Source: Streptomonospora nanhaiensis
GTDB lineage: Bacteria; Actinomycetota; Actinomycetes; Streptosporangiales; Streptosporangiaceae
Assembly: GCF_013410565.1 (NCBI RefSeq)
Contig: NZ_JACCFO010000001.1
Span: forward strand, 3,038,001-3,102,000
Direction: 5' to 3'
Length of the DNA: 64,000 nt
The notes below the pieces were generated by a model. That model had not been told where the DNA came from, searched no databases, and saw only the letters and a program-made list of their open reading frames with translations. This document shows positions 1-64,000 of this stretch, piece by piece. Numbering within the stretch: the first letter of the stretch is position 1; each line of letters starts with the position of its first letter. The position numbers and the translations under genes were made by a program.

Positions 1-117
1 GGCGACGGACTCCCGAAGCAGCTTCTCGACCTGGTCCAGGGCCTCCTGGACCTCCTTGGCGAGGCCGGCGTCGATACTCGGCAGAGCGAGGAAATCGCTC
101 GGGACAGCACCGCTCAC
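1..117 (-). CDS. Polyprenyl diphosphate synthase, N-terminal fragment (cut by left window edge)
   Basis: Only the first 39 codons are in the window. A GTG start at 117 is preceded by GGAG about six bases upstream. The peptide begins MSGAVPSDFLALPSIDAG and continues into an acidic helix ending EKLLRESVA. This resembles the N-terminus of actinobacterial heptaprenyl/polyprenyl synthases, which make the isoprenoid tail of menaquinone. No DDxxD motif is visible because it would lie beyond the edge. The position just downstream of nuoN, in a cluster that also holds menJ and menG, supports the call. The identification rests on a short stretch plus context. Confidence 0.6.
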   Translation of the reverse strand, partial: MSGAVPSDFLALPSIDAGLAKEVQEALDQVEKLLRESVA

Positions 118-159
118 CTGGGCTCCACATGTCAACGGGCGCGCGATACCCCCTAACCG

Positions 160-188
160 GACATATCGCGCGCTCTCGGGATGAACAA
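160..188 (-). promoter_or_regulatory. Candidate promoter for the polyprenyl synthase gene
   Basis: On the minus strand TTGTTC (188-183) and TATGTC (165-160) are separated by exactly 17 bases, a sigma-70-like arrangement about 43 bases before the GTG at 117. It lies in the 135-base gap after nuoN. It implies that the synthase can be transcribed independently of nuo. This is a sequence match only. Confidence 0.35.
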
Positions 189-252
189 AACCGACTAGCC
201 AAGTTATCCGACCCGGATAGCGGTGCCAAAGCCACCCACCGGGTCACGGCGG

Positions 253-1899
253 CTACCCCGCGGAGCCCTCCGCCGTGGCCACCAGCGACTCGCCCTGCTC
301 AGTGCCCGGCTGGGGCAGCAGGTTGTCCAGGACCGGGGTCGGGTAGACGCCCAGCACGACGGTCGCGGCGACACCGATCGCGATGGCCGAGCCGGTGAAC
401 ACGCCCGCGCGGACCACCGTGGGGCCGGTCTCGGCCGGGTCGGCGAAGAACATCAGCACGATGATGCGGACGTAGAAGAACGCCGTCACCGCGCTGCTCA
501 GCACGCCCACCACCACCAGCGGGGCCGCACCCGCCGCCATGGCCGCCTCGAACACCGCGAACTTGCCGATGAACCCGCTGGTCAGCGGGATCCCGGCGAA
601 GGCGAGCAGGAACAGCGCCAGCGCCCCGGCCAGCAGCGGCGAGGTGCGCCCCAGCCCGGCCCACTGGGCCAGCTCGCCCGCCTCGGGGCCGTTCTCGTGC
701 GTGCGCACCAGGGTGACCACGGCGAACGCGCCGATGGTGGTGAAGCCGTAGGCGGCCAGGTAGAACATCGCCCCGGCCAGGCCCTCGGGGCTGGCGGCGA
801 CGACCGCCGTCAGCACGAACCCGGCGTGCACCACCGAGGAGTAGGCCAGCAGCCGCTTGATGTCGCGCTGGGTCACCGCGACCACGGCGGCCAGCACCAT
901 GGTCAGGATCGCCACCACCCACAGCATGGGCGCCCAGTCGGCCGCCGAGCCGCCGAAGGGCACGTAGAACACCCGCAGCACGGCGCCGAAGGCGGCCACC
1001 AGGGTGCACGAGGCCATCAGCGCCGTGACGGGGGTGGGCGCGCCCTGGTAGACGTCGGGCTTCCAGTTGTGGAAGGGCACCGCGCCGACCTTGAACAGCA
1101 GGCCCACCGCGACCATGCCGATGCCCAGCAGCAGCAGCGGCCGGCCCCCGCCGTCGGCGAACAGCGGCCCGCCGCCGTCGCGCACCGCCGCCGCGATGTC
1201 GGCGAAGTTCACCGACCCCGCGTAGCCGTAGACCATGGCGATCCCGAACAGGAAGAACGCCGAGGAGAACGCGCCCAGCAGGAAGTACTTGACGGCCGCC
1301 TCCTGGGAGAACAGCCGGCGCCGCCGGGCCAGGCCGCACAGCAGGTACAGCGGCAGGCTCATGACCTCCAGCGCGACGAACATCGTCAGGAAGTCGTTGG
1401 CCGCGGGGAACAGCTGCATGCCCAGCAGCGCGAACAGCACCAGCGGGTAGACCTCGGTGTGCTGCGAGCCCGCCATCACGTGCTCGCGCTCCTCCTCGCT
1501 GCCGGGCACCGCCGCGGCTTGGGCCGCGAACGCGCTCTCACCCCGGCGGTTCTCCGCGATGAGCAGCAGGCTGACGAACCCGAGCACCAGCACGGAGCCC
1601 TGGAGGAACACCGACACCCGGTCCACCGCGACGCTGCCGAAGGCCAGGGTCTCGCCCGGCCCCTCGGCGGGCAGCGCGCCCACGATCAGGATGCTCAGCA
1701 CGAACGCGGCGGCGACCGCCGCCAGCGCCAGGCCGAGCTGGACCGGCCGGCGCCGCGCCGTCGGCACGAACGCCTCGACCAGCACGCCGACCACGGCGGC
1801 GCCGAACACCACCAGCATCGGCGACAGCAGCCAGTAGTCGATCTGCGGCGGGTTCTCCGTGATGGTCGGTGCCGCCATCACGAGCAACGGTGTACTCAC
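253..1899 (-). CDS. nuoN: NADH-quinone oxidoreductase subunit N
   Basis: Antiporter-like membrane subunit of complex I, one of three proton-pumping channels. The 548-residue protein is strongly hydrophobic, with about 14 predicted membrane segments. It carries the family core around residues 260-400, including a KVGAVPFHNWKPDVYQGAP stretch with the conserved lysine. The start is a GTG at 1899 that overlaps the nuoM stop as GTGA. An internal ATG eight codons in is the only reasonable alternative. It is the last gene of the operon, and the next gene downstream belongs to quinone biosynthesis. Confidence 0.95.
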   Translation of the reverse strand: MSTPLLVMAAPTITENPPQIDYWLLSPMLVVFGAAVVGVLVEAFVPTARRRPVQLGLALAAVAAAFVLSILIVGALPAEGPGETLAFGSVAVDRVSVFLQGSVLVLGFVSLLLIAENRRGESAFAAQAAAVPGSEEEREHVMAGSQHTEVYPLVLFALLGMQLFPAANDFLTMFVALEVMSLPLYLLCGLARRRRLFSQEAAVKYFLLGAFSSAFFLFGIAMVYGYAGSVNFADIAAAVRDGGGPLFADGGGRPLLLLGIGMVAVGLLFKVGAVPFHNWKPDVYQGAPTPVTALMASCTLVAAFGAVLRVFYVPFGGSAADWAPMLWVVAILTMVLAAVVAVTQRDIKRLLAYSSVVHAGFVLTAVVAASPEGLAGAMFYLAAYGFTTIGAFAVVTLVRTHENGPEAGELAQWAGLGRTSPLLAGALALFLLAFAGIPLTSGFIGKFAVFEAAMAAGAAPLVVVGVLSSAVTAFFYVRIIVLMFFADPAETGPTVVRAGVFTGSAIAIGVAATVVLGVYPTPVLDNLLPQPGTEQGESLVATAEGSAG

Positions 1900-3458
1900 T
1901 CGTGGTCCCCTTCTTCCTGCCCGCTCGCGGTGGTCTCGGCGTCGCCGAGCGCCGGTGCGGGGTCGGTGACGCCGACCTGCCGCATGGTCGCGTCGACCGC
2001 CGGGTTGATGGCGTCCAGCAGCGGCTGCGGGTACACGCCGAAGACGATCAGCAGGGCGATCAGCGGCGCCACGGCCCAGGTCTCACGGCGGTTGAGGTCG
2101 CGCAGCCGCGGCGCCCCCTCGGGCTCCGGGCCGGTCATGGTGCGCTGGTACATCCACAGGATGTAGAGCGCGGCCAGCACCACGCCCACCGAGGCGATGA
2201 TCGCGGGCACCGGGTGGAACGCGTAGGTGCCGATGAAGACCAGGAACTCGCTGACGAACGGCGAGAGCCCCGGCAGCGCCAGCCCGGCCAGGCCGGCGAC
2301 CAGGAACACCCCGGCCAGCACCGGCGCGCTCCTCTGCACGCCCCGGTAGTCGCCGATCGCCGAGGACTCCCGGCGCGCGATGAGGAACCCGACGACCAGG
2401 AACAGCGCGCCGGTGGCGAACCCGTGGTTGACCATGTACAGCGCGGCACCCGACTGCCCCTGGGAGGTCATCGCGAAGATGCCCAGGGTGATGAACCCGA
2501 AGTGCGACACCGAGGTGTAGGCGATCAGCCGCATCATGTCGCTCTGCGCGATGGCCAGGACCGCGCCGTAGACGATGCTGATGAGGCTGAGCACCACCAC
2601 CGGCCACACGAACCAGCGCGACGCCTCGGGGAACATCTCCAGGCAGTAGCGCAGCATGCCGTAGGTGCCGACCTTGTCCAGCACGCCCACCAGCAGCACG
2701 GCGGTGCCCGGCCGCGACGCCCCGGCCGCCGTGGGCAGCCAGGTGTGCACCGGCCACATCGGCGCCTTGATCGCGAAGGCCACGAAGAAGCCGAGGAACA
2801 GCCAGCGCGCCGCGGTGGTGTCGACCCCGGCGAGCGCGCCGTCGGGGCCCACCAGTTCGCTCCACAGGAACGTGCCGCCGTAGACGTACACGCCGATCAC
2901 CGCGACCAGCATCAGCAGGCCGCCCAGCAGGCTGTAGAGCAGGAACTTCACCGCGGCCGCGCGGCGCCGCTCGCCGCGCCCGTAGCGCCCGATCATGAAG
3001 TAGACCGGGATGAGCATGGCCTCGAAGAACACGTAGAACAGGAAGACGTCGGTGGCCGCGAAGACCCCGATCATCATCGCCTCAAGGACCAGGATCAGCG
3101 CGAAGTAGCCCTTGCCGCGGTCGTCGGCGTCGTCGTTCTCGTGCCAGGCCGCGAGCACGACCAGCGGCACCAGCACCGCCGACATCAGGATCAGCACCAG
3201 CGCGATGCCGTCGACCCCGACCGCGTAGTTCACCCCGAACCGGGGGATCCACGGGTAGACCTCGGCGAACTGCAGCCGGTCGCCGCCGGCGGGCGCGAAC
3301 CGGGCGGCCATCACGGCGACCAGGGCCAGCACGGCGCCGCTGACGCCCAGGGCCGTCCACTTGGCGGCCTGGACGCGCTCGCGCGGCAGCAGGGCCACCA
3401 CCAGGCCGCCCAGGGCGGGCAGCGCGATGGCGAGGGTGAGCCAGGGGATGTCGGTCAT
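1896..3458 (-). CDS. nuoM: NADH-quinone oxidoreductase subunit M
   Basis: Antiporter-like complex I subunit of 520 residues, starting [18 protein letters not shown], with about 14 membrane helices. Conserved features include the helix-loop APMWPVHTWLPTAAGASRPG, which carries proton-path residues. The ATG at 3458 shares bases with the nuoL stop (TGATG), indicating translational coupling. The open frame extends far upstream through nuoL, but only this start gives a family-length protein. The C-terminus ends in an acidic tail and overlaps nuoN. Confidence 0.95.
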   Translation of the reverse strand: MTDIPWLTLAIALPALGGLVVALLPRERVQAAKWTALGVSGAVLALVAVMAARFAPAGGDRLQFAEVYPWIPRFGVNYAVGVDGIALVLILMSAVLVPLVVLAAWHENDDADDRGKGYFALILVLEAMMIGVFAATDVFLFYVFFEAMLIPVYFMIGRYGRGERRRAAAVKFLLYSLLGGLLMLVAVIGVYVYGGTFLWSELVGPDGALAGVDTTAARWLFLGFFVAFAIKAPMWPVHTWLPTAAGASRPGTAVLLVGVLDKVGTYGMLRYCLEMFPEASRWFVWPVVVLSLISIVYGAVLAIAQSDMMRLIAYTSVSHFGFITLGIFAMTSQGQSGAALYMVNHGFATGALFLVVGFLIARRESSAIGDYRGVQRSAPVLAGVFLVAGLAGLALPGLSPFVSEFLVFIGTYAFHPVPAIIASVGVVLAALYILWMYQRTMTGPEPEGAPRLRDLNRRETWAVAPLIALLIVFGVYPQPLLDAINPAVDATMRQVGVTDPAPALGDAETTASGQEEGDHE

Positions 3459-5419
3459 CAGATCCTCACAGCCAGCGTTGCGACGACGATGGCGGCACCG
3501 AACAGCATCGTCAGCGCGTAGGTCCGGGCGAACCCGGTCTGCGCGCCGCGCAGCCCGCGCGAGCTGTCGCGCACGCTCGTTGCGATCCCGTTGACCAGGC
3601 CGTCGACCACCGACGTGTCGAAGGCCGCCAGCGCCCGGGCGACCTGTTGGCCGGGCCGCATGAGCAGCCCCTCGTTGATGGCGTTGCCGTACAGCTCGTT
3701 GCGCGCGGCGGCGGTGACCAGGCCCGCGCGCGGCGCGGTGCGCGGGACCTCCCGCCGGCCGTACATGAACCAGGCCGTGGCCACGCCGGCCACCATCAGG
3801 CCCAGCGCGGCCAGGCTCGGCCAGCTGGTGAGCATGGTGGCCATGCTGAACGCGTGGTGGTGCTCGGGCGCGCCGATGGCGGGCTCCAGGAACGCCGCGA
3901 AGCGGTAGCCGAACACCAGGACGGCGCCCAGCGCCACCGAGCCCACCGCCAGCACGATCATCGGCACCGTCATCGACGCCGGGGACTCGTGGGGGTGGGC
4001 GTCGTCGGCCCAGCGCCGCGTGCCGAAGAACGTCATGATCATGACGCGGGTCATGTAGAACGCGGTCAGCCCGGCGCCCAGCAGGGCCGCGGCGCCGAAC
4101 ACCGTGCCCGCGGCGCCGCCGCTGTCGAAGGCCGCGGCGATGATGCCCTCCTTGGTCCACCACCCCGACAGCAGCGGGAACCCGATGATGGCGAGGTAGC
4201 CCAGGCCGAAGGTGGCGAAGGTGACGGGCATGGCCGTGCGCAGTCCGCCGTAGCGGCGCATGTCGACCTCGTCGTTCATGCCGTGCATCACCGAGCCGGC
4301 GCCCAGGAACAGCCCGGCCTTGAAGAACCCGTGGGTGATCAGGTGGGCGATGGCGGCGGCGTAGCCGATGGGGCCCAGGCCGGCGGCCATGGTCATGTAG
4401 CCGATCTGGCTCATGGTGGAGCCGGCCAGCGCCTTCTTGATGTCGTCCTTGGCGCACCCGATGACCGCGCCGGCCAGCAGCGTGGCCGCGCCGACGATGG
4501 CGACGGTGAGCTGGGCGGCGGGCGCGGCCTCGAAGACGGCGCCCGAGCGGACGATCAGGTAGACGCCCGCGGTGACCATGGTCGCCGCGTGGATCAGCGC
4601 CGAGACCGGGGTGGGGCCCTCCATGGCGTCTAGGAGCCAGGACTGGAGCGGCAGCTGGGCCGACTTGCCGCAGGCGCCCAGGAGCAGCAGCAGGCCGATG
4701 GCGGTCATCAGGCCCTGGCCGGCCTCGCCCGCCGCGCCGAACACGTCGTGGAAGGCGACCGTGCCGAACGTGGTGAACATGAGCATGATCGCGATGAGCA
4801 GGCCCATGTCGCCGACGCGGTTGACCAGGAACGCCTTCTTCGCGGCGACCGCCGCGGAGTCCTTGTGCTGCCAGAAGCCGATCAGCAGGTAGGACGCCAG
4901 GCCCACGCCCTCCCAGCCCAGGAACAGCAGCGCGTAGTTGTCGGCGAGGACCAGGACCAGCATCGCCGCCACGAACAGGTTCAGGTAGGCGAAGAACCGG
5001 CGGCGCCGGTCGTCGTGGGCCATGTAGCCCACCGAGTAGATGTGGATGAGGGAGCCGACCCCGGTGATCAGCAGCGCGAAGCTGATGGACAGCGGGTCCA
5101 GCAGCAGGCCCACCTCGGCGTCGAACCCGCCGACGGAGAACCAGGTGTAGACGGGGACCGCGTAGCTCCGCTCCTCGGGCGGGGCGCCCAGCATCTGCAG
5201 CAGCGCCGCCACGGCCCACCCGAAGCTCGCGAGCGGCAGCGCCACCGCGAGCCAGTGGCCCCAGGCGTTGGTCCGGCGCCCGCCCAGCAGCAGGATCGCG
5301 GCACCGACCAGCGGGAGCGCGATCAGCAGCCAGGAGTTCTCCAGGACCGCCCCGCCGGCCTCGGTGGTGACGGCGTGCGCGTGCTGCTCGGCGGCGAGGG
5401 TTAGTTGAGACACAGCCAC
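3458..5419 (-). CDS. nuoL: NADH-quinone oxidoreductase subunit L
   Basis: Distal antiporter-like subunit of complex I, 653 residues with about 16 membrane segments, including the long C-terminal lateral-helix region. The stretch [20 protein letters not shown] is the classic NuoL signature with its proton-path residues. The chosen start is GTG 5419 with AAGG upstream; a second GTG two codons later is also possible. It follows nuoK by eight bases and overlaps nuoM. Usual length for actinobacteria is about 630-660. Confidence 0.95.
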
Positions 5420-5427
5420 GTCGCCTT

Positions 5428-5727
5428 CTAGTGCTTGAGCAGGTTGGCGTCGTCCAGCGACGCCGACCTGCGGGTCCTAAAGATCTGCATGATGATCGCC
5501 AGGCCCACGACGACCTCGGCCGCGGCCACGATCATCACGAAGAACGCGATGACCTGGCCCTCGATGTCGCCGAGCATCCGGGCGAAGGCGACGAACGCCA
5601 GGTTGCAGGCGTTGAGCATCAGCTCCACGCACATGAACACGATGATGGCGTTGCGCCGCACCAGCACCCCGACGGCGCCGATCGTGAACACGATCGCGGC
5701 GAGCACGATGTAGTTCATCGGGTCCAT
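5428..5727 (-). CDS. nuoK: NADH-quinone oxidoreductase subunit K
   Basis: Small complex I membrane subunit of 99 residues with three helices. It carries the conserved membrane glutamates in [19 protein letters not shown] and in the following helix [12 protein letters not shown], both needed for proton transfer. The start [17 protein letters not shown] matches the family pattern. It overlaps the end of nuoJ by 13 bases. A second ATG at 5718 would instead overlap the nuoJ stop as ATGA. Confidence 0.95.
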
Positions 5728-6668
5728 GAGCGCTCGGCCTCCTGTCCGTTGGCGTCGCCGTTGCGGTCGTCGTCGCCCGGCTCGCGGGTGCCGTCGGCGG
5801 CCTCGGCGGAGCCGGCCTCCTCGGGCGCGCGCTCGCCGGCGGCGTGGCCCTCCTTGGACCACGCGGAGTCGGAGGCGCCGCCGGGGCGGGGGCCGACCCC
5901 CAGCCGGACGTCCTTGGGGACCTCCGACTGCAGGGCGGGGTCGCGGGCGGTGAGGACCGGGTTGAGCGACAGCTCCGACACCGAGCCGTCGGGCAGCAGC
6001 GCCGGCATGTCGATGGCGTTGTGCCGGGCGTAGGTGCCGGGTCCGGGCAGCGGGGTGGGGTGGTCGCCGCGGATGCGGTCGCGGGCCATCTCGCGCTGGG
6101 TGCGGCGCTTCTTGAGCCGGGTGACGTGCGCCAGCACCAGGGCGCCCAGCACCGCGGTGATCAGCAGCGCGCCGGTGGCCTCGAAGGCGATGATGTAGCG
6201 GTAGATGACCTCGCTCGCGATCCAGGGGACGCTGCCCCCGGCGGCCGCGGTGCCCGCGCCCAGCCCGGCGGGGTCGCCGGCGGTGATGCGGGTCAGGCCC
6301 AGCGCGAGCGCGCCCAGGAAGCACGCCGCCACCACGGCGGTGAGCAGCCGCTGCCCGCGCAGGGTCTCCACCAGGGAGTCCGCCGAGCTGACACCCACCA
6401 GCATCAGCACGAACAGGAACAGCATCAGGACCGCGCCGGTGTAGACGACGATCTGCACGACCATCAGGAACGGCGCCTGGTTCATGCCGTAGAACACGGC
6501 CAGGCCGAGCATGACCATCGCCATCAGCACGGCCGAGTGGACCGCCTTGCGGCTGAAGACCACCCCGAGCGCGCCGAGCACGACCACGGCGCCGATCACG
6601 TAGAAGGCGGCGGTCTCCAGCCCGCCGATGGGGGCCGCCGCGGCGGCGGCGAGCGCGCCCGGCATCAC
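5715..6668 (-). CDS. nuoJ: NADH-quinone oxidoreductase subunit J
   Basis: Complex I membrane subunit with five helices in the first ~170 residues. A hydrophilic C-terminal tail of about 140 residues, rich in Arg, Asp, Glu and Ala, follows. Such long tails are seen in actinobacterial NuoJ and are absent from the E. coli protein. The start is GTG 6668 (GTGA overlap with the nuoI stop) or the ATG at 6665. The tail has low complexity and no recognised domain. Confidence 0.93.
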
Positions 6669-7219
6669 CGGGCCGCCTTACCGTCGGCGGCGGGCTCGCC
6701 CGCGGCGGCCTTGGCGAAGGCGGGGCCCTGCCGGTAGTAGTCCTCCTCGGTCTCGCCGAGCCGCATCGGGTGCGGCGGCGCCTCCATGCCCTCCCTGAGC
6801 GGGGCGAGGAGCTGCTCCTTGGTCCAGATCAGGCTCTCGCGCTCGTCGTCGGCGATCTCGTACTCGTTGGTCATCGTAAGCGCGCGGGTGGGGCAGGCCT
6901 CCACGCACAGCCCGCACAGGATGCACCGCAGGTAGTTGATCTGGTAGACGCGGCCGTAGCGCTCGCCGGGCGAGAACCGGGAGTCCTCGGTGTTGTCGCC
7001 GCCCTCCACGTAGATCGCGTCGGCCGGGCAGGCCCAGGCGCACAGCTCGCACCCGATGCACTTCTCCAGCCCGTCGGGCCAGCGGTTGAGCTGGTGGCGG
7101 CCGTGGAAGCGCGGCGCGGTGGGCCGCACCTCCTCGGGGTAGTTGACGGTCGGCACCTTCTTGAACATGGTGTGGAAGGTGACGCCGAACCCCTTGACGG
7201 GGTTGAGCCAGTCAAGCAC
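6665..7219 (-). CDS. nuoI: NADH-quinone oxidoreductase subunit I
   Basis: Peripheral-arm ferredoxin-like subunit of 184 residues carrying clusters N6a and N6b. Two 4Fe-4S motifs are visible, [12 protein letters not shown] and [12 protein letters not shown]. It passes electrons from NuoG toward NuoB. The GTG at 7219 has a perfect GGAGG at 7230-7226 and overlaps the nuoH stop by a few bases, which decides the start; the open frame continues much further upstream. The C-terminal tail is charged and ends just inside nuoJ. Confidence 0.95.
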
Positions 7220-8552
7220 CGGTAACCTCCTCACGCTTGTCGTGGGGGACCCGCGCACCGGGGCGGGGTCCCTCGGCCGGCACGCTGCTGCCGTAGTGGG
7301 GTGCGTTCTGCGGTGGCACCGGGAAGCCTCCGTAGGCGGGGTCGTCGCGCATGAGCCGCAGCTCCTCCTCACGCTCGGCGGCCGCGGCGGCGCGCCGGCG
7401 CCGGGCCGAGCGGGCGAAGCCCCAGACGGCCGCGACCACCACCGCCGCGAAGCCCGCGACCACGGCGGCGACGGCACCCGCGGGCGCGCCCTCGTTGACG
7501 AGGATGCGCACCACGGCGACCGCGGTGATCCACACGAGCTGCACGGGGATGAGGATCTTCCAGCCGAGCTGCATGAGCTGGTCGTAGCGGATGCGCGGCA
7601 GCGAGCCCCGCACCCAGATGAACAGGAACATCACGGCGAGGAACTTCACCAGCCACCACAGGATCGGCCAGTAGCCCTCGTTGGCGCCCGCCCAGAACGA
7701 GGTGATGGGCGGCGGCGCGAGCCAGCCGCCGAGGAAGAACGTCACCGAGACCGCGGCGACGGTCACCATGTTCACGTACTCGGCGAGGAAGAACATCGTG
7801 AACTTCATCGACCCGTACTCGGTCATGAACCCGCCGACGATCTCGCCCTCGCCCTCGGCCAGGTCGAACGGCAGCCGGTTGGTCTCGCCGATCATCGTGA
7901 CCAGGTAGATGAGGAACGACGGCAGCAGGATCACCGCGAACCACAGCGGGCGCTGCGCCTCGACGATGCCCGAGGTGGTCAGCGTCCCCGAGTACATGAA
8001 CACCGCCACGAACGACAGGCCCATGGCGATCTCGTAGCTGATGACCTGGGCCGACGCCCGCAGCCCGCCGAGCAGGGCGTAGGGCGACTGGGAGGCCCAG
8101 CCGCCCAGCACGATCCCGTAGACGCCGATGGCGGCGGTGGCCAGCACGACCAGCGCGGCGATCGGCAGGTCGGTGAGCTGGAGCGGGGTCCGCACCCCGA
8201 ACATGGTGACCTCGGGGCCGACCGGGATCACCGAGAAGGCGATGAACGCCGGGACGGCCGCGATCATGGGCGCCGCGATGTAGACCAGCCGGTCCACGCC
8301 GCGCGGGATCACGTCCTCCTTCAGCGACAGCTTCACGCCGTCGGCCAGCGACTGGAGCAGGCCCAGCGGACCGAACCGGTTGGGGCCGTGGCGCTGCTGC
8401 ATGCGGCCCATGACCTTGCGGTCGGCCATGATCATCATCAGCACGCAGACCATCAGGAAGACGAAGATCACCAGCGCCTTGATGAGGGTGATCCACCAGG
8501 GGTCGGTGCCGAACGCGCCGAGCCCGGGCTCGGCGCCTTGGGCGATGGTCAT
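7212..8552 (-). CDS. nuoH: NADH-quinone oxidoreductase subunit H
   Basis: Membrane subunit that forms much of the quinone-binding cavity with NuoB and NuoD. It has 446 residues, with eight helices in roughly the first 335 and a long charged C-terminal extension ending [11 protein letters not shown]. Family signatures include [16 protein letters not shown] and [16 protein letters not shown]. The ATG at 8552 overlaps the nuoG stop (TGATG). The extension is longer than in enterobacterial NuoH but usual in actinomycetes. Confidence 0.95.
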
Positions 8553-11059
8553 CACTGGTCGCTCCCAGCACTCGTCGCGGTCGGCCGGGCCTCGACGTCG
8601 AGGCCCGCGCCCCGTTCGGCCTCCAGGCGCACCACCGCGCCGGCGTCGGCGCCCAGGTCGCGGCGGACGTCGCAGTCGCGGGCGTTGGCCGGCAGCCACA
8701 CCACGCGGTCGGGCATGGGCACCACCAGCGCCGGCACGCTGACCGACCCGCCGGGCCCGGTGACGCGCAGCCGCCCGCCGTCGGGCAGGCCGATCTCGGC
8801 GGCGGTGGCGGCCGAGACCCGCGCCACGGCCGGGCGGGCGGTGCCCGCCAGGTAGGGCTCGCCGTCCTCCATGCGCCCGCGGCCCAGCAGCTGGCGCCAG
8901 GTGGACAGCAGGGCCTCGCCCCGTTCCGGCCGCGGCAGCGGCGCCGGGCGGCTCAGCGGGTCGGGCACCCGCTCGCCCTGCCAGGGGCCCAGCCGCTCCA
9001 GCTCGGCGCGCGCGGCGGCGTCGTCGGGCAGGCCCAGGTGGACGTCCATCTCGTCGGCGAGCGCGGACAGCACCCGCAGGTCCGACAGCGTCCCCGGCTT
9101 CTTCAGCGCGGTGCCGAAGGACCGGGCGCGGCCCTCCCAGTCGAGGAACGTGCCGCTCTTCTCGGCGACGGCGGCCACCGGCAGCACCACGTCGGCGCGG
9201 TCGGTGATGGCGCCGGCGCGCATCTCGACGCTGACGACGAACGGCACCCGGGCCAGGGCGGCGCGGGCCAGCTCGGGGTCGGGCAGGTCGTCCAGCTCCA
9301 CGCCGGCGATGAGCAGCGCCTCCAGCTCGCCCTCGGCGGCCGCCGCGAGGATCTCGGCGGTGCCGCGGCCCTCGCGCTCGGGCAGCGCGCCCACGCCCCA
9401 GGCGCGGGCGACCTCGGCGCGGGCCGTGGCGTCGGAGACGGGCCGCCCGCCGGGCAGCAGGTTGGGCAGCGCGCCCGCCTCGACCGCGCCGCGCTCCCCG
9501 GCCCGGCGCGGGATCCAGGCCAGGCGCGCGCCGGTGCGGTCGGCCAGGCGGGCCACCGACGACAGCGCGCCGGGCACCTGGGCCAGGCGCTCGCCGGCGA
9601 GGATGAGCGCGCCCCGGGCGCGCAGCGCCTCGACGGCCTCGGGCGCGAGGTCGCTGATCTGGTCCAGGACGCGGGACTCGTCGCCGGGCGCCGCGGGGAT
9701 CAGCGTGCCGCCGGTCTTGTCCAGGCCGCGCGCGGCGTGGGAGGCGACGGAGAAGACCCGCAGCCGGTTCTTGCGGTGGGCCTTGCGCAGCCGCAGGAAC
9801 ACCACCGGCGACTCGTCCTCGGGGTCGAACCCGGCCAGCAGCACCGCCGGGGCGGCCTCGATGTCGGCGTAGGTGACCCCGATACCGGTGCCGGCGACCC
9901 GGGCGGCCAGGAAGTCGGCCTCCTCGGCGGAGTGCGGGCGGGCCCGCATGTCGACGCTGTTGGTGCGCAGCGCCAGCCGCGCGAACTTGGCGTAGGCGTA
10001 GGAGTCCTCAAGGGTGAGGCGGCCCCCGGTGATCACCCCGACCCGGCCGCCGCGGTCGCGGGCGCGGGCCAGGCCGGCGGCGGCGGTGGAGACGGCCTCG
10101 GGCCAGGACGCCGCCTCCAGCGCGCGGGTCTCCTCGTCGCGCACCAGGGGGCGGGTGATCCGGTCGGGCTGGGTGGCGTACTTGAACGCCCACCGGCCCT
10201 TGTCGCAGTTCCACTCCTCGTTGACCTCGGGGTCGTCGCCGGCCAGCCGCCGCATGACCGTGCCGCGCCGGTGGTCGGTGCGCTGGGCGCAGCCCGAGGC
10301 GCAATGCTCGCACACGCTGGGCGTGCTGACCAGGTCGAAGGGGCGCGAGCGGAACCGGTAGGCGGCGCCGGTGAGGGCGCCCACCGGGCAGATCTGCACG
10401 GTGTTGCCGGAGAAGTAGGACTGGAACGGCTCGCCCTCGGCGATCCCGACCTGCTCGGAGGCCCCGCGCTCCAGCAGTTCGATGAAGGGGTCGCCGGCGA
10501 TCTGGGCGGAGAAGCGGGTGCAGCGCGCGCACTGGATGCAGCGCTCGCGGTCCAGGAGCACCTGGGTCGACAGCGGCACCGGCTTGGGGAAGGTGCGCTT
10601 GACGTCGACGAAGCGGGTCTCGCCCTGCCCGTTGGACATCGCCTGGTTCTGCAGGGGGCACTCGCCGCCCTTGTCGCAGACGGGGCAGTCCAGCGGGTGG
10701 TTGACCAGCAGGAACTCCATGATGCCCCGCTGGGCCTTGTCGGCCACCGCCGAGGTGAGCTGGGTCTTGACGACCATGCCCTCCATGACGGTGATCGTGC
10801 ACGACGCCTGCGGCTTGGGCATGGGCCGCCCGTTGCCGGCGTCGGGGATCTCGACCAGGCACTGGCGGCAGGCGCCCACCGGGTCCAGCAGCGGGTGGTC
10901 GCAGAAGCGCGGGATCTGGATGCCCAGCAGCTCGGCGGCCCGGATGACCAGCGTGCCCTTGGGGACCTGGATCTGGAAGCCGTCGATGGTGACGGTGACA
11001 AGGTCCTCGGGCGGGACGGCCGGCGGGCCGCCCGCGGTGCTGTTGGTGGTGACGGTCAC
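8552..11059 (-). CDS. nuoG: NADH-quinone oxidoreductase subunit G
   Basis: Largest peripheral subunit, 835 residues. The N-terminal 2Fe-2S domain has [10 protein letters not shown]. The N5 His/Cys motif is in [17 protein letters not shown], and N4-type cysteines (CIQCARC) follow. A molybdopterin-oxidoreductase-like domain then begins at CEHCASGC, with a further Cys in the WNCDKGRW segment. Those four Cys are the ligands of the off-path N7 cluster, which many lineages have lost. The start is GTG 11059 after AGGAGGAG, overlapping nuoF as GTGA. Confidence 0.95.
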
Positions 11060-12387
11060 CGCTCCTCCTCTCCTGCCCGGGCGCCGGCGAGGGGCCGGTC
11101 GGCCCACACGGTCGACCTGCTGTGGTCGAACGGGCACCCGCCCTGGGTGACGTGGTCGATGTACTCCTGGCGGAAGTGCTTGATGGAGGACATGACCGGG
11201 CTGGTGGCGCCGTCGCCGAGCGCGCAGAAGGAGCGGCCCAGCAGGTTGTCGCAGATGTCCAGCAGCTTGTCGAGGTCGGCCTCGGTGCCCCGGCCGTGCT
11301 CCAGCCGGTCCAGCACCTGCACCATCCAGTAGTTGCCCTCGCGGCAGGGCGTGCACTTGCCGCAGGACTCGTGGGCGTAGAACTCGATCCAGCGGCCGAC
11401 GGCGCGCACCACGCACGTGGTCTCGTCGAAGATCTGCAGCGCCCGGGTGCCCAGCATGGAGCCGGCCGCGCCCACGGACTCGAAGTCCAGCGGGGTGTCG
11501 AGGTGCTCCTCGGTGAAGATCGGGGTGGAGGACCCGCCGGGGGTCCAGAACTTCAGCCGGTGGCCGGGGCGGATCCCGCCGGCCATGTCGAGGAGTTCGC
11601 GCAGGGTGATGCCCAGCGGCGCCTCGTACTGGCCGGGGCGGACCACGTGGCCCGACAGCGAGAAGAACCCGAACCCGGCGGACTTCTCGGTGCCCATGGC
11701 GGTGAACCACTCGGCGCCGTTGGCGACGATCGCGGGGACGCTGGCGATGGACTCCACGTTGTTGACCACCGTGGGCGAGGCGTAGAGCCCGGCCACGGCG
11801 GGGAACGGCGGCTTGAGCCGGGGCTGGCCCCGGTAGCCCTCCAGGGAGTCCAGCAGCGCGGTCTCCTCGCCGCAGATGTAGGCGCCGGCGCCGGCGTGCA
11901 CGACCACGTCGAGGTCGAACCCGCTGCCCAGGATGTCCTTGCCGATCAGGCCGGCCGAGCGGGCCTCCTCCACGGCGTGCCGCAGCCGGCGGATGACGTG
12001 CAGCACCTCGCCGCGCACGTAGATGAACGCCTGGGAGCTGCGGATGGCGTAGGCCGCGATGATCACGCCCTCGACGAGGACGTGCGGGTTGGCCAGCAGC
12101 AGCGGGACGTCCTTGCAGGTGCCCGGCTCGGACTCGTCGGCGTTGACGACCAGGTAGCGCGGGTTGGGGTTGTCCTTGGGCAGGAAGCCCCACTTCATCC
12201 CGGTGGGGAACCCGGCGCCGCCGCGGCCGCGCAGGCCCGACGCCTTGACCAGGTCGACCAGGGTGTCGGGCGCCATGCCCAGGGCGGTGCGCAGCGCCTG
12301 GTAGCCGCCGGTGGCCCGGTAGCCCTCCAGGGTGAAGGAGTCGGCGCGGTCCCAGTTGGCCGACAGCACGGGGGTCAGGGTGGTCAC
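11056..12387 (-). CDS. nuoF: NADH-quinone oxidoreductase subunit F (NADH-binding)
   Basis: NADH- and FMN-binding subunit, the electron entry point of complex I, 443 residues. Visible motifs are [13 protein letters not shown] (nucleotide/FMN region), [13 protein letters not shown], and the N3 4Fe-4S ligands [12 protein letters not shown] with a later Cys in RSFCALGD. The start is GTG 12387, overlapping the nuoE stop as GTGA; the frame is open further upstream but runs into nuoE. Confidence 0.96.
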
Positions 12388-13094
12388 TTCGCGCTCCCTT
12401 CGTCGCCGTCGGCGGGGGCGGGGCGGACGGAGTCGGGGTCGGGCGCCGCCCAGCCGCGCTCGCGGGCCAGCCGCAGTCCCTCCAGGGAGGGGCCGCCGGC
12501 CTGCACGCCCTCGGTGCCGCGGCCGTCGCCGAACCCGGCGAGGATGCGGCTGGCCTCCTTCCAGGTGCACAGCCGGTCGGGGCCGCGGGTGGGCTTGACG
12601 TCCTTGCCCAGGCGCAGGTCGTCGACCAGCCTCCGGGCGGACTCGGGCGTCTGGTTGTCGAAGAACTCCCAGTTGACCATCACGACCGGCGCGAAGTCGC
12701 AGGCGGCGTTGCACTCGATGTGCTCCACCGAGACGCGGCCGTCCTCGGTGGTCTCGTCGTTGCCCACGCCCAGGTGCTCCTTGAGGGCGGCGAAGATCTC
12801 GTCGCCGCCCATCACCGCGCACAGCGTGTTGGTGCACACCCCGACGTGGTACTCGCCGGTGGGCCGCCGCTTGTACATGGTGTAGAAGGTCGCCACGGCG
12901 GTGACCTCGGCGGTGGTCAGCCCGAGCTGGTCGGCGCAGAACCGGATGCCGGCGGCGCTGACGTAGCCCTCCTCGGCCTGCACCAGGTGCAGCAGCGGCA
13001 GCAGCGCCGAGCGCTCGCGCGGGTAGCGGCCGATGATCTCCTTGGCGTCGACCTCAAGGCGCGCGCGGACCTCTTCGGGGAACGTGGTGCTCAC
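12384..13094 (-). CDS. nuoE: NADH-quinone oxidoreductase subunit E
   Basis: Thioredoxin-fold 2Fe-2S subunit (cluster N1a) partnering NuoF, 236 residues. The ligand pairs are visible in [15 protein letters not shown] and in [10 protein letters not shown]. About 70 residues at the C-terminus, rich in Pro, Arg and Gly, extend beyond the E. coli length and show no known domain. The start is GTG 13094, overlapping the nuoD stop as GTGA. Confidence 0.95.
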
Positions 13095-14389
13095 CTGTCC
13101 ACCCCTCCCATCACGGGGTCGATACTGGCGACCGCGGCGATCACGTCGGCGACGGTGCCGCCCTCGCACATGGCGGCCACCGCCTGCAGGTGGGTGAACG
13201 AGGGGTCGCGGAAGTGCACGCGGTAGGGGCGGGTGCCGCCGTCGCTGACCACGTGGCTGCCGAGTTCGCCCTTGGCGCTCTCGACGGCGGCGTAGGCCTG
13301 GCCGGCCGGGACGCGGAAGCCCTCGGTGACCAGTTTGAAGTGGTGGATGAGGGCCTCCATGGACCCGCCCATGATGTGGGCGATGTGGTCGGGCGAGTTG
13401 CCCAGGCCGTCGGCGCCCAGCTCCAGCTTGGCGGGCCAGCCGATCTTGGCGTCCTCGATCATGACCGGGCCCGGGCGCAGCCGGTCCAGGCACTGCTCGA
13501 TGATGCGCAGGCTCTGCTCGATCTCGGCCAGGCGCACCCGGTAGCGGGCGTAGACGTCGCCGGCCTCGGCCACGGGGATGTCGAACTCGTAGTTCTCGTA
13601 GCCGCAGTAGGGCTTGGCCTTGCGCAGGTCCCAGGCCAGGCCGGAGGCGCGCAGCAGCGGGCCGGTGACGCCCAGCGCCATGCACCCGGCCAGGTCGAGG
13701 TGGGCGACGTCGCGCGTGCGCGCCAGGTACAGCGGGTTGGCGTCGAGCATCTTGCGCATGATGGTGACGCGCTTGGGCATCTCCTTCAGCAGCTCGCGGA
13801 TCCTGCCCTCGGCCTCGGGCGGGAGGTCCTGGGCCACGCCGCCGGGACGGATGTAGGCGTGGTTCATCCGCAGGCCGGTGATCAGCTCGAAGATGTCGAG
13901 CACCATCTCGCGCTCACGGAACCCGTTGGTCATGATCGTGGTGGCGCCCAGCTCCATGCCGAAGGTCGCCATGGCCACGAAGTGCGACGACATCCGGTTC
14001 AGCTCCATCATGAGCACCCGGATGACGTTGGCGCGCTCGGGGATGCGGTCGGTGATGCCCAGCAGCTTCTCGACCGACAGGCAGTACGCCGTCTCGTTGA
14101 AGATCGGCGTGAGGTAGTCCATGCGGGTCACGAACGTGGTGCCCTGCGTCCACGTCCGGTACTCCATGTTCTTCTCGATGCCGGTGTGCAGGTAGCCGAT
14201 GCCGACGCGCGCCTCGGTGCAGGTCTCGCCGTCGAGGGTGAGGATGAGCCGCAGCACGCCGTGGGTGGAGGGGTGCTGGGGGCCCATGTTGACCACCAGG
14301 CGCTCGGCGCTGCTGGCCTGCGCGGCGGCGACGACCTCGTCCCAGTCGCCGCCGGAGGCGTCGATGTAGTCCTCGGTGACGTTCGTCAT
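13091..14389 (-). CDS. nuoD: NADH-quinone oxidoreductase subunit D
   Basis: 49-kDa-type subunit, related to hydrogenase large subunits, forming the quinone site with NuoB. It has 432 residues. The diagnostic [20 protein letters not shown] is near residue 35 and contains the quinone-contacting His. No frame damage is seen. The ATG at 14389 overlaps the nuoC stop as ATGA. Confidence 0.96.
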
Positions 14390-15162
14390 TGGTAAGACCT
14401 CCGCTCGTCGGGCGGCGGGATGGTGGCGCCCCGGTACTCCACCGGGATGCCGCCCAGCGGGTAGTCCTTGCGCTGGGGGTGGCCGTTCCAGTCGTCGGGC
14501 ATCTCGATGCGGGTCAGGGCGGGGTGGCCGTCGAAGACGATGCCGAAGAAGTCCCACGCCTCGCGCTCGTGCCAGTCGTTGGTGGGGTAGACCGACACGA
14601 TCGAGGGGATGTGGGGGTCGGCGTCGGGGCAGGCGGTCTCGACCCGGATCTCGGTGTTGTGCGTGATGGAGCGCATCAGGTAGACGGCGTGCAGTTCGCG
14701 GCCGGTGTCGTGCGGGTAGTGCACGCCGGTCACGCCCAGGCACAGCTCGAACCGCAGGTCGGGGTCGTCGCGCAGGCGGCGGGCGACCTCGACCAGGTGC
14801 TCGCGGCGCACGTGGAAGGTGATCTCGCCGCGGTCGACCACCACGCGCTCCACGGCCTGGCCGTAGGCGACCGGCGACTTGCCCAGCGCCCGCTCCAGCG
14901 CGTCGGCGACCGCGTCGAACGACGAGGTGCGCGGGTCGTCGGGGTGGGTGTAGGGCCGCTCGGAGGCCAGCGGCGGCTGCCGGCGCACCAGCAGCCGGCC
15001 GTAGCCGGAGGTGTCGCCGGTGGTCTTGGCGCCGAACATGCCGCGGCGGTCGACGTCGGCGTTCAGCCGCTCCCGGCCGGCGCGCGCGGGCAGGTTCTCG
15101 TCGACGCGCTCCTCGCCCTCCTCGCCGGGGGCGGGCGCGGACCCGTTGCCGTTGAGGCTCAT
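14386..15162 (-). CDS. nuoC: NADH-quinone oxidoreductase subunit C
   Basis: 30-kDa-type peripheral subunit, 258 residues. The family signature region reads [21 protein letters not shown] followed by [12 protein letters not shown]. About 90 residues of a disordered-looking, Gly/Arg/Glu-rich N-terminal extension precede the core, as in other actinomycetes. It is separate from nuoD, unlike the fused NuoCD of enterobacteria. The ATG at 15162 overlaps the nuoB stop (TGATG). Confidence 0.95.
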
Positions 15163-15734
15163 CAGCCCACCCCCTCGCTGTGCTCGGTGGCGGCGAAGAC
15201 CGGGTAGGGCAGCTGGCGGCGGAGCTTGCGCTCCTCCTCTTCCTCGATCTCGCGCCGGCGGTGCGCGCCGAGCTTGGTGTTCTGCACCTTGTCGTGCAGC
15301 TTGAGGACGGCGTCGAACAGCATCTCCGGGCGCGGCGGGCAGCCGGGCAGGTACATGTCGACCGGCACGATGTGGTCGACGCCCTGCACGATGGCGTAGT
15401 TGTTGAACATGCCGCCGCTGGAGGCGCAGACGCCCATGGCGATGACCCACTTGGGCTCGGGCATCTGGTCGTAGATCTGGCGCAGGACGGGGGCCATCTT
15501 CTGGCTCACCCGGCCCGCGACGATCATCAGGTCGGCCTGGCGCGGCGTGGCGCCGAACTTCTCCATGCCGTACCTGGCGATGTCGTAGTGCGGTCCGCCC
15601 GCCGACATCATCTCGATGGCGCAGCACGCCAGGCCGAACGTGGCCGGCCACATGGAGCTCTTGCGCACCAGGCCGGCGATCTGCTCGACGGTCGTCAGCA
15701 GGATTCCGCTGGGCAGCTTCTCCTCGATCCCCAT
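15162..15734 (-). CDS. nuoB: NADH-quinone oxidoreductase subunit B
   Basis: Carries the terminal cluster N2, which reduces the quinone; 190 residues. Cluster ligands are visible: adjacent Cys in [11 protein letters not shown], then [11 protein letters not shown] and PGCPPRPE. The ATG at 15734 is preceded by a GGAGGAAAGGGGG purine run. An 88-base gap separates it from nuoA, the only sizeable gap inside the operon. The C-terminal ~35 residues are charged and variable. Confidence 0.96.
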
Positions 15735-15822
15735 CCGGCGAACCCCCTTTCCTCCGGTTGCTCGGTTTGCGGTTTCCGGGTCGCTCCGGCGCCTGGGGCG
15801 CCGACGGCGTCGGTGGTGGCGC

Positions 15823-16182
15823 TCACTCCCACTCCAGTCCGCCGCGGCGCCATTCGTAGGCGTAGGCGATCGACACGTTTACCAGGAACAGGACCATCGC
15901 GATCAGGCCGAAGACCCCGAGTTCGTCGAAGTGGACCGCCCAGGGGTAGAGGAAGATGATCTCGATGTCGAAGACGATGAAGAGCATCGCCGTGAGGTAG
16001 TACTTGATCGTGAACCGGCCGCCGCCCGCGGGCTGCGGGGTGGGTTCGATGCCGCACTCGTAGGCCTGGAGCTTGGCGCGGTTGTAGCGCTTGGGTCCGG
16101 CGATGGAGCCCACGACCATCGAGACCACGACGAACGCGGCGCCGATCGCGGCGAGGACGAAGATCGGTGCGTACAGCTCCAT
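15823..16182 (-). CDS. nuoA: NADH-quinone oxidoreductase subunit A
   Basis: Small complex I membrane subunit, 119 residues with three helices. The conserved cytosolic loop with the quinone-channel Cys is seen as [14 protein letters not shown], and an acidic helix follows ([16 protein letters not shown]). This is the first gene of the nuo operon. The ATG at 16182 lies about 80 bases downstream of a Rex-like site and 160 bases after the menJ stop. Confidence 0.95.
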
Positions 16183-16264
16183 GGCTAGCCGTTCCCCTCA
16201 AGAAGCGGTGCGGCGGCGACCTCGCGCCGCGGCCTGGCGTGCGGGCGGGGCGGTCGGGTCCCGC

Positions 16265-16282
16265 TTGTGATTGCGTTCACGT
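16265..16282. promoter_or_regulatory. Degenerate Rex-like operator in front of nuoA
   Basis: TTGTGATTGCGTTCACGT matches 11 of the 14 specified positions of the Rex consensus TTGTGAANNNNTTCACAA. It lies in the 160-base gap between menJ and nuoA, about 83 bases before the nuoA start. Together with the perfect site upstream of menJ it suggests NADH/NAD-responsive control directly at nuoA. It could be a chance match on its own. Confidence 0.5.
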
Positions 16283-16342
16283 ACCGGTGCGACCGGTTGT
16301 GCGGTGGCTGCGTCGCGTGCATGCGAACCCTCCGGAGCGCGG

Positions 16343-17653
16343 CTAGGCCGCGGGCGCGATCCTGCTCAGCCCGTTGATGACGCGGTCCATGGCGTCGCCG
16401 CGGGTGGGCTCGGTCAGGTTGGCCAGCATCTTCAGCGTGAACCGCATGAGGGTGCGCTGCGGCAGGCCGTACTTGGTGGCGTACTTCATGAACTCCGGCT
16501 GGCCGATCATCTTCACGAAGTAGCGGCCCAGCGTGTAGTAGCCGCCGTAGGTCTCGGAGAGGATCCGCGGATAGCGCAGCAGGGTCCGCTCGCGGGTCTG
16601 CTGGGTGGGCCGGGCGTGCGCCTGGACGATGACGTCGGCGGCGATGTGGCCGGCCTCCATGGCGTAGGCGATGCCCTCGCCGTTGAAGGGGTTGATCATG
16701 CCTCCGGCGTCGCCGACCAGCAGCAGGCCGCGGGTGTAGTGCGGCGTGCGGTTGAAGCCCATGGGGAGGGCGGCGCCGCGGATGGCCCCCTGCTGGTTGT
16801 CCTGGGTGAACCCCCACTCGGCGGGCATGCTCTCGGTCCAGCGGCGCAAAAGGGCGCGGTAGTCGACATCGCGGAAGGACGCCGTGGAGTTGAGGATGCC
16901 CAGGCCGACGTTGCTGGTGCCGTCGCCGACACCGAAGACCCAGCCGTAGCCGGGCAGCAGGACGTCGCGGCCCTCGGTTCTGTCCCACAGCTCCAGCCAG
17001 GACTCCAGGTAGTCGTCGTCGTGGCGGGGGCTGGTGAAGTAGGTGCGCACGGCGACGCCCATGGGGCGGTCGTCGCGCTTGCGGATGCCCATGGCGACCG
17101 ACAGGCGGGAGGAGTTGCCGTCGGCGGCGACGACGAGGGGGGCCCGGTAGGTGACCGGCTCGCCGTCGGGGTCCTTGGCGTTCACGCCGACGATGCGGTT
17201 GCCGCGGGGGTCGATGACCGGGCCGGTGACGTTGGTCCGCTGGAGCAGGCGGGCGCCGGCGGAGACGGCGCGCTCGGCCAGGATCTGGTCGAAGTCGTGG
17301 CGGGTGCGGACCAGGCCGAAGTCGGGGAACTCGCCGAGTTCGGGCCAGGGGAGCTCGATGCGGACGCCGCCGCCGATGATGCGCAGTCCGTGGTTGCGGA
17401 TCCAGGCCTTGTCGTCGAGGGAGACGCCCATGGCGGTGAGCTGCTTGACCGCGCGGGGGGTGAGGCCGTCGCCGCAGACCTTCTCGCGGGGGAAGGCGGT
17501 CTTCTCCAGGAGGAGGACGTCCAGTCCGGCCTGCGCCAGGTAATAGGCGACCGTGGACCCGGAGGGTCCGGCGCCGACGACGATGACGTCGGCGGACTCG
17601 CCGGCGGGGCGGCGGTCCTGGACAGACTGGAGGGCGGGTGCTGTCTCGCTCAC
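16343..17653 (-). CDS. menJ: Geranylgeranyl reductase family FAD protein, probable menaquinone reductase
   Basis: Predicted flavoprotein of 436 residues with an N-terminal Rossmann motif VVGAGPSGS (residues 26-34). The family patterns EKTAFPREKVCGDGLTP and, in the second half, GDAGGMINPFNGEGIAYAM are present. Family members saturate prenyl double bonds; the mycobacterial relative MenJ reduces one isoprene unit of menaquinone. The position directly upstream of complex I, with menG nearby, favours menaquinone as substrate over chlorophyll or archaeal lipids, but this is inferred. The start is GTG 17653 with AAGGA seven bases upstream; the frame stays open upstream without a better start. Confidence 0.82.
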   Translation of the reverse strand: MSETAPALQSVQDRRPAGESADVIVVGAGPSGSTVAYYLAQAGLDVLLLEKTAFPREKVCGDGLTPRAVKQLTAMGVSLDDKAWIRNHGLRIIGGGVRIELPWPELGEFPDFGLVRTRHDFDQILAERAVSAGARLLQRTNVTGPVIDPRGNRIVGVNAKDPDGEPVTYRAPLVVAADGNSSRLSVAMGIRKRDDRPMGVAVRTYFTSPRHDDDYLESWLELWDRTEGRDVLLPGYGWVFGVGDGTSNVGLGILNSTASFRDVDYRALLRRWTESMPAEWGFTQDNQQGAIRGAALPMGFNRTPHYTRGLLLVGDAGGMINPFNGEGIAYAMEAGHIAADVIVQAHARPTQQTRERTLLRYPRILSETYGGYYTLGRYFVKMIGQPEFMKYATKYGLPQRTLMRFTLKMLANLTEPTRGDAMDRVINGLSRIAPAA

Positions 17654-17928
17654 GAGTTGGTCCTTGACGTGCGGTGCGCGGCATCGCGCTCGGGGGTGCG
17701 CCCGGTGTCGGCGCTTGTGCGGGCGGACTGCGGTGGTGCGGGTGGCTGGTCTGGGCCGGCCTGCCTGGCCGGTTCGGCTGTGTGGTGGCTGTGGCTTCTG
17801 CGGGTCGGGTGTGGGTTCTCTGGTCGGCTGGGCGGACGCCCGGGGCGGGTCGCGCCGTCCTGCCCGCGGCCCCCGCGCGGCTGGCTGCCACGTGGCGGCT
17901 GATGTGCTGTTATCTGCGACTCGTACGC

Positions 17929-17946
17929 TTGTGAAGTCCTTCACAA
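17929..17946. promoter_or_regulatory. Rex operator (redox-sensing repressor site)
   Basis: TTGTGAAGTCCTTCACAA fits the Rex consensus TTGTGAANNNNTTCACAA at every specified position; with flanking C and G it is a 9-bp perfect inverted repeat with a 2-base centre. In Streptomyces Rex represses respiratory genes including nuo when NADH is low relative to NAD. Here the site is about 275 bases upstream of the menJ start and would control a menJ-nuo transcript. The rex gene itself is not in the window. Confidence 0.85.
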
Positions 17947-18059
17947 GGACGCTCGGTTCGCAGTCTAGACCTTTCCGGTTCGCGGGGCGACCCCCAGGGG
18001 TGCATTCGTCGCCTTGCGGCGTTTTCAGCGACAAACGGGACGCCCAGTCAATTTGTCGG

Positions 18060-18078
18060 TAAAGTTAGGCAAACCTAA
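18060..18078. promoter_or_regulatory. Iron box-like palindrome (IdeR/DmdR type)
   Basis: The 19-mer read on the minus strand, TTAGGTTTGCCTAACTTTA, agrees with the IdeR/DmdR consensus TTAGGTTAGSCTAACCTAA at 16 of 19 positions. It lies 114 bases beyond the Rex operator on the side away from menJ, so either a menJ-nuo transcript or an unrecognised plus-strand transcript could be controlled. No siderophore gene is nearby. Confidence 0.5.
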
Positions 18079-18824
18079 ATTGCTTTGCCAGTGTTTTGCC
18101 CCGCCAATGGCGTTTTGTGGAGAATGAGAGATTTCCGCGATGCGGGATTCCAGAGATGGGGTGACGCGGGCGGCGGCGCGGCGGGGGTCGGCGGAGGTTC
18201 AGCCGAATGGGGCGCGGCCGGGGTGCGCGAAGCCGGATCCGCGCAGGTGAGAGGGGTACGGTGCGGCCGGCCCGCCGCCGGCCCGCCACGGCGCGGCGCG
18301 GCTCGCCGTGGACGTGGCCGCAAAGAGAGGTCGGCCGCGACACGTCGCGGCGCGGTGGAGGGGGCAGCGCGATCGGGAGCGGGCGGTGGCGCGCGAGCGG
18401 GCCGGACCCCCGGTCGACGGGGGCACGGAAAGGCTGGGATAGGCGCGGAAAAAGCCGCTGGGCGGCGGCCTGGAATTTCCACCGAAGCAATGGGAATTGC
18501 AGGTGGGCGGGTTTCGGTCACCCAGGAGTGGTGGTTAAGCGCGGACCACTACGGGCGGGAGCACTGCGCCCGGTGTGGTATGGGGGCGCGCGGCGGGATG
18601 TCCGCGCGGGAAGAGGCGCGCCTCGCGCCACGCGCGCAGATGGGACAGCCGGGGTGGCGCCTGGAGGTTTCGGGCCGGCCGGTCGGCCGGTCATCCGCCG
18701 CCGAAGCGCCGCGGCCATGGTCCGGAGCGAGCGAAAAAGGCGGGGCGGGTGTCAGGAAGGGCGGGCGGGCGGCGAAGTGTACGCATACGCGGTCCCCCAC
18801 CGCGTCCGCGCAGAATCCGTTCAC

Positions 18825-18903
18825 CTCCACGTGTGTGGGGAGAGGACACCCGCCGCTGCCGCTCGCGCTGCGCGCGCGGCGGCTCGCCTCCAGGTGCGTG
18901 GAG
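18825..18903. repeat. Pair of weak CRISPR-like hairpin repeats
   Basis: Two short hairpins, CTCCAC-GTGT-GTGGGG (18825-18840) and CTCCA-GGTGCG-TGGAG (18888-18903), are 63 bases apart. Each is followed by AGAG/AGTG-type sequence. Their form and spacing resemble decayed type I-E repeats, but the similarity to the better remnant at 19923 is low. Confidence 0.2.
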
Positions 18904-19095
18904 AGTGCCGAGCACGCGACCGCGCAGGGCCGCGCCACCGGGAGGCGGTCTCGCCTGGTAAACGGCGATGAGTCGCCGCGCGACTTGAGCGCGGGCGGCG
19001 TCTCCCAGCGCGCCGACGGAGACCGGTTGCGGCGCAACGTCGCGACGGCCGCTGATGAGCGCATCGCAACGGGGGCGCGCGGCACAGCGGCGGTG

Positions 19096-19136
19096 GACCC
19101 GGCCGGCCGGGTCGCGACGCGCCCGGCCGAGCCGGG
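19096..19136 (-). terminator. Tandem hairpins downstream of menG
   Basis: A perfect 18-base palindrome GACCCGGCCGGCCGGGTC (19096-19113) and a CCCGGC-CGA-GCCGGG hairpin (19122-19136) lie within 45 bases after the menG stop. They fit a GC-rich terminator without a U-tract, common in this group. Confidence 0.45.
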
Positions 19137-19140
19137 GCCG

Positions 19141-19851
19141 CTACTTCGTGCGGAAGCCTCGGTGCAGGGCGACGACGCCGAAGGTGAGGTTGCGCCAGGC
19201 GACGCGGTCCCAGCCCGCCTCCTGGATGCGCGCGGCGAGGGCCTGCTGGTCGGGCCAGGCCATGATCGACTCCGAAAGGTACTCGTAGGCGGACGAGTCG
19301 GAGGTGATCACCCGGGCCACGTGCGGGAGCGCCGCCATGAGGTAGGTGGTGTAGATCTTGTCCAGCGGCCGGAAGGGGATGTGGTTGAACTCGCAGATGA
19401 CGAGTCGGCCGCCGACCTTGGTCACCCGCCGCAGCTCGCGCAGCGCCTGGTCGAGGTCGTAGACGTTGCGCAGACCGAAGGACACGGTCACGGCGTCGAA
19501 CGTCTCGTCGTTGAAGGGCAGCGCGAGGGCGTCGCCCGCCACGAAGGTGACCCCGCGCCGGGAGGCCCCGCCCAGCCGCTCGGCGCCCACGCGCAGCATC
19601 CCCTGGGAGAAGTCGCACGCGATGACCCGCGCGCCCTTGCCCGTGAAGGACTCCGACGAGGTCCCGGTTCCGGCGGCGAGGTCGAGGACCAGTTCACCGC
19701 TGTACGCCTCGACCGCCCGCACGGTGGCACGCCGCCACAGCCGGTCCTGCCAGAGGGAAAGGACGTCGTTGGCGAGGTCGTAGCGGTCGGCGATGGAGTC
19801 GAACATGGTCGCGACATCGGCGGGCCGCTTGTCAAGCTCAGCGCGGGTCAT
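19141..19851 (-). CDS. menG: Demethylmenaquinone methyltransferase
   Basis: SAM-dependent methyltransferase of the UbiE/MenG family, 236 residues, adding the final methyl group to demethylmenaquinone. The SAM motif [13 protein letters not shown] lies near residue 55. The family signatures [16 protein letters not shown] and [21 protein letters not shown] are also present. The ATG at 19851 has TAAAGT a few bases upstream, which could be a -10 element of a short-leader transcript. It supplies the quinone used by the adjacent complex I. Only one quinone type is indicated here, so the alternative UbiE role is unlikely. Confidence 0.93.
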
Positions 19852-20320
19852 GCGTCCACTTTAGAGCCGGTGCCGGCGGATGCCGACCCGGCATGACGGT
19901 ATGCCCCTCCCCTGTCGCTGAACGTCCCATTCCCGCCTGCGCGGGGAGCACCTCGGCCTGCCGCGGGCGGCCAACACCGTGCAGGGGCCATCCCCGCGTG
20001 CGGGGAGCACTGACCGGCCTGCGGGGTTGTGAGACGGTGAGCGCGGATTCGGTCACGTCCACCGTGCTCGTGTCTGCCTGCGGCAGTGGTCCGGCCGGTT
20101 CAGGGCGGCGTTGTCGGCCGAATCCGCGACACGCGCGTGCCCAAACCGCCTTTTCGGTAACCCGGTAGTGCATAAAACGTTACTCTGTGTGATCGAAAGA
20201 TCGCGCCCGCCGGACGTCGGTCTCAACGGCGACTCGGTGGTTCGTGTCCGGACCCGCGCGGCCGGGCGTCGGTGGCGCGCCTTTGTCCCCCCTGGCTCTA
20301 CTTCGACCTGGAGGCAGCCT
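19852..20320. other. Intergenic region between menG and the beta-propeller gene
   Basis: No gene is seen in these 469 bases. They hold a two-repeat CRISPR remnant (19923-20010) and, from about 20140, a less GC-rich segment that probably contains the promoter of the plus-strand secreted protein. Confidence 0.55.
19923..20010. CRISPR. Degenerate type I-E CRISPR remnant (two repeats, one spacer)
   Basis: Repeat copies at 19923-19951 and 19984-20010 end identically in CGGGGAGCAC and share CAT(T/C)CCCGC in the left half, the hallmark of type I-E repeats. The second copy lacks two bases in the loop. With that gap the unit is 29 + 32 = 61 bases, the canonical I-E period. No further repeats and no cas genes occur in the window, so this is probably a relic. 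Confidence 0.55.
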
Positions 20321-21640
20321 GTGGCCACCGTCCGTACCGCTTACTCACCTGCCGCACTGCGGCACCGGCTTCCGTTCGCGCTGGCGGTAGCGCTGAGCGT
20401 CTTCGCCGCCGCCTCGGCCTCGACCGTCGTGGCCCCGTCGCCCGCGCACGCGGGCGCCCGGCACAGCGGGGTGGTCAGCGAGAACCCCGTCAACTGGACC
20501 CCGCACGTCCTCGACGGCTCGGTCACGACCATCGCCGAGGCGGGCGGCCTCGTGGTCGCCGCCGGCGACTTCACCGAGGTCTCGGACCCCGAGGGCGAGG
20601 ACACCCTGGAGCGCGACCGGATCTTCGCCTTCGAGCCCGGCACCGGTGAGATCAGCTCGACCTTCCGGCCCGAGGTGGACGGCACCATCCGCAGCGTGGT
20701 CCCCGGCCCCGGCCGCACCGTCTTCATCGGCGGCAGGTTCGAGCACGTCAACGGCGAACCGCACCGGGGCCTCGCGCTCCTCTCCACCGTTGACGGCGAG
20801 CCGGTGGACGGCTTCTCCGCCTCGATCGACAACGGCTCGGTGTACCGCCTCGCCGCGCACGGCGGCCAGCTCTACGCGGGCGGCTCCTTCACCTCGGTCA
20901 ACGGGACCGAGCGCACGGGCGTCGCCCGGTTCGACGCCGACACCGGCGAGCTGGACAAGGGACTGGACATCACCATCTCCGAGCCCCGGCGCGGCGACCT
21001 CCGCGTGGGAGAGCTGGCGGTCAGCCCCAGCGGCGACAAGCTCGTCATCGCCGGAACCTTCACCAAGGTGGAGGGCAAGGGCCGCTACCAGATCGCCGTG
21101 ATCAACACCGGTTCGACCCCGGCCCGGCTGAGCAACTGGTCCACGAGCGCCTACAGCAAGCCGTGCGACTACGAGCGCATGAACACCTACCTGCGCCAGA
21201 TCGACTTCGCCCCGGACGGGTCCTACTTCGTGGTGGCGACGGCCGGCGGCCCCTCCATCAAGGAAGGCATCTGCAAGACGGTGGCCCGCTGGGAGTCCAA
21301 CGGTCCCGCGGGTGCCGACCCCACGTGGGTGAACCACACCGGCGGCGACGCCGTGTACTCGGTCGCGGCCACCGGCGCGGCGGTCTACGTGGGCGGACAC
21401 CAGCGGTGGATGGACAACCCCGAGGGCCAGCACGACGCCGGGCCCGGCGCGGTTGAGCGCGAGGGCATCGGGGCCATCGACCCGCGGACGGGCAAGGCCC
21501 TGCCCTGGAACCCCGGCCGCGAACGGGGCCACGGCGCCGAGGCCCTGCTGGCCACGGCCGACGGCCTGTACGTCGGCAGCGACACCACCCGCCTGGGCGG
21601 CGAGTACAAGGGCCGGATCGGCATGTTCCCGCTCAGGTGA
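20321..21640 (+). CDS. Secreted beta-propeller repeat protein
   Basis: Exported protein of 439 residues. The GTG at 20321 is preceded by GGAGG at 20310-20314. A signal peptide follows (Arg/His-containing start, hydrophobic core to about residue 38, cleavage near APSPAHA, residue 44). The mature part consists of repeated blades with patterns such as VVAAGDFTEV, VFIGGRFEHVNGE, LYAGGSFTSVNGTERTG, VIAGTFTKVEG and VYVGGHQRW. These resemble delta-60/PQQ-like propeller repeats of actinobacterial surface proteins. It lacks an anchor, so it is probably released or wall-associated. The function is unknown. Confidence 0.8.
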   Translation: MATVRTAYSPAALRHRLPFALAVALSVFAAASASTVVAPSPAHAGARHSGVVSENPVNWTPHVLDGSVTTIAEAGGLVVAAGDFTEVSDPEGEDTLERDRIFAFEPGTGEISSTFRPEVDGTIRSVVPGPGRTVFIGGRFEHVNGEPHRGLALLSTVDGEPVDGFSASIDNGSVYRLAAHGGQLYAGGSFTSVNGTERTGVARFDADTGELDKGLDITISEPRRGDLRVGELAVSPSGDKLVIAGTFTKVEGKGRYQIAVINTGSTPARLSNWSTSAYSKPCDYERMNTYLRQIDFAPDGSYFVVATAGGPSIKEGICKTVARWESNGPAGADPTWVNHTGGDAVYSVAATGAAVYVGGHQRWMDNPEGQHDAGPGAVEREGIGAIDPRTGKALPWNPGRERGHGAEALLATADGLYVGSDTTRLGGEYKGRIGMFPLR

Positions 21641-21669
21641 CGACGGCGAACTGACGCGGAACGGCGGAA

Positions 21670-21716
21670 GGACGGGCGATGGGCGGCGGGCGAAGGCCGC
21701 CGCCCATCGCCCGTCC
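21670..21716 (+). terminator. Strong terminator hairpin after the beta-propeller gene
   Basis: A perfect 20-bp stem (arms 21670-21689 and 21697-21716) encloses a 7-base loop, starting 29 bases after the stop codon. There is no T-run, as is usual in GC-rich actinomycetes. Confidence 0.8.
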
Positions 21717-23236
21717 GGACCGCGAGCGGTGGTCATCCCGCCGTCGTCCCAGGTGAGGGCCAGGGAATTGAAGCCGCTCGGCCCCGGCGTCCATGCATCG
21801 GCCGGGCGCCTGCCAGGGCGGCGGGCGACGACGCTGCGCCGGGGCTTCGGATGGCCGGGGCTTTGACAACCGGTGCCCTCGGCGGTCGGCCGAGGTCTGG
21901 TCGCGGCGGCAAGCCGGGCACTCGGCCATCGCCAAGACCCGGTCGGCGAAGGCCGCGACGATGGCACCCGGGGGCGCTGAGGGCCGGGGCGAACCCCTCT
22001 CGATTCTGTCGGCCGGTGGGCCGGGCCAACGGGGCGCCGACCAGGGCGGCGCGTGGCCACGGCCGGAGCCACCGGCCTGTCAGCCGGGACTCGGCCGCGA
22101 CGGCGGGCGGCGAGGGCGCCTGTGGCCCGGCCGCGCGACCACCGCATCTCCCCGCGCCGCAATCGGGTGGCGACGCGGGCACCAAGGGCGGCGGGGGGCG
22201 AGCCTCCAGCGGGACTCTCGGCGGGCGGCCCAGGCCCGAACGGGGCGGCGGTGGCCGCCTCTTCTCGCGCGGGGGTGTTGACGGCGCGGCTCCGGCGGGC
22301 GGGTTTGCGCAGAGGGCCGGGGCTGCGAGGTCGGCATTCGTCGGCTGGTCGAAGGGGATGCGGTGGCCGCATTTGGGTGGTGCCGCGCCGTTCTGCTGTG
22401 GGCGTCCGCGCGGGAATGCAAAAAGCCTAATGTCGATGGTATACAGCCTGCCCATTTCGACGCTTTGCCCGTTTCACAATGCCACATGAGGATTTTTCGC
22501 AGCTCAGCGGCAGAGGGTGTCCACACCATGAGACAGAATGCGCCCCTCCGTGCCCGATTTGGCCAATGCGCCCCTTTTCATGGGTGACGAGTCTGGCCTT
22601 TTCGCACGTCGGGATGACCGGGAAACGTATATCGTCAGGGGCAGGCGATTTTCGTCTCACATGCTGAGATAATCCGCCTGGACAGCGCCTTCCGTCGACC
22701 TTGCCGACGCCCCGCCGTCGCGTTCACTCATGTCGCCGAGGCGGGGGACGCCGACCACGCCAGTCCGGCGGTCGCACGCCCTCCGGCACGCCGACGTCGC
22801 TGGGCCCGGCCGTCGCGAAGGGCTCCGATGGGAGTTCGCCCGCACCCTGCGCCGCCGTCGTTACCGCCCGAGCCCACTCCGGCAGCACCGGTGAACGCCG
22901 CCCGGCCCCCTGGGCGCCTCGCCGCCGCGATGGGGCCTCGGCCGCCCACCGCCCCCGCCGGTGGGTGAACGCACTTCCGACTACCTGGCCACCCGGTCCC
23001 CTCGGCGACCGCCGAGCGGGGACGCCCCGGATCGGGTCCGCTGGGGCCGCATCCGTGTCCGGCCGGGCTCTCTCCGATCGTCCGGGCACGGAAACCGCGC
23101 TCGCCTCGACGCCTTCGGCGGCGCCTCAGATCCCCGTCAGATCCCCGCCGCCGGACGGGGCGGAGCGGGACGGTAACCCTTCCCCCGGGGCGGCTGCGGT
23201 GGCCCCGGGGGCGGCTGAGGGATTGCCGGGCTGGGT
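21717..23236. other. Gene-poor region, about 1.5 kb
   Basis: I find no credible gene. 21717-22420 is extremely GC-rich; its overlapping open frames give only Arg/Pro/Ala-rich translations. 22425-22690 is clearly less GC-rich and has small open frames on both strands (about 62 aa plus, 77 aa minus) with no recognisable family. 22700-23236 is GC-rich again. A decayed gene or inserted segment is possible. Confidence 0.5.
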
Positions 23237-23680
23237 TCAGCGCTCGGCGGTCGAACCCGGCGCGCTCGGCGCGGCCGTTGCCGCGGCGCCTTCCCCGCTC
23301 TCCTCGCGGGGCCCGTCCGCGCCCTCGCCGGACTCCTTCTCGGCGCGCTCCTGGCCGGCCGCACCGCCCTCGGTGCCGTCCTTGGGCCCGCCGGCCGCGC
23401 TCTCCGCGGCCTCGCTCCGGGCCGCCGCCTGGGCGGCGTCCTCCTTGGCGGCTCCTGCCTCCAGGCGGTCGCCGATTCCGCGCATGTTGGCGATGCCTCC
23501 GGCGATGACGGCCGACACGGCGTCCCGCTGGCGGGCCAGGAGCACGTAGCTCACCATGCCGCTGATCAGCACCGCGAGGGCGGCGGCCAGCAGGCCCCGG
23601 GCGCCCAGGAGGTACAGGACTCCGAAGGCCACCGCGAACAGCAGCAGCCGGGCTGCGGTGTAGGCGACGACGCTACGCAT
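23237..23680 (-). CDS. DUF4229 family membrane protein
   Basis: Small membrane protein of 147 residues. Two helices (about 5-25 and 29-50) surround the DUF4229 pattern ARGLLAAALAVLISGMVSYV followed by LLARQRDAVS. A long low-complexity tail rich in Ala, Glu and Gly follows. The ATG at 23680 has GAGG eight bases upstream; a longer frame exists but is less well supported. The family is actinobacterial, has no known function and is often found near menaquinone genes, which agrees with the surroundings here. Confidence 0.75.
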   Translation of the reverse strand: MRSVVAYTAARLLLFAVAFGVLYLLGARGLLAAALAVLISGMVSYVLLARQRDAVSAVIAGGIANMRGIGDRLEAGAAKEDAAQAAARSEAAESAAGGPKDGTEGGAAGQERAEKESGEGADGPREESGEGAAATAAPSAPGSTAER

Positions 23681-24069
23681 GAAAACCGCCTCACAACGGA
23701 TCAATCGGCAATAGATTGAGACGTGGGCGCGGCGCGCGGTCGGCGATGGCCGGCATGCGACCGCCCGCTTGAGGTGGCGTGCGAGCGCCTCCGCCCCGTC
23801 CTTGCCAGGGTAAGGGCTGGTCGGCGGCGCCCGGATCCGCCCCCGGCGGGAGGGCGTGGAGCGGGGCGGGCGGAAGGGCCATACCGATGATGGGACCCTC
23901 GAATCCGGACCTCCGAAATGAAGGTTACGTTCCGATCACATATCGCGCACTCGCCACCTGTTCCTCTCTGTTTTTACGAAAACTAGGGAGGAAACGGACT
24001 AACTCATGCACACTAGGGGAGCAAACGCCCGCCTCCCCCAAAGACACTTGGCGGGCCCGAAGGGGGATT
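23681..24069. other. Upstream region of bldC and DUF4229
   Basis: This 389-base divergent gap carries no gene. The part nearest bldC (about 23925-24030) is markedly less GC-rich and includes two copies of ACTAGGG about 29 bases apart. It is the likely promoter and leader of bldC. Confidence 0.45.
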
Positions 24070-24270
24070 GTGAAGGTGGAAAGAGGAAGCGAACGCTTGC
24101 TGACCCCTGGAGAGGTGGCATCCCTCTTCCGAGTCGACCCCAAGACCGTGACGCGGTGGGCCGCCTCGGGACGGATCAGCAGCATCCGCACACCCGGCGG
24201 TCACCGCCGGTTCCGCGAGTCCGAAGTCCGCGCCCTACTCCATGGAGAGCCAACCGAGTCCACGCCCTGA
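24070..24270 (+). CDS. bldC: Developmental regulator BldC (MerR-like DNA-binding protein)
   Basis: Single-domain winged-helix protein of 66 residues, nearly the whole of which is the MerR-type HTH: LLTPGEVASLFRVDPKTVTR, a short wing with RTPGGHRRF, and REVRALL-like ends. It matches Streptomyces BldC in length and motif; BldC binds direct repeats cooperatively and controls onset of differentiation. GTG 24070 follows AAGGGGG; a second GTG at 24076 is a possible alternative. The gene stands alone, with a relatively AT-rich leader. Confidence 0.92.
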   Translation: MKVERGSERLLTPGEVASLFRVDPKTVTRWAASGRISSIRTPGGHRRFRESEVRALLHGEPTESTP

Positions 24271-24447
24271 ACCGGGCGCCCGTAGGTCGCCCGCTCGTCG
24301 GAGCCCCCGCGGCGACGCGCCGTCCACCGCCACCGGGATCCTCGCTTCGCGCACACGCGCCGGAGCGACGGAGCGTCCCGCTCCCGCGTGGCCACCGGGC
24401 CAATTCGTTCCGGCGCGTTCGGAAACGATCCCGGATAGGCTGAAACC

Positions 24448-24792
24448 ATGGTGTGGCTCGCTGGCCTTATCACGCTGCTCACGATCGTGCTCTGGGTGTA
24501 CGCGTTCTTCGACGCGCTCACCAGTCCCGCCGCCGAGGTGCGCAATCTGCCGAAGATCCTGTGGCTGATCATCATCGTCCTGTTCACCCCGGTCGGCCCG
24601 CTGCTGTGGATCTTCCTCGGCCGCCCCAGGAACACCCCGGAGCCGCTGGACACCCCCGCTGAGGCCGCCTCGCTGGAGGACCTTGACCCGGCGGACTTCG
24701 AGGGCCCGTCCTCGCACGACGTCCCGCGCGGCCCCGACGACGACCCGGAGTTCCTGCGCATGCTGAACCGGCGCATCAACCCCGAGGACTAG
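24448..24792 (+). CDS. PLDc_N domain membrane protein
   Basis: Small protein of 114 residues with two hydrophobic segments (about 2-20 and 35-58) and the PLD-nuclease N-terminal-like pattern KILWLIIIVLFTPVGPLLWI followed by FLGRPR. There is no phospholipase catalytic domain. The acidic cytoplasmic tail has no recognised motif. The role is unknown; the same domain is found as short stand-alone proteins across actinomycetes. It converges on ccsB across a terminator hairpin. Confidence 0.8.
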   Translation: MVWLAGLITLLTIVLWVYAFFDALTSPAAEVRNLPKILWLIIIVLFTPVGPLLWIFLGRPRNTPEPLDTPAEAASLEDLDPADFEGPSSHDVPRGPDDDPEFLRMLNRRINPED

Positions 24793-24814
24793 CGCCGCAC
24801 ACCGCGCACACGCC

Positions 24815-24844
24815 TGCGGGCCGCCCCCACCGGGGCGGCCCGCA
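24815..24844. terminator. Bidirectional terminator between PLDc_N gene and ccsB
   Basis: A perfect 13-bp stem (TGCGGGCCGCCCC / its complement) with a 4-base loop lies between two convergent stop codons 78 bases apart. Confidence 0.8.
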
Positions 24845-24870
24845 CGTCGCGTTCCAGGGCGGAAACCCGC

Positions 24871-25926
24871 TCAGGCGTAGCTGTGCAGCCCGCTGAACAG
24901 GTAGTTCACGGCGAAGAAGTTGAACAGCAGGCAGCCGAACCCGATCAGCCCGATCCAGGTGGCCTTGCTGCCGCGCCAGCCGGCGGTGGCGCGGGCGTGC
25001 AGGTAGGCGGCGTAGGCCACCCAGGTGATGAACGACCACACCTCCTTGGGGTCCCAGCCCCAGAACCGGCCCCACGCCTCGTCGGCCCACACCGCGCCCG
25101 CGATGATCGCGAACGTCCACAGCGGGAACGCCAGCACGATGAAGCGGTGCGAGACCCGGTCCAGCAGCTCGGAGTCGGGCAGCTTGGCGGCCACCCCGCT
25201 CACCCGCTCGCCCGCCGCGCGGCGGATCTCGGTGCGCCGCGCCATCAGGTAGGCGATGGCGCCCGCCCCGGCCACCATGAACCCGCCGGTGGCGATGATG
25301 GCGGCCGACACGTGGATGGCGATCCAGTAGGAGTGCAGCGCCGGGATGACCGGCCCGGCCTCGCTGTAGAGCCAGCGCGCGGCGATCCCCAGCAGCACCA
25401 GCACCGGCAGCAGCACGAACGTGCCCAGGAACCGCGCCTGGTAGCGGACCGCGGCGTAGAGGAACGCGGCGACGCTGCACAGGCAGATCGCCACCACGAA
25501 CTCGAACATGTTGCCCCACGGCCAGCGGTCCGCGGCCAGGCCGCGGGTGGCGATCTGCCCGGCGTTGAGCAGCAGGCCCAGCGCGGTCACGACCACCGCG
25601 ATCCGGCCGACGACGTGCTGGGCGGCGCTGGGCTCGGGCTCCTCCCGGCGCAGCCGCACCTCCATGTCGTCCTCGGCGTCGAGGTCGGCCATGCCCCCGC
25701 CGCCCGCCGCCGCGGGGCCGGCTGCGCCCACCGCCGCGGGCTCGGCCGCGGCGCCCGCCGGCATCAGCCGGTTGGCGCGCAGGCGCCGGCGCCGCCCGTA
25801 GGCCGCCTCCACGGCGAACAGGAACAGCGCGATCGCGTAGGCCACGATCATCGCGATGATCAGCGAGTCGCTGACCGCGGCGAGGTTGGTGTCCACCGCT
25901 GTCTCGGCGGCGAGCGTGTGCTCCAC
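24871..25926 (-). CDS. ccsB: Cytochrome c biogenesis protein CcsA/CcsB-type (system II heme handling)
   Basis: Integral membrane protein of 351 residues belonging to the CcsA/ResC family, named CcsB in actinobacteria. It delivers heme to apocytochrome c with ResB. The tryptophan-rich WWD region is visible around residues 285-300 (FWGWDPKEVWSF), with flanking conserved His, for example in LHSYWIAIHV. An unusual ~50-residue Ala/Gly/Glu-rich loop follows the first helix. The GTG at 25926 has AAGGAG six bases upstream and starts three bases after resB. Confidence 0.9.
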   Translation of the reverse strand: MEHTLAAETAVDTNLAAVSDSLIIAMIVAYAIALFLFAVEAAYGRRRRLRANRLMPAGAAAEPAAVGAAGPAAAGGGGMADLDAEDDMEVRLRREEPEPSAAQHVVGRIAVVVTALGLLLNAGQIATRGLAADRWPWGNMFEFVVAICLCSVAAFLYAAVRYQARFLGTFVLLPVLVLLGIAARWLYSEAGPVIPALHSYWIAIHVSAAIIATGGFMVAGAGAIAYLMARRTEIRRAAGERVSGVAAKLPDSELLDRVSHRFIVLAFPLWTFAIIAGAVWADEAWGRFWGWDPKEVWSFITWVAYAAYLHARATAGWRGSKATWIGLIGFGCLLFNFFAVNYLFSGLHSYA

Positions 25927-25929
25927 CGG

Positions 25930-27543
25930 CTACTCCTTCGTGCCTGTGTCGGTCGCGGGGGTCTCCCGCAGTCGGTCTCTCAGCGAGGTGGCGAACTGGT
26001 GGAACTCGGCGGTCAGGGCCGCGTTCTCGATCTTGCTCAGCCCGGCGACCTCGACCACCGTACGCCCGTCCTCGCGGGTCCGGGCGCGCACCCAGGCGCG
26101 GCGCGGCCGCACGAACAGGGTGGCGAGCAGGCCCGCCACCGCCGTGGCGGCCGCCACCAGCGCGGGCACCCGCGCGGGGTTGCTGTTGACCTGCATGCTG
26201 ATGTAGTCGCGGTACCCGGTGAAGGTGATCTCGCCGGCGCCGTCGGGCAGCTCCCAGGTGTCGCCGGGCGACAGCTCCGGAGACTCGCCCAGTTCGCGCA
26301 TGTCGTCGGTGTAGAGCTGGTACACCGACTGCGACCCGCCGTCGTCCATGCCCAGGTCGCCCTGGTAGCCGGTGAGCGTGACCACCGGGTTGCGGGTGCC
26401 GGGGAAGGTGGAGACGAGTTCGCCGTCGGGGCCCTCGGCGGCCGACGGCAGGAACACCCCGGTGAACCCGAGCTGCTCCTCGCCGGCGTCGGGCACCTTG
26501 ATGACGCCGTCGGAGGTGAACGCGGTCTCCTCGCGGGCGATGAACGGCACCGCCTGGTCGAAGACCACCTCGCCCTCGGCGTTGGTGACGCGGAACTCGG
26601 GCGCGTAGCCGTGGCCGAGCAGGTAGATCTGCGCGCCGTCCACCGACAGCGGGTGGTTGACGGCCAGGTGGTGGCGTCCCTCGGGCGCGTCGGGCGCGGC
26701 CCGGTAGGTGAGGTCGGCGGAGAACGCGGCGGCCTGGCCGCTCAGGTCGCCCTCCTCGATGAAGCTGGCCTGGAACTCCTCGACGGTGAAGGAGAACGGC
26801 TGGAGGTCGCCCTCGTCCACGGCCGTGCCCGGGAAGAACGCGTCGTAGGAGGTCAGCGTGTTGGCGAACCCGTCGCCCTCGACCACCAGCATGTTGCCGC
26901 GGTAGCCCAGGAACGAGCCGGCGCCCAGGGCGACGAGCAGCGCCAGCAGCGCCAGGTGGAACAGCACGTTGCCGGTCTCGCGCAGGTAGCCGGTCTCGGC
27001 GGCCAGCGCGCGGCCGCCGTCAGGCTCCTCGGCGGTGTCGGCGCGGTGGCGGCGCAGCAGCGCGCGGGCGGCGGTGACCACCTGCTCGGGCGGCGCGGCG
27101 GTGGTGAAGGTCGCCGAGTAGGGCATGCGCGCGAGGTTGCGCGGGGTCTTGGGCGGGCGCGCCCGCATGGCCCGGTAGTGTGCGGCGGCGCGCGGCAGCA
27201 CGCAGCCGGTCAGCGAGACGAACAGCAGCAGGTAGATCGCCGCGTACCAGGGCGAGGAGTACACGTCGAAGAGGTAGAACCGGTCCAGCCAGGGCGCGAG
27301 GTCGGGGTGCTCCAGGAAGTAGTTGCGCACCTGCTCGACGCTGACGCCGCGCTGGGGCAGCATCGAGCCGGGGATGGCGCCCACGGCCAGCAGGAACAGC
27401 AGGATCAGCGCCGTGCGCATCGAGGTGAGGATGCGCCAGGCCCAGCGGGCCCAGCCCAGGGCCGAGAGCCGCGGGAGTTCGGGGTCGCCCGCGGGCGGGC
27501 GGGCGGCGGCCGGGGCGGTGGCGGAGGCGGATTCGGTGGGCAC
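25930..27543 (-). CDS. resB: Cytochrome c biogenesis protein ResB
   Basis: System II partner of CcsA, 537 residues. Membrane helices lie near the N-terminus (after SMRTALILLFLLAVG) and around residues 90 and 195, with one near the C-terminus. Between the last two is a large extracytoplasmic domain of about 260 residues. The GSMLPQRG pattern after the first helix is typical. GTG 27543 begins two bases after the ccdA stop, so the genes are almost certainly co-transcribed. Confidence 0.9.
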   Translation of the reverse strand: MPTESASATAPAAARPPAGDPELPRLSALGWARWAWRILTSMRTALILLFLLAVGAIPGSMLPQRGVSVEQVRNYFLEHPDLAPWLDRFYLFDVYSSPWYAAIYLLLFVSLTGCVLPRAAAHYRAMRARPPKTPRNLARMPYSATFTTAAPPEQVVTAARALLRRHRADTAEEPDGGRALAAETGYLRETGNVLFHLALLALLVALGAGSFLGYRGNMLVVEGDGFANTLTSYDAFFPGTAVDEGDLQPFSFTVEEFQASFIEEGDLSGQAAAFSADLTYRAAPDAPEGRHHLAVNHPLSVDGAQIYLLGHGYAPEFRVTNAEGEVVFDQAVPFIAREETAFTSDGVIKVPDAGEEQLGFTGVFLPSAAEGPDGELVSTFPGTRNPVVTLTGYQGDLGMDDGGSQSVYQLYTDDMRELGESPELSPGDTWELPDGAGEITFTGYRDYISMQVNSNPARVPALVAAATAVAGLLATLFVRPRRAWVRARTREDGRTVVEVAGLSKIENAALTAEFHQFATSLRDRLRETPATDTGTKE

Positions 27544-27545
27544 TG

Positions 27546-28352
27546 CTATATCACCGTCGTGTAGTCGGCCACCCAGCCCTGGAGGAGGGCGGTGAGATCG
27601 GTCCAGAGTCCGGTCGCCAGGAGCAGCCCCACCGCGACCAGCATCGCGCCGCCGGCGGCGGTGATGGCGCGGTAGTGCCGCTTGACCCGGGCGAACGCGC
27701 CGAGCGCGCGCCGGTACAGCAGCGCGGCGGCGACGAACGGCAGCCCCAGGCCCACGCAGTAGACCAGCGACAGCAGCGCGCCGCGCGCGGCGCTGCCCTC
27801 GGTGAAGGCGAGCGTCTGCACGGCCGCCAGGGTGGGGCCGATGCAGGGCGTCCAGCCCAGGCCGAACACCACGCCCAGCAGCGGTGCCCCGGCCAGGCCG
27901 GCGCTGGGCAGGCGGTGGATGCGCAGGTCGCGGTTGAGGCCGGGCAGGACCCCCATGAACATCAGGCCCAGCACCACGGTGACGGCGCCCAGGACGCGGG
28001 TGAGGGGTTCGGTGTAGTCCAGCAGCAGGCCGCCGATCCCGCCGACGAACACGCCGGCGGTGACGAACACGGCGCTGAACCCGGCGATGAACAGCAGGCT
28101 GCCCAGCAGCATGGTGCCGCGCCGGGCGGCCAGGACGTCGTCGGCGGTGGGCTCGGGGGCGCCGGGGCCCAGGGCGGCGGCGTGGGCGCGGCGGCGGGCG
28201 GCGAGGTCGGCGCCGGTCATGCCGGTGACATAGGACAGGTAGCCGGGCACCAGCGGCAGCACGCACGGCGACAGGAAGGACGCCAGGCCGGCGGCCAGCG
28301 CGAGCGGGACGGCCAGGAGCAGCGAGCCGTGGAGGACGGTGTCGGCGATCAT
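27546..28352 (-). CDS. ccdA: Thiol-disulfide transporter CcdA
   Basis: Carries reducing equivalents across the membrane to keep apocytochrome c thiols reduced. The 268-residue protein has about six helices. The two redox cysteines are in [16 protein letters not shown] (Cys30) and [13 protein letters not shown] (Cys170). ATG 28352 overlaps the stop of the upstream thioredoxin-like gene as ATGA, consistent with a partner relation. Confidence 0.92.
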
Positions 28353-28996
28353 GCGGAGTCCGCGGAGTCGCCGGAGCCCGCTCCGCCGCCGTCCTCGGCC
28401 AGCACGGTCTCGACCAGGCCGGTCAGCTCGTTGTAGCCGGTCTCGCCGATGACGCGGGCGGCGATGCGGCCCTGGCGGTCCAGGACCAGGGTGGAGGGGA
28501 TGGCGGCGGGCGGCACGGTGTCGCGGAACGCCTGGGGCACCGCGCCGGGCTGGTCGAAGAGGCTGGGGTAGGCGACCTCCTGGTTCTCCTGGAAGGCCGC
28601 GGCGGCGGTGCTGTTGTCCTTGATGTTGACGCCGAGGAAGCGCAGGCCGTCGTCCTTGTGCTCGGCGTAGACCTCGTTGAGGACGGGGGTCTCGGAGCGG
28701 CAGGGGCCGCACCAGCTCGCCCAGAAGTTGACCACCAGGACGTGGCCGCGGTAGTCGGCGAGGTCGACGGGGTCGCCCTCAAGGGTCTCGCCGCTGACCT
28801 CGGGGGCGGGGCTGCGCTCGTCGGGCGCGAAGGAGGTGCTGGAGCCGTCGCCCTCGATGTAGCGGTTGTCCTGCGAGCCGGAGTCGGCGCCGGAGCCGCC
28901 GGCGCCGAAGCCCCCGGCGCATCCGGTCAGCAGGAGGAGCAGCGCCGCGGCCGCGGCGGCGGAGCGGACGCGCGCGGGCGTGGTCTTCCAGGGCAT
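28349..28996 (-). CDS. TlpA/ResA-type thiol-disulfide lipoprotein
   Basis: Membrane-anchored thioredoxin-fold protein of 215 residues. A lipobox LLTGC places the lipidated Cys at residue 26. The active site FWASWCGPC (Cys96, Cys99) and the cis-proline segment [10 protein letters not shown] mark a TlpA/ResA protein, which reduces apocytochrome c haem-binding cysteines. The chosen start is ATG 28996; a TTG at 29005 would add three residues. It is the first gene of the tlpA-ccdA-resB-ccsB operon, and CcdA is its probable electron donor. Confidence 0.9.
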
Positions 28997-29203
28997 GGGC
29001 GTCAACCTAGAACGCGAGGTGGCAAGGGGCAGCTAGCGGCTACATGCATCAACGACGAAGTGTAGTAGATGCCTGGCCGCGGCCACCGGCGCCCCGAGGT
29101 GACGGGGCGCGCCCGCTCCGCGCGCCCGCCGAACCGACGCCTGTGCCCACCCGAGGGGCGATGGGCGGGGTTTCACCGCCCCGATCGGGTGGCGCCGTTG
29201 GGA

Positions 29204-29404
29204 CTACCCGGCCTCGACGAATGCCTCGCGGAGGTAGTCGTGCACGGCGCGTTCGGGCACGCGGTAGGAGCGACCCACGCGGATCGCGGGGAGCACACCG
29301 GAGTGCACCATTCGGTAGACGGTCATCTTGGAAACTCGCATGATCGTGGCGACTTCGGCCACGGTCAGGAACCGGACCTCGTCAAGGGGTGCCTTCACGT
29401 TCAT
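29204..29404 (-). CDS. BldC-like small helix-turn-helix protein (excisionase-type fold)
   Basis: Protein of 66 residues made almost entirely of a winged HTH: FLTVAEVATIMRVSKMTVYR followed by a wing (AIRVGRSYRVPERAVHDYL). It is the same size as BldC and shares the family, but the recognition helix differs. Streptomyces has a conserved homologue in a comparable neighbourhood next to the phosphatase and proC genes. It stands between the phosphatase gene and the cytochrome c maturation operon in its own transcription unit. The target is unknown. An excisionase role is unlikely because no integrase is nearby. Confidence 0.85.
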   Translation of the reverse strand: MNVKAPLDEVRFLTVAEVATIMRVSKMTVYRMVHSGVLPAIRVGRSYRVPERAVHDYLREAFVEAG

Positions 29405-29640
29405 TCTCCGACGCCCTCACTTCCGGACGTGAGCGTAGATGTCCCAGCCTCTGTCATCCGGCGCCAAGACCCCATCGCCGCGCCGGAGTGTTCTTCGGTA
29501 ACTGCTGACACGTCCGGTTTCAGGGTAGATCCGGGTGCACGGCATTGAAAGGCCGGTTTTGCTGTCCCTGCAGCTACATGAGAGTCGGGGGTCGCGTGAG
29601 GTTTAGGAAGTGGGTACCGCCGTCCCGCCGCAGATAGCCG

Positions 29641-30441
29641 CTAGTCGAGGCCGGCGCGGTGCAGCACATATGCGGCCAATGGCCGGTATTCGCGCGGCGG
29701 GTATCCGTCGTCCAGGGGAACGGTGGTGAGCAGTTTTCCCTCGCATTCGGCCAGGAACAATGCGGGATCGTTGCAATCCGCAAAGCCGATTGTGGGGACC
29801 CCCGCCTCTCCGGCCGCGCCCGCGAATCCGTGGTCGGCGACGACCAACTGCGGCCACTCCTGGCCTTTCTCGGAGAGGTCGGCGAGCGCGGCGCGCATGG
29901 CGAAGGGGTGGTGGCTGTGCCGGGGGGTGCCGCCGTCCATGACGAACCCGACGCCGTCCTTCCAGACGAGCACCCGCCGGCTGGGCGGGTGCTCGGTGGC
30001 GACGTCGTAGGTGTAGCCGGCCGCCGCCGTGACCACCTCGCAGCCGCGGGCCTCCAGGGCGGACTTCCAGCTGCGGTAGGTGTCGGCGAGGCTCTTGGGG
30101 TGGCCGGTGGCGAACATCACCCGCTGCCTGCGGGCGGCGGCCTCGGCCAGGCGGTCGGCGACGGCGTCGAGCGCGTCGACGGTGCGGTCGGGGTCGATGG
30201 TGTCGATCCCCCACTGGTGCCCGTGGTCGGCCACCACGCCGCAGCGTTTGGCCATGAGGTCGAGCACCTCGGAGAACGACCACTCGTGGTCGAAGGTGAG
30301 GCCGAACTGGTAGTAGGGGTCCTTCTGGCAGAGCCGCCGGTAGTGGCGCAGGTTGTTCTGCCGCGGTGTGTCGACGTGCCCGGCGATTCCGGTCCGCACG
30401 AGATAGGCGACGAGTTCTGCGCGCGAGGGCGGCCTCACCAC
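29641..30441 (-). CDS. Predicted phosphatase conserved in actinomycetes
   Basis: Soluble protein of 266 residues. It contains CGVVADHGHQWGID and, near the C-terminus, VVADHGFAGAAGEAGVP with GFADCNDPALFLAE. These repeated ADHG motifs look like metal-dependent phosphohydrolase features, but I cannot place it in a named family with certainty. The start is one of two adjacent GTG codons (30441 or 30438) after GGAGGGGAAGGGG; the longer frame lacks a comparable ribosome site. The neighbours are the small HTH gene and acuC. Confidence 0.65.
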   Translation of the reverse strand: MVRPPSRAELVAYLVRTGIAGHVDTPRQNNLRHYRRLCQKDPYYQFGLTFDHEWSFSEVLDLMAKRCGVVADHGHQWGIDTIDPDRTVDALDAVADRLAEAAARRQRVMFATGHPKSLADTYRSWKSALEARGCEVVTAAAGYTYDVATEHPPSRRVLVWKDGVGFVMDGGTPRHSHHPFAMRAALADLSEKGQEWPQLVVADHGFAGAAGEAGVPTIGFADCNDPALFLAECEGKLLTTVPLDDGYPPREYRPLAAYVLHRAGLD

Positions 30442-30682
30442 GATCCCCTTCCCCTCCGATGCGACGGCGCGCCGCCCGCGCACGGGACGGCGCGGGACCC
30501 GTGGCGGCCACGGACGATCCAAAAGGGCGTCATACCCTCTTCATGACAAATTCAACTTTGAGCGCCGCTGTCCATCGGTTGAACGCAGGGGTACCGCCCG
30601 TGGCGTATCGGGGTGGCGCCGCGGGCCGCGCTGCGGCGGACCGGGAACCCGGGCCCGGCGGCGGGGGCCGCCGGGCGGGGGG

Positions 30683-31864
30683 TCACAGGCTGGGGTCCAT
30701 GCCGTGGCTGGGGAAGACCGCCCGGCGGGTGGCCTGGATGGCCTGGTCGACGGGGTCCTCGGGGTCGAAGCCGTCCTCGAAGGGCGTGTACTGGGGATCG
30801 CGGCCGTCGGTCATGTACAGCGGCGGGAGTTCGCCGGTGCGCTCGCGGACGAACGCCCGCCAGGAGTCGGGGGTGGCCGAGGCGGGGTCGACCTGGCCGC
30901 CGGACGCCTCGGCCAGCAGGTGGGTCCAGGCGCGCGGCACGACCTGCACGAGTTCGTAGCCCCCGCCGCCCAGCAGCAGCCAGCGCCCCCCGGCGGTCTC
31001 GCGCGCCAGGCGGTGCAGGGCGGCGTAGGTGCGCCGCTGGCCGTCGAGGCTGAGGACGAGGTTGGCCAGGGGGTCCAGGGCGTGGGTGTCGGCGCCCTGC
31101 TGGGTGACCAGCACCTCGGGCTGGAACTCGCGCAGCAGCGGCGGCACGACGGCCTCGAAGGCGCGCAGCCAGCGGGCGTCGTTGGTGCCGGCGGGCAGGG
31201 CGACGTTGACGGCGTAGCCCTCGGCGCCGGGGCCGCCGGTCTCGGTGGCGCGGCCGGTGCCCGGGAACAGGGTCGCCGGGGACTCGTGCAGGCTGATGGT
31301 GAGCACGCGGGGGTCGTCGTAGAACATGGCCTGGACGCCGTCGCCGTGGTGGACGTCGACGTCGACGTAGGCCACGCGCTTGGCGCCCTGCTCCAGCAGC
31401 CAGGCGATGGCCAGGGCGGCGTCGTTGTAGACGCAGAAGCCCCACGCGTGGCGCGGCATGGCGTGGTGCAGGCCGCCCGCGATGTTGGCGGCGTGGGCGG
31501 CCTCGCCGTGCCAGACGGCCGCGGCGGCGCGCACCGACGCGCCGGCGACCAGCGCCGAGGCGTCGTGCATGTCGGGGAAGACGGGGTTGTCGGAGGTGCC
31601 CAGGCAGTAGGGGTCGTCGGGCTCCAGGGTCTTGCCGGCGCGCTTGACGGCCTCGATGTAGTCGGGCGCGTGGACGAGCTGGAGGAGTTCGTCGGAGGCG
31701 GGCTCGACGCCGTCGATCATCGTGACACCGGGGCGGTCGAAGACGCCGAACTCCCGGCTGAGCGCCATGGTGAGTTCGACGCGCACCGGCGCCAGCGGGT
31801 GCTGCGGGCCGAAGTTGTAGGAGGTCAGCCCGTCGTCCCAGGCCACGTGCAGTGAACAGGCCAT
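30683..31864 (-). CDS. acuC: AcuC-type histone-deacetylase-family protein
   Basis: Zn-dependent deacetylase of the AcuC/class I HDAC superfamily, 393 residues. Metal and active-site features are visible: FCVYNDAALAI, YVDVDVHHGDGVQAMFY and the GADTHALDPLANL segment. In Bacillus AcuC deacetylates acetyl-CoA synthetase; the substrate here is not shown. ATG 31864 follows GGGAGGG. The upstream extension is rejected because it lacks a ribosome site and family similarity. It is downstream of proC with a 126-base gap. Confidence 0.88.
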   Translation of the reverse strand: MACSLHVAWDDGLTSYNFGPQHPLAPVRVELTMALSREFGVFDRPGVTMIDGVEPASDELLQLVHAPDYIEAVKRAGKTLEPDDPYCLGTSDNPVFPDMHDASALVAGASVRAAAAVWHGEAAHAANIAGGLHHAMPRHAWGFCVYNDAALAIAWLLEQGAKRVAYVDVDVHHGDGVQAMFYDDPRVLTISLHESPATLFPGTGRATETGGPGAEGYAVNVALPAGTNDARWLRAFEAVVPPLLREFQPEVLVTQQGADTHALDPLANLVLSLDGQRRTYAALHRLARETAGGRWLLLGGGGYELVQVVPRAWTHLLAEASGGQVDPASATPDSWRAFVRERTGELPPLYMTDGRDPQYTPFEDGFDPEDPVDQAIQATRRAVFPSHGMDPSL

Positions 31865-31990
31865 GCGCCCTCCCGGACGGTGGATCGCGTGCGTGCCGAG
31901 CACGCGGGCGGTGGTGTGTGCGGCGTCACCCGCGCCTCCAGCCTAGTCAACGGCGAACCGGCGCGCGGGCGGCGGGTCGGGGGCGTGCCG

Positions 31991-32785
31991 TCACCCCTCC
32001 GACAGCCGGCGGCTGCGGTCGCGGGCGGCCTCGATGGCCTCGGTGAAGGCGGTGCGCACGCCGTGGCGCTCCAGTTCGCGCACCGCGGCGGCGGTGGTGC
32101 CCCCGGGCGAGGTGACCGCCTCGCGCAGCACGACGGGGTGGTTGGCGGGGTCGGCGAGCATCTCGGCGGCGCCGGTGATGGTCTGCGTGACCAGCTTCCT
32201 GGCGGCGGCGCGGGTCATGCCCATGGCCACCCCGGCCTCGATCATGGTCTCGGCGATGAAGTAGAAGTAGGCCGGGCCGCTGCCCGAGAGCGCGGTGACG
32301 GTGTCCATGTGGTGCTCGGGCACCCGCACGACGTCGCCGACCGAGCGCAGCAGGGACTCGGCGTGGTCGAGCTGGGCGTCGCCGGTGTGGGAGCCGGCCG
32401 CCACGGCGGTCATGCCCTTGCCCACCAGCGCCGGGGTGTTGGGCATGGCCCGCACCACGGGGGTGTCGGCGGGCAGGTGCTTCTCCAGCAGCGCCGTGGT
32501 GATCCCGGCGGCGATGGAGACCACCAGGCAGTCGGGCTTGAGGTGCGGGGAGAGGTCGTCGAGGACCTCGACCATGTCCTGGGGCTTGACGGCCAGCACG
32601 AGGGTGGACGCGCGCGCGGCGGAGTCGGCCAGGGGCGCGGCGGCGACCCCGTAGCGCTCCCGCAGCTCGGCGGCGCGGTCGGGGTGCGGCTCGGTGACCA
32701 GCACCTGGGTGGGCTCGTAGCCGGTGGCCAGCAGCCCCGCGAGCAGGGCCTCGCCCATCTTGCCGCCGCCGATGATCGCGATCAT
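31991..32785 (-). CDS. proC: Pyrroline-5-carboxylate reductase
   Basis: Final enzyme of proline synthesis, reducing pyrroline-5-carboxylate with NAD(P)H; 264 residues. The N-terminal Rossmann motif is IAIIGGGKMGEALL. The C-terminal signature PGGTTAAAVRELERHGVR and the substrate segment LSGSGPAYFYFIAE are intact. ATG 32785 has GAGG just upstream. It lies after the proline dehydrogenase gene, placing opposite arms of proline metabolism side by side. Confidence 0.95.
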   Translation of the reverse strand: MIAIIGGGKMGEALLAGLLATGYEPTQVLVTEPHPDRAAELRERYGVAAAPLADSAARASTLVLAVKPQDMVEVLDDLSPHLKPDCLVVSIAAGITTALLEKHLPADTPVVRAMPNTPALVGKGMTAVAAGSHTGDAQLDHAESLLRSVGDVVRVPEHHMDTVTALSGSGPAYFYFIAETMIEAGVAMGMTRAAARKLVTQTITGAAEMLADPANHPVVLREAVTSPGGTTAAAVRELERHGVRTAFTEAIEAARDRSRRLSEG

Positions 32786-32916
32786 GTCCTCACACCTTTC
32801 CCGTCACTTCAACGGTATCGACGCGGCGGGTATGCCGCATCCGCGGCCCCGCGGCCTGGGGAAAACCCCGGGCGGGCGGGGCCGGGCGGGCGGCGGCCGG
32901 GCGCGGGGCCGGGCGC

Positions 32917-33852
32917 TCAGTACCGGGTGAGGACCTGGCGGGCGGCGAAGGCGGCGTTGGCCGGGCGCTCGGCCACGCGCCGGACCAGGTAGCCGTACCA
33001 GTCGGTGCCGTAGGGGACGTACACCCGCACCCGCGCGCCCAGCGAGGCCAGCCGGCGCTGCTCGGTGGGCCGGGCGCCGTAGAGCATCTGGTACTCGAAG
33101 TCGTCGTAGGTGCGCCCGTAGCGGCGGGCCAGCGTGGTGGCGATGTCGATCAGCCGGGAGTCGTGGGTGGCCACCATGGGGTAGGCCGAACCGGTCATCA
33201 GCCGGCGCAGGGAGCGCACGAACGCGGCGTCGACCTCGCGCCGGCCGGTGTAGGCGCTGCCCCGCTCGGGGGCGTAGGCCCCCTTGCACAGCCGCACCCG
33301 CGCGCCCGGCTCGGCGGCCATGGCGGCGGTGTCTCCCTCGGTGCGGCGCAGGTAGGACTGGAGCACGCAGCCCACCCACGGGTGGCGGGCGCGCAGCCGG
33401 GCGACCACGCGCAGGGTGGCGGGCACGTGCCGGGCGGCCTCCATGTCGACGGTGACGGTGGTGCCGACCTCGGCCGCGGTGTCGCAGATGCGCGACAGGT
33501 TGTCGACGGCCAGGGCCTCGCCCTCCGGGCCCAGGCCCAGCCCCACGGCGGTGGGCTTGACCGACACCTCGGCCCACGAGGTCAGGCCGGTGTCGTCCAG
33601 CAGCCGCAGCAGCCGCACATAGCCCTTGACCACGTCCTGGGTGCGCGCCGGGTGGTCGGCGTCCTCGCCGAGGTGGTCGATGGAGGACAGCAGGTCGTAC
33701 TCGGCCAGCTCGCCCGCCGCGCGCACGGCGTCCTCGGCGCGCTCGCCGGCCACGAAGCGGTCTACGACGCCGCGCGTGAGGCGGGTCCCCGCCACCAGGG
33801 TGCGCAGCCGGTCGCTTCCCGATGCCGCCAGGAGAGTCTGCCGAAGGACCAT
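32917..33852 (-). CDS. Proline dehydrogenase (monofunctional, FAD)
   Basis: Oxidises proline to pyrroline-5-carboxylate and passes electrons to the quinone pool. The 311-residue protein has the PRODH barrel. Recognisable motifs are EVSVKPTAVG, VDMEAARH, GCVLQSYLRRTEGD, RLCKGAYAP and the C-terminal RVYVPYGTDWYGYLVRR. ATG 33852 is preceded by GAGGAG, whereas the longer GTG start at 33870 has no such site. The partner P5C dehydrogenase is not in the window, so this is not a PutA-type fusion. Confidence 0.9.
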   Translation of the reverse strand: MVLRQTLLAASGSDRLRTLVAGTRLTRGVVDRFVAGERAEDAVRAAGELAEYDLLSSIDHLGEDADHPARTQDVVKGYVRLLRLLDDTGLTSWAEVSVKPTAVGLGLGPEGEALAVDNLSRICDTAAEVGTTVTVDMEAARHVPATLRVVARLRARHPWVGCVLQSYLRRTEGDTAAMAAEPGARVRLCKGAYAPERGSAYTGRREVDAAFVRSLRRLMTGSAYPMVATHDSRLIDIATTLARRYGRTYDDFEYQMLYGARPTEQRRLASLGARVRVYVPYGTDWYGYLVRRVAERPANAAFAARQVLTRY

Positions 33853-34019
33853 GTCGCGCTCCTCGTTCACCGTCGTCCGGCGCCGCCCGCCGGTTTCCGC
33901 GTCCGGTGAGTGCTACCCGCCGATCGGCCGCGGATGCCGCCCGCCCGCCGCGTCCCCTCCGAGGCTACGCCGCCCCGGCCGCGCCGGGCAGGGGCGCGCG
34001 GCCCCCGTACGCCCGCGGA

Positions 34020-34817
34020 TCAGTCCGCGCCGCCGGCGGCGCCCTCGGCGCGCGCGGGGGCGGCCCCGCCCGCGCCGCCGGCCGGCAGCCGGGCCGCCAG
34101 GCCGTCGAGGAGCCGGTCCAGGCCGTAGTCGAAGTAGGCGTCCATGACCGCGCGGGGCTCAGTGCCGCGCTGGGCGGCGTAGACGGCGAGCAGGCGGGGG
34201 TGGTCGCGCATGGCCTCCTGGGTGACGGCCCACAGGCGCTCGGCCGCGTCCCGCTCGTCGGCGCCGCCGCGCCGGACCGCCGACAGCCAGGCGGCCTCGC
34301 TGGACACCATGCCGATGACGGCGGGCAGCAGCACGCTCATGGCCCGGTCGGCCTCGACCAGGTCGAACCCGGCGGCCTCCAGGACCGCCAGCACGCCCTC
34401 GGAGAAGCGCGCGAGGTTGGGGCCGAGCTGGGACAGCCCCGCCTGGCCGTGCACCGCCACGACCCACGGGTGGCGCAGGGCGGCGGCGCGCAGGTCGCGC
34501 GCGCAGGCGGCGACCGCGTCGCGCCAGGGGGCGCCGTCGGCGGGGTCGGGGACCGCCAGCTCGCCGTAGAAGCGGTCCACGACGAGTTCGATCAGCTCGT
34601 CCTTGCCGGCCACGTGCCGGTAGAGCGATGTGGCCCCGGCGCCCAGGGCGGCGCCCAGGCGGCGCATGCTCAGCGCCTCGACGCCTTCGGCGTCCAGCAG
34701 CTCCACGGCGGCGGACACGATCTGGTCCCGGCTGAGGCCGGGCTGGGCGCGGCCGCGGCGCGGGCGGGCCCACACCGAGCGGATCGGCTGGTCGTCGGCT
34801 GGCGTGTCGGCTGGCAC
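34020..34817 (-). CDS. TetR family transcriptional regulator
   Basis: DNA-binding repressor of 265 residues. The N-terminal HTH is seen in LSRDQIVSAAVELLDAEGVE and GAGATSLYRHVAGKDELIE. The C-terminal part resembles the TetR_C (tetracycline-repressor-like) ligand domain, and the last ~25 residues are Ala/Gly-rich. GTG 34817 has GGGAG five bases upstream. It diverges from the beta-lactamase-like gene across a long palindrome, so it probably represses itself and that gene. Confidence 0.88.
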   Translation of the reverse strand: MPADTPADDQPIRSVWARPRRGRAQPGLSRDQIVSAAVELLDAEGVEALSMRRLGAALGAGATSLYRHVAGKDELIELVVDRFYGELAVPDPADGAPWRDAVAACARDLRAAALRHPWVVAVHGQAGLSQLGPNLARFSEGVLAVLEAAGFDLVEADRAMSVLLPAVIGMVSSEAAWLSAVRRGGADERDAAERLWAVTQEAMRDHPRLLAVYAAQRGTEPRAVMDAYFDYGLDRLLDGLAARLPAGGAGGAAPARAEGAAGGAD

Positions 34818-34900
34818 GGCGCTCCCTCATGGCGGCACTGGCGGCTTGGCGGCTCTGGCGGCACACCCACCCTAGCGCGCCGGGGGACGGCGTTCGCATG

Positions 34901-34936
34901 TTGCGCACACCGTGCGCAATGAGTACGGTGTGCGCA
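34901..34936. promoter_or_regulatory. Operator and promoter between TetR gene and beta-lactamase-like gene
   Basis: Two nested palindromes are present: TTGCGCA-CACCG-TGCGCAA (34901-34919) and a 12-bp perfect repeat TGCGCACACCGT (34902-34913) with its complement at 34925-34936. A plus-strand promoter TTGCGC-17-TACGGT (34901 and 34924) is embedded in it, so a bound TetR would block RNA polymerase. Confidence 0.75.
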
Positions 34937-34977
34937 TCCCCGGAACACTGTTCGCAAACGGATGCCCAGGAGTGACC

Positions 34978-36354
34978 ATGCCGTTCGACCCCGCCCACTG
35001 GCAGTCCCGCCTCGACGCCCTGCGCGCGGCCCACCGCGTGCCCGGCGCCGCCCTGGCCGTCCTCGCCGGCGGCCACGTGCACGAACTGGCCTCCGGAGTC
35101 CTGCACCGGGGCACCGGGGTGGCCGCCACCCCCGACTCGGTCTTCCAGCTCGGCTCGGTCGCCAAGGTCTACACCGCCACCCTGGTCATGCGGCTGGCCG
35201 AGGAGGGCGCGCTCGACCTGGACGCGCCCGTCGCCGAGGTGCTGCCCGGCTTCGCGGTGCCCGACCCAGGCGCGAGCGCCACCGTCACCCCGCGCCGGCT
35301 CCTCAGCCACACCGGCGGCATCAGCGGGGACTTCACCCTCGACACCGGGCGCGGCGACGACTGCCTGGCCCGCTACGTCGCCGCCTGCACCGCCGTGGGC
35401 CAGGACTGCCCGCCCGGCGCCGCCGTCTCCTACAGCAGCACCGGCTACGCCGTCCTCGGCCGGATCACCGAGGTCGTGACCGGGCGGGTGTGGGACGAGG
35501 CGCTGCGGGAACTGCTGCTCGACCCGCTCGGCGCGGAGCGCACCGCCACCCTGCCCGAGGAGGTGCTGCGGTTCCGCGCCGCGATGAGCCACCTGGGCGC
35601 CCCCGGCGAGGACCCCGGGCCCGCCCCCGCGTGGACCGCCATGCCGCGCTCCGCCGGACCCTACGGCGGGATGTGCGCCTCGGCCGCCGACGTCCTGCTG
35701 CTGGCCCGCATGCACCTGGACGGCGGCACCGCCGCCGACGGCACCCGCCTGCTCTCCCCCGAGGCCGTCGCCGCGATGCGGCGCCCGGTCGCCCCCACGC
35801 CCGACCGCTGGACCGTCCACTCCTCGGCCTGGGGCCTGGGCTGGACCCTCTACGACTGGGCCGGGACACCCGGGTTCGGGCACGACGGCGCCACCCTGGG
35901 CCAGTACTCCTACCTGCGGGTGGTGCCCGGCGCGGGCGTGGCGGCGGTGCTGCTGACCAACGGGGGCGGCGCGCGGCGCCTCTACGAGGAGCTGTTCGCC
36001 GAACTGCTCGGCGACCTGGCCGGGGTGGCCCAGCCCGCGCCCTTCGGCCCGCCCGCGCGGCCGGTGGAGGCGGACACCGCCGGGATCACCGGCGAGTACC
36101 GCCGCGAGGGGGTGGAGGTCTCCGTCACCCGCACGCCCGAGGGCACCGCGCGCATGCGCTACGCGTTCGTGGACGGCATGGCCGGCTTCGCGCCGCCGTT
36201 CGAGACCCACCTCGTGCCGGTGGAGCCGGGCGTGTTCGCGGTACCGGGCATGGGCGCCTTCAGCGGCGAGTGGATGCCCGTGGTGTTCACGACCCTGGCC
36301 GACGGCACCGCGTGCGTCTACATCGGCATGCGGGCCGCGCCGCGGGTGGGCTGA
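34978..36354 (+). CDS. Class C beta-lactamase-like serine hydrolase
   Basis: Serine hydrolase of the beta-lactamase/EstB/D-aminopeptidase superfamily, 458 residues. The catalytic SxxK is in QLGSVAKVYTATLV (Ser-Val-Ala-Lys). The Tyr motif lies in SYSSTGYAVLGR, and the third box resembles GFGHDGATLGQYS. A C-terminal lipocalin-like extension follows residue ~360. No signal peptide is evident, which argues for a cytoplasmic esterase or peptidase rather than an antibiotic-resistance enzyme. ATG 34978 follows CAGGAG. It is probably controlled by the divergent TetR. Confidence 0.82.
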   Translation: MPFDPAHWQSRLDALRAAHRVPGAALAVLAGGHVHELASGVLHRGTGVAATPDSVFQLGSVAKVYTATLVMRLAEEGALDLDAPVAEVLPGFAVPDPGASATVTPRRLLSHTGGISGDFTLDTGRGDDCLARYVAACTAVGQDCPPGAAVSYSSTGYAVLGRITEVVTGRVWDEALRELLLDPLGAERTATLPEEVLRFRAAMSHLGAPGEDPGPAPAWTAMPRSAGPYGGMCASAADVLLLARMHLDGGTAADGTRLLSPEAVAAMRRPVAPTPDRWTVHSSAWGLGWTLYDWAGTPGFGHDGATLGQYSYLRVVPGAGVAAVLLTNGGGARRLYEELFAELLGDLAGVAQPAPFGPPARPVEADTAGITGEYRREGVEVSVTRTPEGTARMRYAFVDGMAGFAPPFETHLVPVEPGVFAVPGMGAFSGEWMPVVFTTLADGTACVYIGMRAAPRVG

Positions 36355-36403
36355 GGCCCGCCCGGCGGGCGCCCCTGCGGCCGGAGCGCCCGCCGGGCGG
36401 GCC
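36355..36403. terminator. Terminator between convergent genes (36354 and 36411)
   Basis: A perfect 18-bp stem (36355-36372 with 36386-36403) and a 13-base loop begin immediately after the hydrolase stop. It fills nearly the whole gap and can serve both directions. Confidence 0.85.
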
Positions 36404-36410
36404 GGAGGGG

Positions 36411-37340
36411 TCAGGTGCGGTCGACGGTGCCCTCGGAGGTCACCGCGAACGTGCGCGGGGGCGGGGAGCCGTCGTCCCGGCGGCGCATGGCGATGCGCTC
36501 GCGGCGGTCGCCCCGGGGGTCGGCGGCGGGGTCGGTGTGGATGCCGGCGAAGTGCAGCCGGGTGAAGGCCAGCGCCTCGGCGAGTTCGAGGTGGCGGGAC
36601 TCGCGGTCGGCGGCCTTGCGGGTGTTGACCTCCAGCACGATCTGGCCCCGGTAGCCGGTGGTGGCCAGGTGCTCCAGCAGCTCGGCGCAGGGCTGGGTGC
36701 CCCGGCCCGGGATCAGGTGCTCGTCGAAGCTCTGCGTGCCGGTGCCGTCGGCCATGTGCACGTGGGAGAGCCGGTCGCCCAGCGCCTTGGCCATCTCCAT
36801 GGCGTCGGAGTGCGACATGGCGCTGTGCGACAGGTCGAGGGTGACGTCGGGGTAGTCGCGGTCGAGCGGGTTCCAGCTGGGCGCGTAGGGCACGACCTCG
36901 CGGTCGCGCATGCGCACCGGGTACATGTTCTCGACCGCGAAGACGACGTCGGTCTCGTCCTGCATGCGGTTGATGCCGGCCTCGAACTCGCGGGCGTACT
37001 CCCGCTGCCAGCGGAAGGCGGGGTGGACGACGATGGTCTTGGCGCCCAGCGCCTCGGCCATCTCCTTGGACTTCACCAGCTTGCCCCAGGGGTCGCGCCC
37101 CCAGACGCGCTGGGTGAAGATCAGGCACGGCGAGTGGACGGCGAGGATCGGCACACCGTGGTAGTCCGACAGCCGGCGCAGCATGTCGATGTCCTGGCTG
37201 ACCGGGTCGGAGGAGACCAGGACCTCAACGCCGTCATAGCCGAGCTTGGCGGCGGTCTCGAAGGCCGCCGGTGTTTTCTCCGGGTAGACCGACGCCGTCG
37301 AGAGGACAACCGGCGCGTCTGGAACCTGGATAGCGCTCAC
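36411..37340 (-). CDS. Xylose-isomerase-like TIM barrel protein
   Basis: Soluble protein of 309 residues resembling sugar phosphate isomerases/epimerases and endonuclease IV-type barrels. Metal-site candidates are [35 protein letters not shown] and [11 protein letters not shown], ending with a Glu in QIVLEVNT. The substrate is unknown. The C-terminal ~40 residues are Arg/Asp/Pro-rich. ATG 37340 diverges from the methyltransferase gene over about 60 bases. The family is conserved in actinomycetes near proC/acuC. Confidence 0.8.
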
Positions 37341-37402
37341 TCCACCAAGAGTATGCGCTGTTCGCCGATCGCGGCTCCCCGCGTGTGCCTATCCTTCCTC
37401 GG

Positions 37403-38107
37403 GTGAGAGCAGCGATGGCGGGCGCGATCCCCAGCCCCAACATCTGGAACAGCCCCGGCACCTACGAACTGGAGAACGACGCCGTCGACCCCGACGGCGC
37501 GATCGACGCCGCCATGCGCGCCGTGCGCGGCCCGGCCGGGGCGCGCGTCCTCGACATCGGCTGCGGCACCGGGTACCACCTGCCGCGCTTCGCCCGCGAG
37601 GCCGAGCACGTCATCGGGGTGGAGCCGCACGCGGAGCTGGCGGCGGTGGCGCGGGCGCGGGCGGCCGCCGCCGGACTGGCCAACGTCGAGGTCCGCACGG
37701 GCGTGGCGCAGAACCTGCCGGTGCCCGACTCCCGGATCGACCTCGCCCACGCCCGCTGGGCGTACTTCTTCGGCCCCGGCTGCGAGCCCGGCCTGGCCGA
37801 GCTGCGGCGCGTGATGCGCCGGGGCGGGGTGGCGTTCGTCATCGACAACGACGCCACCCGCAGCACGTTCGGCGGGTGGTTCCGCCGCTTCCTGCCCCGC
37901 TACGACCCCGAGGCGGTCGAGCGGTTCTGGGCGCGGCAGGGCTTCGCGCGCACCCCGCTGACCATGCGCTGGAAGTTCGAGCGGCGCGCCGACTTCGAGG
38001 CCGTGGTGCGGATCGAGTTCGACCGCGCCCTCGCCGAGGAGATCATCGCCGAGCACCCCGGCCTGGAGGTCGACTACGCCGTCAACCTGTGGTGGCGCGA
38101 GTACTGA
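37403..38107 (+). CDS. SAM-dependent methyltransferase (class I)
   Basis: Protein of 234 residues with the SAM motif VLDIGCGTGYHLPRFA near residue 50. Further motifs are GVEPHAELAAVARAR, an acidic loop, and the post-motif RVMRRGGVAFVIDND. The substrate is not evident. No ribosome site is visible; TATCCT lies seven bases before GTG 37403, fitting a -10 element of a leaderless transcript, which is why this start was chosen. The ATG at 37415 or the GTG at 37385 are alternatives. Confidence 0.75.
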   Translation: MRAAMAGAIPSPNIWNSPGTYELENDAVDPDGAIDAAMRAVRGPAGARVLDIGCGTGYHLPRFAREAEHVIGVEPHAELAAVARARAAAAGLANVEVRTGVAQNLPVPDSRIDLAHARWAYFFGPGCEPGLAELRRVMRRGGVAFVIDNDATRSTFGGWFRRFLPRYDPEAVERFWARQGFARTPLTMRWKFERRADFEAVVRIEFDRALAEEIIAEHPGLEVDYAVNLWWREY

Positions 38108-38167
38108 CCCGCGGGTACCGGCCGGGGCGCGGCGGGCGCGGTCCCCGGCGCCGCCGCAGGGGGCGGC

Positions 38168-38208
38168 GGGCCGGGCGGGGGCCGGGCGGGGGCCGGGTGG
38201 GGGGCCGG
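38168..38208. repeat. Short tandem repeat, 11-base unit
   Basis: Three consecutive GGGCCGGGCGG units (the third with one T for C), plus a partial fourth, lie between the convergent methyltransferase and esterase genes, right at the esterase stop codon. Confidence 0.7.
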
Positions 38209-38209
38209 C

Positions 38210-39109
38210 TCAGGCCAGCGGGCTGCCGGCGCGCACGCCCAGGGACGCCAGCACGCGGTCGCCGACCTCGGCCATGCCGTCGGCGTTGGGGTGCACCGGC
38301 GCGGCCGGGCGCGTGGGGAAGATCCCCTCGACCCAGCGCTCCGAGCGCGGCGCGCACATGTCGTGGCCGGGGCCGGAGGCGTCCACGAACACCGCGCCCG
38401 CCTCGGCGGCCTCCTTCTCGATCACGGCGTTGAGGTCCTCCCACACCCCGTAGAGGTAGGGGATGTCCCCGGTGGCGTAGGGCACCTGCAGGCAGCCCTT
38501 CTCGGAGGGCAGGAGTTCGAGGTAGCCGACCACGGCGACCGTGGCGCCGGGGCTGCGCTCGCGGATTCCGGCCAGGACCTCGCCGACCGCCTCGCCGGTC
38601 TCGGGGATGCGCTGGGCGAGTTCGTCGCGGCCCCGGGGGTCGGTGTAGTGGTCGCGGCACGGGTCGCCGGTGAGGTCGGTCACGCTCACCGCCAGGCACT
38701 TCAGCACGATCTCGCCGAAGCCGAGGTCGTTGCCGCCGATCCCGACCGTGACCAGGGTGGTGTCGGGGGTCAGCGCGTCGAACTGCGGGGGCGCGGTGTC
38801 GAGGGCCAGCGTCTGCGGCTCGGTCATGTGCCGCGACTCCGCGCCCGCGCAGCTGGCGTCCACGAACTCCGCCGCGCCCAGCGCCTCGGCGACCAGGTTG
38901 GGGTAGTTGCCGCGCGAGCGCAGGCACAGCGCGGGGTCGCCGTACTGGTGGGGGATGAACGGCCCGGCGGTGAAGGAGTCGCCGAGGGCGACGTAGCGGG
39001 CGGCGAGGTCCTCGGCCCGCGCGGCAGCGGGCCCGAGGAGGGCGCTCACCCCGGCGAGCGCGGCGAGGGCGGCGGCGGTGCGGCGGCGGGCGGACGGCGG
39101 TGCGGACAC
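38210..39109 (-). CDS. Secreted SGNH/GDSL-type esterase
   Basis: Extracellular lipase/esterase of 299 residues. The N-terminal signal peptide contains RRRTAAALAALAGVSALLG and ends near AAARA. Catalytic blocks are YVALGDSFTAGPFIP (Ser), the Gly-bearing SCAGAESRHM, VTVGIGGNDLGFGE (Asn) and a C-terminal Asp/His region (PVHPNADGMAEV). Cys residues are paired as in Streptomyces SGNH lipases. GTG 39109 has GAGGAG six bases upstream; the longer frames lack this. Confidence 0.88.
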   Translation of the reverse strand: MSAPPSARRRTAAALAALAGVSALLGPAAARAEDLAARYVALGDSFTAGPFIPHQYGDPALCLRSRGNYPNLVAEALGAAEFVDASCAGAESRHMTEPQTLALDTAPPQFDALTPDTTLVTVGIGGNDLGFGEIVLKCLAVSVTDLTGDPCRDHYTDPRGRDELAQRIPETGEAVGEVLAGIRERSPGATVAVVGYLELLPSEKGCLQVPYATGDIPYLYGVWEDLNAVIEKEAAEAGAVFVDASGPGHDMCAPRSERWVEGIFPTRPAAPVHPNADGMAEVGDRVLASLGVRAGSPLA

Positions 39110-39498
39110 GCGGTACTCCTCGTGCTGGGCGCGCCGGAACCGGCGCGGGTGCGGACGCATCGGCGGATGCGCAGGGGATGCGAGGGTCTGCGGCACCGGG
39201 ACGCGGCAGGGTGCCGCACCGACTGTCAGCGCGTGCGTGCGGCGGGTCAACCGCGCGGACCGCAACCGGCCAACGACTTGACGCGACAACGGTACTACGC
39301 AGGGTGGCGACCGCTCGGCGAAACGCCGGACCCGGCCGCCCACTGCCACGCACCGCCACGCACACCAGGCACCGCCACGCGCCCTCGCGGGCCGCTCACC
39401 GGGTGCGCGGACAGGCTCGGGGCGGGGCGGGGCGGGGCGCGGGCGGCGGGCGCGCGGCCCGGCCCCGGTTGTCACCGCCAACCGCTACCGTGCAGACC
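39110..39498. other. Divergent region between esterase gene and radA
   Basis: No gene is seen. The region holds a 9-bp inverted repeat TGCGGCACC (39189-39197 with 39210-39218), three copies of a CACCGCCACG-like motif around 39341-39385, and a GGGGC run near 39420-39440. The promoter of radA probably lies at the right end. Confidence 0.45.
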
Positions 39499-40863
39499 AT
39501 GGCCAAGGCTGCGAAGACCACGTTCCGCTGCGCCGAGTGCGGCTGGACCACGTTCAAATGGGTCGGCCGCTGCGGCGAGTGCCAGGCATGGGGCACCGTC
39601 GAGGAGGCCGGCGCCCCCACCTCCACCGTGATCGCGCCCGCCCGGGTCACCGCCCCGGCGCAGCCCATCACCGACATCAGCGTCGAGGCCGCCCACGCCA
39701 CCCCCACCGGCCTGGACGAACTCGACCGCGTGCTGGGCGGCGGCGTGGTGCCCGGCGGCGTCATGCTGCTCGCCGGCGAACCCGGCGTGGGCAAGTCCAC
39801 CCTGCTGCTGGAGGTCGCCGCGCTGTGCGCCGAGGCCGGCCCGGTCCTCTACGTCACCGGCGAGGAGTCCACCGGCCAGGTGCGGCTGCGCGCCGAACGC
39901 CTCGGCGCGCTCTCCCCCAAGCTCTACCTCGCCGCCGAGACCTCGGTGGCGGCCCTGGTCAGCCACGTCGACGCCGTGGCGCCCTCGCTCCTCATCGTCG
40001 ACTCCGTGCAGACCATGGTCTCCCCCGACGTCTCGGGGGTGCCCGGCGGCGTCACCCAGGTCCGCGAGGTCGCCGGCGCGCTGATCCGGCTGGCCAAGGA
40101 GCGCGGCATCGCCACCGTGCTGGTCGGCCACGTCACCAAGGACGGCTCCATCGCCGGCCCCCGGCTGCTGGAGCACCTCGTCGACGTCGTGCTCCAGTTC
40201 GAGGGCGACCGCCACTCCCAGCTGCGCATGCTGCGCGCCGTCAAGAACCGCTACGGCCCCACCGACGAGATCGGCTGCTTCGAACTCACCGACTCCGGTA
40301 TCATCGGCCTGCCCGACCCCAGCGGCCTGTTCCTGACCCGCCGCAACGAACCCGTGCCCGGCACCTGCGTCACCGTCACCCTTGAGGGCCGCCGGCCGCT
40401 GATCGCCGAGGTCCAGGCCCTGGTCGCCTCCTCCAACCTGCCGCAGCCGCGCCGGGCCACCTCCGGCCTCGACACCGCGCGGGTCAACATGGTCATGGCG
40501 GTGCTGGAGCGCCGCGCGCGGGTGCGCATCGCCAACGCCGACGTCTACGCCTCCACCGTGGGCGGGGTGCGGCTGGGCGAGCCCTCGGTCGACCTCGCGC
40601 TCGCGCTGGCCGTGGCTGGCTCGGTGCGCGACGAGCCCCTGCCGCGCGGCCTGGTCGCCATCGGCGAGGTCGGCCTGGCCGGCGACGTCCGCGCGGTCAG
40701 CGCCGTGCAGCGGCGGCTGGCCGAGGCCCAGCGCCTGGGCTTCACCCGCGCCATCGTGCCCCGGCACAGCGAGGAGCCGGTCGAGGGCATCGAGACCGTT
40801 GGGGTCGACGACGTCGCCGCGGCGCTGCGCGCGGCCTTTCCCGCCCGTCAGCGCGCGGAGTGA
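39499..40863 (+). CDS. radA: DNA repair protein RadA (Sms)
   Basis: Branch-migration ATPase in recombination repair, 454 residues. The N-terminal zinc finger has four Cys (11, 14, 25, 28). Walker A GEPGVGKST lies at 93-101 and the RadA-specific KNRYG at 249-253. A Lon-like C-terminal domain (GEPSVDLALALAVAGS) follows. ATG 39499 lacks a ribosome site, but TACCGT ends eight bases before it, suggesting a leaderless mRNA. GTG 39490 is an alternative. Confidence 0.95.
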   Translation: MAKAAKTTFRCAECGWTTFKWVGRCGECQAWGTVEEAGAPTSTVIAPARVTAPAQPITDISVEAAHATPTGLDELDRVLGGGVVPGGVMLLAGEPGVGKSTLLLEVAALCAEAGPVLYVTGEESTGQVRLRAERLGALSPKLYLAAETSVAALVSHVDAVAPSLLIVDSVQTMVSPDVSGVPGGVTQVREVAGALIRLAKERGIATVLVGHVTKDGSIAGPRLLEHLVDVVLQFEGDRHSQLRMLRAVKNRYGPTDEIGCFELTDSGIIGLPDPSGLFLTRRNEPVPGTCVTVTLEGRRPLIAEVQALVASSNLPQPRRATSGLDTARVNMVMAVLERRARVRIANADVYASTVGGVRLGEPSVDLALALAVAGSVRDEPLPRGLVAIGEVGLAGDVRAVSAVQRRLAEAQRLGFTRAIVPRHSEEPVEGIETVGVDDVAAALRAAFPARQRAE

Positions 40864-40922
40864 CCCCGCCGGCCGGTGCGGCTCCACCGGCGGGCACGGG
40901 CGGCACGGGCGGCGCGCACAGC

Positions 40923-40970
40923 ACCGCGCCCCCGCCGCCGGGGCGGTGACCCGGGCGGCGGGGGCGCGGT
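40923..40970. terminator. Terminator between radA and the convergent membrane protein gene
   Basis: A 17-bp perfect stem (40923-40939 with 40954-40970) and a 14-base loop lie between stop codons at 40863 and 41028. Confidence 0.8.
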
Positions 40971-41027
40971 GAATCCTTCGGGGGTCGGGGGTGCGGGGGC
41001 CCGCGGAGGGCCGGGGGTGCGGCGTCG

Positions 41028-41816
41028 TCAGTTCAGCCGGAACACCTGGGGTTCGGCGCCCTCGTCGTAGTCGCTGTGCAGCTCGGCCACGTAGGTGCCC
41101 GGCCGCTTGGCGTTGACGTCGCTGTCGCGGCAGTCCTCCCACGAGCGCTTGCGGTCCCAGGTGAACGTGGTGGTGTAGGGCACCCCGCGGCGCAGCTGCT
41201 GCCGGTCGGCGCCCGAGCCCTCGACGCAGTCGGCCGTCGAGAACACCCGGTCCTCGCCCGAGGTGATCCGGATCTCCATGGCCTTGCGGCCGGTGTCCAC
41301 CGTGCACGTCTGCTCGGCGGTGTTGACCAGGGTCAGCTCGAACTTGGGCCGGTCGTTCCAGTCGTGGTCGGACTTGTTGACCTCCATCGTCACCACGATG
41401 TCGGAGGGCCGGCAGGGGTCCTCGGCGCGCACCGGGACGGCCACCGACCCCCCGCCGGAGCCGCCGCCCTCCGATCCGCCGCCGGAGTCGTCGCCGGAGT
41501 CGCCGGCGCCGGACCCGGCCCCGCCCGCGGCACCGCCGGAGCCGCCGCCTTCGGGGTCCTCGCTCGCGCTCGGGGAGGCACTGGGCGAGGCGCTGGAGGA
41601 GGCCGGGGGTGAGACACTGGGGGACGGCGACTCCTCGGGCGCCGCGCTGGGTTCGCCGCCGCCGCCGGCCGTGCCGCCGTTCTCCTCCGACGACGCGCGG
41701 GTGCACGCGTAGGTGATCAGCGCCACGACGACGAGGACACCCACCAGCACGAAGACACGCCTTCTCCAATACGTTTCGGGACTCACCGGTCCCGGATGTC
41801 CAGCACTTGACGCCAT
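41028..41816 (-). CDS. Membrane-anchored extracytoplasmic protein with Ser/Gly-rich linker
   Basis: Protein of 262 residues. One transmembrane helix (VFVLVGVLVVVALITYACT, about residues 20-38) is followed by a ~100-residue linker of Ser, Pro, Ala and Gly. A globular domain with several Cys comes last (DPCRPSDIVVTMEVN, EQTCTVDTG, TADCVEG, WEDCRDSD), resembling DUF4232-like immunoglobulin folds. The function is unknown. ATG 41816 is six bases after TACTAC, which would suit a leaderless transcript. The gene is divergent from mutY, with only about 68 bases between starts. Confidence 0.7.
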   Translation of the reverse strand: MASSAGHPGPVSPETYWRRRVFVLVGVLVVVALITYACTRASSEENGGTAGGGGEPSAAPEESPSPSVSPPASSSASPSASPSASEDPEGGGSGGAAGGAGSGAGDSGDDSGGGSEGGGSGGGSVAVPVRAEDPCRPSDIVVTMEVNKSDHDWNDRPKFELTLVNTAEQTCTVDTGRKAMEIRITSGEDRVFSTADCVEGSGADRQQLRRGVPYTTTFTWDRKRSWEDCRDSDVNAKRPGTYVAELHSDYDEGAEPQVFRLN

Positions 41817-41884
41817 GGCGCGTAGTATTCCGGGTTTCCCCGCACCGCACCTACTCAACCCGCCGAACCCCACACCGATTGCGC

Positions 41885-42760
41885 ATGTTCGACAACCCTT
41901 ACAGCACAGCGGTTCTCGCCTGGTACGAGGCCAACGCCCGCGACCTCCCCTGGCGCCGCCCCGGCGCCTCCCCCTGGTCGGTGCTGGTCAGCGAGATCAT
42001 GCTCCAGCAGACCCCCGTCGTGCGCGTCCTGCCCGCCTGGGAGGCGTGGATGGCGCGCTGGCCCACCCCCGCCGACCTCGCCGCCGAGCCCTCGGGCGAG
42101 GCTGTGCGCATGTGGAACCGGCTGGGCTACCCCCGCCGCGCGCTCAACCTGCACGCCTGTGCGCGCACCATCGTGGAGCGCCACGGCGGCGAGGTCCCCG
42201 ACTCCCACGCCGACCTGCTGGCCCTGCCCGGGGTGGGCTCCTACACGGCGGCGGCGGTCGCCAGCTTCGCCTTCGGCCAGCGCCACGCCGTGCTCGACAC
42301 CAACGTGCGGCGGGTCCTGGCCCGCGCCCGCACCGGCGTGGAGTACCCGCCCAAGACCCAGACCCGGGCCGAGGTCGCCCTGGCGGAGTCCCTGGTGCCC
42401 CCCGAGCCGGCCGTGGCCGCCCGGTGGGCGGTGGCGGTCATGGAGCTGGGCGCGCTGGTGTGCACGGCCCGCTCCCCCGCCTGCGCCGACTGCCCCATCG
42501 CCGGGCAGTGCGCCTGGCGGCTGGCCGGCAAGCCGCCCTACGACGGTCCGCCCCGGCGCGGCCAGACCTACGCCGGGACCGACCGGCAGGTGCGCGGCCG
42601 GCTGCTGGCGGTACTGCGCGAGTCCGCGGCGCCGGTGCCCAAGGCCGCGCTGGACGTGGTGTGGGACGAGCCGATCCAGCGGGAGCGCGCGCTCGACGCG
42701 CTGGTGGCCGACGGCCTGGTCGACCCCCTGGAGGACGGCACCTACGCCCTGCCCGGCTGA
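41885..42760 (+). CDS. mutY: A/G-specific adenine glycosylase
   Basis: Removes adenine mispaired with 8-oxoguanine; 291 residues. The catalytic Glu37 lies in VSEIMLQQTPV, the HhH loop is LPGVGSYTAAAVASFAFG, and catalytic Asp138 is in AVLDTNVRR. The 4Fe-4S loop Cys193-X6-Cys-X2-Cys-X5-Cys209 is intact. Only a short region follows the cluster, so the usual NUDIX-like mismatch-recognition domain is replaced by a ~60-residue winged-helix-like end; such short forms are common in actinomycetes. ATG 41885 gives the family N-terminus. Confidence 0.92.
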   Translation: MFDNPYSTAVLAWYEANARDLPWRRPGASPWSVLVSEIMLQQTPVVRVLPAWEAWMARWPTPADLAAEPSGEAVRMWNRLGYPRRALNLHACARTIVERHGGEVPDSHADLLALPGVGSYTAAAVASFAFGQRHAVLDTNVRRVLARARTGVEYPPKTQTRAEVALAESLVPPEPAVAARWAVAVMELGALVCTARSPACADCPIAGQCAWRLAGKPPYDGPPRRGQTYAGTDRQVRGRLLAVLRESAAPVPKAALDVVWDEPIQRERALDALVADGLVDPLEDGTYALPG

Positions 42761-42788
42761 GCCGGGGACGGGCCGCACACACGGCGGG

Positions 42789-42811
42789 GGGCGGGCGCGG
42801 CGCGCCCGCCC
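42789..42811. terminator. Terminator between convergent mutY and DUF3105 genes
   Basis: A 10-bp perfect stem GGGCGGGCGC with a GGC loop begins 29 bases after the mutY stop. Confidence 0.75.
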
Positions 42812-42846
42812 TCTCGTGCGCGGACCCCGTGGCGGGGCCGGGTCGG

Positions 42847-43794
42847 CTAGACCGGCTCGCCGGTGATCCCGGTGCCGCCGCTGCACGGCGCCCCGGGCTC
42901 CAGGGTCTGGGGGCCCTGCACGTAGGTGTTGAGGAACTCGGTCAGCCGGGGGTCGTCCGCGGAGTCCAGGACCAGCTGCTTGCCCCAGGCCGAGGCGACG
43001 ATCCGGCCGGGCAGGTCGTCCATCGGGCTGACGACCAGGTAGTCGCCGTCGCGGTAGAGCCCTTCGAGCGTGGCGAGGTCGGTGGCCGACACCGAGCCGC
43101 TGTTGTAGGTGATCCACACGGCGCCGTGCTCCAGGGAGTGCACGGCGTTCTCGTCGGGCACCGGCTGGGTGTAGACGCCGCAGTCCAGCCAGATCGGCGA
43201 GTGCGGGCCGCCCACGGGCGGGTGCACCGGGTACTCCTCCGGCTCCTCGGTGTGGGTGGGGTCGAGGTTGTCGAAGGTGCGCACGCCCTCGATGTCGCCG
43301 GGCTCGGTCCGGCCGGAGTCCCCGCCGCCGGAAGCGGTGGGCGGGCCGCTCATGGACATGTAGGCGACGGCCCCGCCGCCGGCGACCAGCAGCACGAGGA
43401 CGACCGCCGCCGCGCCGATGATCCACCACAGGGCGCCGCCGCCGGAGCGGCGCCGCGTCCCCGCGGGCGGCGGGGGATTGCCGTAGGGCGGCCCTCCGGG
43501 CGGCCCGCCGTAGCCGGGCGCGCCGGGAGGCGGCCCGTACTGGCCGGGCGCGCCCGGCCCGCCCGCGGGCCCGTACTGGCCGGGGGCGCCGTGGGCGGCG
43601 TGCTCGCCCGGCCCACCGGGCCGGCCCGGCTGGGCGGCCTGCCCCGGCTGGCCGAACCGGCCGGCGTGCGGGCCGGTCGGCCCCTGGGCGCCCTGCTGAG
43701 CACCGGGTCCGCCGGTGTCGGGAACGCCCGGCCGGTGCGGCCCCGGCGGTCCGGGCCGGTCGGGCTGCTGCGGGAGGTTGTCGGGAGAAACCAC
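42847..43794 (-). CDS. DUF3105 membrane-anchored protein
   Basis: Protein of 315 residues. The first ~115 residues are a Pro/Gly-rich cytoplasmic region with PGAPGQYGPP-like repeats. A transmembrane helix (ALWWIIGAAAVVLVLLVAGG) follows, then an extracytoplasmic DUF3105 domain with HPPVGGPHSPIWLDCGVY and VHSLEHGAVWITY. His residues and the two Cys suggest metal binding, but no function is established. GTG 43794 lies just after TAGGGT-TTGTCC, fitting a leaderless start; TTG 43800 is the alternative. Confidence 0.82.
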   Translation of the reverse strand: MVSPDNLPQQPDRPGPPGPHRPGVPDTGGPGAQQGAQGPTGPHAGRFGQPGQAAQPGRPGGPGEHAAHGAPGQYGPAGGPGAPGQYGPPPGAPGYGGPPGGPPYGNPPPPAGTRRRSGGGALWWIIGAAAVVLVLLVAGGGAVAYMSMSGPPTASGGGDSGRTEPGDIEGVRTFDNLDPTHTEEPEEYPVHPPVGGPHSPIWLDCGVYTQPVPDENAVHSLEHGAVWITYNSGSVSATDLATLEGLYRDGDYLVVSPMDDLPGRIVASAWGKQLVLDSADDPRLTEFLNTYVQGPQTLEPGAPCSGGTGITGEPV

Positions 43795-43850
43795 GGACAA
43801 ACCCTATCGGGCCGCGCCGCCCGCCCGGATCCCCGCCCGGGCACGCGAAA

Positions 43851-43874
43851 GGGGCGGTCCCGCGGGACCGCCCC
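43851..43874 (-). terminator. clpC terminator
   Basis: GGGGCGGTCCC-GC-GGGACCGCCCC, an 11-bp perfect stem with a 2-base loop, lies about 54 bases downstream of the clpC stop. Confidence 0.85.
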
Positions 43875-43927
43875 CTGACCGCTCAGGAGCGCGGGGCCGG
43901 AGCGTGCTCCGGCCGGTGCGCGCCGGG

Positions 43928-46438
<2,511 letters not shown>

Positions 46439-46691
46439 GTCTCGTCGCTCCTCACAGAGCGGTCAGGCAGGGACGGAAGCTCCGACCCTCGCTTTCCGCA
46501 TTTCGGCCCCAAGGGGAAAGTTCCAGGAGGCGCATCCGCACCCCGTCCGACCCGGCGGCCGGCTTCCCGACGCGCCCGACGGACACACCGTGCACGGAGG
46601 CTGCTGAATCCAACCGCCCGTGCAAGAGACTTTCCCCGACGATAGGGCGTTCACCCTCATCCAACTACCGATCGGGGGCCTCGTGTTCCAA

Positions 46692-46708
46692 GTACGCCGC
46701 AAGCGAAC
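46692..46708. promoter_or_regulatory. ClgR-like operator A upstream of clpC
   Basis: On the minus strand GTTCGC-TTGCG-GCGTAC is an imperfect palindrome of the form GTTCGC-N5-GCGAAC. It fits the ClgR pattern with CGCY and GCG half-sites. ClgR activates clp genes in Streptomyces, Corynebacterium and Mycobacterium. The position is about 255 bases before the clpC start. Confidence 0.5.
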
Positions 46709-46747
46709 GGCCCGTGTGCCCCCGTTAAACGAGGGCACACGGGCCGT
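46707..46747 (-). terminator. 15-bp hairpin between lsr2 and clpC
   Basis: A perfect stem (46707-46721 with 46733-46747) with a loop containing GTTAAAC. It touches ClgR-like site A. It may be a second lsr2 terminator or insulate clpC from lsr2 read-through. Confidence 0.65.
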
Positions 46748-46766
46748 GGTGCGCATTCGCGCGGCA

Positions 46767-46783
46767 GTTTGCTTTGAGCGAAC
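46767..46783. promoter_or_regulatory. ClgR-like operator B
   Basis: GTTTGC-TTTGA-GCGAAC differs from the palindrome GTTCGC-N5-GCGAAC at one position. It lies 59 bases further from clpC than site A, between two hairpins. Confidence 0.4.
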
Positions 46784-46789
46784 ATCGAA

Positions 46790-46817
46790 GCACCGTGCCC
46801 GTGGGAGAGCACGGTGC
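46790..46817 (-). terminator. lsr2 terminator
   Basis: GCACCGTGC and its complement (46790-46798, 46809-46817) form a 9-bp stem with a 10-base loop, about 97 bases downstream of the lsr2 stop. Confidence 0.6.
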
Positions 46818-46913
46818 CCGCGAAGCGGCCCGGCGGGTAATGGCCTTGCGCGGGTCTCCCGGGTCCGGAGAGCTCCGCGCAACCGCCACTCATGAGCGGG
46901 CGCCGCCGTGCGC

Positions 46914-47252
46914 TCAGCGCTGGGCGGCCTCGTACTCGGCCACGATGGCGGCCGGGATTCGGCCGCGCTCGTTGACCTGCTTGCCGGCGGCCTTCGCCCA
47001 CGCGCGGATCTCGGCGCTGCGCTCACGGCTGGGCGCGCTGCGCTGCTGGCGGCGGTTGGCCCGTCCCCCGCTCTTGGCCGGAGCCTTGCGGGCGGCCTCG
47101 ACGTAGGGAGCCAGCGCGTCGCGCAGCTTGCTCGCGTTGGCGGCGCTGAGGTCGATTTCGTAAGAGGAGCCGTCGACTCCGAACGAAACGGTCTCCTCGG
47201 CCTCGCCGCCGTCGAGATCGTCGACGAGAAGCACCTGAACCTTTTGTGCCAT
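46914..47252 (-). CDS. lsr2: Nucleoid-associated protein Lsr2
   Basis: H-NS-like protein that silences AT-rich and horizontally acquired DNA; 112 residues. The N-terminal oligomerisation domain starts MAQKVQVLLVDDLDGGEAEE. The C-terminal domain carries the AT-hook-like minor-groove core RGRIPAAIV after EIRAWAKAAGKQVNE. ATG 47252 is the family start, with AAAGG nine bases upstream, and rules out the longer frame. The lsr2-clpC neighbourhood is conserved in actinomycetes. Confidence 0.96.
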   Translation of the reverse strand: MAQKVQVLLVDDLDGGEAEETVSFGVDGSSYEIDLSAANASKLRDALAPYVEAARKAPAKSGGRANRRQQRSAPSRERSAEIRAWAKAAGKQVNERGRIPAAIVAEYEAAQR

Positions 47253-47298
47253 AGATACAAACCTTTCCAGCAGAGCGGTGCGAGGGCACCTGAATGTA

Positions 47299-47327
47299 AA
47301 GCTAGCCGGAGAGAAGCAGAAAGACAA
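47299..47327 (-). promoter_or_regulatory. Candidate lsr2 promoter
   Basis: On the minus strand TTGTCT (47327-47322) and TAGCTT (47304-47299) are separated by 17 bases, about 47 bases upstream of the lsr2 ATG. Confidence 0.45.
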
Positions 47328-47403
47328 TTCTCGGCGCGGCGGAAACCCGGTGGAGGTATGCGGCGGGGCGACCCCCGGTGCAAATGACCGGTCAACGGCT
47401 GAT

Positions 47404-47438
47404 ACGACTCCGGTCCCCTGCCCGGGGACCGGAGTCGT
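47404..47438 (-). terminator. Terminator after the small membrane protein gene
   Basis: A perfect 15-bp stem ACGACTCCGGTCCCC with its complement and a 5-base loop, about 42 bases downstream of the stop at 47480, separating it from lsr2. Confidence 0.85.
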
Positions 47439-47479
47439 TAACGCGCGGGGCGGCCGGGCCCCTTTCCCATGCGTTGCCG

Positions 47480-47755
47480 TTAGCGGTCGGCGGACCCGGG
47501 GGCATCGGCGGGGAGTTCCGTCTGGGAACTTCCCGATCCCTTTGCCCCGTCATCCGCTGGAACACCATCGGTCGCGGCCGCGGACGCCGTTGTGGTCCCC
47601 GCGGGTCCGTGGCCGGATGCCGTGTCGGTCTCGCTGACGAGGCGGCCGTCCGATGTTCTCGGCGCCATCTCCTTACGGAGCAGCTTGATGACGAACGTGC
47701 AGAAGACCGTTGCGACAACAGCAGGGGGGATCAGCGCCGACAAAACTTCTTCCAT
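47480..47755 (-). CDS. Small single-pass membrane protein, hypothetical
   Basis: Protein of 91 residues. One N-terminal hydrophobic helix (VLSALIPPAVVATVFCTFVI, about residues 4-23) is followed by a basic KLLRKE stop-transfer. A ~60-residue polar tail of Ser, Gly, Ala, Asp and Thr comes after. No family is recognised. The ATG at 47755 has GGAAGGGG about nine bases upstream, and a strong terminator follows, both favouring a real gene. Small membrane proteins of this kind occur upstream of lsr2 in related genomes. Confidence 0.7.
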   Translation of the reverse strand: MEEVLSALIPPAVVATVFCTFVIKLLRKEMAPRTSDGRLVSETDTASGHGPAGTTTASAAATDGVPADDGAKGSGSSQTELPADAPGSADR

Positions 47756-48356
47756 CGAGCGCGCACCCCTTCCTTGTTGTTACTTTATGCAGCAATTACC
47801 CCACGGAGGGGCGCCGCTCGACCCGGTTCGCCCGGCGGTGCGGCGCCCGCGCCCATACACGGGCGTGGACATCGGCAAACATCAGCAGGCACTGACATCA
47901 TAGACACCGTGCGCACCGGTTCGGACCCCGCCCCGAAGAAGGCTTAGGAACGCGCCAAAAGCCCGCCGTATAAGGCGTTCCGGGTTCGTGCCGGGGGCGC
48001 GCGCGGCACCCGGGGCGGCCGGCCGCAACCGAATCGCCGTTGAAATGACGGCGGTTCGCGACCGCGCGCGCCCGCGGATTGGCCCGCGTGCCGTGCGGGG
48101 GCTTATGGACCGGCGCGCGGTACCCGGTGCCCCGCCTTGGCCAAGGCGCCCGGCGCCGTACGCCGACTTCCGCTCCCAATGCACAGATTACCTGGTGCTA
48201 TGTCCGATCCCGCACCGCCTCCGGCGCCCCGGATAACCGGTGCCGGGCCGAGGAGGCCGCGAGATCGTGGCACCCTGACTCGGGGCGAGTCCGACATCCG
48301 CGAGTTAGCACCGCCCCGCCGGAGACGGCGACCGTGGGCATTGGGAGGACCTCATC
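47756..48356. other. Intergenic region between small membrane protein gene and EndoQ-helicase gene
   Basis: No gene is seen in 601 bases. A less GC-rich patch (about 47765-47800) probably holds the promoter of the minus-strand small gene. No SOS box of the GAAC-N4-GTTC type was noticed before the helicase gene. Confidence 0.45.
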
Positions 48357-51300
48357 GTGGAGTTCCACGCAGATCTGCATATTCACTCCAAGTACTCACG
48401 GGCCTGCAGCAGGGATTGCGACCTTGAGCACCTGGCGTGGTGGGCCGCGCGCAAGGGTATTCAGGTGGTCGGTACGGGTGATTTCACTCACCCTGCCTGG
48501 CGCGAGGAGTTGCGCACCAAACTGGTGCCGGCCGAACCGGGCCTGTTCCGCCTGGCGCCCGATATCGAGGCCGAGGTGCTGCGCACTCTGCCGCCCTCGT
48601 GCCGCAATCCGTGCCGGTTCCTGCTGTCAGTGGAGATCTCCACCATCTATAAACGGGGCGAACGCACCCGAAAGGTGCATCATTTGCTCTACGCCCCCAC
48701 GATGGAGGCGGCCGAGGCGATCACGGCGGATTTGGCGCGCATCGGCAATCTCGCCTCCGACGGCCGCCCTATCCTGGGCCTGGATTCGCGCGACCTCCTG
48801 GAGATCACACTCGCCAGCGACCCGGCGAGCTACCTCGTGCCCGCGCACGTGTGGACTCCGTGGTTCGCCGTTCTCGGCTCCAAATCCGGATTCGACGCCG
48901 TCGCCGACTGCTATGGCGACCTCGCCGACCACATCTTCGCCGTCGAGACCGGGCTCTCCAGCGACCCCGAGATGAACTGGACGGTGTCCTCGCTGGACGC
49001 CTACACCCTGGTCAGCAATTCCGACGCGCACTCCCCGCCCATGCTGGCCCGCGAGGCCACCCGGTTCGACACCGACCTCGATTACCACGCCATCCGCCGC
49101 GCGCTGGAGACCGGCGACGGATTCCGCGGCACGGTGGAGTTCTTCCCCGAGGAAGGCAAATACCATCTCGACGGGCACCGCAAATGCGGCGTGCGCCTGG
49201 AGCCGCACGCCACCCGCGAGCACGGCGGGCGCTGCCCGGTGTGCGGGCGGCCGGTGACCGTGGGGGTGTCCCACCGCATCTACGACCTGGCCGACCGCCC
49301 CCTGGGCCACCGGCCCGAGGGCGCCGCCGGGTTCGCCAACCTGGTGCCGCTGCCCGAGATCGTCAGCGAGATCGTCGGGGTGGGGCCCAAGAGCAAGCGG
49401 GTCCAGGGCGAGGTCGGCCGGCTGGTCGCCGAACTGGGCTCGGAACTGGACATCCTGTCGGCCCTGCCGGTGGAGGACGTCGCCCGCGCCGGGGGCACGC
49501 TGCTGGGCGAGGCGATCACCCGGCTGCGGGCCGGGCGTGTCGTGCGCGACGCGGGCTACGACGGGGAGTACGGCACCATCCACGTGTTCGAGCCGGGCGA
49601 ACTGGCGTCCGCCGCCGCGGCCGCCCCGACCCTCTTCGACGACTCCGAGCTGCGGCCGCCCGCGCCCCGGCCGCGCGCCGGCAAGGCGGCCCGGCGCGCA
49701 CCCGCGGGCCGCGGCGGATCCGGCCGCTCGGGCGGCTCCGCCGGGTCGGACGGAGCGAGCGGGTCGGGCGGCGAGGGCTCCGGCGCCGCGCCCGCCGCCC
49801 CCTCCGCCCGCGCGCCCGAGGACACCCCCGCCGGCGGCGAGGGCGCCGCGCCCGCCCGGACCCCGCGCGAGCCCGGCGCGCTCGCCGCCGGCGCCCAGAT
49901 GCTCATCGCCGAGGCCGAGACCCTTCTGGTCGAGTCCCCGGCCTCGGCCACCGCCGGGGCGCTGGCGGCCGCCTCAGCGCCGCCTACGGCACCCTCGGCC
50001 GCCGCGCCAGGGACCAACGTCCCGGACGCGCCGGCGCTGTTCCCCGAGACGGCGCCGCCGGCCCCCTCCGCCCAGGGCATCCTCGACGGCCTGGACCCCG
50101 AGCAGCGCGCCGCCGCCGAGACCCCCGGCGGCCCCCTGCTGATCGTCGCCGGGCCCGGCACCGGCAAGACCCGCACGGTCACCCGCCGCATCGCCCACCT
50201 GGTCGCCGAGCGCGGGGTGCCCGCCGAGCGCTTCCTGGCGATCACCTTCACCCGCCGCGCCGCCGAGGAGCTGGCCGAGCGGCTGGCCGACCTGCTCGGC
50301 CCGGCCGCCGCGCGGATCACGGTCGCCACGTTCCACCGGCTGGGCCTGCTGATCCTGCGCGAGCAGCACGAGCGCGCCGGCCTCTCCCCCGCCTTCGGGA
50401 TCGCCGACACCGCCCGGCAGCTGGAGGTCGCCGCCGAGGTCGCCGGCTCCGAGCGCGAGGGCCGCCGGCTGCTGGCGCTGCGCGACCGCGCCGAGGACGC
50501 CCCGGCGGAGGCCGCCCCCGCGCTCGCCGCCTACGAGGCGCGGCTGCGCGAACTGGACCTGGTCGACTTCACCGGCCTGGTCGCGCTGCCGGTGCGGCTG
50601 CTGGAGGAGGACCCCGAGCTGGCCGCCGCCTACCGCGCGCGCTGGCCCTGGGTCAGCGTCGACGAGTACCAGGACGTGGACGAGCGGCAGTACGCCCTGC
50701 TGCGCATGCTGACCGGGCCCGAGGCCAACGTCACCGCCATCGGCGACCCCGACCAGGCCATCTACGGATTCCGCGGCGCCGACGTGGGCTTCTTCCTCCG
50801 CTTCACCGCCGACTACCCCGGCGCCGCCACCGTGCGGCTGTCGCGCAACTACCGCTCCAACGCCACCATCGTCACCGCCGCCGCGCAGGCCATCGCGCCG
50901 GCGTCGCTGGTGCCGGGCCGGGAGCTGCGCGCCGTCGGCGACTTCCTCGACCCGCCGCGGATCGGCGTGCACGCCGCCGCCGACGAGCGCGCCGAGGCGT
51001 CGTTCGTGGCGCGCGCCATCGACCGGCTGCTGGGCGGGACCTCCTGGCACTCGCTCGACAGCGGGCGGGTGACCGAGGACGGCGACGGCGGGCTGTCCTT
51101 CAGCGACATCTGCGTGCTCTACCGCACCGACGCCCAGAGCCAGGCCATCATGAGCGCCTTCAACACCGCCGGGGTGCCCTACCAGAAGCGGTCGCACGAC
51201 CGGCTGCTGGCGCGGCCGGGCGTGCGGGCACTGGCCGCGGAGCTGCCGCACCGCGCCGGGGAGACCGTGGCCGACCGGGTGCGCGCGGCGGTGGAGGCGC

Positions 51301-51800
51301 TGTGCGAGCGGCACGCGGCCGACGCCGATGCGGCGGCCGACCTGCGCACGGCCGGGGAGCTGGTGCTGCCGCTGGCCCGCCAGTGCGGCGCGGACCTGGC
51401 GGAGTTCCTGTCGGCGCTGGCCCTGGGCGCCGAGGTCGACGCCCTGGACCCGCGCGCCGACCGGGTCGCGCTGCTCACCCTGCACGCCGCCAAGGGCCTG
51501 GAGTTCCCGGTGGTGTTCCTGGTGGGCTGCGAGGACGGGCTGCTGCCGCACGGGCTGCCGGGGGCGGCGCCCGACGACACCGACGAGGCCGAGGAGCGGC
51601 GGCTGTTCTTCGTGGGCATGACGCGGGCCCAGCAGCGGCTGTACCTGTCGCGGGCGCGCCGGCGCACCCGGCGCGGCGCGGCGGCCGACGCGGCGCCCTC
51701 GGTGTTCCTGGAGGCGATCGACCCCGCGCTGACGATGCCGGTGGACGAGGAGTCGGCCGCCCGCAGGCGGCCCCGCGACCGCCAGATGCGGCTGCTCTGA
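48357..51800 (+). CDS. Endonuclease Q-like PHP nuclease fused to UvrD/Rep-type helicase
   Basis: Single polypeptide of 1147 residues. Residues 1-~415 are a PHP domain: DLHIH (Asp6, His8, His10), Glu93 in SVEIS, a VHH at 107-109, His164 in VPAHVW, and NSDAH (Asp223, His225). A Zn-ribbon-like segment follows (Cys277, Cys293, Cys296; CPVCGRPVTVGVSHR). This is the layout of EndoQ, which nicks 5' of deaminated bases. An Ala/Gly/Ser/Pro linker spans ~430-572. Residues ~578-1147 are an SF1A helicase: Walker A GPGTGKT (599-605), DEYQD (769-773), GDPDQAIYGFRGA, and C-terminal LLTLHAAKGLEFPVVFLVG with VGMTRAQQRLYLS. GTG 48357 follows GGGAGG. It probably couples damage nicking to strand removal. Confidence 0.88.
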   Translation: MEFHADLHIHSKYSRACSRDCDLEHLAWWAARKGIQVVGTGDFTHPAWREELRTKLVPAEPGLFRLAPDIEAEVLRTLPPSCRNPCRFLLSVEISTIYKRGERTRKVHHLLYAPTMEAAEAITADLARIGNLASDGRPILGLDSRDLLEITLASDPASYLVPAHVWTPWFAVLGSKSGFDAVADCYGDLADHIFAVETGLSSDPEMNWTVSSLDAYTLVSNSDAHSPPMLAREATRFDTDLDYHAIRRALETGDGFRGTVEFFPEEGKYHLDGHRKCGVRLEPHATREHGGRCPVCGRPVTVGVSHRIYDLADRPLGHRPEGAAGFANLVPLPEIVSEIVGVGPKSKRVQGEVGRLVAELGSELDILSALPVEDVARAGGTLLGEAITRLRAGRVVRDAGYDGEYGTIHVFEPGELASAAAAAPTLFDDSELRPPAPRPRAGKAARRAPAGRGGSGRSGGSAGSDGASGSGGEGSGAAPAAPSARAPEDTPAGGEGAAPARTPREPGALAAGAQMLIAEAETLLVESPASATAGALAAASAPPTAPSAAAPGTNVPDAPALFPETAPPAPSAQGILDGLDPEQRAAAETPGGPLLIVAGPGTGKTRTVTRRIAHLVAERGVPAERFLAITFTRRAAEELAERLADLLGPAAARITVATFHRLGLLILREQHERAGLSPAFGIADTARQLEVAAEVAGSEREGRRLLALRDRAEDAPAEAAPALAAYEARLRELDLVDFTGLVALPVRLLEEDPELAAAYRARWPWVSVDEYQDVDERQYALLRMLTGPEANVTAIGDPDQAIYGFRGADVGFFLRFTADYPGAATVRLSRNYRSNATIVTAAAQAIAPASLVPGRELRAVGDFLDPPRIGVHAAADERAEASFVARAIDRLLGGTSWHSLDSGRVTEDGDGGLSFSDICVLYRTDAQSQAIMSAFNTAGVPYQKRSHDRLLARPGVRALAAELPHRAGETVADRVRAAVEALCERHAADADAAADLRTAGELVLPLARQCGADLAEFLSALALGAEVDALDPRADRVALLTLHAAKGLEFPVVFLVGCEDGLLPHGLPGAAPDDTDEAEERRLFFVGMTRAQQRLYLSRARRRTRRGAAADAAPSVFLEAIDPALTMPVDEESAARRRPRDRQMRLL

Positions 51801-51828
51801 GCGGACCGGGGGTGGTGGCGGGACCGGG

Positions 51829-52377
51829 TCAGCGCCCGCGCGCGGCGGCGGGCTCCTCCAGGTGGACCAGCATGCGGGTGTTGCCGAGCGTGTTGGGCTT
51901 GACCCGGTCCAGGTCGAGGAACTCCGCGACGCCTTCGTCGTAGGAGCGCAGCAGCTCCTCGTAGACGCGCGGGGAGACCGGGGTGCCCTGGATCGGCCGG
52001 AAGCCGTGCCGGGCGAAGAACGCGGTCTCGAAGGTCAGGCAGAACACCCGGCGCACGCCCAGCTCGCGGGCGCGGTCCAGCAGCACCGACACGATGCGGT
52101 GGCCCACGCCGCGCCCCTGGACGGCGGGGTCGACCGCGACCGTGCGGACCTCGGCGAGGTCCTCCCAGAGCACGTGCAGCGCCCCGCAGCCCACCACCGC
52201 GCGGTCCGCGCCCTCGCCGAGTTCGGCTACGCAGAACTCCTGGATGTCCTCGTAGAGGGTGACGGTGCTCTTGGCGAGCACGCGCCGTTCGCCGGTGAAG
52301 GAGTCGACCAGCCGCCGGATGGCGGGGACGTCGCCGGTGCGCGCGCGGCGGACGGTGACCTGGGTGGTGGCGTGCAT
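51829..52377 (-). CDS. GNAT acetyltransferase, ArgA-like N-acetylglutamate synthase
   Basis: Protein of 182 residues with a single GNAT fold. The acetyl-CoA site is in VAVDPAVQGRGVGHRIVSVL. The pattern VRRVFCLTFETAFFARHGF matches stand-alone actinobacterial N-acetylglutamate synthases, which catalyse the first step of arginine synthesis. ATG 52377 was chosen because TAAGCT, a possible -10, overlaps the alternative ATG at 52386. No arg genes are adjacent, so the role is inferred from sequence. The stop is only 28 bases from the convergent helicase gene. Confidence 0.8.
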   Translation of the reverse strand: MHATTQVTVRRARTGDVPAIRRLVDSFTGERRVLAKSTVTLYEDIQEFCVAELGEGADRAVVGCGALHVLWEDLAEVRTVAVDPAVQGRGVGHRIVSVLLDRARELGVRRVFCLTFETAFFARHGFRPIQGTPVSPRVYEELLRSYDEGVAEFLDLDRVKPNTLGNTRMLVHLEEPAAARGR

Positions 52378-52521
52378 GTCGCGCATCAGCTTACTTGAGC
52401 GGGTCGGGGCCGCACCGGGCGGTCACGCGGACGGGCCGCCCGCCGACCTGTGCGGTCGGCGCGCGGCCCGTGGGGTATGCGGTGGGGGTCGTCGCCGTGC
52501 GGGCGGGGTGTGCCCGTGCGG

Positions 52522-52836
52522 CTAGATGAGCTGCTTGCGGGCCGCCCAGACAACGGCCTCGATGGGCGTGTTCACGCCCAGCTGGTCGCAGATCGCGCGC
52601 AGACGGCGCCGCAGGGTGCGGGCGCTCAGCTCCAGCCGGCGCGCCGCGACGTCGGTCGTGACGCCGGTGGCGATCTCCGCCAGCAACTGGAGTTCGTCGT
52701 CGGTCAGGCTGACCGGAAGGGGCTGCGCCCCCTCGGGTGCCGGCACCGGTGCCGGCACCGCCGGGACAATGCCCTCGCGCATCAGGGACACGCCGGGGTC
52801 CTTCACGGCACGACGTACGAGTGTGGCCTGTTCCAC
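52522..52836 (-). CDS. Small LuxR-type helix-turn-helix regulator
   Basis: Protein of 104 residues. The C-terminal half is a GerE/LuxR HTH: LTDDELQLLAEIATGVTTDV, AARRLELSARTLRRRLRAIC and QLGVNTPIEAVVWA. No receiver or sensor domain is present; the N-terminal ~45 residues are Pro/Ala/Val-rich. GTG 52836 has GGAGG five bases upstream, making it a better start than the ATG at 52851 or the long upstream frame. Comparable orphan regulators exist in Streptomyces near lysS and panC. The long structured leader suggests extra control. Confidence 0.78.
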   Translation of the reverse strand: MEQATLVRRAVKDPGVSLMREGIVPAVPAPVPAPEGAQPLPVSLTDDELQLLAEIATGVTTDVAARRLELSARTLRRRLRAICDQLGVNTPIEAVVWAARKQLI

Positions 52837-53430
52837 TCCGTCCTCCCTCATCCGTGGTGAGTGCGGAACATCAACTCGTCGCCGCAGCGGCCTGCACGGG
52901 GCGGAGGCGCGAGCCTCTTGGCGCGCGGACGCCGACGTTCCCCGCGACCGGTTCCCGGCCTCCGGTGGGCCCGCTCCTCTGGCACAGAAGCGGACACCGG
53001 CGAGCACGGAAGCGCGCGGTCGCGGTCGGCGCGATCTGGGACGGACAGATCGCGCGTGGGCGCACACGGCAAAGGATGACAAGAACGCGCTGAAGCCGTG
53101 CCCAGCCATCCTCACTCACCGTCATGTCGATCCACTACGGCAAACCTGCGGAGGAATACTCCGCTTGCCTCGAAACGCTAAGCCGAGGAGCACAACCCGT
53201 CAAGGTCGAATCGACTACGCAAAGTGACGAGACGATCATCGCAGGTCACAGGCCCATTTCCGAGAAAATCTCAGAGCTGAGAATGACCTGCGAAAAGAAC
53301 CTTCACTACCGGGGATTTCACGCGCTTTCGGCCCCTGGACCGGTATTCACAACATGGCCCCGAGGACAGCCTTCGCAGGCTGCGACTTTCGGGCTCAGCC
53401 GAATATCACGATCCCGCAACGAGATGGGCC
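52837..53430. other. Long upstream region of the LuxR-type gene
   Basis: No gene is seen in about 590 bases. 53100-53330 is clearly less GC-rich than the surroundings and contains nested inverted repeats; 52850-53090 is GC-rich. It should include the promoter and a long 5' leader for the minus-strand regulator. Confidence 0.45.
53241..53291 (-). promoter_or_regulatory. Nested inverted repeats in the LuxR-gene leader
   Basis: GCAGGTCA (53241-53248) pairs with TGACCTGC (53284-53291). Inside lies TCTCAG-AG-CTGAGA (53269-53282). GTGAC at 53224-53228 can instead pair with GTCAC at 53245-53249, giving two exclusive folds. It could be an operator or a leader switch. Confidence 0.3.
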
Positions 53431-53461
53431 GGGGCGCCCGGCACGTGCCGCCGGGCGCCCC
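53431..53461 (-). terminator. lysS terminator
   Basis: GGGGCGCCCGGC and its complement form a perfect 12-bp stem with a 7-base loop, ending six bases from the lysS stop codon. Confidence 0.85.
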
Positions 53462-53466
53462 GCACC

Positions 53467-54963
53467 TCACTCGGGCTTGACGAGCGGGAAGAGGATGGTC
53501 TCGCGGATGTTGCGCCCCGTGAGCGCCATCAGCAGCCGGTCGATCCCCACGCCGACACCGCCGGTGGGCGGCATGCCGTACTCCAGCGCGCGCAGGAAGT
53601 CCTCGTCCAGCTGCATGGCCTCGGGGTCGCCGCCGGCGGCCATCAGCGACTGCTCGGTGAGGCGGCGCCGCTGCTCCACGGGGTCGACCAGCTCGGAGTA
53701 GCCGGTGCCCAGCTCCATGCCGAACCCGATCAGGTCCCACTTCTCGGTGAGCAGGGGGTCGTCGCGGTGCCGGCGGGTCAGCGGGCTGGTCTCGACCGGG
53801 TAGTCGCGGACGAAGACCGGCTCCTGGATGGTGTGCTCGACCAGCTCCTCGAAGAGGTGCTCGACGAGCTTGCCCTGCCCCCAGTCGGGGTTCCACTCCA
53901 CGCCGCGCGCGTCGGCGAGCTTGCGCACCGACTCCAGGGGCGTGCGCGGGGTGACCTCCTCGCCGAGGGCCTGCGACACCGAGCCGTAGAGGGTCACCGA
54001 ACCCCAGGTGCCGCCGAGGTCGTACTCGCGGCCGTCGCGCTCGACCACCGTGGTGCCGAACACCGCGCGGACCGCCTCCTGGAGGAGTTCGCGGGTGAGG
54101 TCGGCCATGGAGTCGTAGTCGCCGTAGGCCTGGTAGAACTCCAGCATCGTGAACTCGGGGTTGTGCGTGGAGTCCGCGCCCTCGTTGCGGAAGTTGCGGT
54201 TGATCTCGAAGACCTTCTCGATGCCGCCCACCACGAGCCGCTTGAGGTAGAGCTCGGGCGCGATCCGCAGGTAGAGGTCGAGGTGGTAGGCGTTGATGTG
54301 CGTGGTGAACGGCCGCGCGGTGGCGCCGCCGTGCACCCGCTGCAGCATCGGGGTCTCGACCTCCAGGAACCCGCGCTCGTCCAGGCCGCGGCGCAGCGCG
54401 CGGATGGCGGCCGAGCGGCTGCGCACCATCTGCCGGGCCTCGGGGTTGACGATGAGGTCGACGTAGCGCTGGCGCACCCGGGCCTCGGGGTCGGTCAGGC
54501 CCTTGTGCTTCTCGGGCAGGGGGCGCAGGCACTTGGCGGTCAGCGCCCAGGAGTCGACCATGATCGACAGCTCACCGCGGCGGGAGGTGATGACCTCGCC
54601 CTCGACGCCGACGTGGTCGCCGAGGTCGACGTCGGACTTCCAGGCGGCCAGGGATTCGGGCCCCAGCTTGTCCAGCGAGAGCATGACCTGGAGGTCGCCG
54701 GTGGAGTCGCGCAGGGTGGCGAAGCACAGCTTGCCGCCGGTGCGGTAGAGCATGACGCGCCCGGTGATCCCCACGCGCTCGCCGGTGGCCGAATCGGGCG
54801 TGAGACCGCCGTGTTTGTCCCGGACCGCGCCGATGGTGGTGGTCCGGGGGAACCCGAGCGGGAAGGGGTCGGTGCCCTCCGCGCGGATGCGGTCCAGTTT
54901 CTCGCGCCGGACCCGCATCTGTTCGGGCAGGTCGTCGTACGATTCGTCCAGCACTCCAGTCAC
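53467..54963 (-). CDS. lysS: Lysyl-tRNA synthetase, class II
   Basis: Charges tRNA-Lys; 498 residues. An N-terminal OB-fold anticodon domain (VGITGRVMLYRTGGKLCFAT) is followed by the class II core, with motif 2 in VFEINRNFRNEGADSTHNPE and motif 3 in GVGVGIDRLLMALTGR. There is no MprF-like domain, so this is the housekeeping type and not LysX. GTG 54963 is preceded by TAGGAT seven bases upstream, consistent with a leaderless transcript separate from the coaX operon 85 bases away. Confidence 0.95.
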   Translation of the reverse strand: MTGVLDESYDDLPEQMRVRREKLDRIRAEGTDPFPLGFPRTTTIGAVRDKHGGLTPDSATGERVGITGRVMLYRTGGKLCFATLRDSTGDLQVMLSLDKLGPESLAAWKSDVDLGDHVGVEGEVITSRRGELSIMVDSWALTAKCLRPLPEKHKGLTDPEARVRQRYVDLIVNPEARQMVRSRSAAIRALRRGLDERGFLEVETPMLQRVHGGATARPFTTHINAYHLDLYLRIAPELYLKRLVVGGIEKVFEINRNFRNEGADSTHNPEFTMLEFYQAYGDYDSMADLTRELLQEAVRAVFGTTVVERDGREYDLGGTWGSVTLYGSVSQALGEEVTPRTPLESVRKLADARGVEWNPDWGQGKLVEHLFEELVEHTIQEPVFVRDYPVETSPLTRRHRDDPLLTEKWDLIGFGMELGTGYSELVDPVEQRRRLTEQSLMAAGGDPEAMQLDEDFLRALEYGMPPTGGVGVGIDRLLMALTGRNIRETILFPLVKPE

Positions 54964-55048
54964 GCCCCCGATCCTATCCGCGCCCGGAGGGGCGCTCGGC
55001 CCCCGCGCCCGGGCGGGGCCGGGGCGCCGCAGCCCCGGCCCGCGGCAC

Positions 55049-55828
55049 TCACGTGTTGCGCTGGAACACCAGGCGCAGGCCGATCAGGGTCAGCCAGGGC
55101 TCGTGCACGTCGACGGTCTCGCACTCGTCGACCACCATCGGCGCCAGCCCGCCGGTGGCCACCACCGTGACCTCGTCGGCGTCGTCGGTCAGCTCCTGGG
55201 CCATGCGGTCCACGATCCCGTCGACCTGCCCGGCGAACCCGAACACGATGCCCGAGCGCAGCGCCTCGGTGGTGTTCTTGGCGATGACGGTGCGCGGCTT
55301 GACCAGCTCGACCATGTGCAGCTGGGCGCCGCGCCGCGACAGCGCCTCGACCGAGATGTCGATGCCCGGGGCGATGGCGCCGCCGACGTACTCGCCCTTG
55401 GCGCTGACCGCGTCGAAGGTGGTGGCGGTGCCGAAGTCGACCACCACCGCCGGGCCGCCGTAGAGCTGCACGGCCGCCAGCGCGTTGACGATGCGGTCGC
55501 TGCCGACCTCCTTGGGGTTGTCCATGCGCACCGGCACCCCGGTCTTGACGCCGGGCTCCACGATGACGGCGGGGACGTCGCCGAAGTGCCGGCGGAACAT
55601 CTCGCGCATCTCGTGCTGCACCGAGGGCACCGAGCAGCACAGCGAGATGCCGTCGACCGCGCCGGCGCCGATCATCGAACTGCCGCCGATCAGGCCCTGG
55701 AGCACCACGGCCCACTCGTCGGCGGTGCGCCGCGCCTCAGTGGAGACGCGCCAGTGCTCCAGCAGGTCCTCGTCGTCGAAGAGCCCGAGAACCGTGTGCG
55801 AGTTGCCGACGTCGATCGCGAGCAGCAT
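55049..55828 (-). CDS. coaX: Type III pantothenate kinase
   Basis: Phosphorylates pantothenate in the first step of coenzyme A synthesis; 259 residues. ASKHA-fold signatures are AIDVGNSHTVLGLFD (phosphate loop), GSDRIVNALAA, VVVDFGTATTFDAVS and GGAIAPGIDIS. It is the last gene of the DUF2520-panC-nadBC-coaX run, 33 bases after nadBC. No coaA (type I kinase) is visible here to indicate redundancy. Confidence 0.94.
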   Translation of the reverse strand: MLLAIDVGNSHTVLGLFDDEDLLEHWRVSTEARRTADEWAVVLQGLIGGSSMIGAGAVDGISLCCSVPSVQHEMREMFRRHFGDVPAVIVEPGVKTGVPVRMDNPKEVGSDRIVNALAAVQLYGGPAVVVDFGTATTFDAVSAKGEYVGGAIAPGIDISVEALSRRGAQLHMVELVKPRTVIAKNTTEALRSGIVFGFAGQVDGIVDRMAQELTDDADEVTVVATGGLAPMVVDECETVDVHEPWLTLIGLRLVFQRNT

Positions 55829-55861
55829 CAGTGGGCCTCTCCTGGTCCGTTCCGGAGGATC

Positions 55862-58462
55862 TCAGTGAATGTCCCGGAGATCGAGCGCAATGTCCAGAGC
55901 TGGGCTGGAATGGGTCAGCGCGCCGACCGCCAGGAAGTCCACACCCGTGGCCGCCACGGCCGCGGCGTCGCCGAGGGCGAGCCCGCCGCTGGCCTCAAGG
56001 CGCGCGCGCCCGGCCACCAGCTCCACGGCTTCGCGCATCCGCTCCACGGTGAAGTTGTCCAGCAGGATCTCCTCGGCGCCGGCCGCCAGCGCGGGCTCGA
56101 TCTGGTCGATCCGGTCGACCTCGACCTCCAGCGGCACCCCGGGGCCGGCGGCCCGCACCGCCCGCACGGCCTCGGCCACGCCGCCGGCGGCCAGCACGTG
56201 GTTGTCCTTGATGAGGGCGGCATCGGCCAGACCGAAACGGTGGTTCACGCCGCCCCCGCAGCGCACCGCGTACTTCTCCAGCGCGCGCAGGCCCAGGTGG
56301 GTCTTGCGGCTGTCGCGGACGCGGGCGCCGGTGCCGGCGACCGCGGCCACCCAGGCGGCGGTGGCGGTGGCGATCCCCGACAGGTGGGTGAGGACGTTGA
56401 GGGCGGTGCGCTCGGCGGTGAGCAGGTGGCGGGTGCGGGCGGTGACGGTCATCAGCACGTCGCCCCGGCGCACGCGGTCGCCGTCGGCGACGTGTCTTCG
56501 GACCTCCATGACGCCTTCGGTGACCAGGGCGAACACGAGTTCGGCCACGGGCAGCCCGGCCACGACCCCCTCGGCGCGGGCGACCACGTCGGCGGTGCGG
56601 ATCTGGGCGGCGGGGATGGTGGCGGCGGTGGTGACGTCGACGCCGGTGCCCGCGCCCTCGCCGGGCGGCAGCAGGTCCTCGCGCAGCGCGGCGCGCACCC
56701 GCTCCACCACGGCCGCCGCGCCGCCGCCGGAGTGGCCGCCCGAGCGGGCGACCTCGGCCAGCTCCGGCAGCGCCTCCGGCGCGGGCTCGGCCGGGGGCCG
56801 GACGACCACGTACGGCCGCCCGCCCAGCGCCGCCCGCACCCCGAACCGGGACGCGGCGGGGTCGGCGCCGGCGGACGCCGGGGACTCCGCCTCGGCGCAC
56901 GCCCGCCGGTACGCCGCGTGCACCAGGGTCAGCGCCACGGTCAGCAGGTTGGCGGCCTCCCACGCCGGGGTGCCGGGCACGGCCTCGGCGTTGCGGGGGT
57001 CGGCGGCCACGGCACCCAGCTCCTCCAGCGCCGCCCCGAGCCCGTCCGCGTCGCGGACCACCCCGGCGTGCCGGGACATCACCGCGCGGACGCGCGGCAC
57101 CAGCTCGGGGGCCACCAGCCCGCCGGGGCCCTCGGGCGCGGCGGCCGGGCGGGCGCTCACGGCCGGGCCGCCGCCCGCGGCCAGGTCCTCGGCGACCCGG
57201 TGGGCGAACACCACGCTCTCCAGCAGCGAGTTGGAGGCCAGGCGGTTGGCCCCGTGCACGCCGGTGCGCGCGACCTCGCCCACGGCGTAGAGGCCGGCCA
57301 CCGTGGTGCGCCCGCGCAGGTCGGTGCGCAGCCCGCCCGAGGCGTAGTGGGCGGCCGGGGCGACCGGGATCGGCTCGGTCACCGGGTCGATGCCGTGCTT
57401 GCGGCACGCGGCCAGGATGGTGGGGAAGCGCTCCTCCCACATGGCGGCGCCGAAGTGCCGGGCGTCCAGCAGCACGTGGTCGGCGCCGGTGGCGGCCATG
57501 GCGGCGGCGATGCCCTGGGCCACCACGTCGCGCGGCGCGAGGTCGGCCAGCTCGTGGCGGTCGGCCATGAACCGGCGGCCCTCGGTGTCGAGGAGGAACG
57601 CGCCCTCGCCGCGCACCGCCTCGGAGATCAGCGGCTGCTGGCCGCGGGCCTGCGCACCCAGCCACAGCACGGTGGGGTGGAACTGGACGAACTCCAGGTC
57701 CTCGGCCTCGGCGCCGGCGCGCAGGCCCGCGGCCAGGCCGTCGCCGGTGGAGACCTCGGGGTTGGTGGTGGCGGCGAACACCTGGCCGATGCCGCCGGTG
57801 GCCAGGACCACGGCGCGCGCGGCGACCCGGCCCACGCCGTCGCGCTCGCCCTCACCCATCACGTGCACGGTGACCCCGGCGGCGGCGCTCGGCCCCTCGG
57901 CGCCGGAGGCGGGGGCCACCGGCAGCAGGTCGGGGACGAAGGCGTGCTCGATGACCTCGATGCGCGGCTCGGCGGCGACGGCGGAGATCAGCGCTCGCTC
58001 GATCTCGGCGCCGGTGGCGTCGCCGCCGGCGTGGGCGATGCGGCGGGCCCGGTGGCCGCCCTCGCGGGTCAGCTCCAGGCTGCCGTCGGCGGCGCGGTCG
58101 AAGGCCGTGCCGCGCTCGACCAGCCAGCGCAGCGCCTCGGGCCCGGCGGTGACCAGGGTGCGCACCGCGGCGACGTCGCACAGCTCGCGCCCGGCCACGA
58201 TGGTGTCGACCATGTGGGCCAGCGGGGCGTCGGAGGGGTCGACGACCGCGGCGATCCCGCCCTGGGCCCAGCGGGTGGAGCCGGTGGAGAGCAGGTCCTT
58301 GGTGACGAGCACCACCCGGCCGCGGGGCGCGAGTTCGGTGTAGCGCAGCGCGGTGCTCAGCCCGGCGATTCCGGAGCCGACGACCACGACGTCGGTCTCG
58401 ACGGTCCAGCCCGGCGCGGGCGCGGCGAGCCTGCGCGGCAGGGCGAAGGGGTTGTCCGGCAC
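55862..58462 (-). CDS. L-aspartate oxidase - nicotinate-nucleotide pyrophosphorylase fusion (NadB-NadC)
   Basis: One uninterrupted frame of 866 residues. Residues 1-~550 are NadB: FAD motif VVVGSGIAGLS, AHAGGDATGAEIE, VQFHPTVL and TGVHGANRLASNSLLES (401-417). Residues ~583-866 are NadC: HLSGIATATAAWV, DSRKTHLGLRALEKYAV, HRFGLADAALIKDNH and LEVEVDRIDQIE. The usual NadB C-terminal SRG-H-R-D motif is not seen; a Pro/Ala-rich stretch stands there instead. GTG 58462 follows AAGGAGG. It would make iminoaspartate and later nicotinate mononucleotide in NAD synthesis; NadA, the middle enzyme, is not in the window. Confidence 0.9.
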   Translation of the reverse strand: MPDNPFALPRRLAAPAPGWTVETDVVVVGSGIAGLSTALRYTELAPRGRVVLVTKDLLSTGSTRWAQGGIAAVVDPSDAPLAHMVDTIVAGRELCDVAAVRTLVTAGPEALRWLVERGTAFDRAADGSLELTREGGHRARRIAHAGGDATGAEIERALISAVAAEPRIEVIEHAFVPDLLPVAPASGAEGPSAAAGVTVHVMGEGERDGVGRVAARAVVLATGGIGQVFAATTNPEVSTGDGLAAGLRAGAEAEDLEFVQFHPTVLWLGAQARGQQPLISEAVRGEGAFLLDTEGRRFMADRHELADLAPRDVVAQGIAAAMAATGADHVLLDARHFGAAMWEERFPTILAACRKHGIDPVTEPIPVAPAAHYASGGLRTDLRGRTTVAGLYAVGEVARTGVHGANRLASNSLLESVVFAHRVAEDLAAGGGPAVSARPAAAPEGPGGLVAPELVPRVRAVMSRHAGVVRDADGLGAALEELGAVAADPRNAEAVPGTPAWEAANLLTVALTLVHAAYRRACAEAESPASAGADPAASRFGVRAALGGRPYVVVRPPAEPAPEALPELAEVARSGGHSGGGAAAVVERVRAALREDLLPPGEGAGTGVDVTTAATIPAAQIRTADVVARAEGVVAGLPVAELVFALVTEGVMEVRRHVADGDRVRRGDVLMTVTARTRHLLTAERTALNVLTHLSGIATATAAWVAAVAGTGARVRDSRKTHLGLRALEKYAVRCGGGVNHRFGLADAALIKDNHVLAAGGVAEAVRAVRAAGPGVPLEVEVDRIDQIEPALAAGAEEILLDNFTVERMREAVELVAGRARLEASGGLALGDAAAVAATGVDFLAVGALTHSSPALDIALDLRDIH

Positions 58463-58499
58463 CGCGGTCCTCCTTGTTCCGCCGCCGCCCTCGCCGAGG

Positions 58500-59360
58500 T
58501 CACAGGGTGAGCGGCACGTTGTCGATCAGCCGGGTCCTGCCCACCCACGCCGCCACGAGCAGCACGGCGTCGCCCCGGTGGTCGGCGGCCACCTCGGTGA
58601 AGGTGCCGGCGTCGACCAGGGCCAGGTAGTCCACCGACACCGGCGGAGTGGCCTGAGCTGCCTCGTCGAGGACCGCCCGGGCCGCACTGAGGATACCCAC
58701 CGGCCCGGTGACCGAGGCGTCCGCCCCGGCCAGCAGGGCGCGCGACAGCGCCAGCGCGCTGCGCCGCTCCTCGGGGCTGAGGTAGGCGTTGCGGCTGGAG
58801 GAGGCGAGGTTGTCGGGGTCGCGCATGGTGGGCGCCGCCACGACGGTGACGGGCATGTTGAGGTCGCGCACCATGCGGCGGACCAGGGCGAGCTGCTGGG
58901 CGTCCTTCTGGCCGAACACCGCGATGTCGGGGCGCACCAGGTTGAACAGCTTGTTGACGACCGTGAGGACCCCGCCGAAGAAGCCGGGGCGGGACGCGCC
59001 CTCCAGGACGGCGCCCATGGGGCCGGGGTCCACCCGCACGATCTGCTCGCCGGGGTACATGTCCTCGACCGAGGGCGCGAAGACCAGCGCCACGCCCTCC
59101 TCGGCGCACACGGCGAGGTCGGCGTCGAGGTCGCGGGGGTAGCGCTCGTAGTCCTCGCCGGGGCCGAACTGCAGCGGGTTGACGAACACGCTGACCACGA
59201 CCGCGTCGGCGTGCTCGCGCGCGGCGGCGATGAGGGAGCGGTGCCCGTTGTGCAGGGCGCCCATGGTGGGCACCAGCGCGACCCGCCCGAGCCGGGAGCG
59301 CAGCCGGCCGAGCTCCTCGGGGGTGCGGGCGAGTGCGGGGGCGGGGATGGGGTGGCTCAT
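58500..59360 (-). CDS. panC: Pantothenate synthetase
   Basis: Joins pantoate and beta-alanine using ATP; 286 residues. It carries the HIGH-like [15 protein letters not shown], the [18 protein letters not shown] block, [20 protein letters not shown] and the KMSKS-region counterpart [18 protein letters not shown]. In that last block Asn and Ser replace the more common Gly and Leu, a small deviation. The ATG at 59360 is 46 bases after the DUF2520 gene. panD is not between panC and nadB as it is in many relatives. Confidence 0.94.
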
Positions 59361-59406
59361 GGGGGCTCTTTCGTGGGTGCGGGTCCGGGGTCCGGGGGCC
59401 GCCGCC

Positions 59407-60297
59407 CTAGTCCTGGAGCACGTCCAGCAGGCGTTCGGCGTCGTGCGGCTTGAGCAGGCCGGCGGCCAGCGCGCGGTCGGCGGTCAGCCGGGCCAGCGCG
59501 ATGTAGGCGGGCACGCTCTCGGGCGAGTGCCGCCGCAGCTCGGCGATGTGGGCGGCGACGGTGGCGGTGTCGCCGCGCAGCACGGGCCCGCTCAGGCCGT
59601 CCATGCCCAGGCGCAGGGCGTTGTCCAGCGCGGCGCCCAGCAGCGGACCCAGCAGGCGGCCGGGGTTGTCCACCCCGGCGGCGCCCAGCAGGGCGGCGCT
59701 CTCGGCGACCAGCGTGACCAGGTGGTTCGCGCCCCCGGCCAGGGCGGTGTGGTACAGGGTGCGGTGCTCCTCGGCGATCCACACGGGCTCGGCGCCCATC
59801 TCGACCACCAGCGCCTCGGCGATGGGCCGCAGGGTGTCGGGGGCGGTGACACCGAAGGAGGCGCTGGCCAGCCGGTCGAGGTCCTCGTCGCGGCCGGTGA
59901 AGGTCATGACGGGGTGCAGGGCCAGGGGCAGGGCCCCGGCTGCGGTGGCGGGCGCCAGCACCTGGTGGCCGTGGGCGCCGCTGGTGTGCACCAGGAAGGT
60001 GCCGGTGACGTCGGCGCCGGTCTCGACCAGGCCGCGCACGAGGGGTTCCAGGGCGTCGTCGGGGACGGTGAGCAGCACGAGGTCGGCGGAGTCCACGACG
60101 TCGGAGGGGTCGGTGAGGCGGGCGGTGGGGAGCCGGGCCTCGGCCAGGCGGCGGGAGCGCTCGGACACGGCCGAGGCGGCCACCACCTCGTGTCCGGCGC
60201 GGGCCAGGGCCGCGCCCAGCGCGGAGCCGACCCGGCCGGCGCCGACGACCCCGACGCGCAGCCGCGCCGGGCGTTCGGAGTTCTCCTGGGGCCGCAT
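59407..60297 (-). CDS. DUF2520 / Rossmann-fold NAD(P)-binding protein
   Basis: Protein of 296 residues. The N-terminal Rossmann domain has [22 protein letters not shown]-terminal helical DUF2520 domain follows, with [20 protein letters not shown] and [15 protein letters not shown]. It resembles ketopantoate/pyrroline-carboxylate reductase-like dehydrogenases and often precedes panC, so a role in pantothenate synthesis has been supposed in general; the reaction is unproven. ATG 60297 has AGG close upstream. It is the first gene of the cofactor operon. Confidence 0.85.
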
Positions 60298-60605
60298 CGC
60301 ACCTCGTTCCAGTCCACTCGGGTACCGGACATTGTGCGGCCAGCTTACTGAGCGCCGTCGGCCGTCGCGGTCGCGCCACCCCGGTGCGGCGCGCCGCCGG
60401 GGCGGTGCCCGGCGGGGGCGGCGGCGGGCGGGGCGGTCGGGGACCGCGCGGGCCGCGCGGGGGCCGGCCCCGTGTCCGGAGGCCGCGGCGGGCGGGGCCG
60501 CCGGGGAGGCGACCGGCGCCGGCCCGCGGGGGGCCGGCGCCGGTGCCCGCGTGCGGGCACGGATACCGCGCGCGGGCGCCTGGGGCGCGCTCCGCTGAGC
60601 GGGGC
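60298..60605. other. Region between chaplin gene and the DUF2520 operon
   Basis: Besides the tandem hairpins at 60512-60560 this stretch is GC-rich without a gene; the part next to 60300-60350 is less GC-rich and likely carries the operon promoter. Confidence 0.4.
60512..60560 (-). terminator. Tandem terminators after the first chaplin gene
   Basis: Two adjacent hairpins: a perfect 14-bp stem (60512-60525 with 60531-60544) and GTGCCCGC-GT-GCGGGCAC (60543-60560), both within 95 bases of the chaplin stop. Confidence 0.8.
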
Positions 60606-60848
60606 CTACTGGTTGCTGACGATGACGCCGGAGTTCCAGCAGCTCGCGCCGGCGTTGCCGAGCACGGCGACCGCGTTGCCGCAGCCGTTGACGGGGACGT
60701 CGGCGTTGACGACGGCCTGGTTGCCGGCGACGACCCCGCCGTTGCCGGAGGTCTGGACGTAGTCGGAGGCGAAGGCGGGGGTGCCCGCCAGGAGGACGGC
60801 CGCGGAGGCGGCGGTGACGATGCCGGCGGCGAGAGACTTCTTCAGCAC
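60606..60848 (-). CDS. Short chaplin (hydrophobic aerial-hypha surface protein)
   Basis: Secreted protein of 80 residues with a signal peptide (VLKKSLAAGIVTAASAAVLL to about residue 27, cleaved near AFA). One chaplin domain follows, with GNGGVVAGNQAVVNADVPVN, GCGNAVAVLGNAG and two Cys (GCGN, ASCWN) that form the typical disulfide. It has no LPXTG, so it is a short, amyloid-forming type. GTG 60848 has AGGGG eight bases upstream. Confidence 0.92.
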   Translation of the reverse strand: MLKKSLAAGIVTAASAAVLLAGTPAFASDYVQTSGNGGVVAGNQAVVNADVPVNGCGNAVAVLGNAGASCWNSGVIVSNQ

Positions 60849-60868
60849 GTGGATTCCCCTCTTCCAGA

Positions 60869-60887
60869 CCGGGCGGGGGTCGCCCGG
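60869..60887 (-). promoter_or_regulatory. Leader hairpin upstream of chaplin 1
   Basis: CCGGGCG-GGGGT-CGCCCGG lies about 21 bases before the start codon, directly next to the ribosome site. The second chaplin has a hairpin at a matching position. Confidence 0.4.
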
Positions 60888-61275
60888 CCGTCGCGGTTGC
60901 TGCCTGAGCACGCGCTGTGCTCGGCACCCATCTACGCACACCGACGCCCGTCCGCGCCGCCGGCCACCAGCGCGGATCACATTAAGGAACGATAATGGGA
61001 CGCTGAGTCGCCGCACATTTCCGGATTTGGATCCGCGTACCGCCCGCTGTCTGCAGCGACATGTGAGAGAGGACACATGCGATGTGCCCGATTTCGCCCG
61101 CCGCCTATCCGGCGTTTCGGTGAGAAGAGTTCCGACCCGGTTCCGGGCGGGGCGAAACGAGCACGGGCGTACGCACGTTGCGAATCCATACCGGGACCGC
61201 CCCAGAGGCACCGGAACGGGCGTATCGACCGGACACGACCGCCGGACGGGCGGCGTCCGCCCCGGAGACACGAAA

Positions 61276-61304
61276 GGGCCGGCGCCGCGCAGCGGCACCG
61301 GCCC
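61276..61304 (-). terminator. Terminator after the second chaplin gene
   Basis: A 13-bp stem with one C-A mismatch and a 3-base loop, about 48 bases after the stop codon at 61352. Confidence 0.7.
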
Positions 61305-61351
61305 CGTGCTGACCGCGGCTCCCCGGGAGGGCGAGCCGCGGCCGGGATCCC

Positions 61352-61594
61352 TCAGTTCTTGACGAAGGCGCCGGAGTCCTCGCAGTAGGCGCCGGCGTTG
61401 CCGATCACGGCGATGGCGTTGCCGCACACGTTGATCGGGACGTTCAGGTCCAGGCCGAGCTGGTTGCCGCCCAGGATGCTGCCGTTGCCCGACGTCTCCT
61501 GCTCGACCTCGGCGGAGGCGGCGGGCGCCCCGGCGATGAACGCACCGGCAGCGGCGGCGGCGATGGCGCTGGCGACCAGGGTCTTCTTCAGCAC
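61352..61594 (-). CDS. Short chaplin
   Basis: Secreted protein of 80 residues, the same length as its neighbour. The signal peptide includes SAIAAAAAGAFIAGAPA and ends near residue 28. The chaplin domain contains GNGSILGGNQLGLDLNVPIN, VCGNAIAVIGNAG and a second Cys in AYCEDSG. GTG 61594 has GGAGGGG seven bases upstream. The two proteins share the architecture but differ in most non-core positions, so the pair is an old duplication rather than a recent one. Confidence 0.92.
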   Translation of the reverse strand: MLKKTLVASAIAAAAAGAFIAGAPAASAEVEQETSGNGSILGGNQLGLDLNVPINVCGNAIAVIGNAGAYCEDSGAFVKN

Positions 61595-61947
61595 GTGGTT
61601 TCCCCTCCAGGCCGGTCGGACAGGACCGGCCGGCGTCGTTGACTATTCGTAGGAACACGATCACACATCGCGTTCGAAACTCAATCTAGTCACACGCGGT
61701 CACGCGTGTCCCGCATTTCCACCAACCCCGCGAAAGTGAATAAGCAGGGGGAATCATTCACCCACGTGCCTTGCCCGCGTTTGTCCGGACATTCCCGCCG
61801 ATAACTCTCCGTGCATGCCGGGACATCACGCCCGGGGAGTGACACACACCACATCACGGAATCCCGGCCGTGTGTCGCCGCTCCCCCGGGCGGGCGGAGG
61901 GGTAGGGCGCGCCGCGGGCGGGCGCCGCCGGTCCGCCCGTCCGCGGC
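61595..61947. other. Region upstream of the second chaplin gene
   Basis: No gene is seen in 353 bases. The segment from 61635 to 61870 is relatively AT-rich and should include the chaplin promoter; the end near 61900 is GC-rich. Confidence 0.45.
61610..61631 (-). promoter_or_regulatory. Leader hairpin upstream of chaplin 2
   Basis: GGCCGGTC (61610-61617) and GACCGGCC (61624-61631) enclose a 6-base loop, about 15 bases before the start codon and abutting the GGAGGGG ribosome site. Confidence 0.4.
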
Positions 61948-63003
61948 TCACCCCGGCCCGGGCCCGGCACCCTCCCGGCCGTGCGCGCCGCCCTCGGGCC
62001 CGGTCCCGCCGGCGGTGTGCGCGTCATCGGCGCCGTGCGTGCCGCCGGCGGTGCCGGCGTTGTGGGCGTACAGCTCGCGCAGGCGGCGCAGCAGGGCCTC
62101 GCGCACGCTGTCGGGCGACAGCACGCGCACCGGGGTGCCCAGGCGCAGCAGGAAGCAGGCCAGCCCGTCGGCGTCGGGGCCGCCGACCTCCACGACGGTG
62201 GCGCCGGGGCCGTCCGCCCGGTGGGTGCCGACCGACGGCGGGACCAGGCGCACGGCCCGCTCCATCGGCACGGGCAGGCGCGCCACCGCGTACACCGGGT
62301 AGGTGGCGGCGGCCCGGGCGCGCGCGACCAGCGCGGCGGGGTCGGGCGCGCCGGCCGCCTCGACGGGCCGCCCGCTCGGCTCCAGCCCTTGGACCCGGTC
62401 GCCCCGGAAGGTCCGCCACTCGCCCCGGGCCACGTCCCGGGCGACCAGGTACCAGCGCCGCCCGGCCCGCACCACGCGGTAGGGGTCGACCTCGCGGACG
62501 GTGGCGCGCCCCGCGCGGTCGCGGTAGGACAGGCGCGCCCGCTCGCCCCGGCGGCACGCGGCGGCCAGGTCCAGCAGCGTGCCGGGGGCGATCTGCGGCT
62601 CGGCGGGCCCGGGCAGGTGCACCAGCGCCGCGTCCATCGCGCCCAGCCGCTCGGCCACCACCCCCGGCAGCACCTGCCGCAGCTTCAGCAGGGCCGACAG
62701 CGCCGCCTGGTCGCCGCCCAGGACCCCGCTGACGGCGGCCTCGCGCAGGGCGACGGCGACCGCCAGCGCCTCCTCCTCGTCCAGGACCAGGGGCGGCATG
62801 CGCCGCCCGACTCCGAGGCGGTAGCCGCCCCACGGGCCGGGGTCGGACTCCACCCCGTAGCCCAGCTCCCGCAGCCGCGCGATGTCGCGGCGCACCGTGC
62901 GGTCGGTGACCGACAGCCGCTCGGCGAGTTCGCCGCACGTCCACGACGGGCGCGCGGCCAGCAGGGCGACCAGGTGGAGCAGGCGGGCGGACGTGGTGAT
63001 CAC
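61948..63003 (-). CDS. WYL-domain transcriptional regulator (DeoR-type HTH)
   Basis: Regulator of 351 residues. The N-terminal HTH-11 domain contains TCGELAERLSVTDRTVRRDI and ARLRELGYGVE. A helical region comes next, then a WYL ligand-binding domain with RARLSYRDRAGRATVREVDP and RRWYLVARD. A C-terminal extension ends in a Gly/His/Glu-rich tail. GTG 63003 gives the family start; the longer frame overlaps the divergent promoter. It probably controls itself and the divergent VOC gene 63 bases away. Confidence 0.87.
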   Translation of the reverse strand: MITTSARLLHLVALLAARPSWTCGELAERLSVTDRTVRRDIARLRELGYGVESDPGPWGGYRLGVGRRMPPLVLDEEEALAVAVALREAAVSGVLGGDQAALSALLKLRQVLPGVVAERLGAMDAALVHLPGPAEPQIAPGTLLDLAAACRRGERARLSYRDRAGRATVREVDPYRVVRAGRRWYLVARDVARGEWRTFRGDRVQGLEPSGRPVEAAGAPDPAALVARARAAATYPVYAVARLPVPMERAVRLVPPSVGTHRADGPGATVVEVGGPDADGLACFLLRLGTPVRVLSPDSVREALLRRLRELYAHNAGTAGGTHGADDAHTAGGTGPEGGAHGREGAGPGPG

Positions 63004-63054
63004 CGTCTGAGTGTGCGGCAGCCGACCCGGACCCAACTCGTCCGGGTCGGGTTC

Positions 63055-63060
63055 TAGGGT
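63055..63060 (+). promoter_or_regulatory. -10 element of a leaderless transcript for the VOC gene
   Basis: TAGGGT lies six bases before ATG 63067, with no ribosome-binding sequence between them. This spacing places the transcription start at or next to the A of the ATG. Confidence 0.5.
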
Positions 63061-63066
63061 CCCTGC

Positions 63067-63459
63067 ATGAACTCCGAAGCCGCACCCGCGGGCGCGCCCG
63101 CCTTCCGCTACGCCGCCGTCACGTTCGACTGCGCCGACCCCGCCGAGATGGCCCGCTTCTACGGCGGCCTGCTCGGCCTGCCGGTGGTCTACTCAAGCGA
63201 CCACTTCGTCCTGCTCGGCCGCGAGGGGGCGCCCGGGCTGGGGTTCAACCGCCTGGCGGACTACCGGCGCCCGACCTGGCCGGACCCCGCGCAGGAGAAG
63301 CAGGCCCACATCGAACTGGGCGTGGACGACCTCGACGACGCCCAGGCCCACCTGGTCGCCAACGGCGCGGTCGCGCCGGAGTTCCAGCCCAGCCCCGACC
63401 GGTGGCGGGTCCTGCTCGACCCCGCCGGGCACCCGTTCTGCATCTCCACCATGGTCTGA
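63067..63459 (+). CDS. VOC (glyoxalase/bleomycin resistance-like) protein
   Basis: Small protein of 130 residues with two beta-alpha-beta-beta-beta units. The first has FDCADPAEMARFYGGLLGLP and the second HIELGVDDLDDAQAHLVANG and VLLDPAGHPFCIS. Actinobacterial members of this 'glyoxalase-like' group often lack a known substrate. ATG 63067 appears leaderless. Divergence from a WYL regulator suggests ligand-induced expression. Confidence 0.85.
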   Translation: MNSEAAPAGAPAFRYAAVTFDCADPAEMARFYGGLLGLPVVYSSDHFVLLGREGAPGLGFNRLADYRRPTWPDPAQEKQAHIELGVDDLDDAQAHLVANGAVAPEFQPSPDRWRVLLDPAGHPFCISTMV

Positions 63460-63486
63460 CCCGAGGGCGGGGACGGCCCGCCCCGG

Positions 63487-63531
63487 GCCGCCGCGCGGCC
63501 GGCCGCCGAGGCGGTGCGGCCGCGCGGCGGC
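63487..63531. terminator. Terminator between convergent VOC and PH-domain genes
   Basis: GCCGCCGCGCGGCC (63487-63500) pairs perfectly with 63518-63531; the 17-base loop itself contains a smaller GCCGCC/GGCGG hairpin. Confidence 0.75.
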
Positions 63532-63535
63532 GCCG

Positions 63536-64000
63536 TCAGTCGTCGGCCGCGGGGGTGTCGCTGCGCGTGGCCCAGCGCTCGGGGCCGGGGGTCCTCCGGC
63601 GGGCGTCGTGGCCGTAGGCCGCCATGCCCTCCACCACGCGGCGGGCCTCGGTGATCTCGCGCCCGGTGGCGCGCGCCCGGATCGGGCCGGGCGGGGTGTC
63701 GACGTCGACCTCCGCCACCCCGCGCCTCCGGGCGAGCGGGCCGGCGCTCATCCGGATGGTCTGGGTCCGCGCGTGCGGGACGATCTCGGTGACCTCGCAC
63801 AGCCGGCCGCGCCGGGCCACGTACAGGTGCTCGTCGACGCCGAGGGCGCCGTCGCGCGGGCGGCCGGTCAGCGCCGGGTGCAGCGCCACCCCGCGGGCGT
63901 CGGTGCCGGGGAACAGCTCGTCGACCAGGGCGTAGGCCAGTTCGCGCGGGGCCACCGGCAGCAGCGTGGAGGAGTCCATCTGCCGCTCGCCGACGTAGCC
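63536..64000 (-). CDS. Bacterial PH-domain (YdbT-like) membrane protein, C-terminal part (cut by right edge)
   Basis: The frame continues without a stop to base 64000, giving at least 154 residues, so the ATG at 63979 is probably internal. Visible are a TLLPVAPRELAYALVDEL segment and a final bPH2-like domain with LYVARRGRLCEVTEIVPHA, RTQTIRMSAGPLARRRGVAE and VDVDTPPGPIRARA. These match the last repeat of YdbT-type proteins, which usually have about 450-500 residues with N-terminal membrane helices. The function is unknown. The last ~20 residues are polar. Confidence 0.72.
   Translation of the reverse strand, partial: GYVGERQMDSSTLLPVAPRELAYALVDELFPGTDARGVALHPALTGRPRDGALGVDEHLYVARRGRLCEVTEIVPHARTQTIRMSAGPLARRRGVAEVDVDTPPGPIRARATGREITEARRVVEGMAAYGHDARRRTPGPERWATRSDTPAADD

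Follow-up and report, generated by a model that had tools for sequence, protein, structure and literature searches.

Streptomonospora nanhaiensis encodes L-aspartate oxidase (NadB) and quinolinate phosphoribosyltransferase (NadC) in one continuous gene, the product of which is probably a bifunctional chain of the de novo NAD pathway, with both enzymes independently active and co-produced in a 1:1 ratio. In such a chain, the NadB site, belonging to the first enzyme of bacterial NAD synthesis, would convert aspartate to iminoaspartate and the NadC site, belonging to the third, would later convert quinolinate to nicotinate mononucleotide, with a separate NadA acting between them. The fusion is not peculiar to S. 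nanhaiensis, but a clade-wide trait. The new detail is the loss of the ETRGSHWRED loop of NadB in four genera, together with a fast-evolving junction between two enzymes that keep their catalytic residues.

The fused nadB-nadC gene lies on the minus strand at 58462..55862 of the window (the whole stretch of 64,000 nucleotides analysed here) and encodes 866 residues in a single frame without internal stop. It starts with GTG at 58462, with the sequence AAGGAGG located 6 nt upstream, and its stop codon, TGA, ends at 55862. The initial annotation, which named no strand, had described an uninterrupted frame of 866 residues containing both sets of catalytic motifs; both statements hold, the former upon reading the frame on the DNA and the latter upon alignment to 1chu and 1qpn. 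According to the reading frame and its domain matches, NadB extends from residue 1 to about 554, with an altered tail, and NadC from about 562 to 866. More specifically, profiles and alignments assign residues 1 to ~521 (56898..58462) to the part of NadB that harbors its five catalytic residues and residues ~597–866 (55865..56672) to the catalytic part of NadC. In between, alignments and AlphaFold2 models place the altered NadB tail (residues ~522–560; 56781..56897), which consists of a loop followed by a predicted β-hairpin, and a linker with the N-terminal helices of NadC (residues ~561–596; 56673..56780), all on the minus strand. The GC content of the three codon positions across the junction (0.88/0.69/1.00) is coding-like.

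Both halves reach equivalog scores for their respective enzymes. The NadB half matches Pfam FAD_binding_2 at residues 24–413 and exceeds the cut-offs of NF005867 (L-aspartate oxidase; residues 8–521, 714 bits versus 639) and TIGR00551 (NadB; 485 bits versus 452.75). In the alignment to 1chu, it retains E, H, R, H and R at the positions of E121, H244, R290, H351 and R386 in Escherichia coli NadB, which we take to be the catalytic residues. The NadC half matches the Pfam domains QRPTase_N (residues 609–695) and QRPTase_C (697–861) as well as TIGR00078 (nadC; residues 589–861, 288.8 bits versus a cut-off of 198.4), and the alignment to 1qpn shows that all of the presumable active-site residues of Mycobacterium tuberculosis NadC (R105, R139, K140, H161, R162, K172, E201 and D222) are kept. 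The sequence RKTHLGLR in place of RKTxPGLR was considered as a meaningful change and dismissed, as this position is widely variable. We also looked for NadC start codons inside the frame that are preceded by a ribosome-binding site, but none of the candidate starts has a convincing one; there is only a GGAG directly 5' of a GTG at codon 589.

The fusion is both the sole nadB and the sole nadC of the genome. Other NadB matches, evaluated as a possible second nadB, score far below the cut-off and resemble subunits of succinate dehydrogenase/fumarate reductase, and no aspartate dehydrogenase able to stand in for NadB was found in the genome. The single nadA is unlinked, lying at 2.39 Mb on the same contig, ~0.7 Mb away from the fusion at 3.09 Mb. 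Immediately upstream of the fusion lies panC, encoding pantoate-beta-alanine ligase (58500..59360, minus strand), and immediately downstream coaX, encoding type III pantothenate kinase (55049..55828, minus strand); lysS is located downstream as well. Together with a Rossmann/DUF2520 gene, nadB-nadC, the CoA genes panC and coaX, and lysS form an apparent operon on the minus strand (53467–60351). Upstream of panC-nadBC-coaX, the same strand encodes two small secreted chaplin-like proteins, of which the first (60606–60890) matches Pfam ChpA-C and the second (61352–61594) is similar by eye.

The fusion is a single open frame in all six Streptomonospora species (6/6), including S. mangrovi, which is 96% identical to S. 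nanhaiensis over the tree columns, and Streptomonospora sp. PA3. The initial annotation had proposed a comparison with sister species and raised the concern of a missed indel; no two-gene orthologue occurs in the genus, most of the family is likewise fused, and since all six congeners share the fusion, it cannot stem from an indel overlooked in a single assembly. The notion that two genes were merged by an assembly or sequencing error thus has a negligible probability: nothing was found in its favor beyond the fact that the genes of unfused relatives differ by one frame, but the fusion recurs in dozens of genera with independent assemblies. To determine its spread, we surveyed one or more genomes per genus in 68 genera of the GTDB family and found the genes fused in 43 and separate in 17; in four genera, the genome tested had neither gene, and another four were unsettled due to broken contigs. 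All fusion calls rest on DNA, and open-frame length as sole proof of fusion was dropped, given that in two genomes (G052 and G034) the genes seemed fused, yet are separated by a stop or by broken sequence. The four genomes with neither nadB nor nadC (G018, G022, G039 and G067) might represent NAD auxotrophs or be incomplete; G067 is a single contig and 96% complete.

The Actinomadura species and the named Streptomyces and Kitasatospora have two genes. In genomes with separate genes, nadC mostly begins within nadB, 4 nt short of its end and in another frame. Among 198 genomes sampled across the class, we found uninterrupted fused matches only in three families (f1, f8 and f12) plus a single genus of a fourth (f27), as checked on the DNA, which agrees with the initial expectation that most actinomycetes have separate, adjacent nadB and nadC genes. 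A small-genome genus of a family other than that of S. nanhaiensis (L236 and L237, from genomes G444 and G476) has a NadB-NadC fusion nested among two-gene relatives.

Nearly every NadB in the comparison set, whether fused or unfused, carries an ETRGSHWREDxP motif in its tail. The ETRGSHWRED loop is lost in four genera that group together with a support of 99, namely Streptomonospora and three sister genera, and the motif is partly worn in one genus beyond these four. In S. nanhaiensis, the NadB half has no E[ST]RG-x-H motif at its C-terminus, a loss that had escaped the initial annotation; this motif is frequent in NadB but not established as a requirement for NadB membership. An Ala/Ser-rich, low-confidence loop is found where ETRGSHWRED would stand (residues ~527–539). 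Within this loop, AlphaFold2 assigns very low confidence to residues 530–537, and it still predicts the subsequent hairpin (540–554); the models of the fusion and of a motif-bearing relative both display two well-folded domains with a short joining segment. Between S. nanhaiensis and S. mangrovi, 4.8% of the residues differ in NadB, 4.4% in NadC and 53% in the junction, where the frame is nonetheless kept, and the nucleotide changes in the two enzymes fall mostly on third positions. The junction thereby evolves approximately ten times faster than either enzyme in this pair, and with the enzyme halves being less than 5% different, it follows that these are under strong constraint, whereas the junction is not. 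Worn ESxGAH motifs were also seen in two NadB tails of family f29 (L227 and L130), so motif loss is not confined to fused proteins.

As nearly all other NadB proteins keep ETRGSHWRED, its loss might signal a weakened NadB, which would speak against a bifunctional chain. Taken further, the NadB half of Streptomonospora could be decaying, weak or even dead without this loop, and the fusion a relic kept for NadC. While the loss of a conserved loop in four genera is in line with this possibility, we regard it as improbable: all NadB catalytic residues are kept, NadB diverges as slowly as NadC, again mostly at third positions, and the genome has neither another nadB equivalog nor an aspartate dehydrogenase as a substitute. 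For a bifunctional chain, we instead propose that the tail loop decayed after fusion in these four genera, perhaps because the covalently attached NadC took over its C-terminal role.

To trace the history of the fusion, we calculated a tree from the NadB and NadC cores (105 rows). The fused rows of the S. nanhaiensis family form one group (SH-aLRT 97), which is adjoined by f8 and f12. The two-gene family f20 groups with f12, implying that either f20 re-split the gene or f12 fused independently. A single fused clade is not rejected (p-AU 0.85), and one old fusion in the lineage of S. nanhaiensis would fit the tree. By contrast, the f27 fusion is nested inside two-gene f27 rows with a support of 99, indicating that it is apparently of independent origin, although an AU test with all fusions, including f27, forced into one clade did not formally reject this arrangement (p 0.106). 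In fused proteins outside the branch of S. nanhaiensis, hardly any linker separates the last NadB β-hairpin from the AGLDP helix, the first one of NadC. Since the hairpin runs almost straight into the helix in most fused relatives, the fusion probably arose at the overlap of nadB and nadC. In the simplest scenario, the genes overlapped by about 4 nt in the ancestor, and a one-base frame change or the loss of the stop at this overlap would have joined them without the loss of either domain.

The benefit of such a fusion, if any, may lie in the 1:1 co-production of both enzymes, and possibly also in an arrangement of NadB units around a core of NadC, because NadC forms oligomers. Still, the apparently independent fusion in f27 hints at a selective reason, which the bifunctional reading leaves unspecified. 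The initial annotation had proposed that the fusion either holds a NadA-containing complex together or fixes the stoichiometry. Iminoaspartate is short-lived, and the chain could be a scaffold on which NadA docks, so that NadA receives the iminoaspartate and NadC in turn the quinolinate. This appears unlikely: the NadA step does fall between the two fused steps, and by the tree, the fusion of these flanking steps arose at least twice, but the unlinked nadA lends the idea no support, and the junction is hypervariable, with the NadB tail loop lost in part of the clade and no conserved docking element seen there. Given how loose the junction is, conserved docking is unlikely to take place there. 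We find it about equally doubtful that the fusion serves as the nucleus for an assembly of all three enzymes, including NadA, in which both iminoaspartate and quinolinate are passed on and the lost loop marks a NadB contact replaced by the covalent partner.

No mention of a NadB-NadC fusion turned up in the literature searched, the coverage of which was partial, so it may well be recorded elsewhere. Overall, the gene fusion is neat but rather ordinary, most likely yielding two working enzymes in equal amounts. It nevertheless lends itself to the question of whether NadB, NadA and NadC work as a complex: natural fused and unfused pairs exist among close relatives, the fusion apparently originated twice, and one subclade dropped a widely kept NadB loop once the genes were joined. 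Should the fusion be neutral, it would be a clean case of a gene overlap turning into a gene fusion.

Compared with known systems, the NadB half resembles E. coli NadB (1chu; TIGR00551, NF005867) in its FAD and capping domains, the five catalytic residues and the helical C-terminal domain. It differs in that the chain runs on into NadC and in that the C-terminal ETRG/ESRG-x-HxRxD loop of NadB is gone in the clade of S. nanhaiensis. Likewise, the NadC half shares both QRPTase domains with M. tuberculosis NadC (1qpn/1qpo; TIGR00078), along with all of the active-site motifs ERT, RKT, NHR, KDNH, EVEVD and LDN; here, however, NadC is part of a longer chain rather than a protein of its own, and in Streptomonospora variable sequence takes the place of its N-terminal AGLDP stretch. 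Finally, the nadB-nadC pairs of Actinomadura and Streptomyces have the same order and orientation as the fusion, with a 4-nt overlap in most, but while they give rise to two products from two frames, the fusion is read in one.
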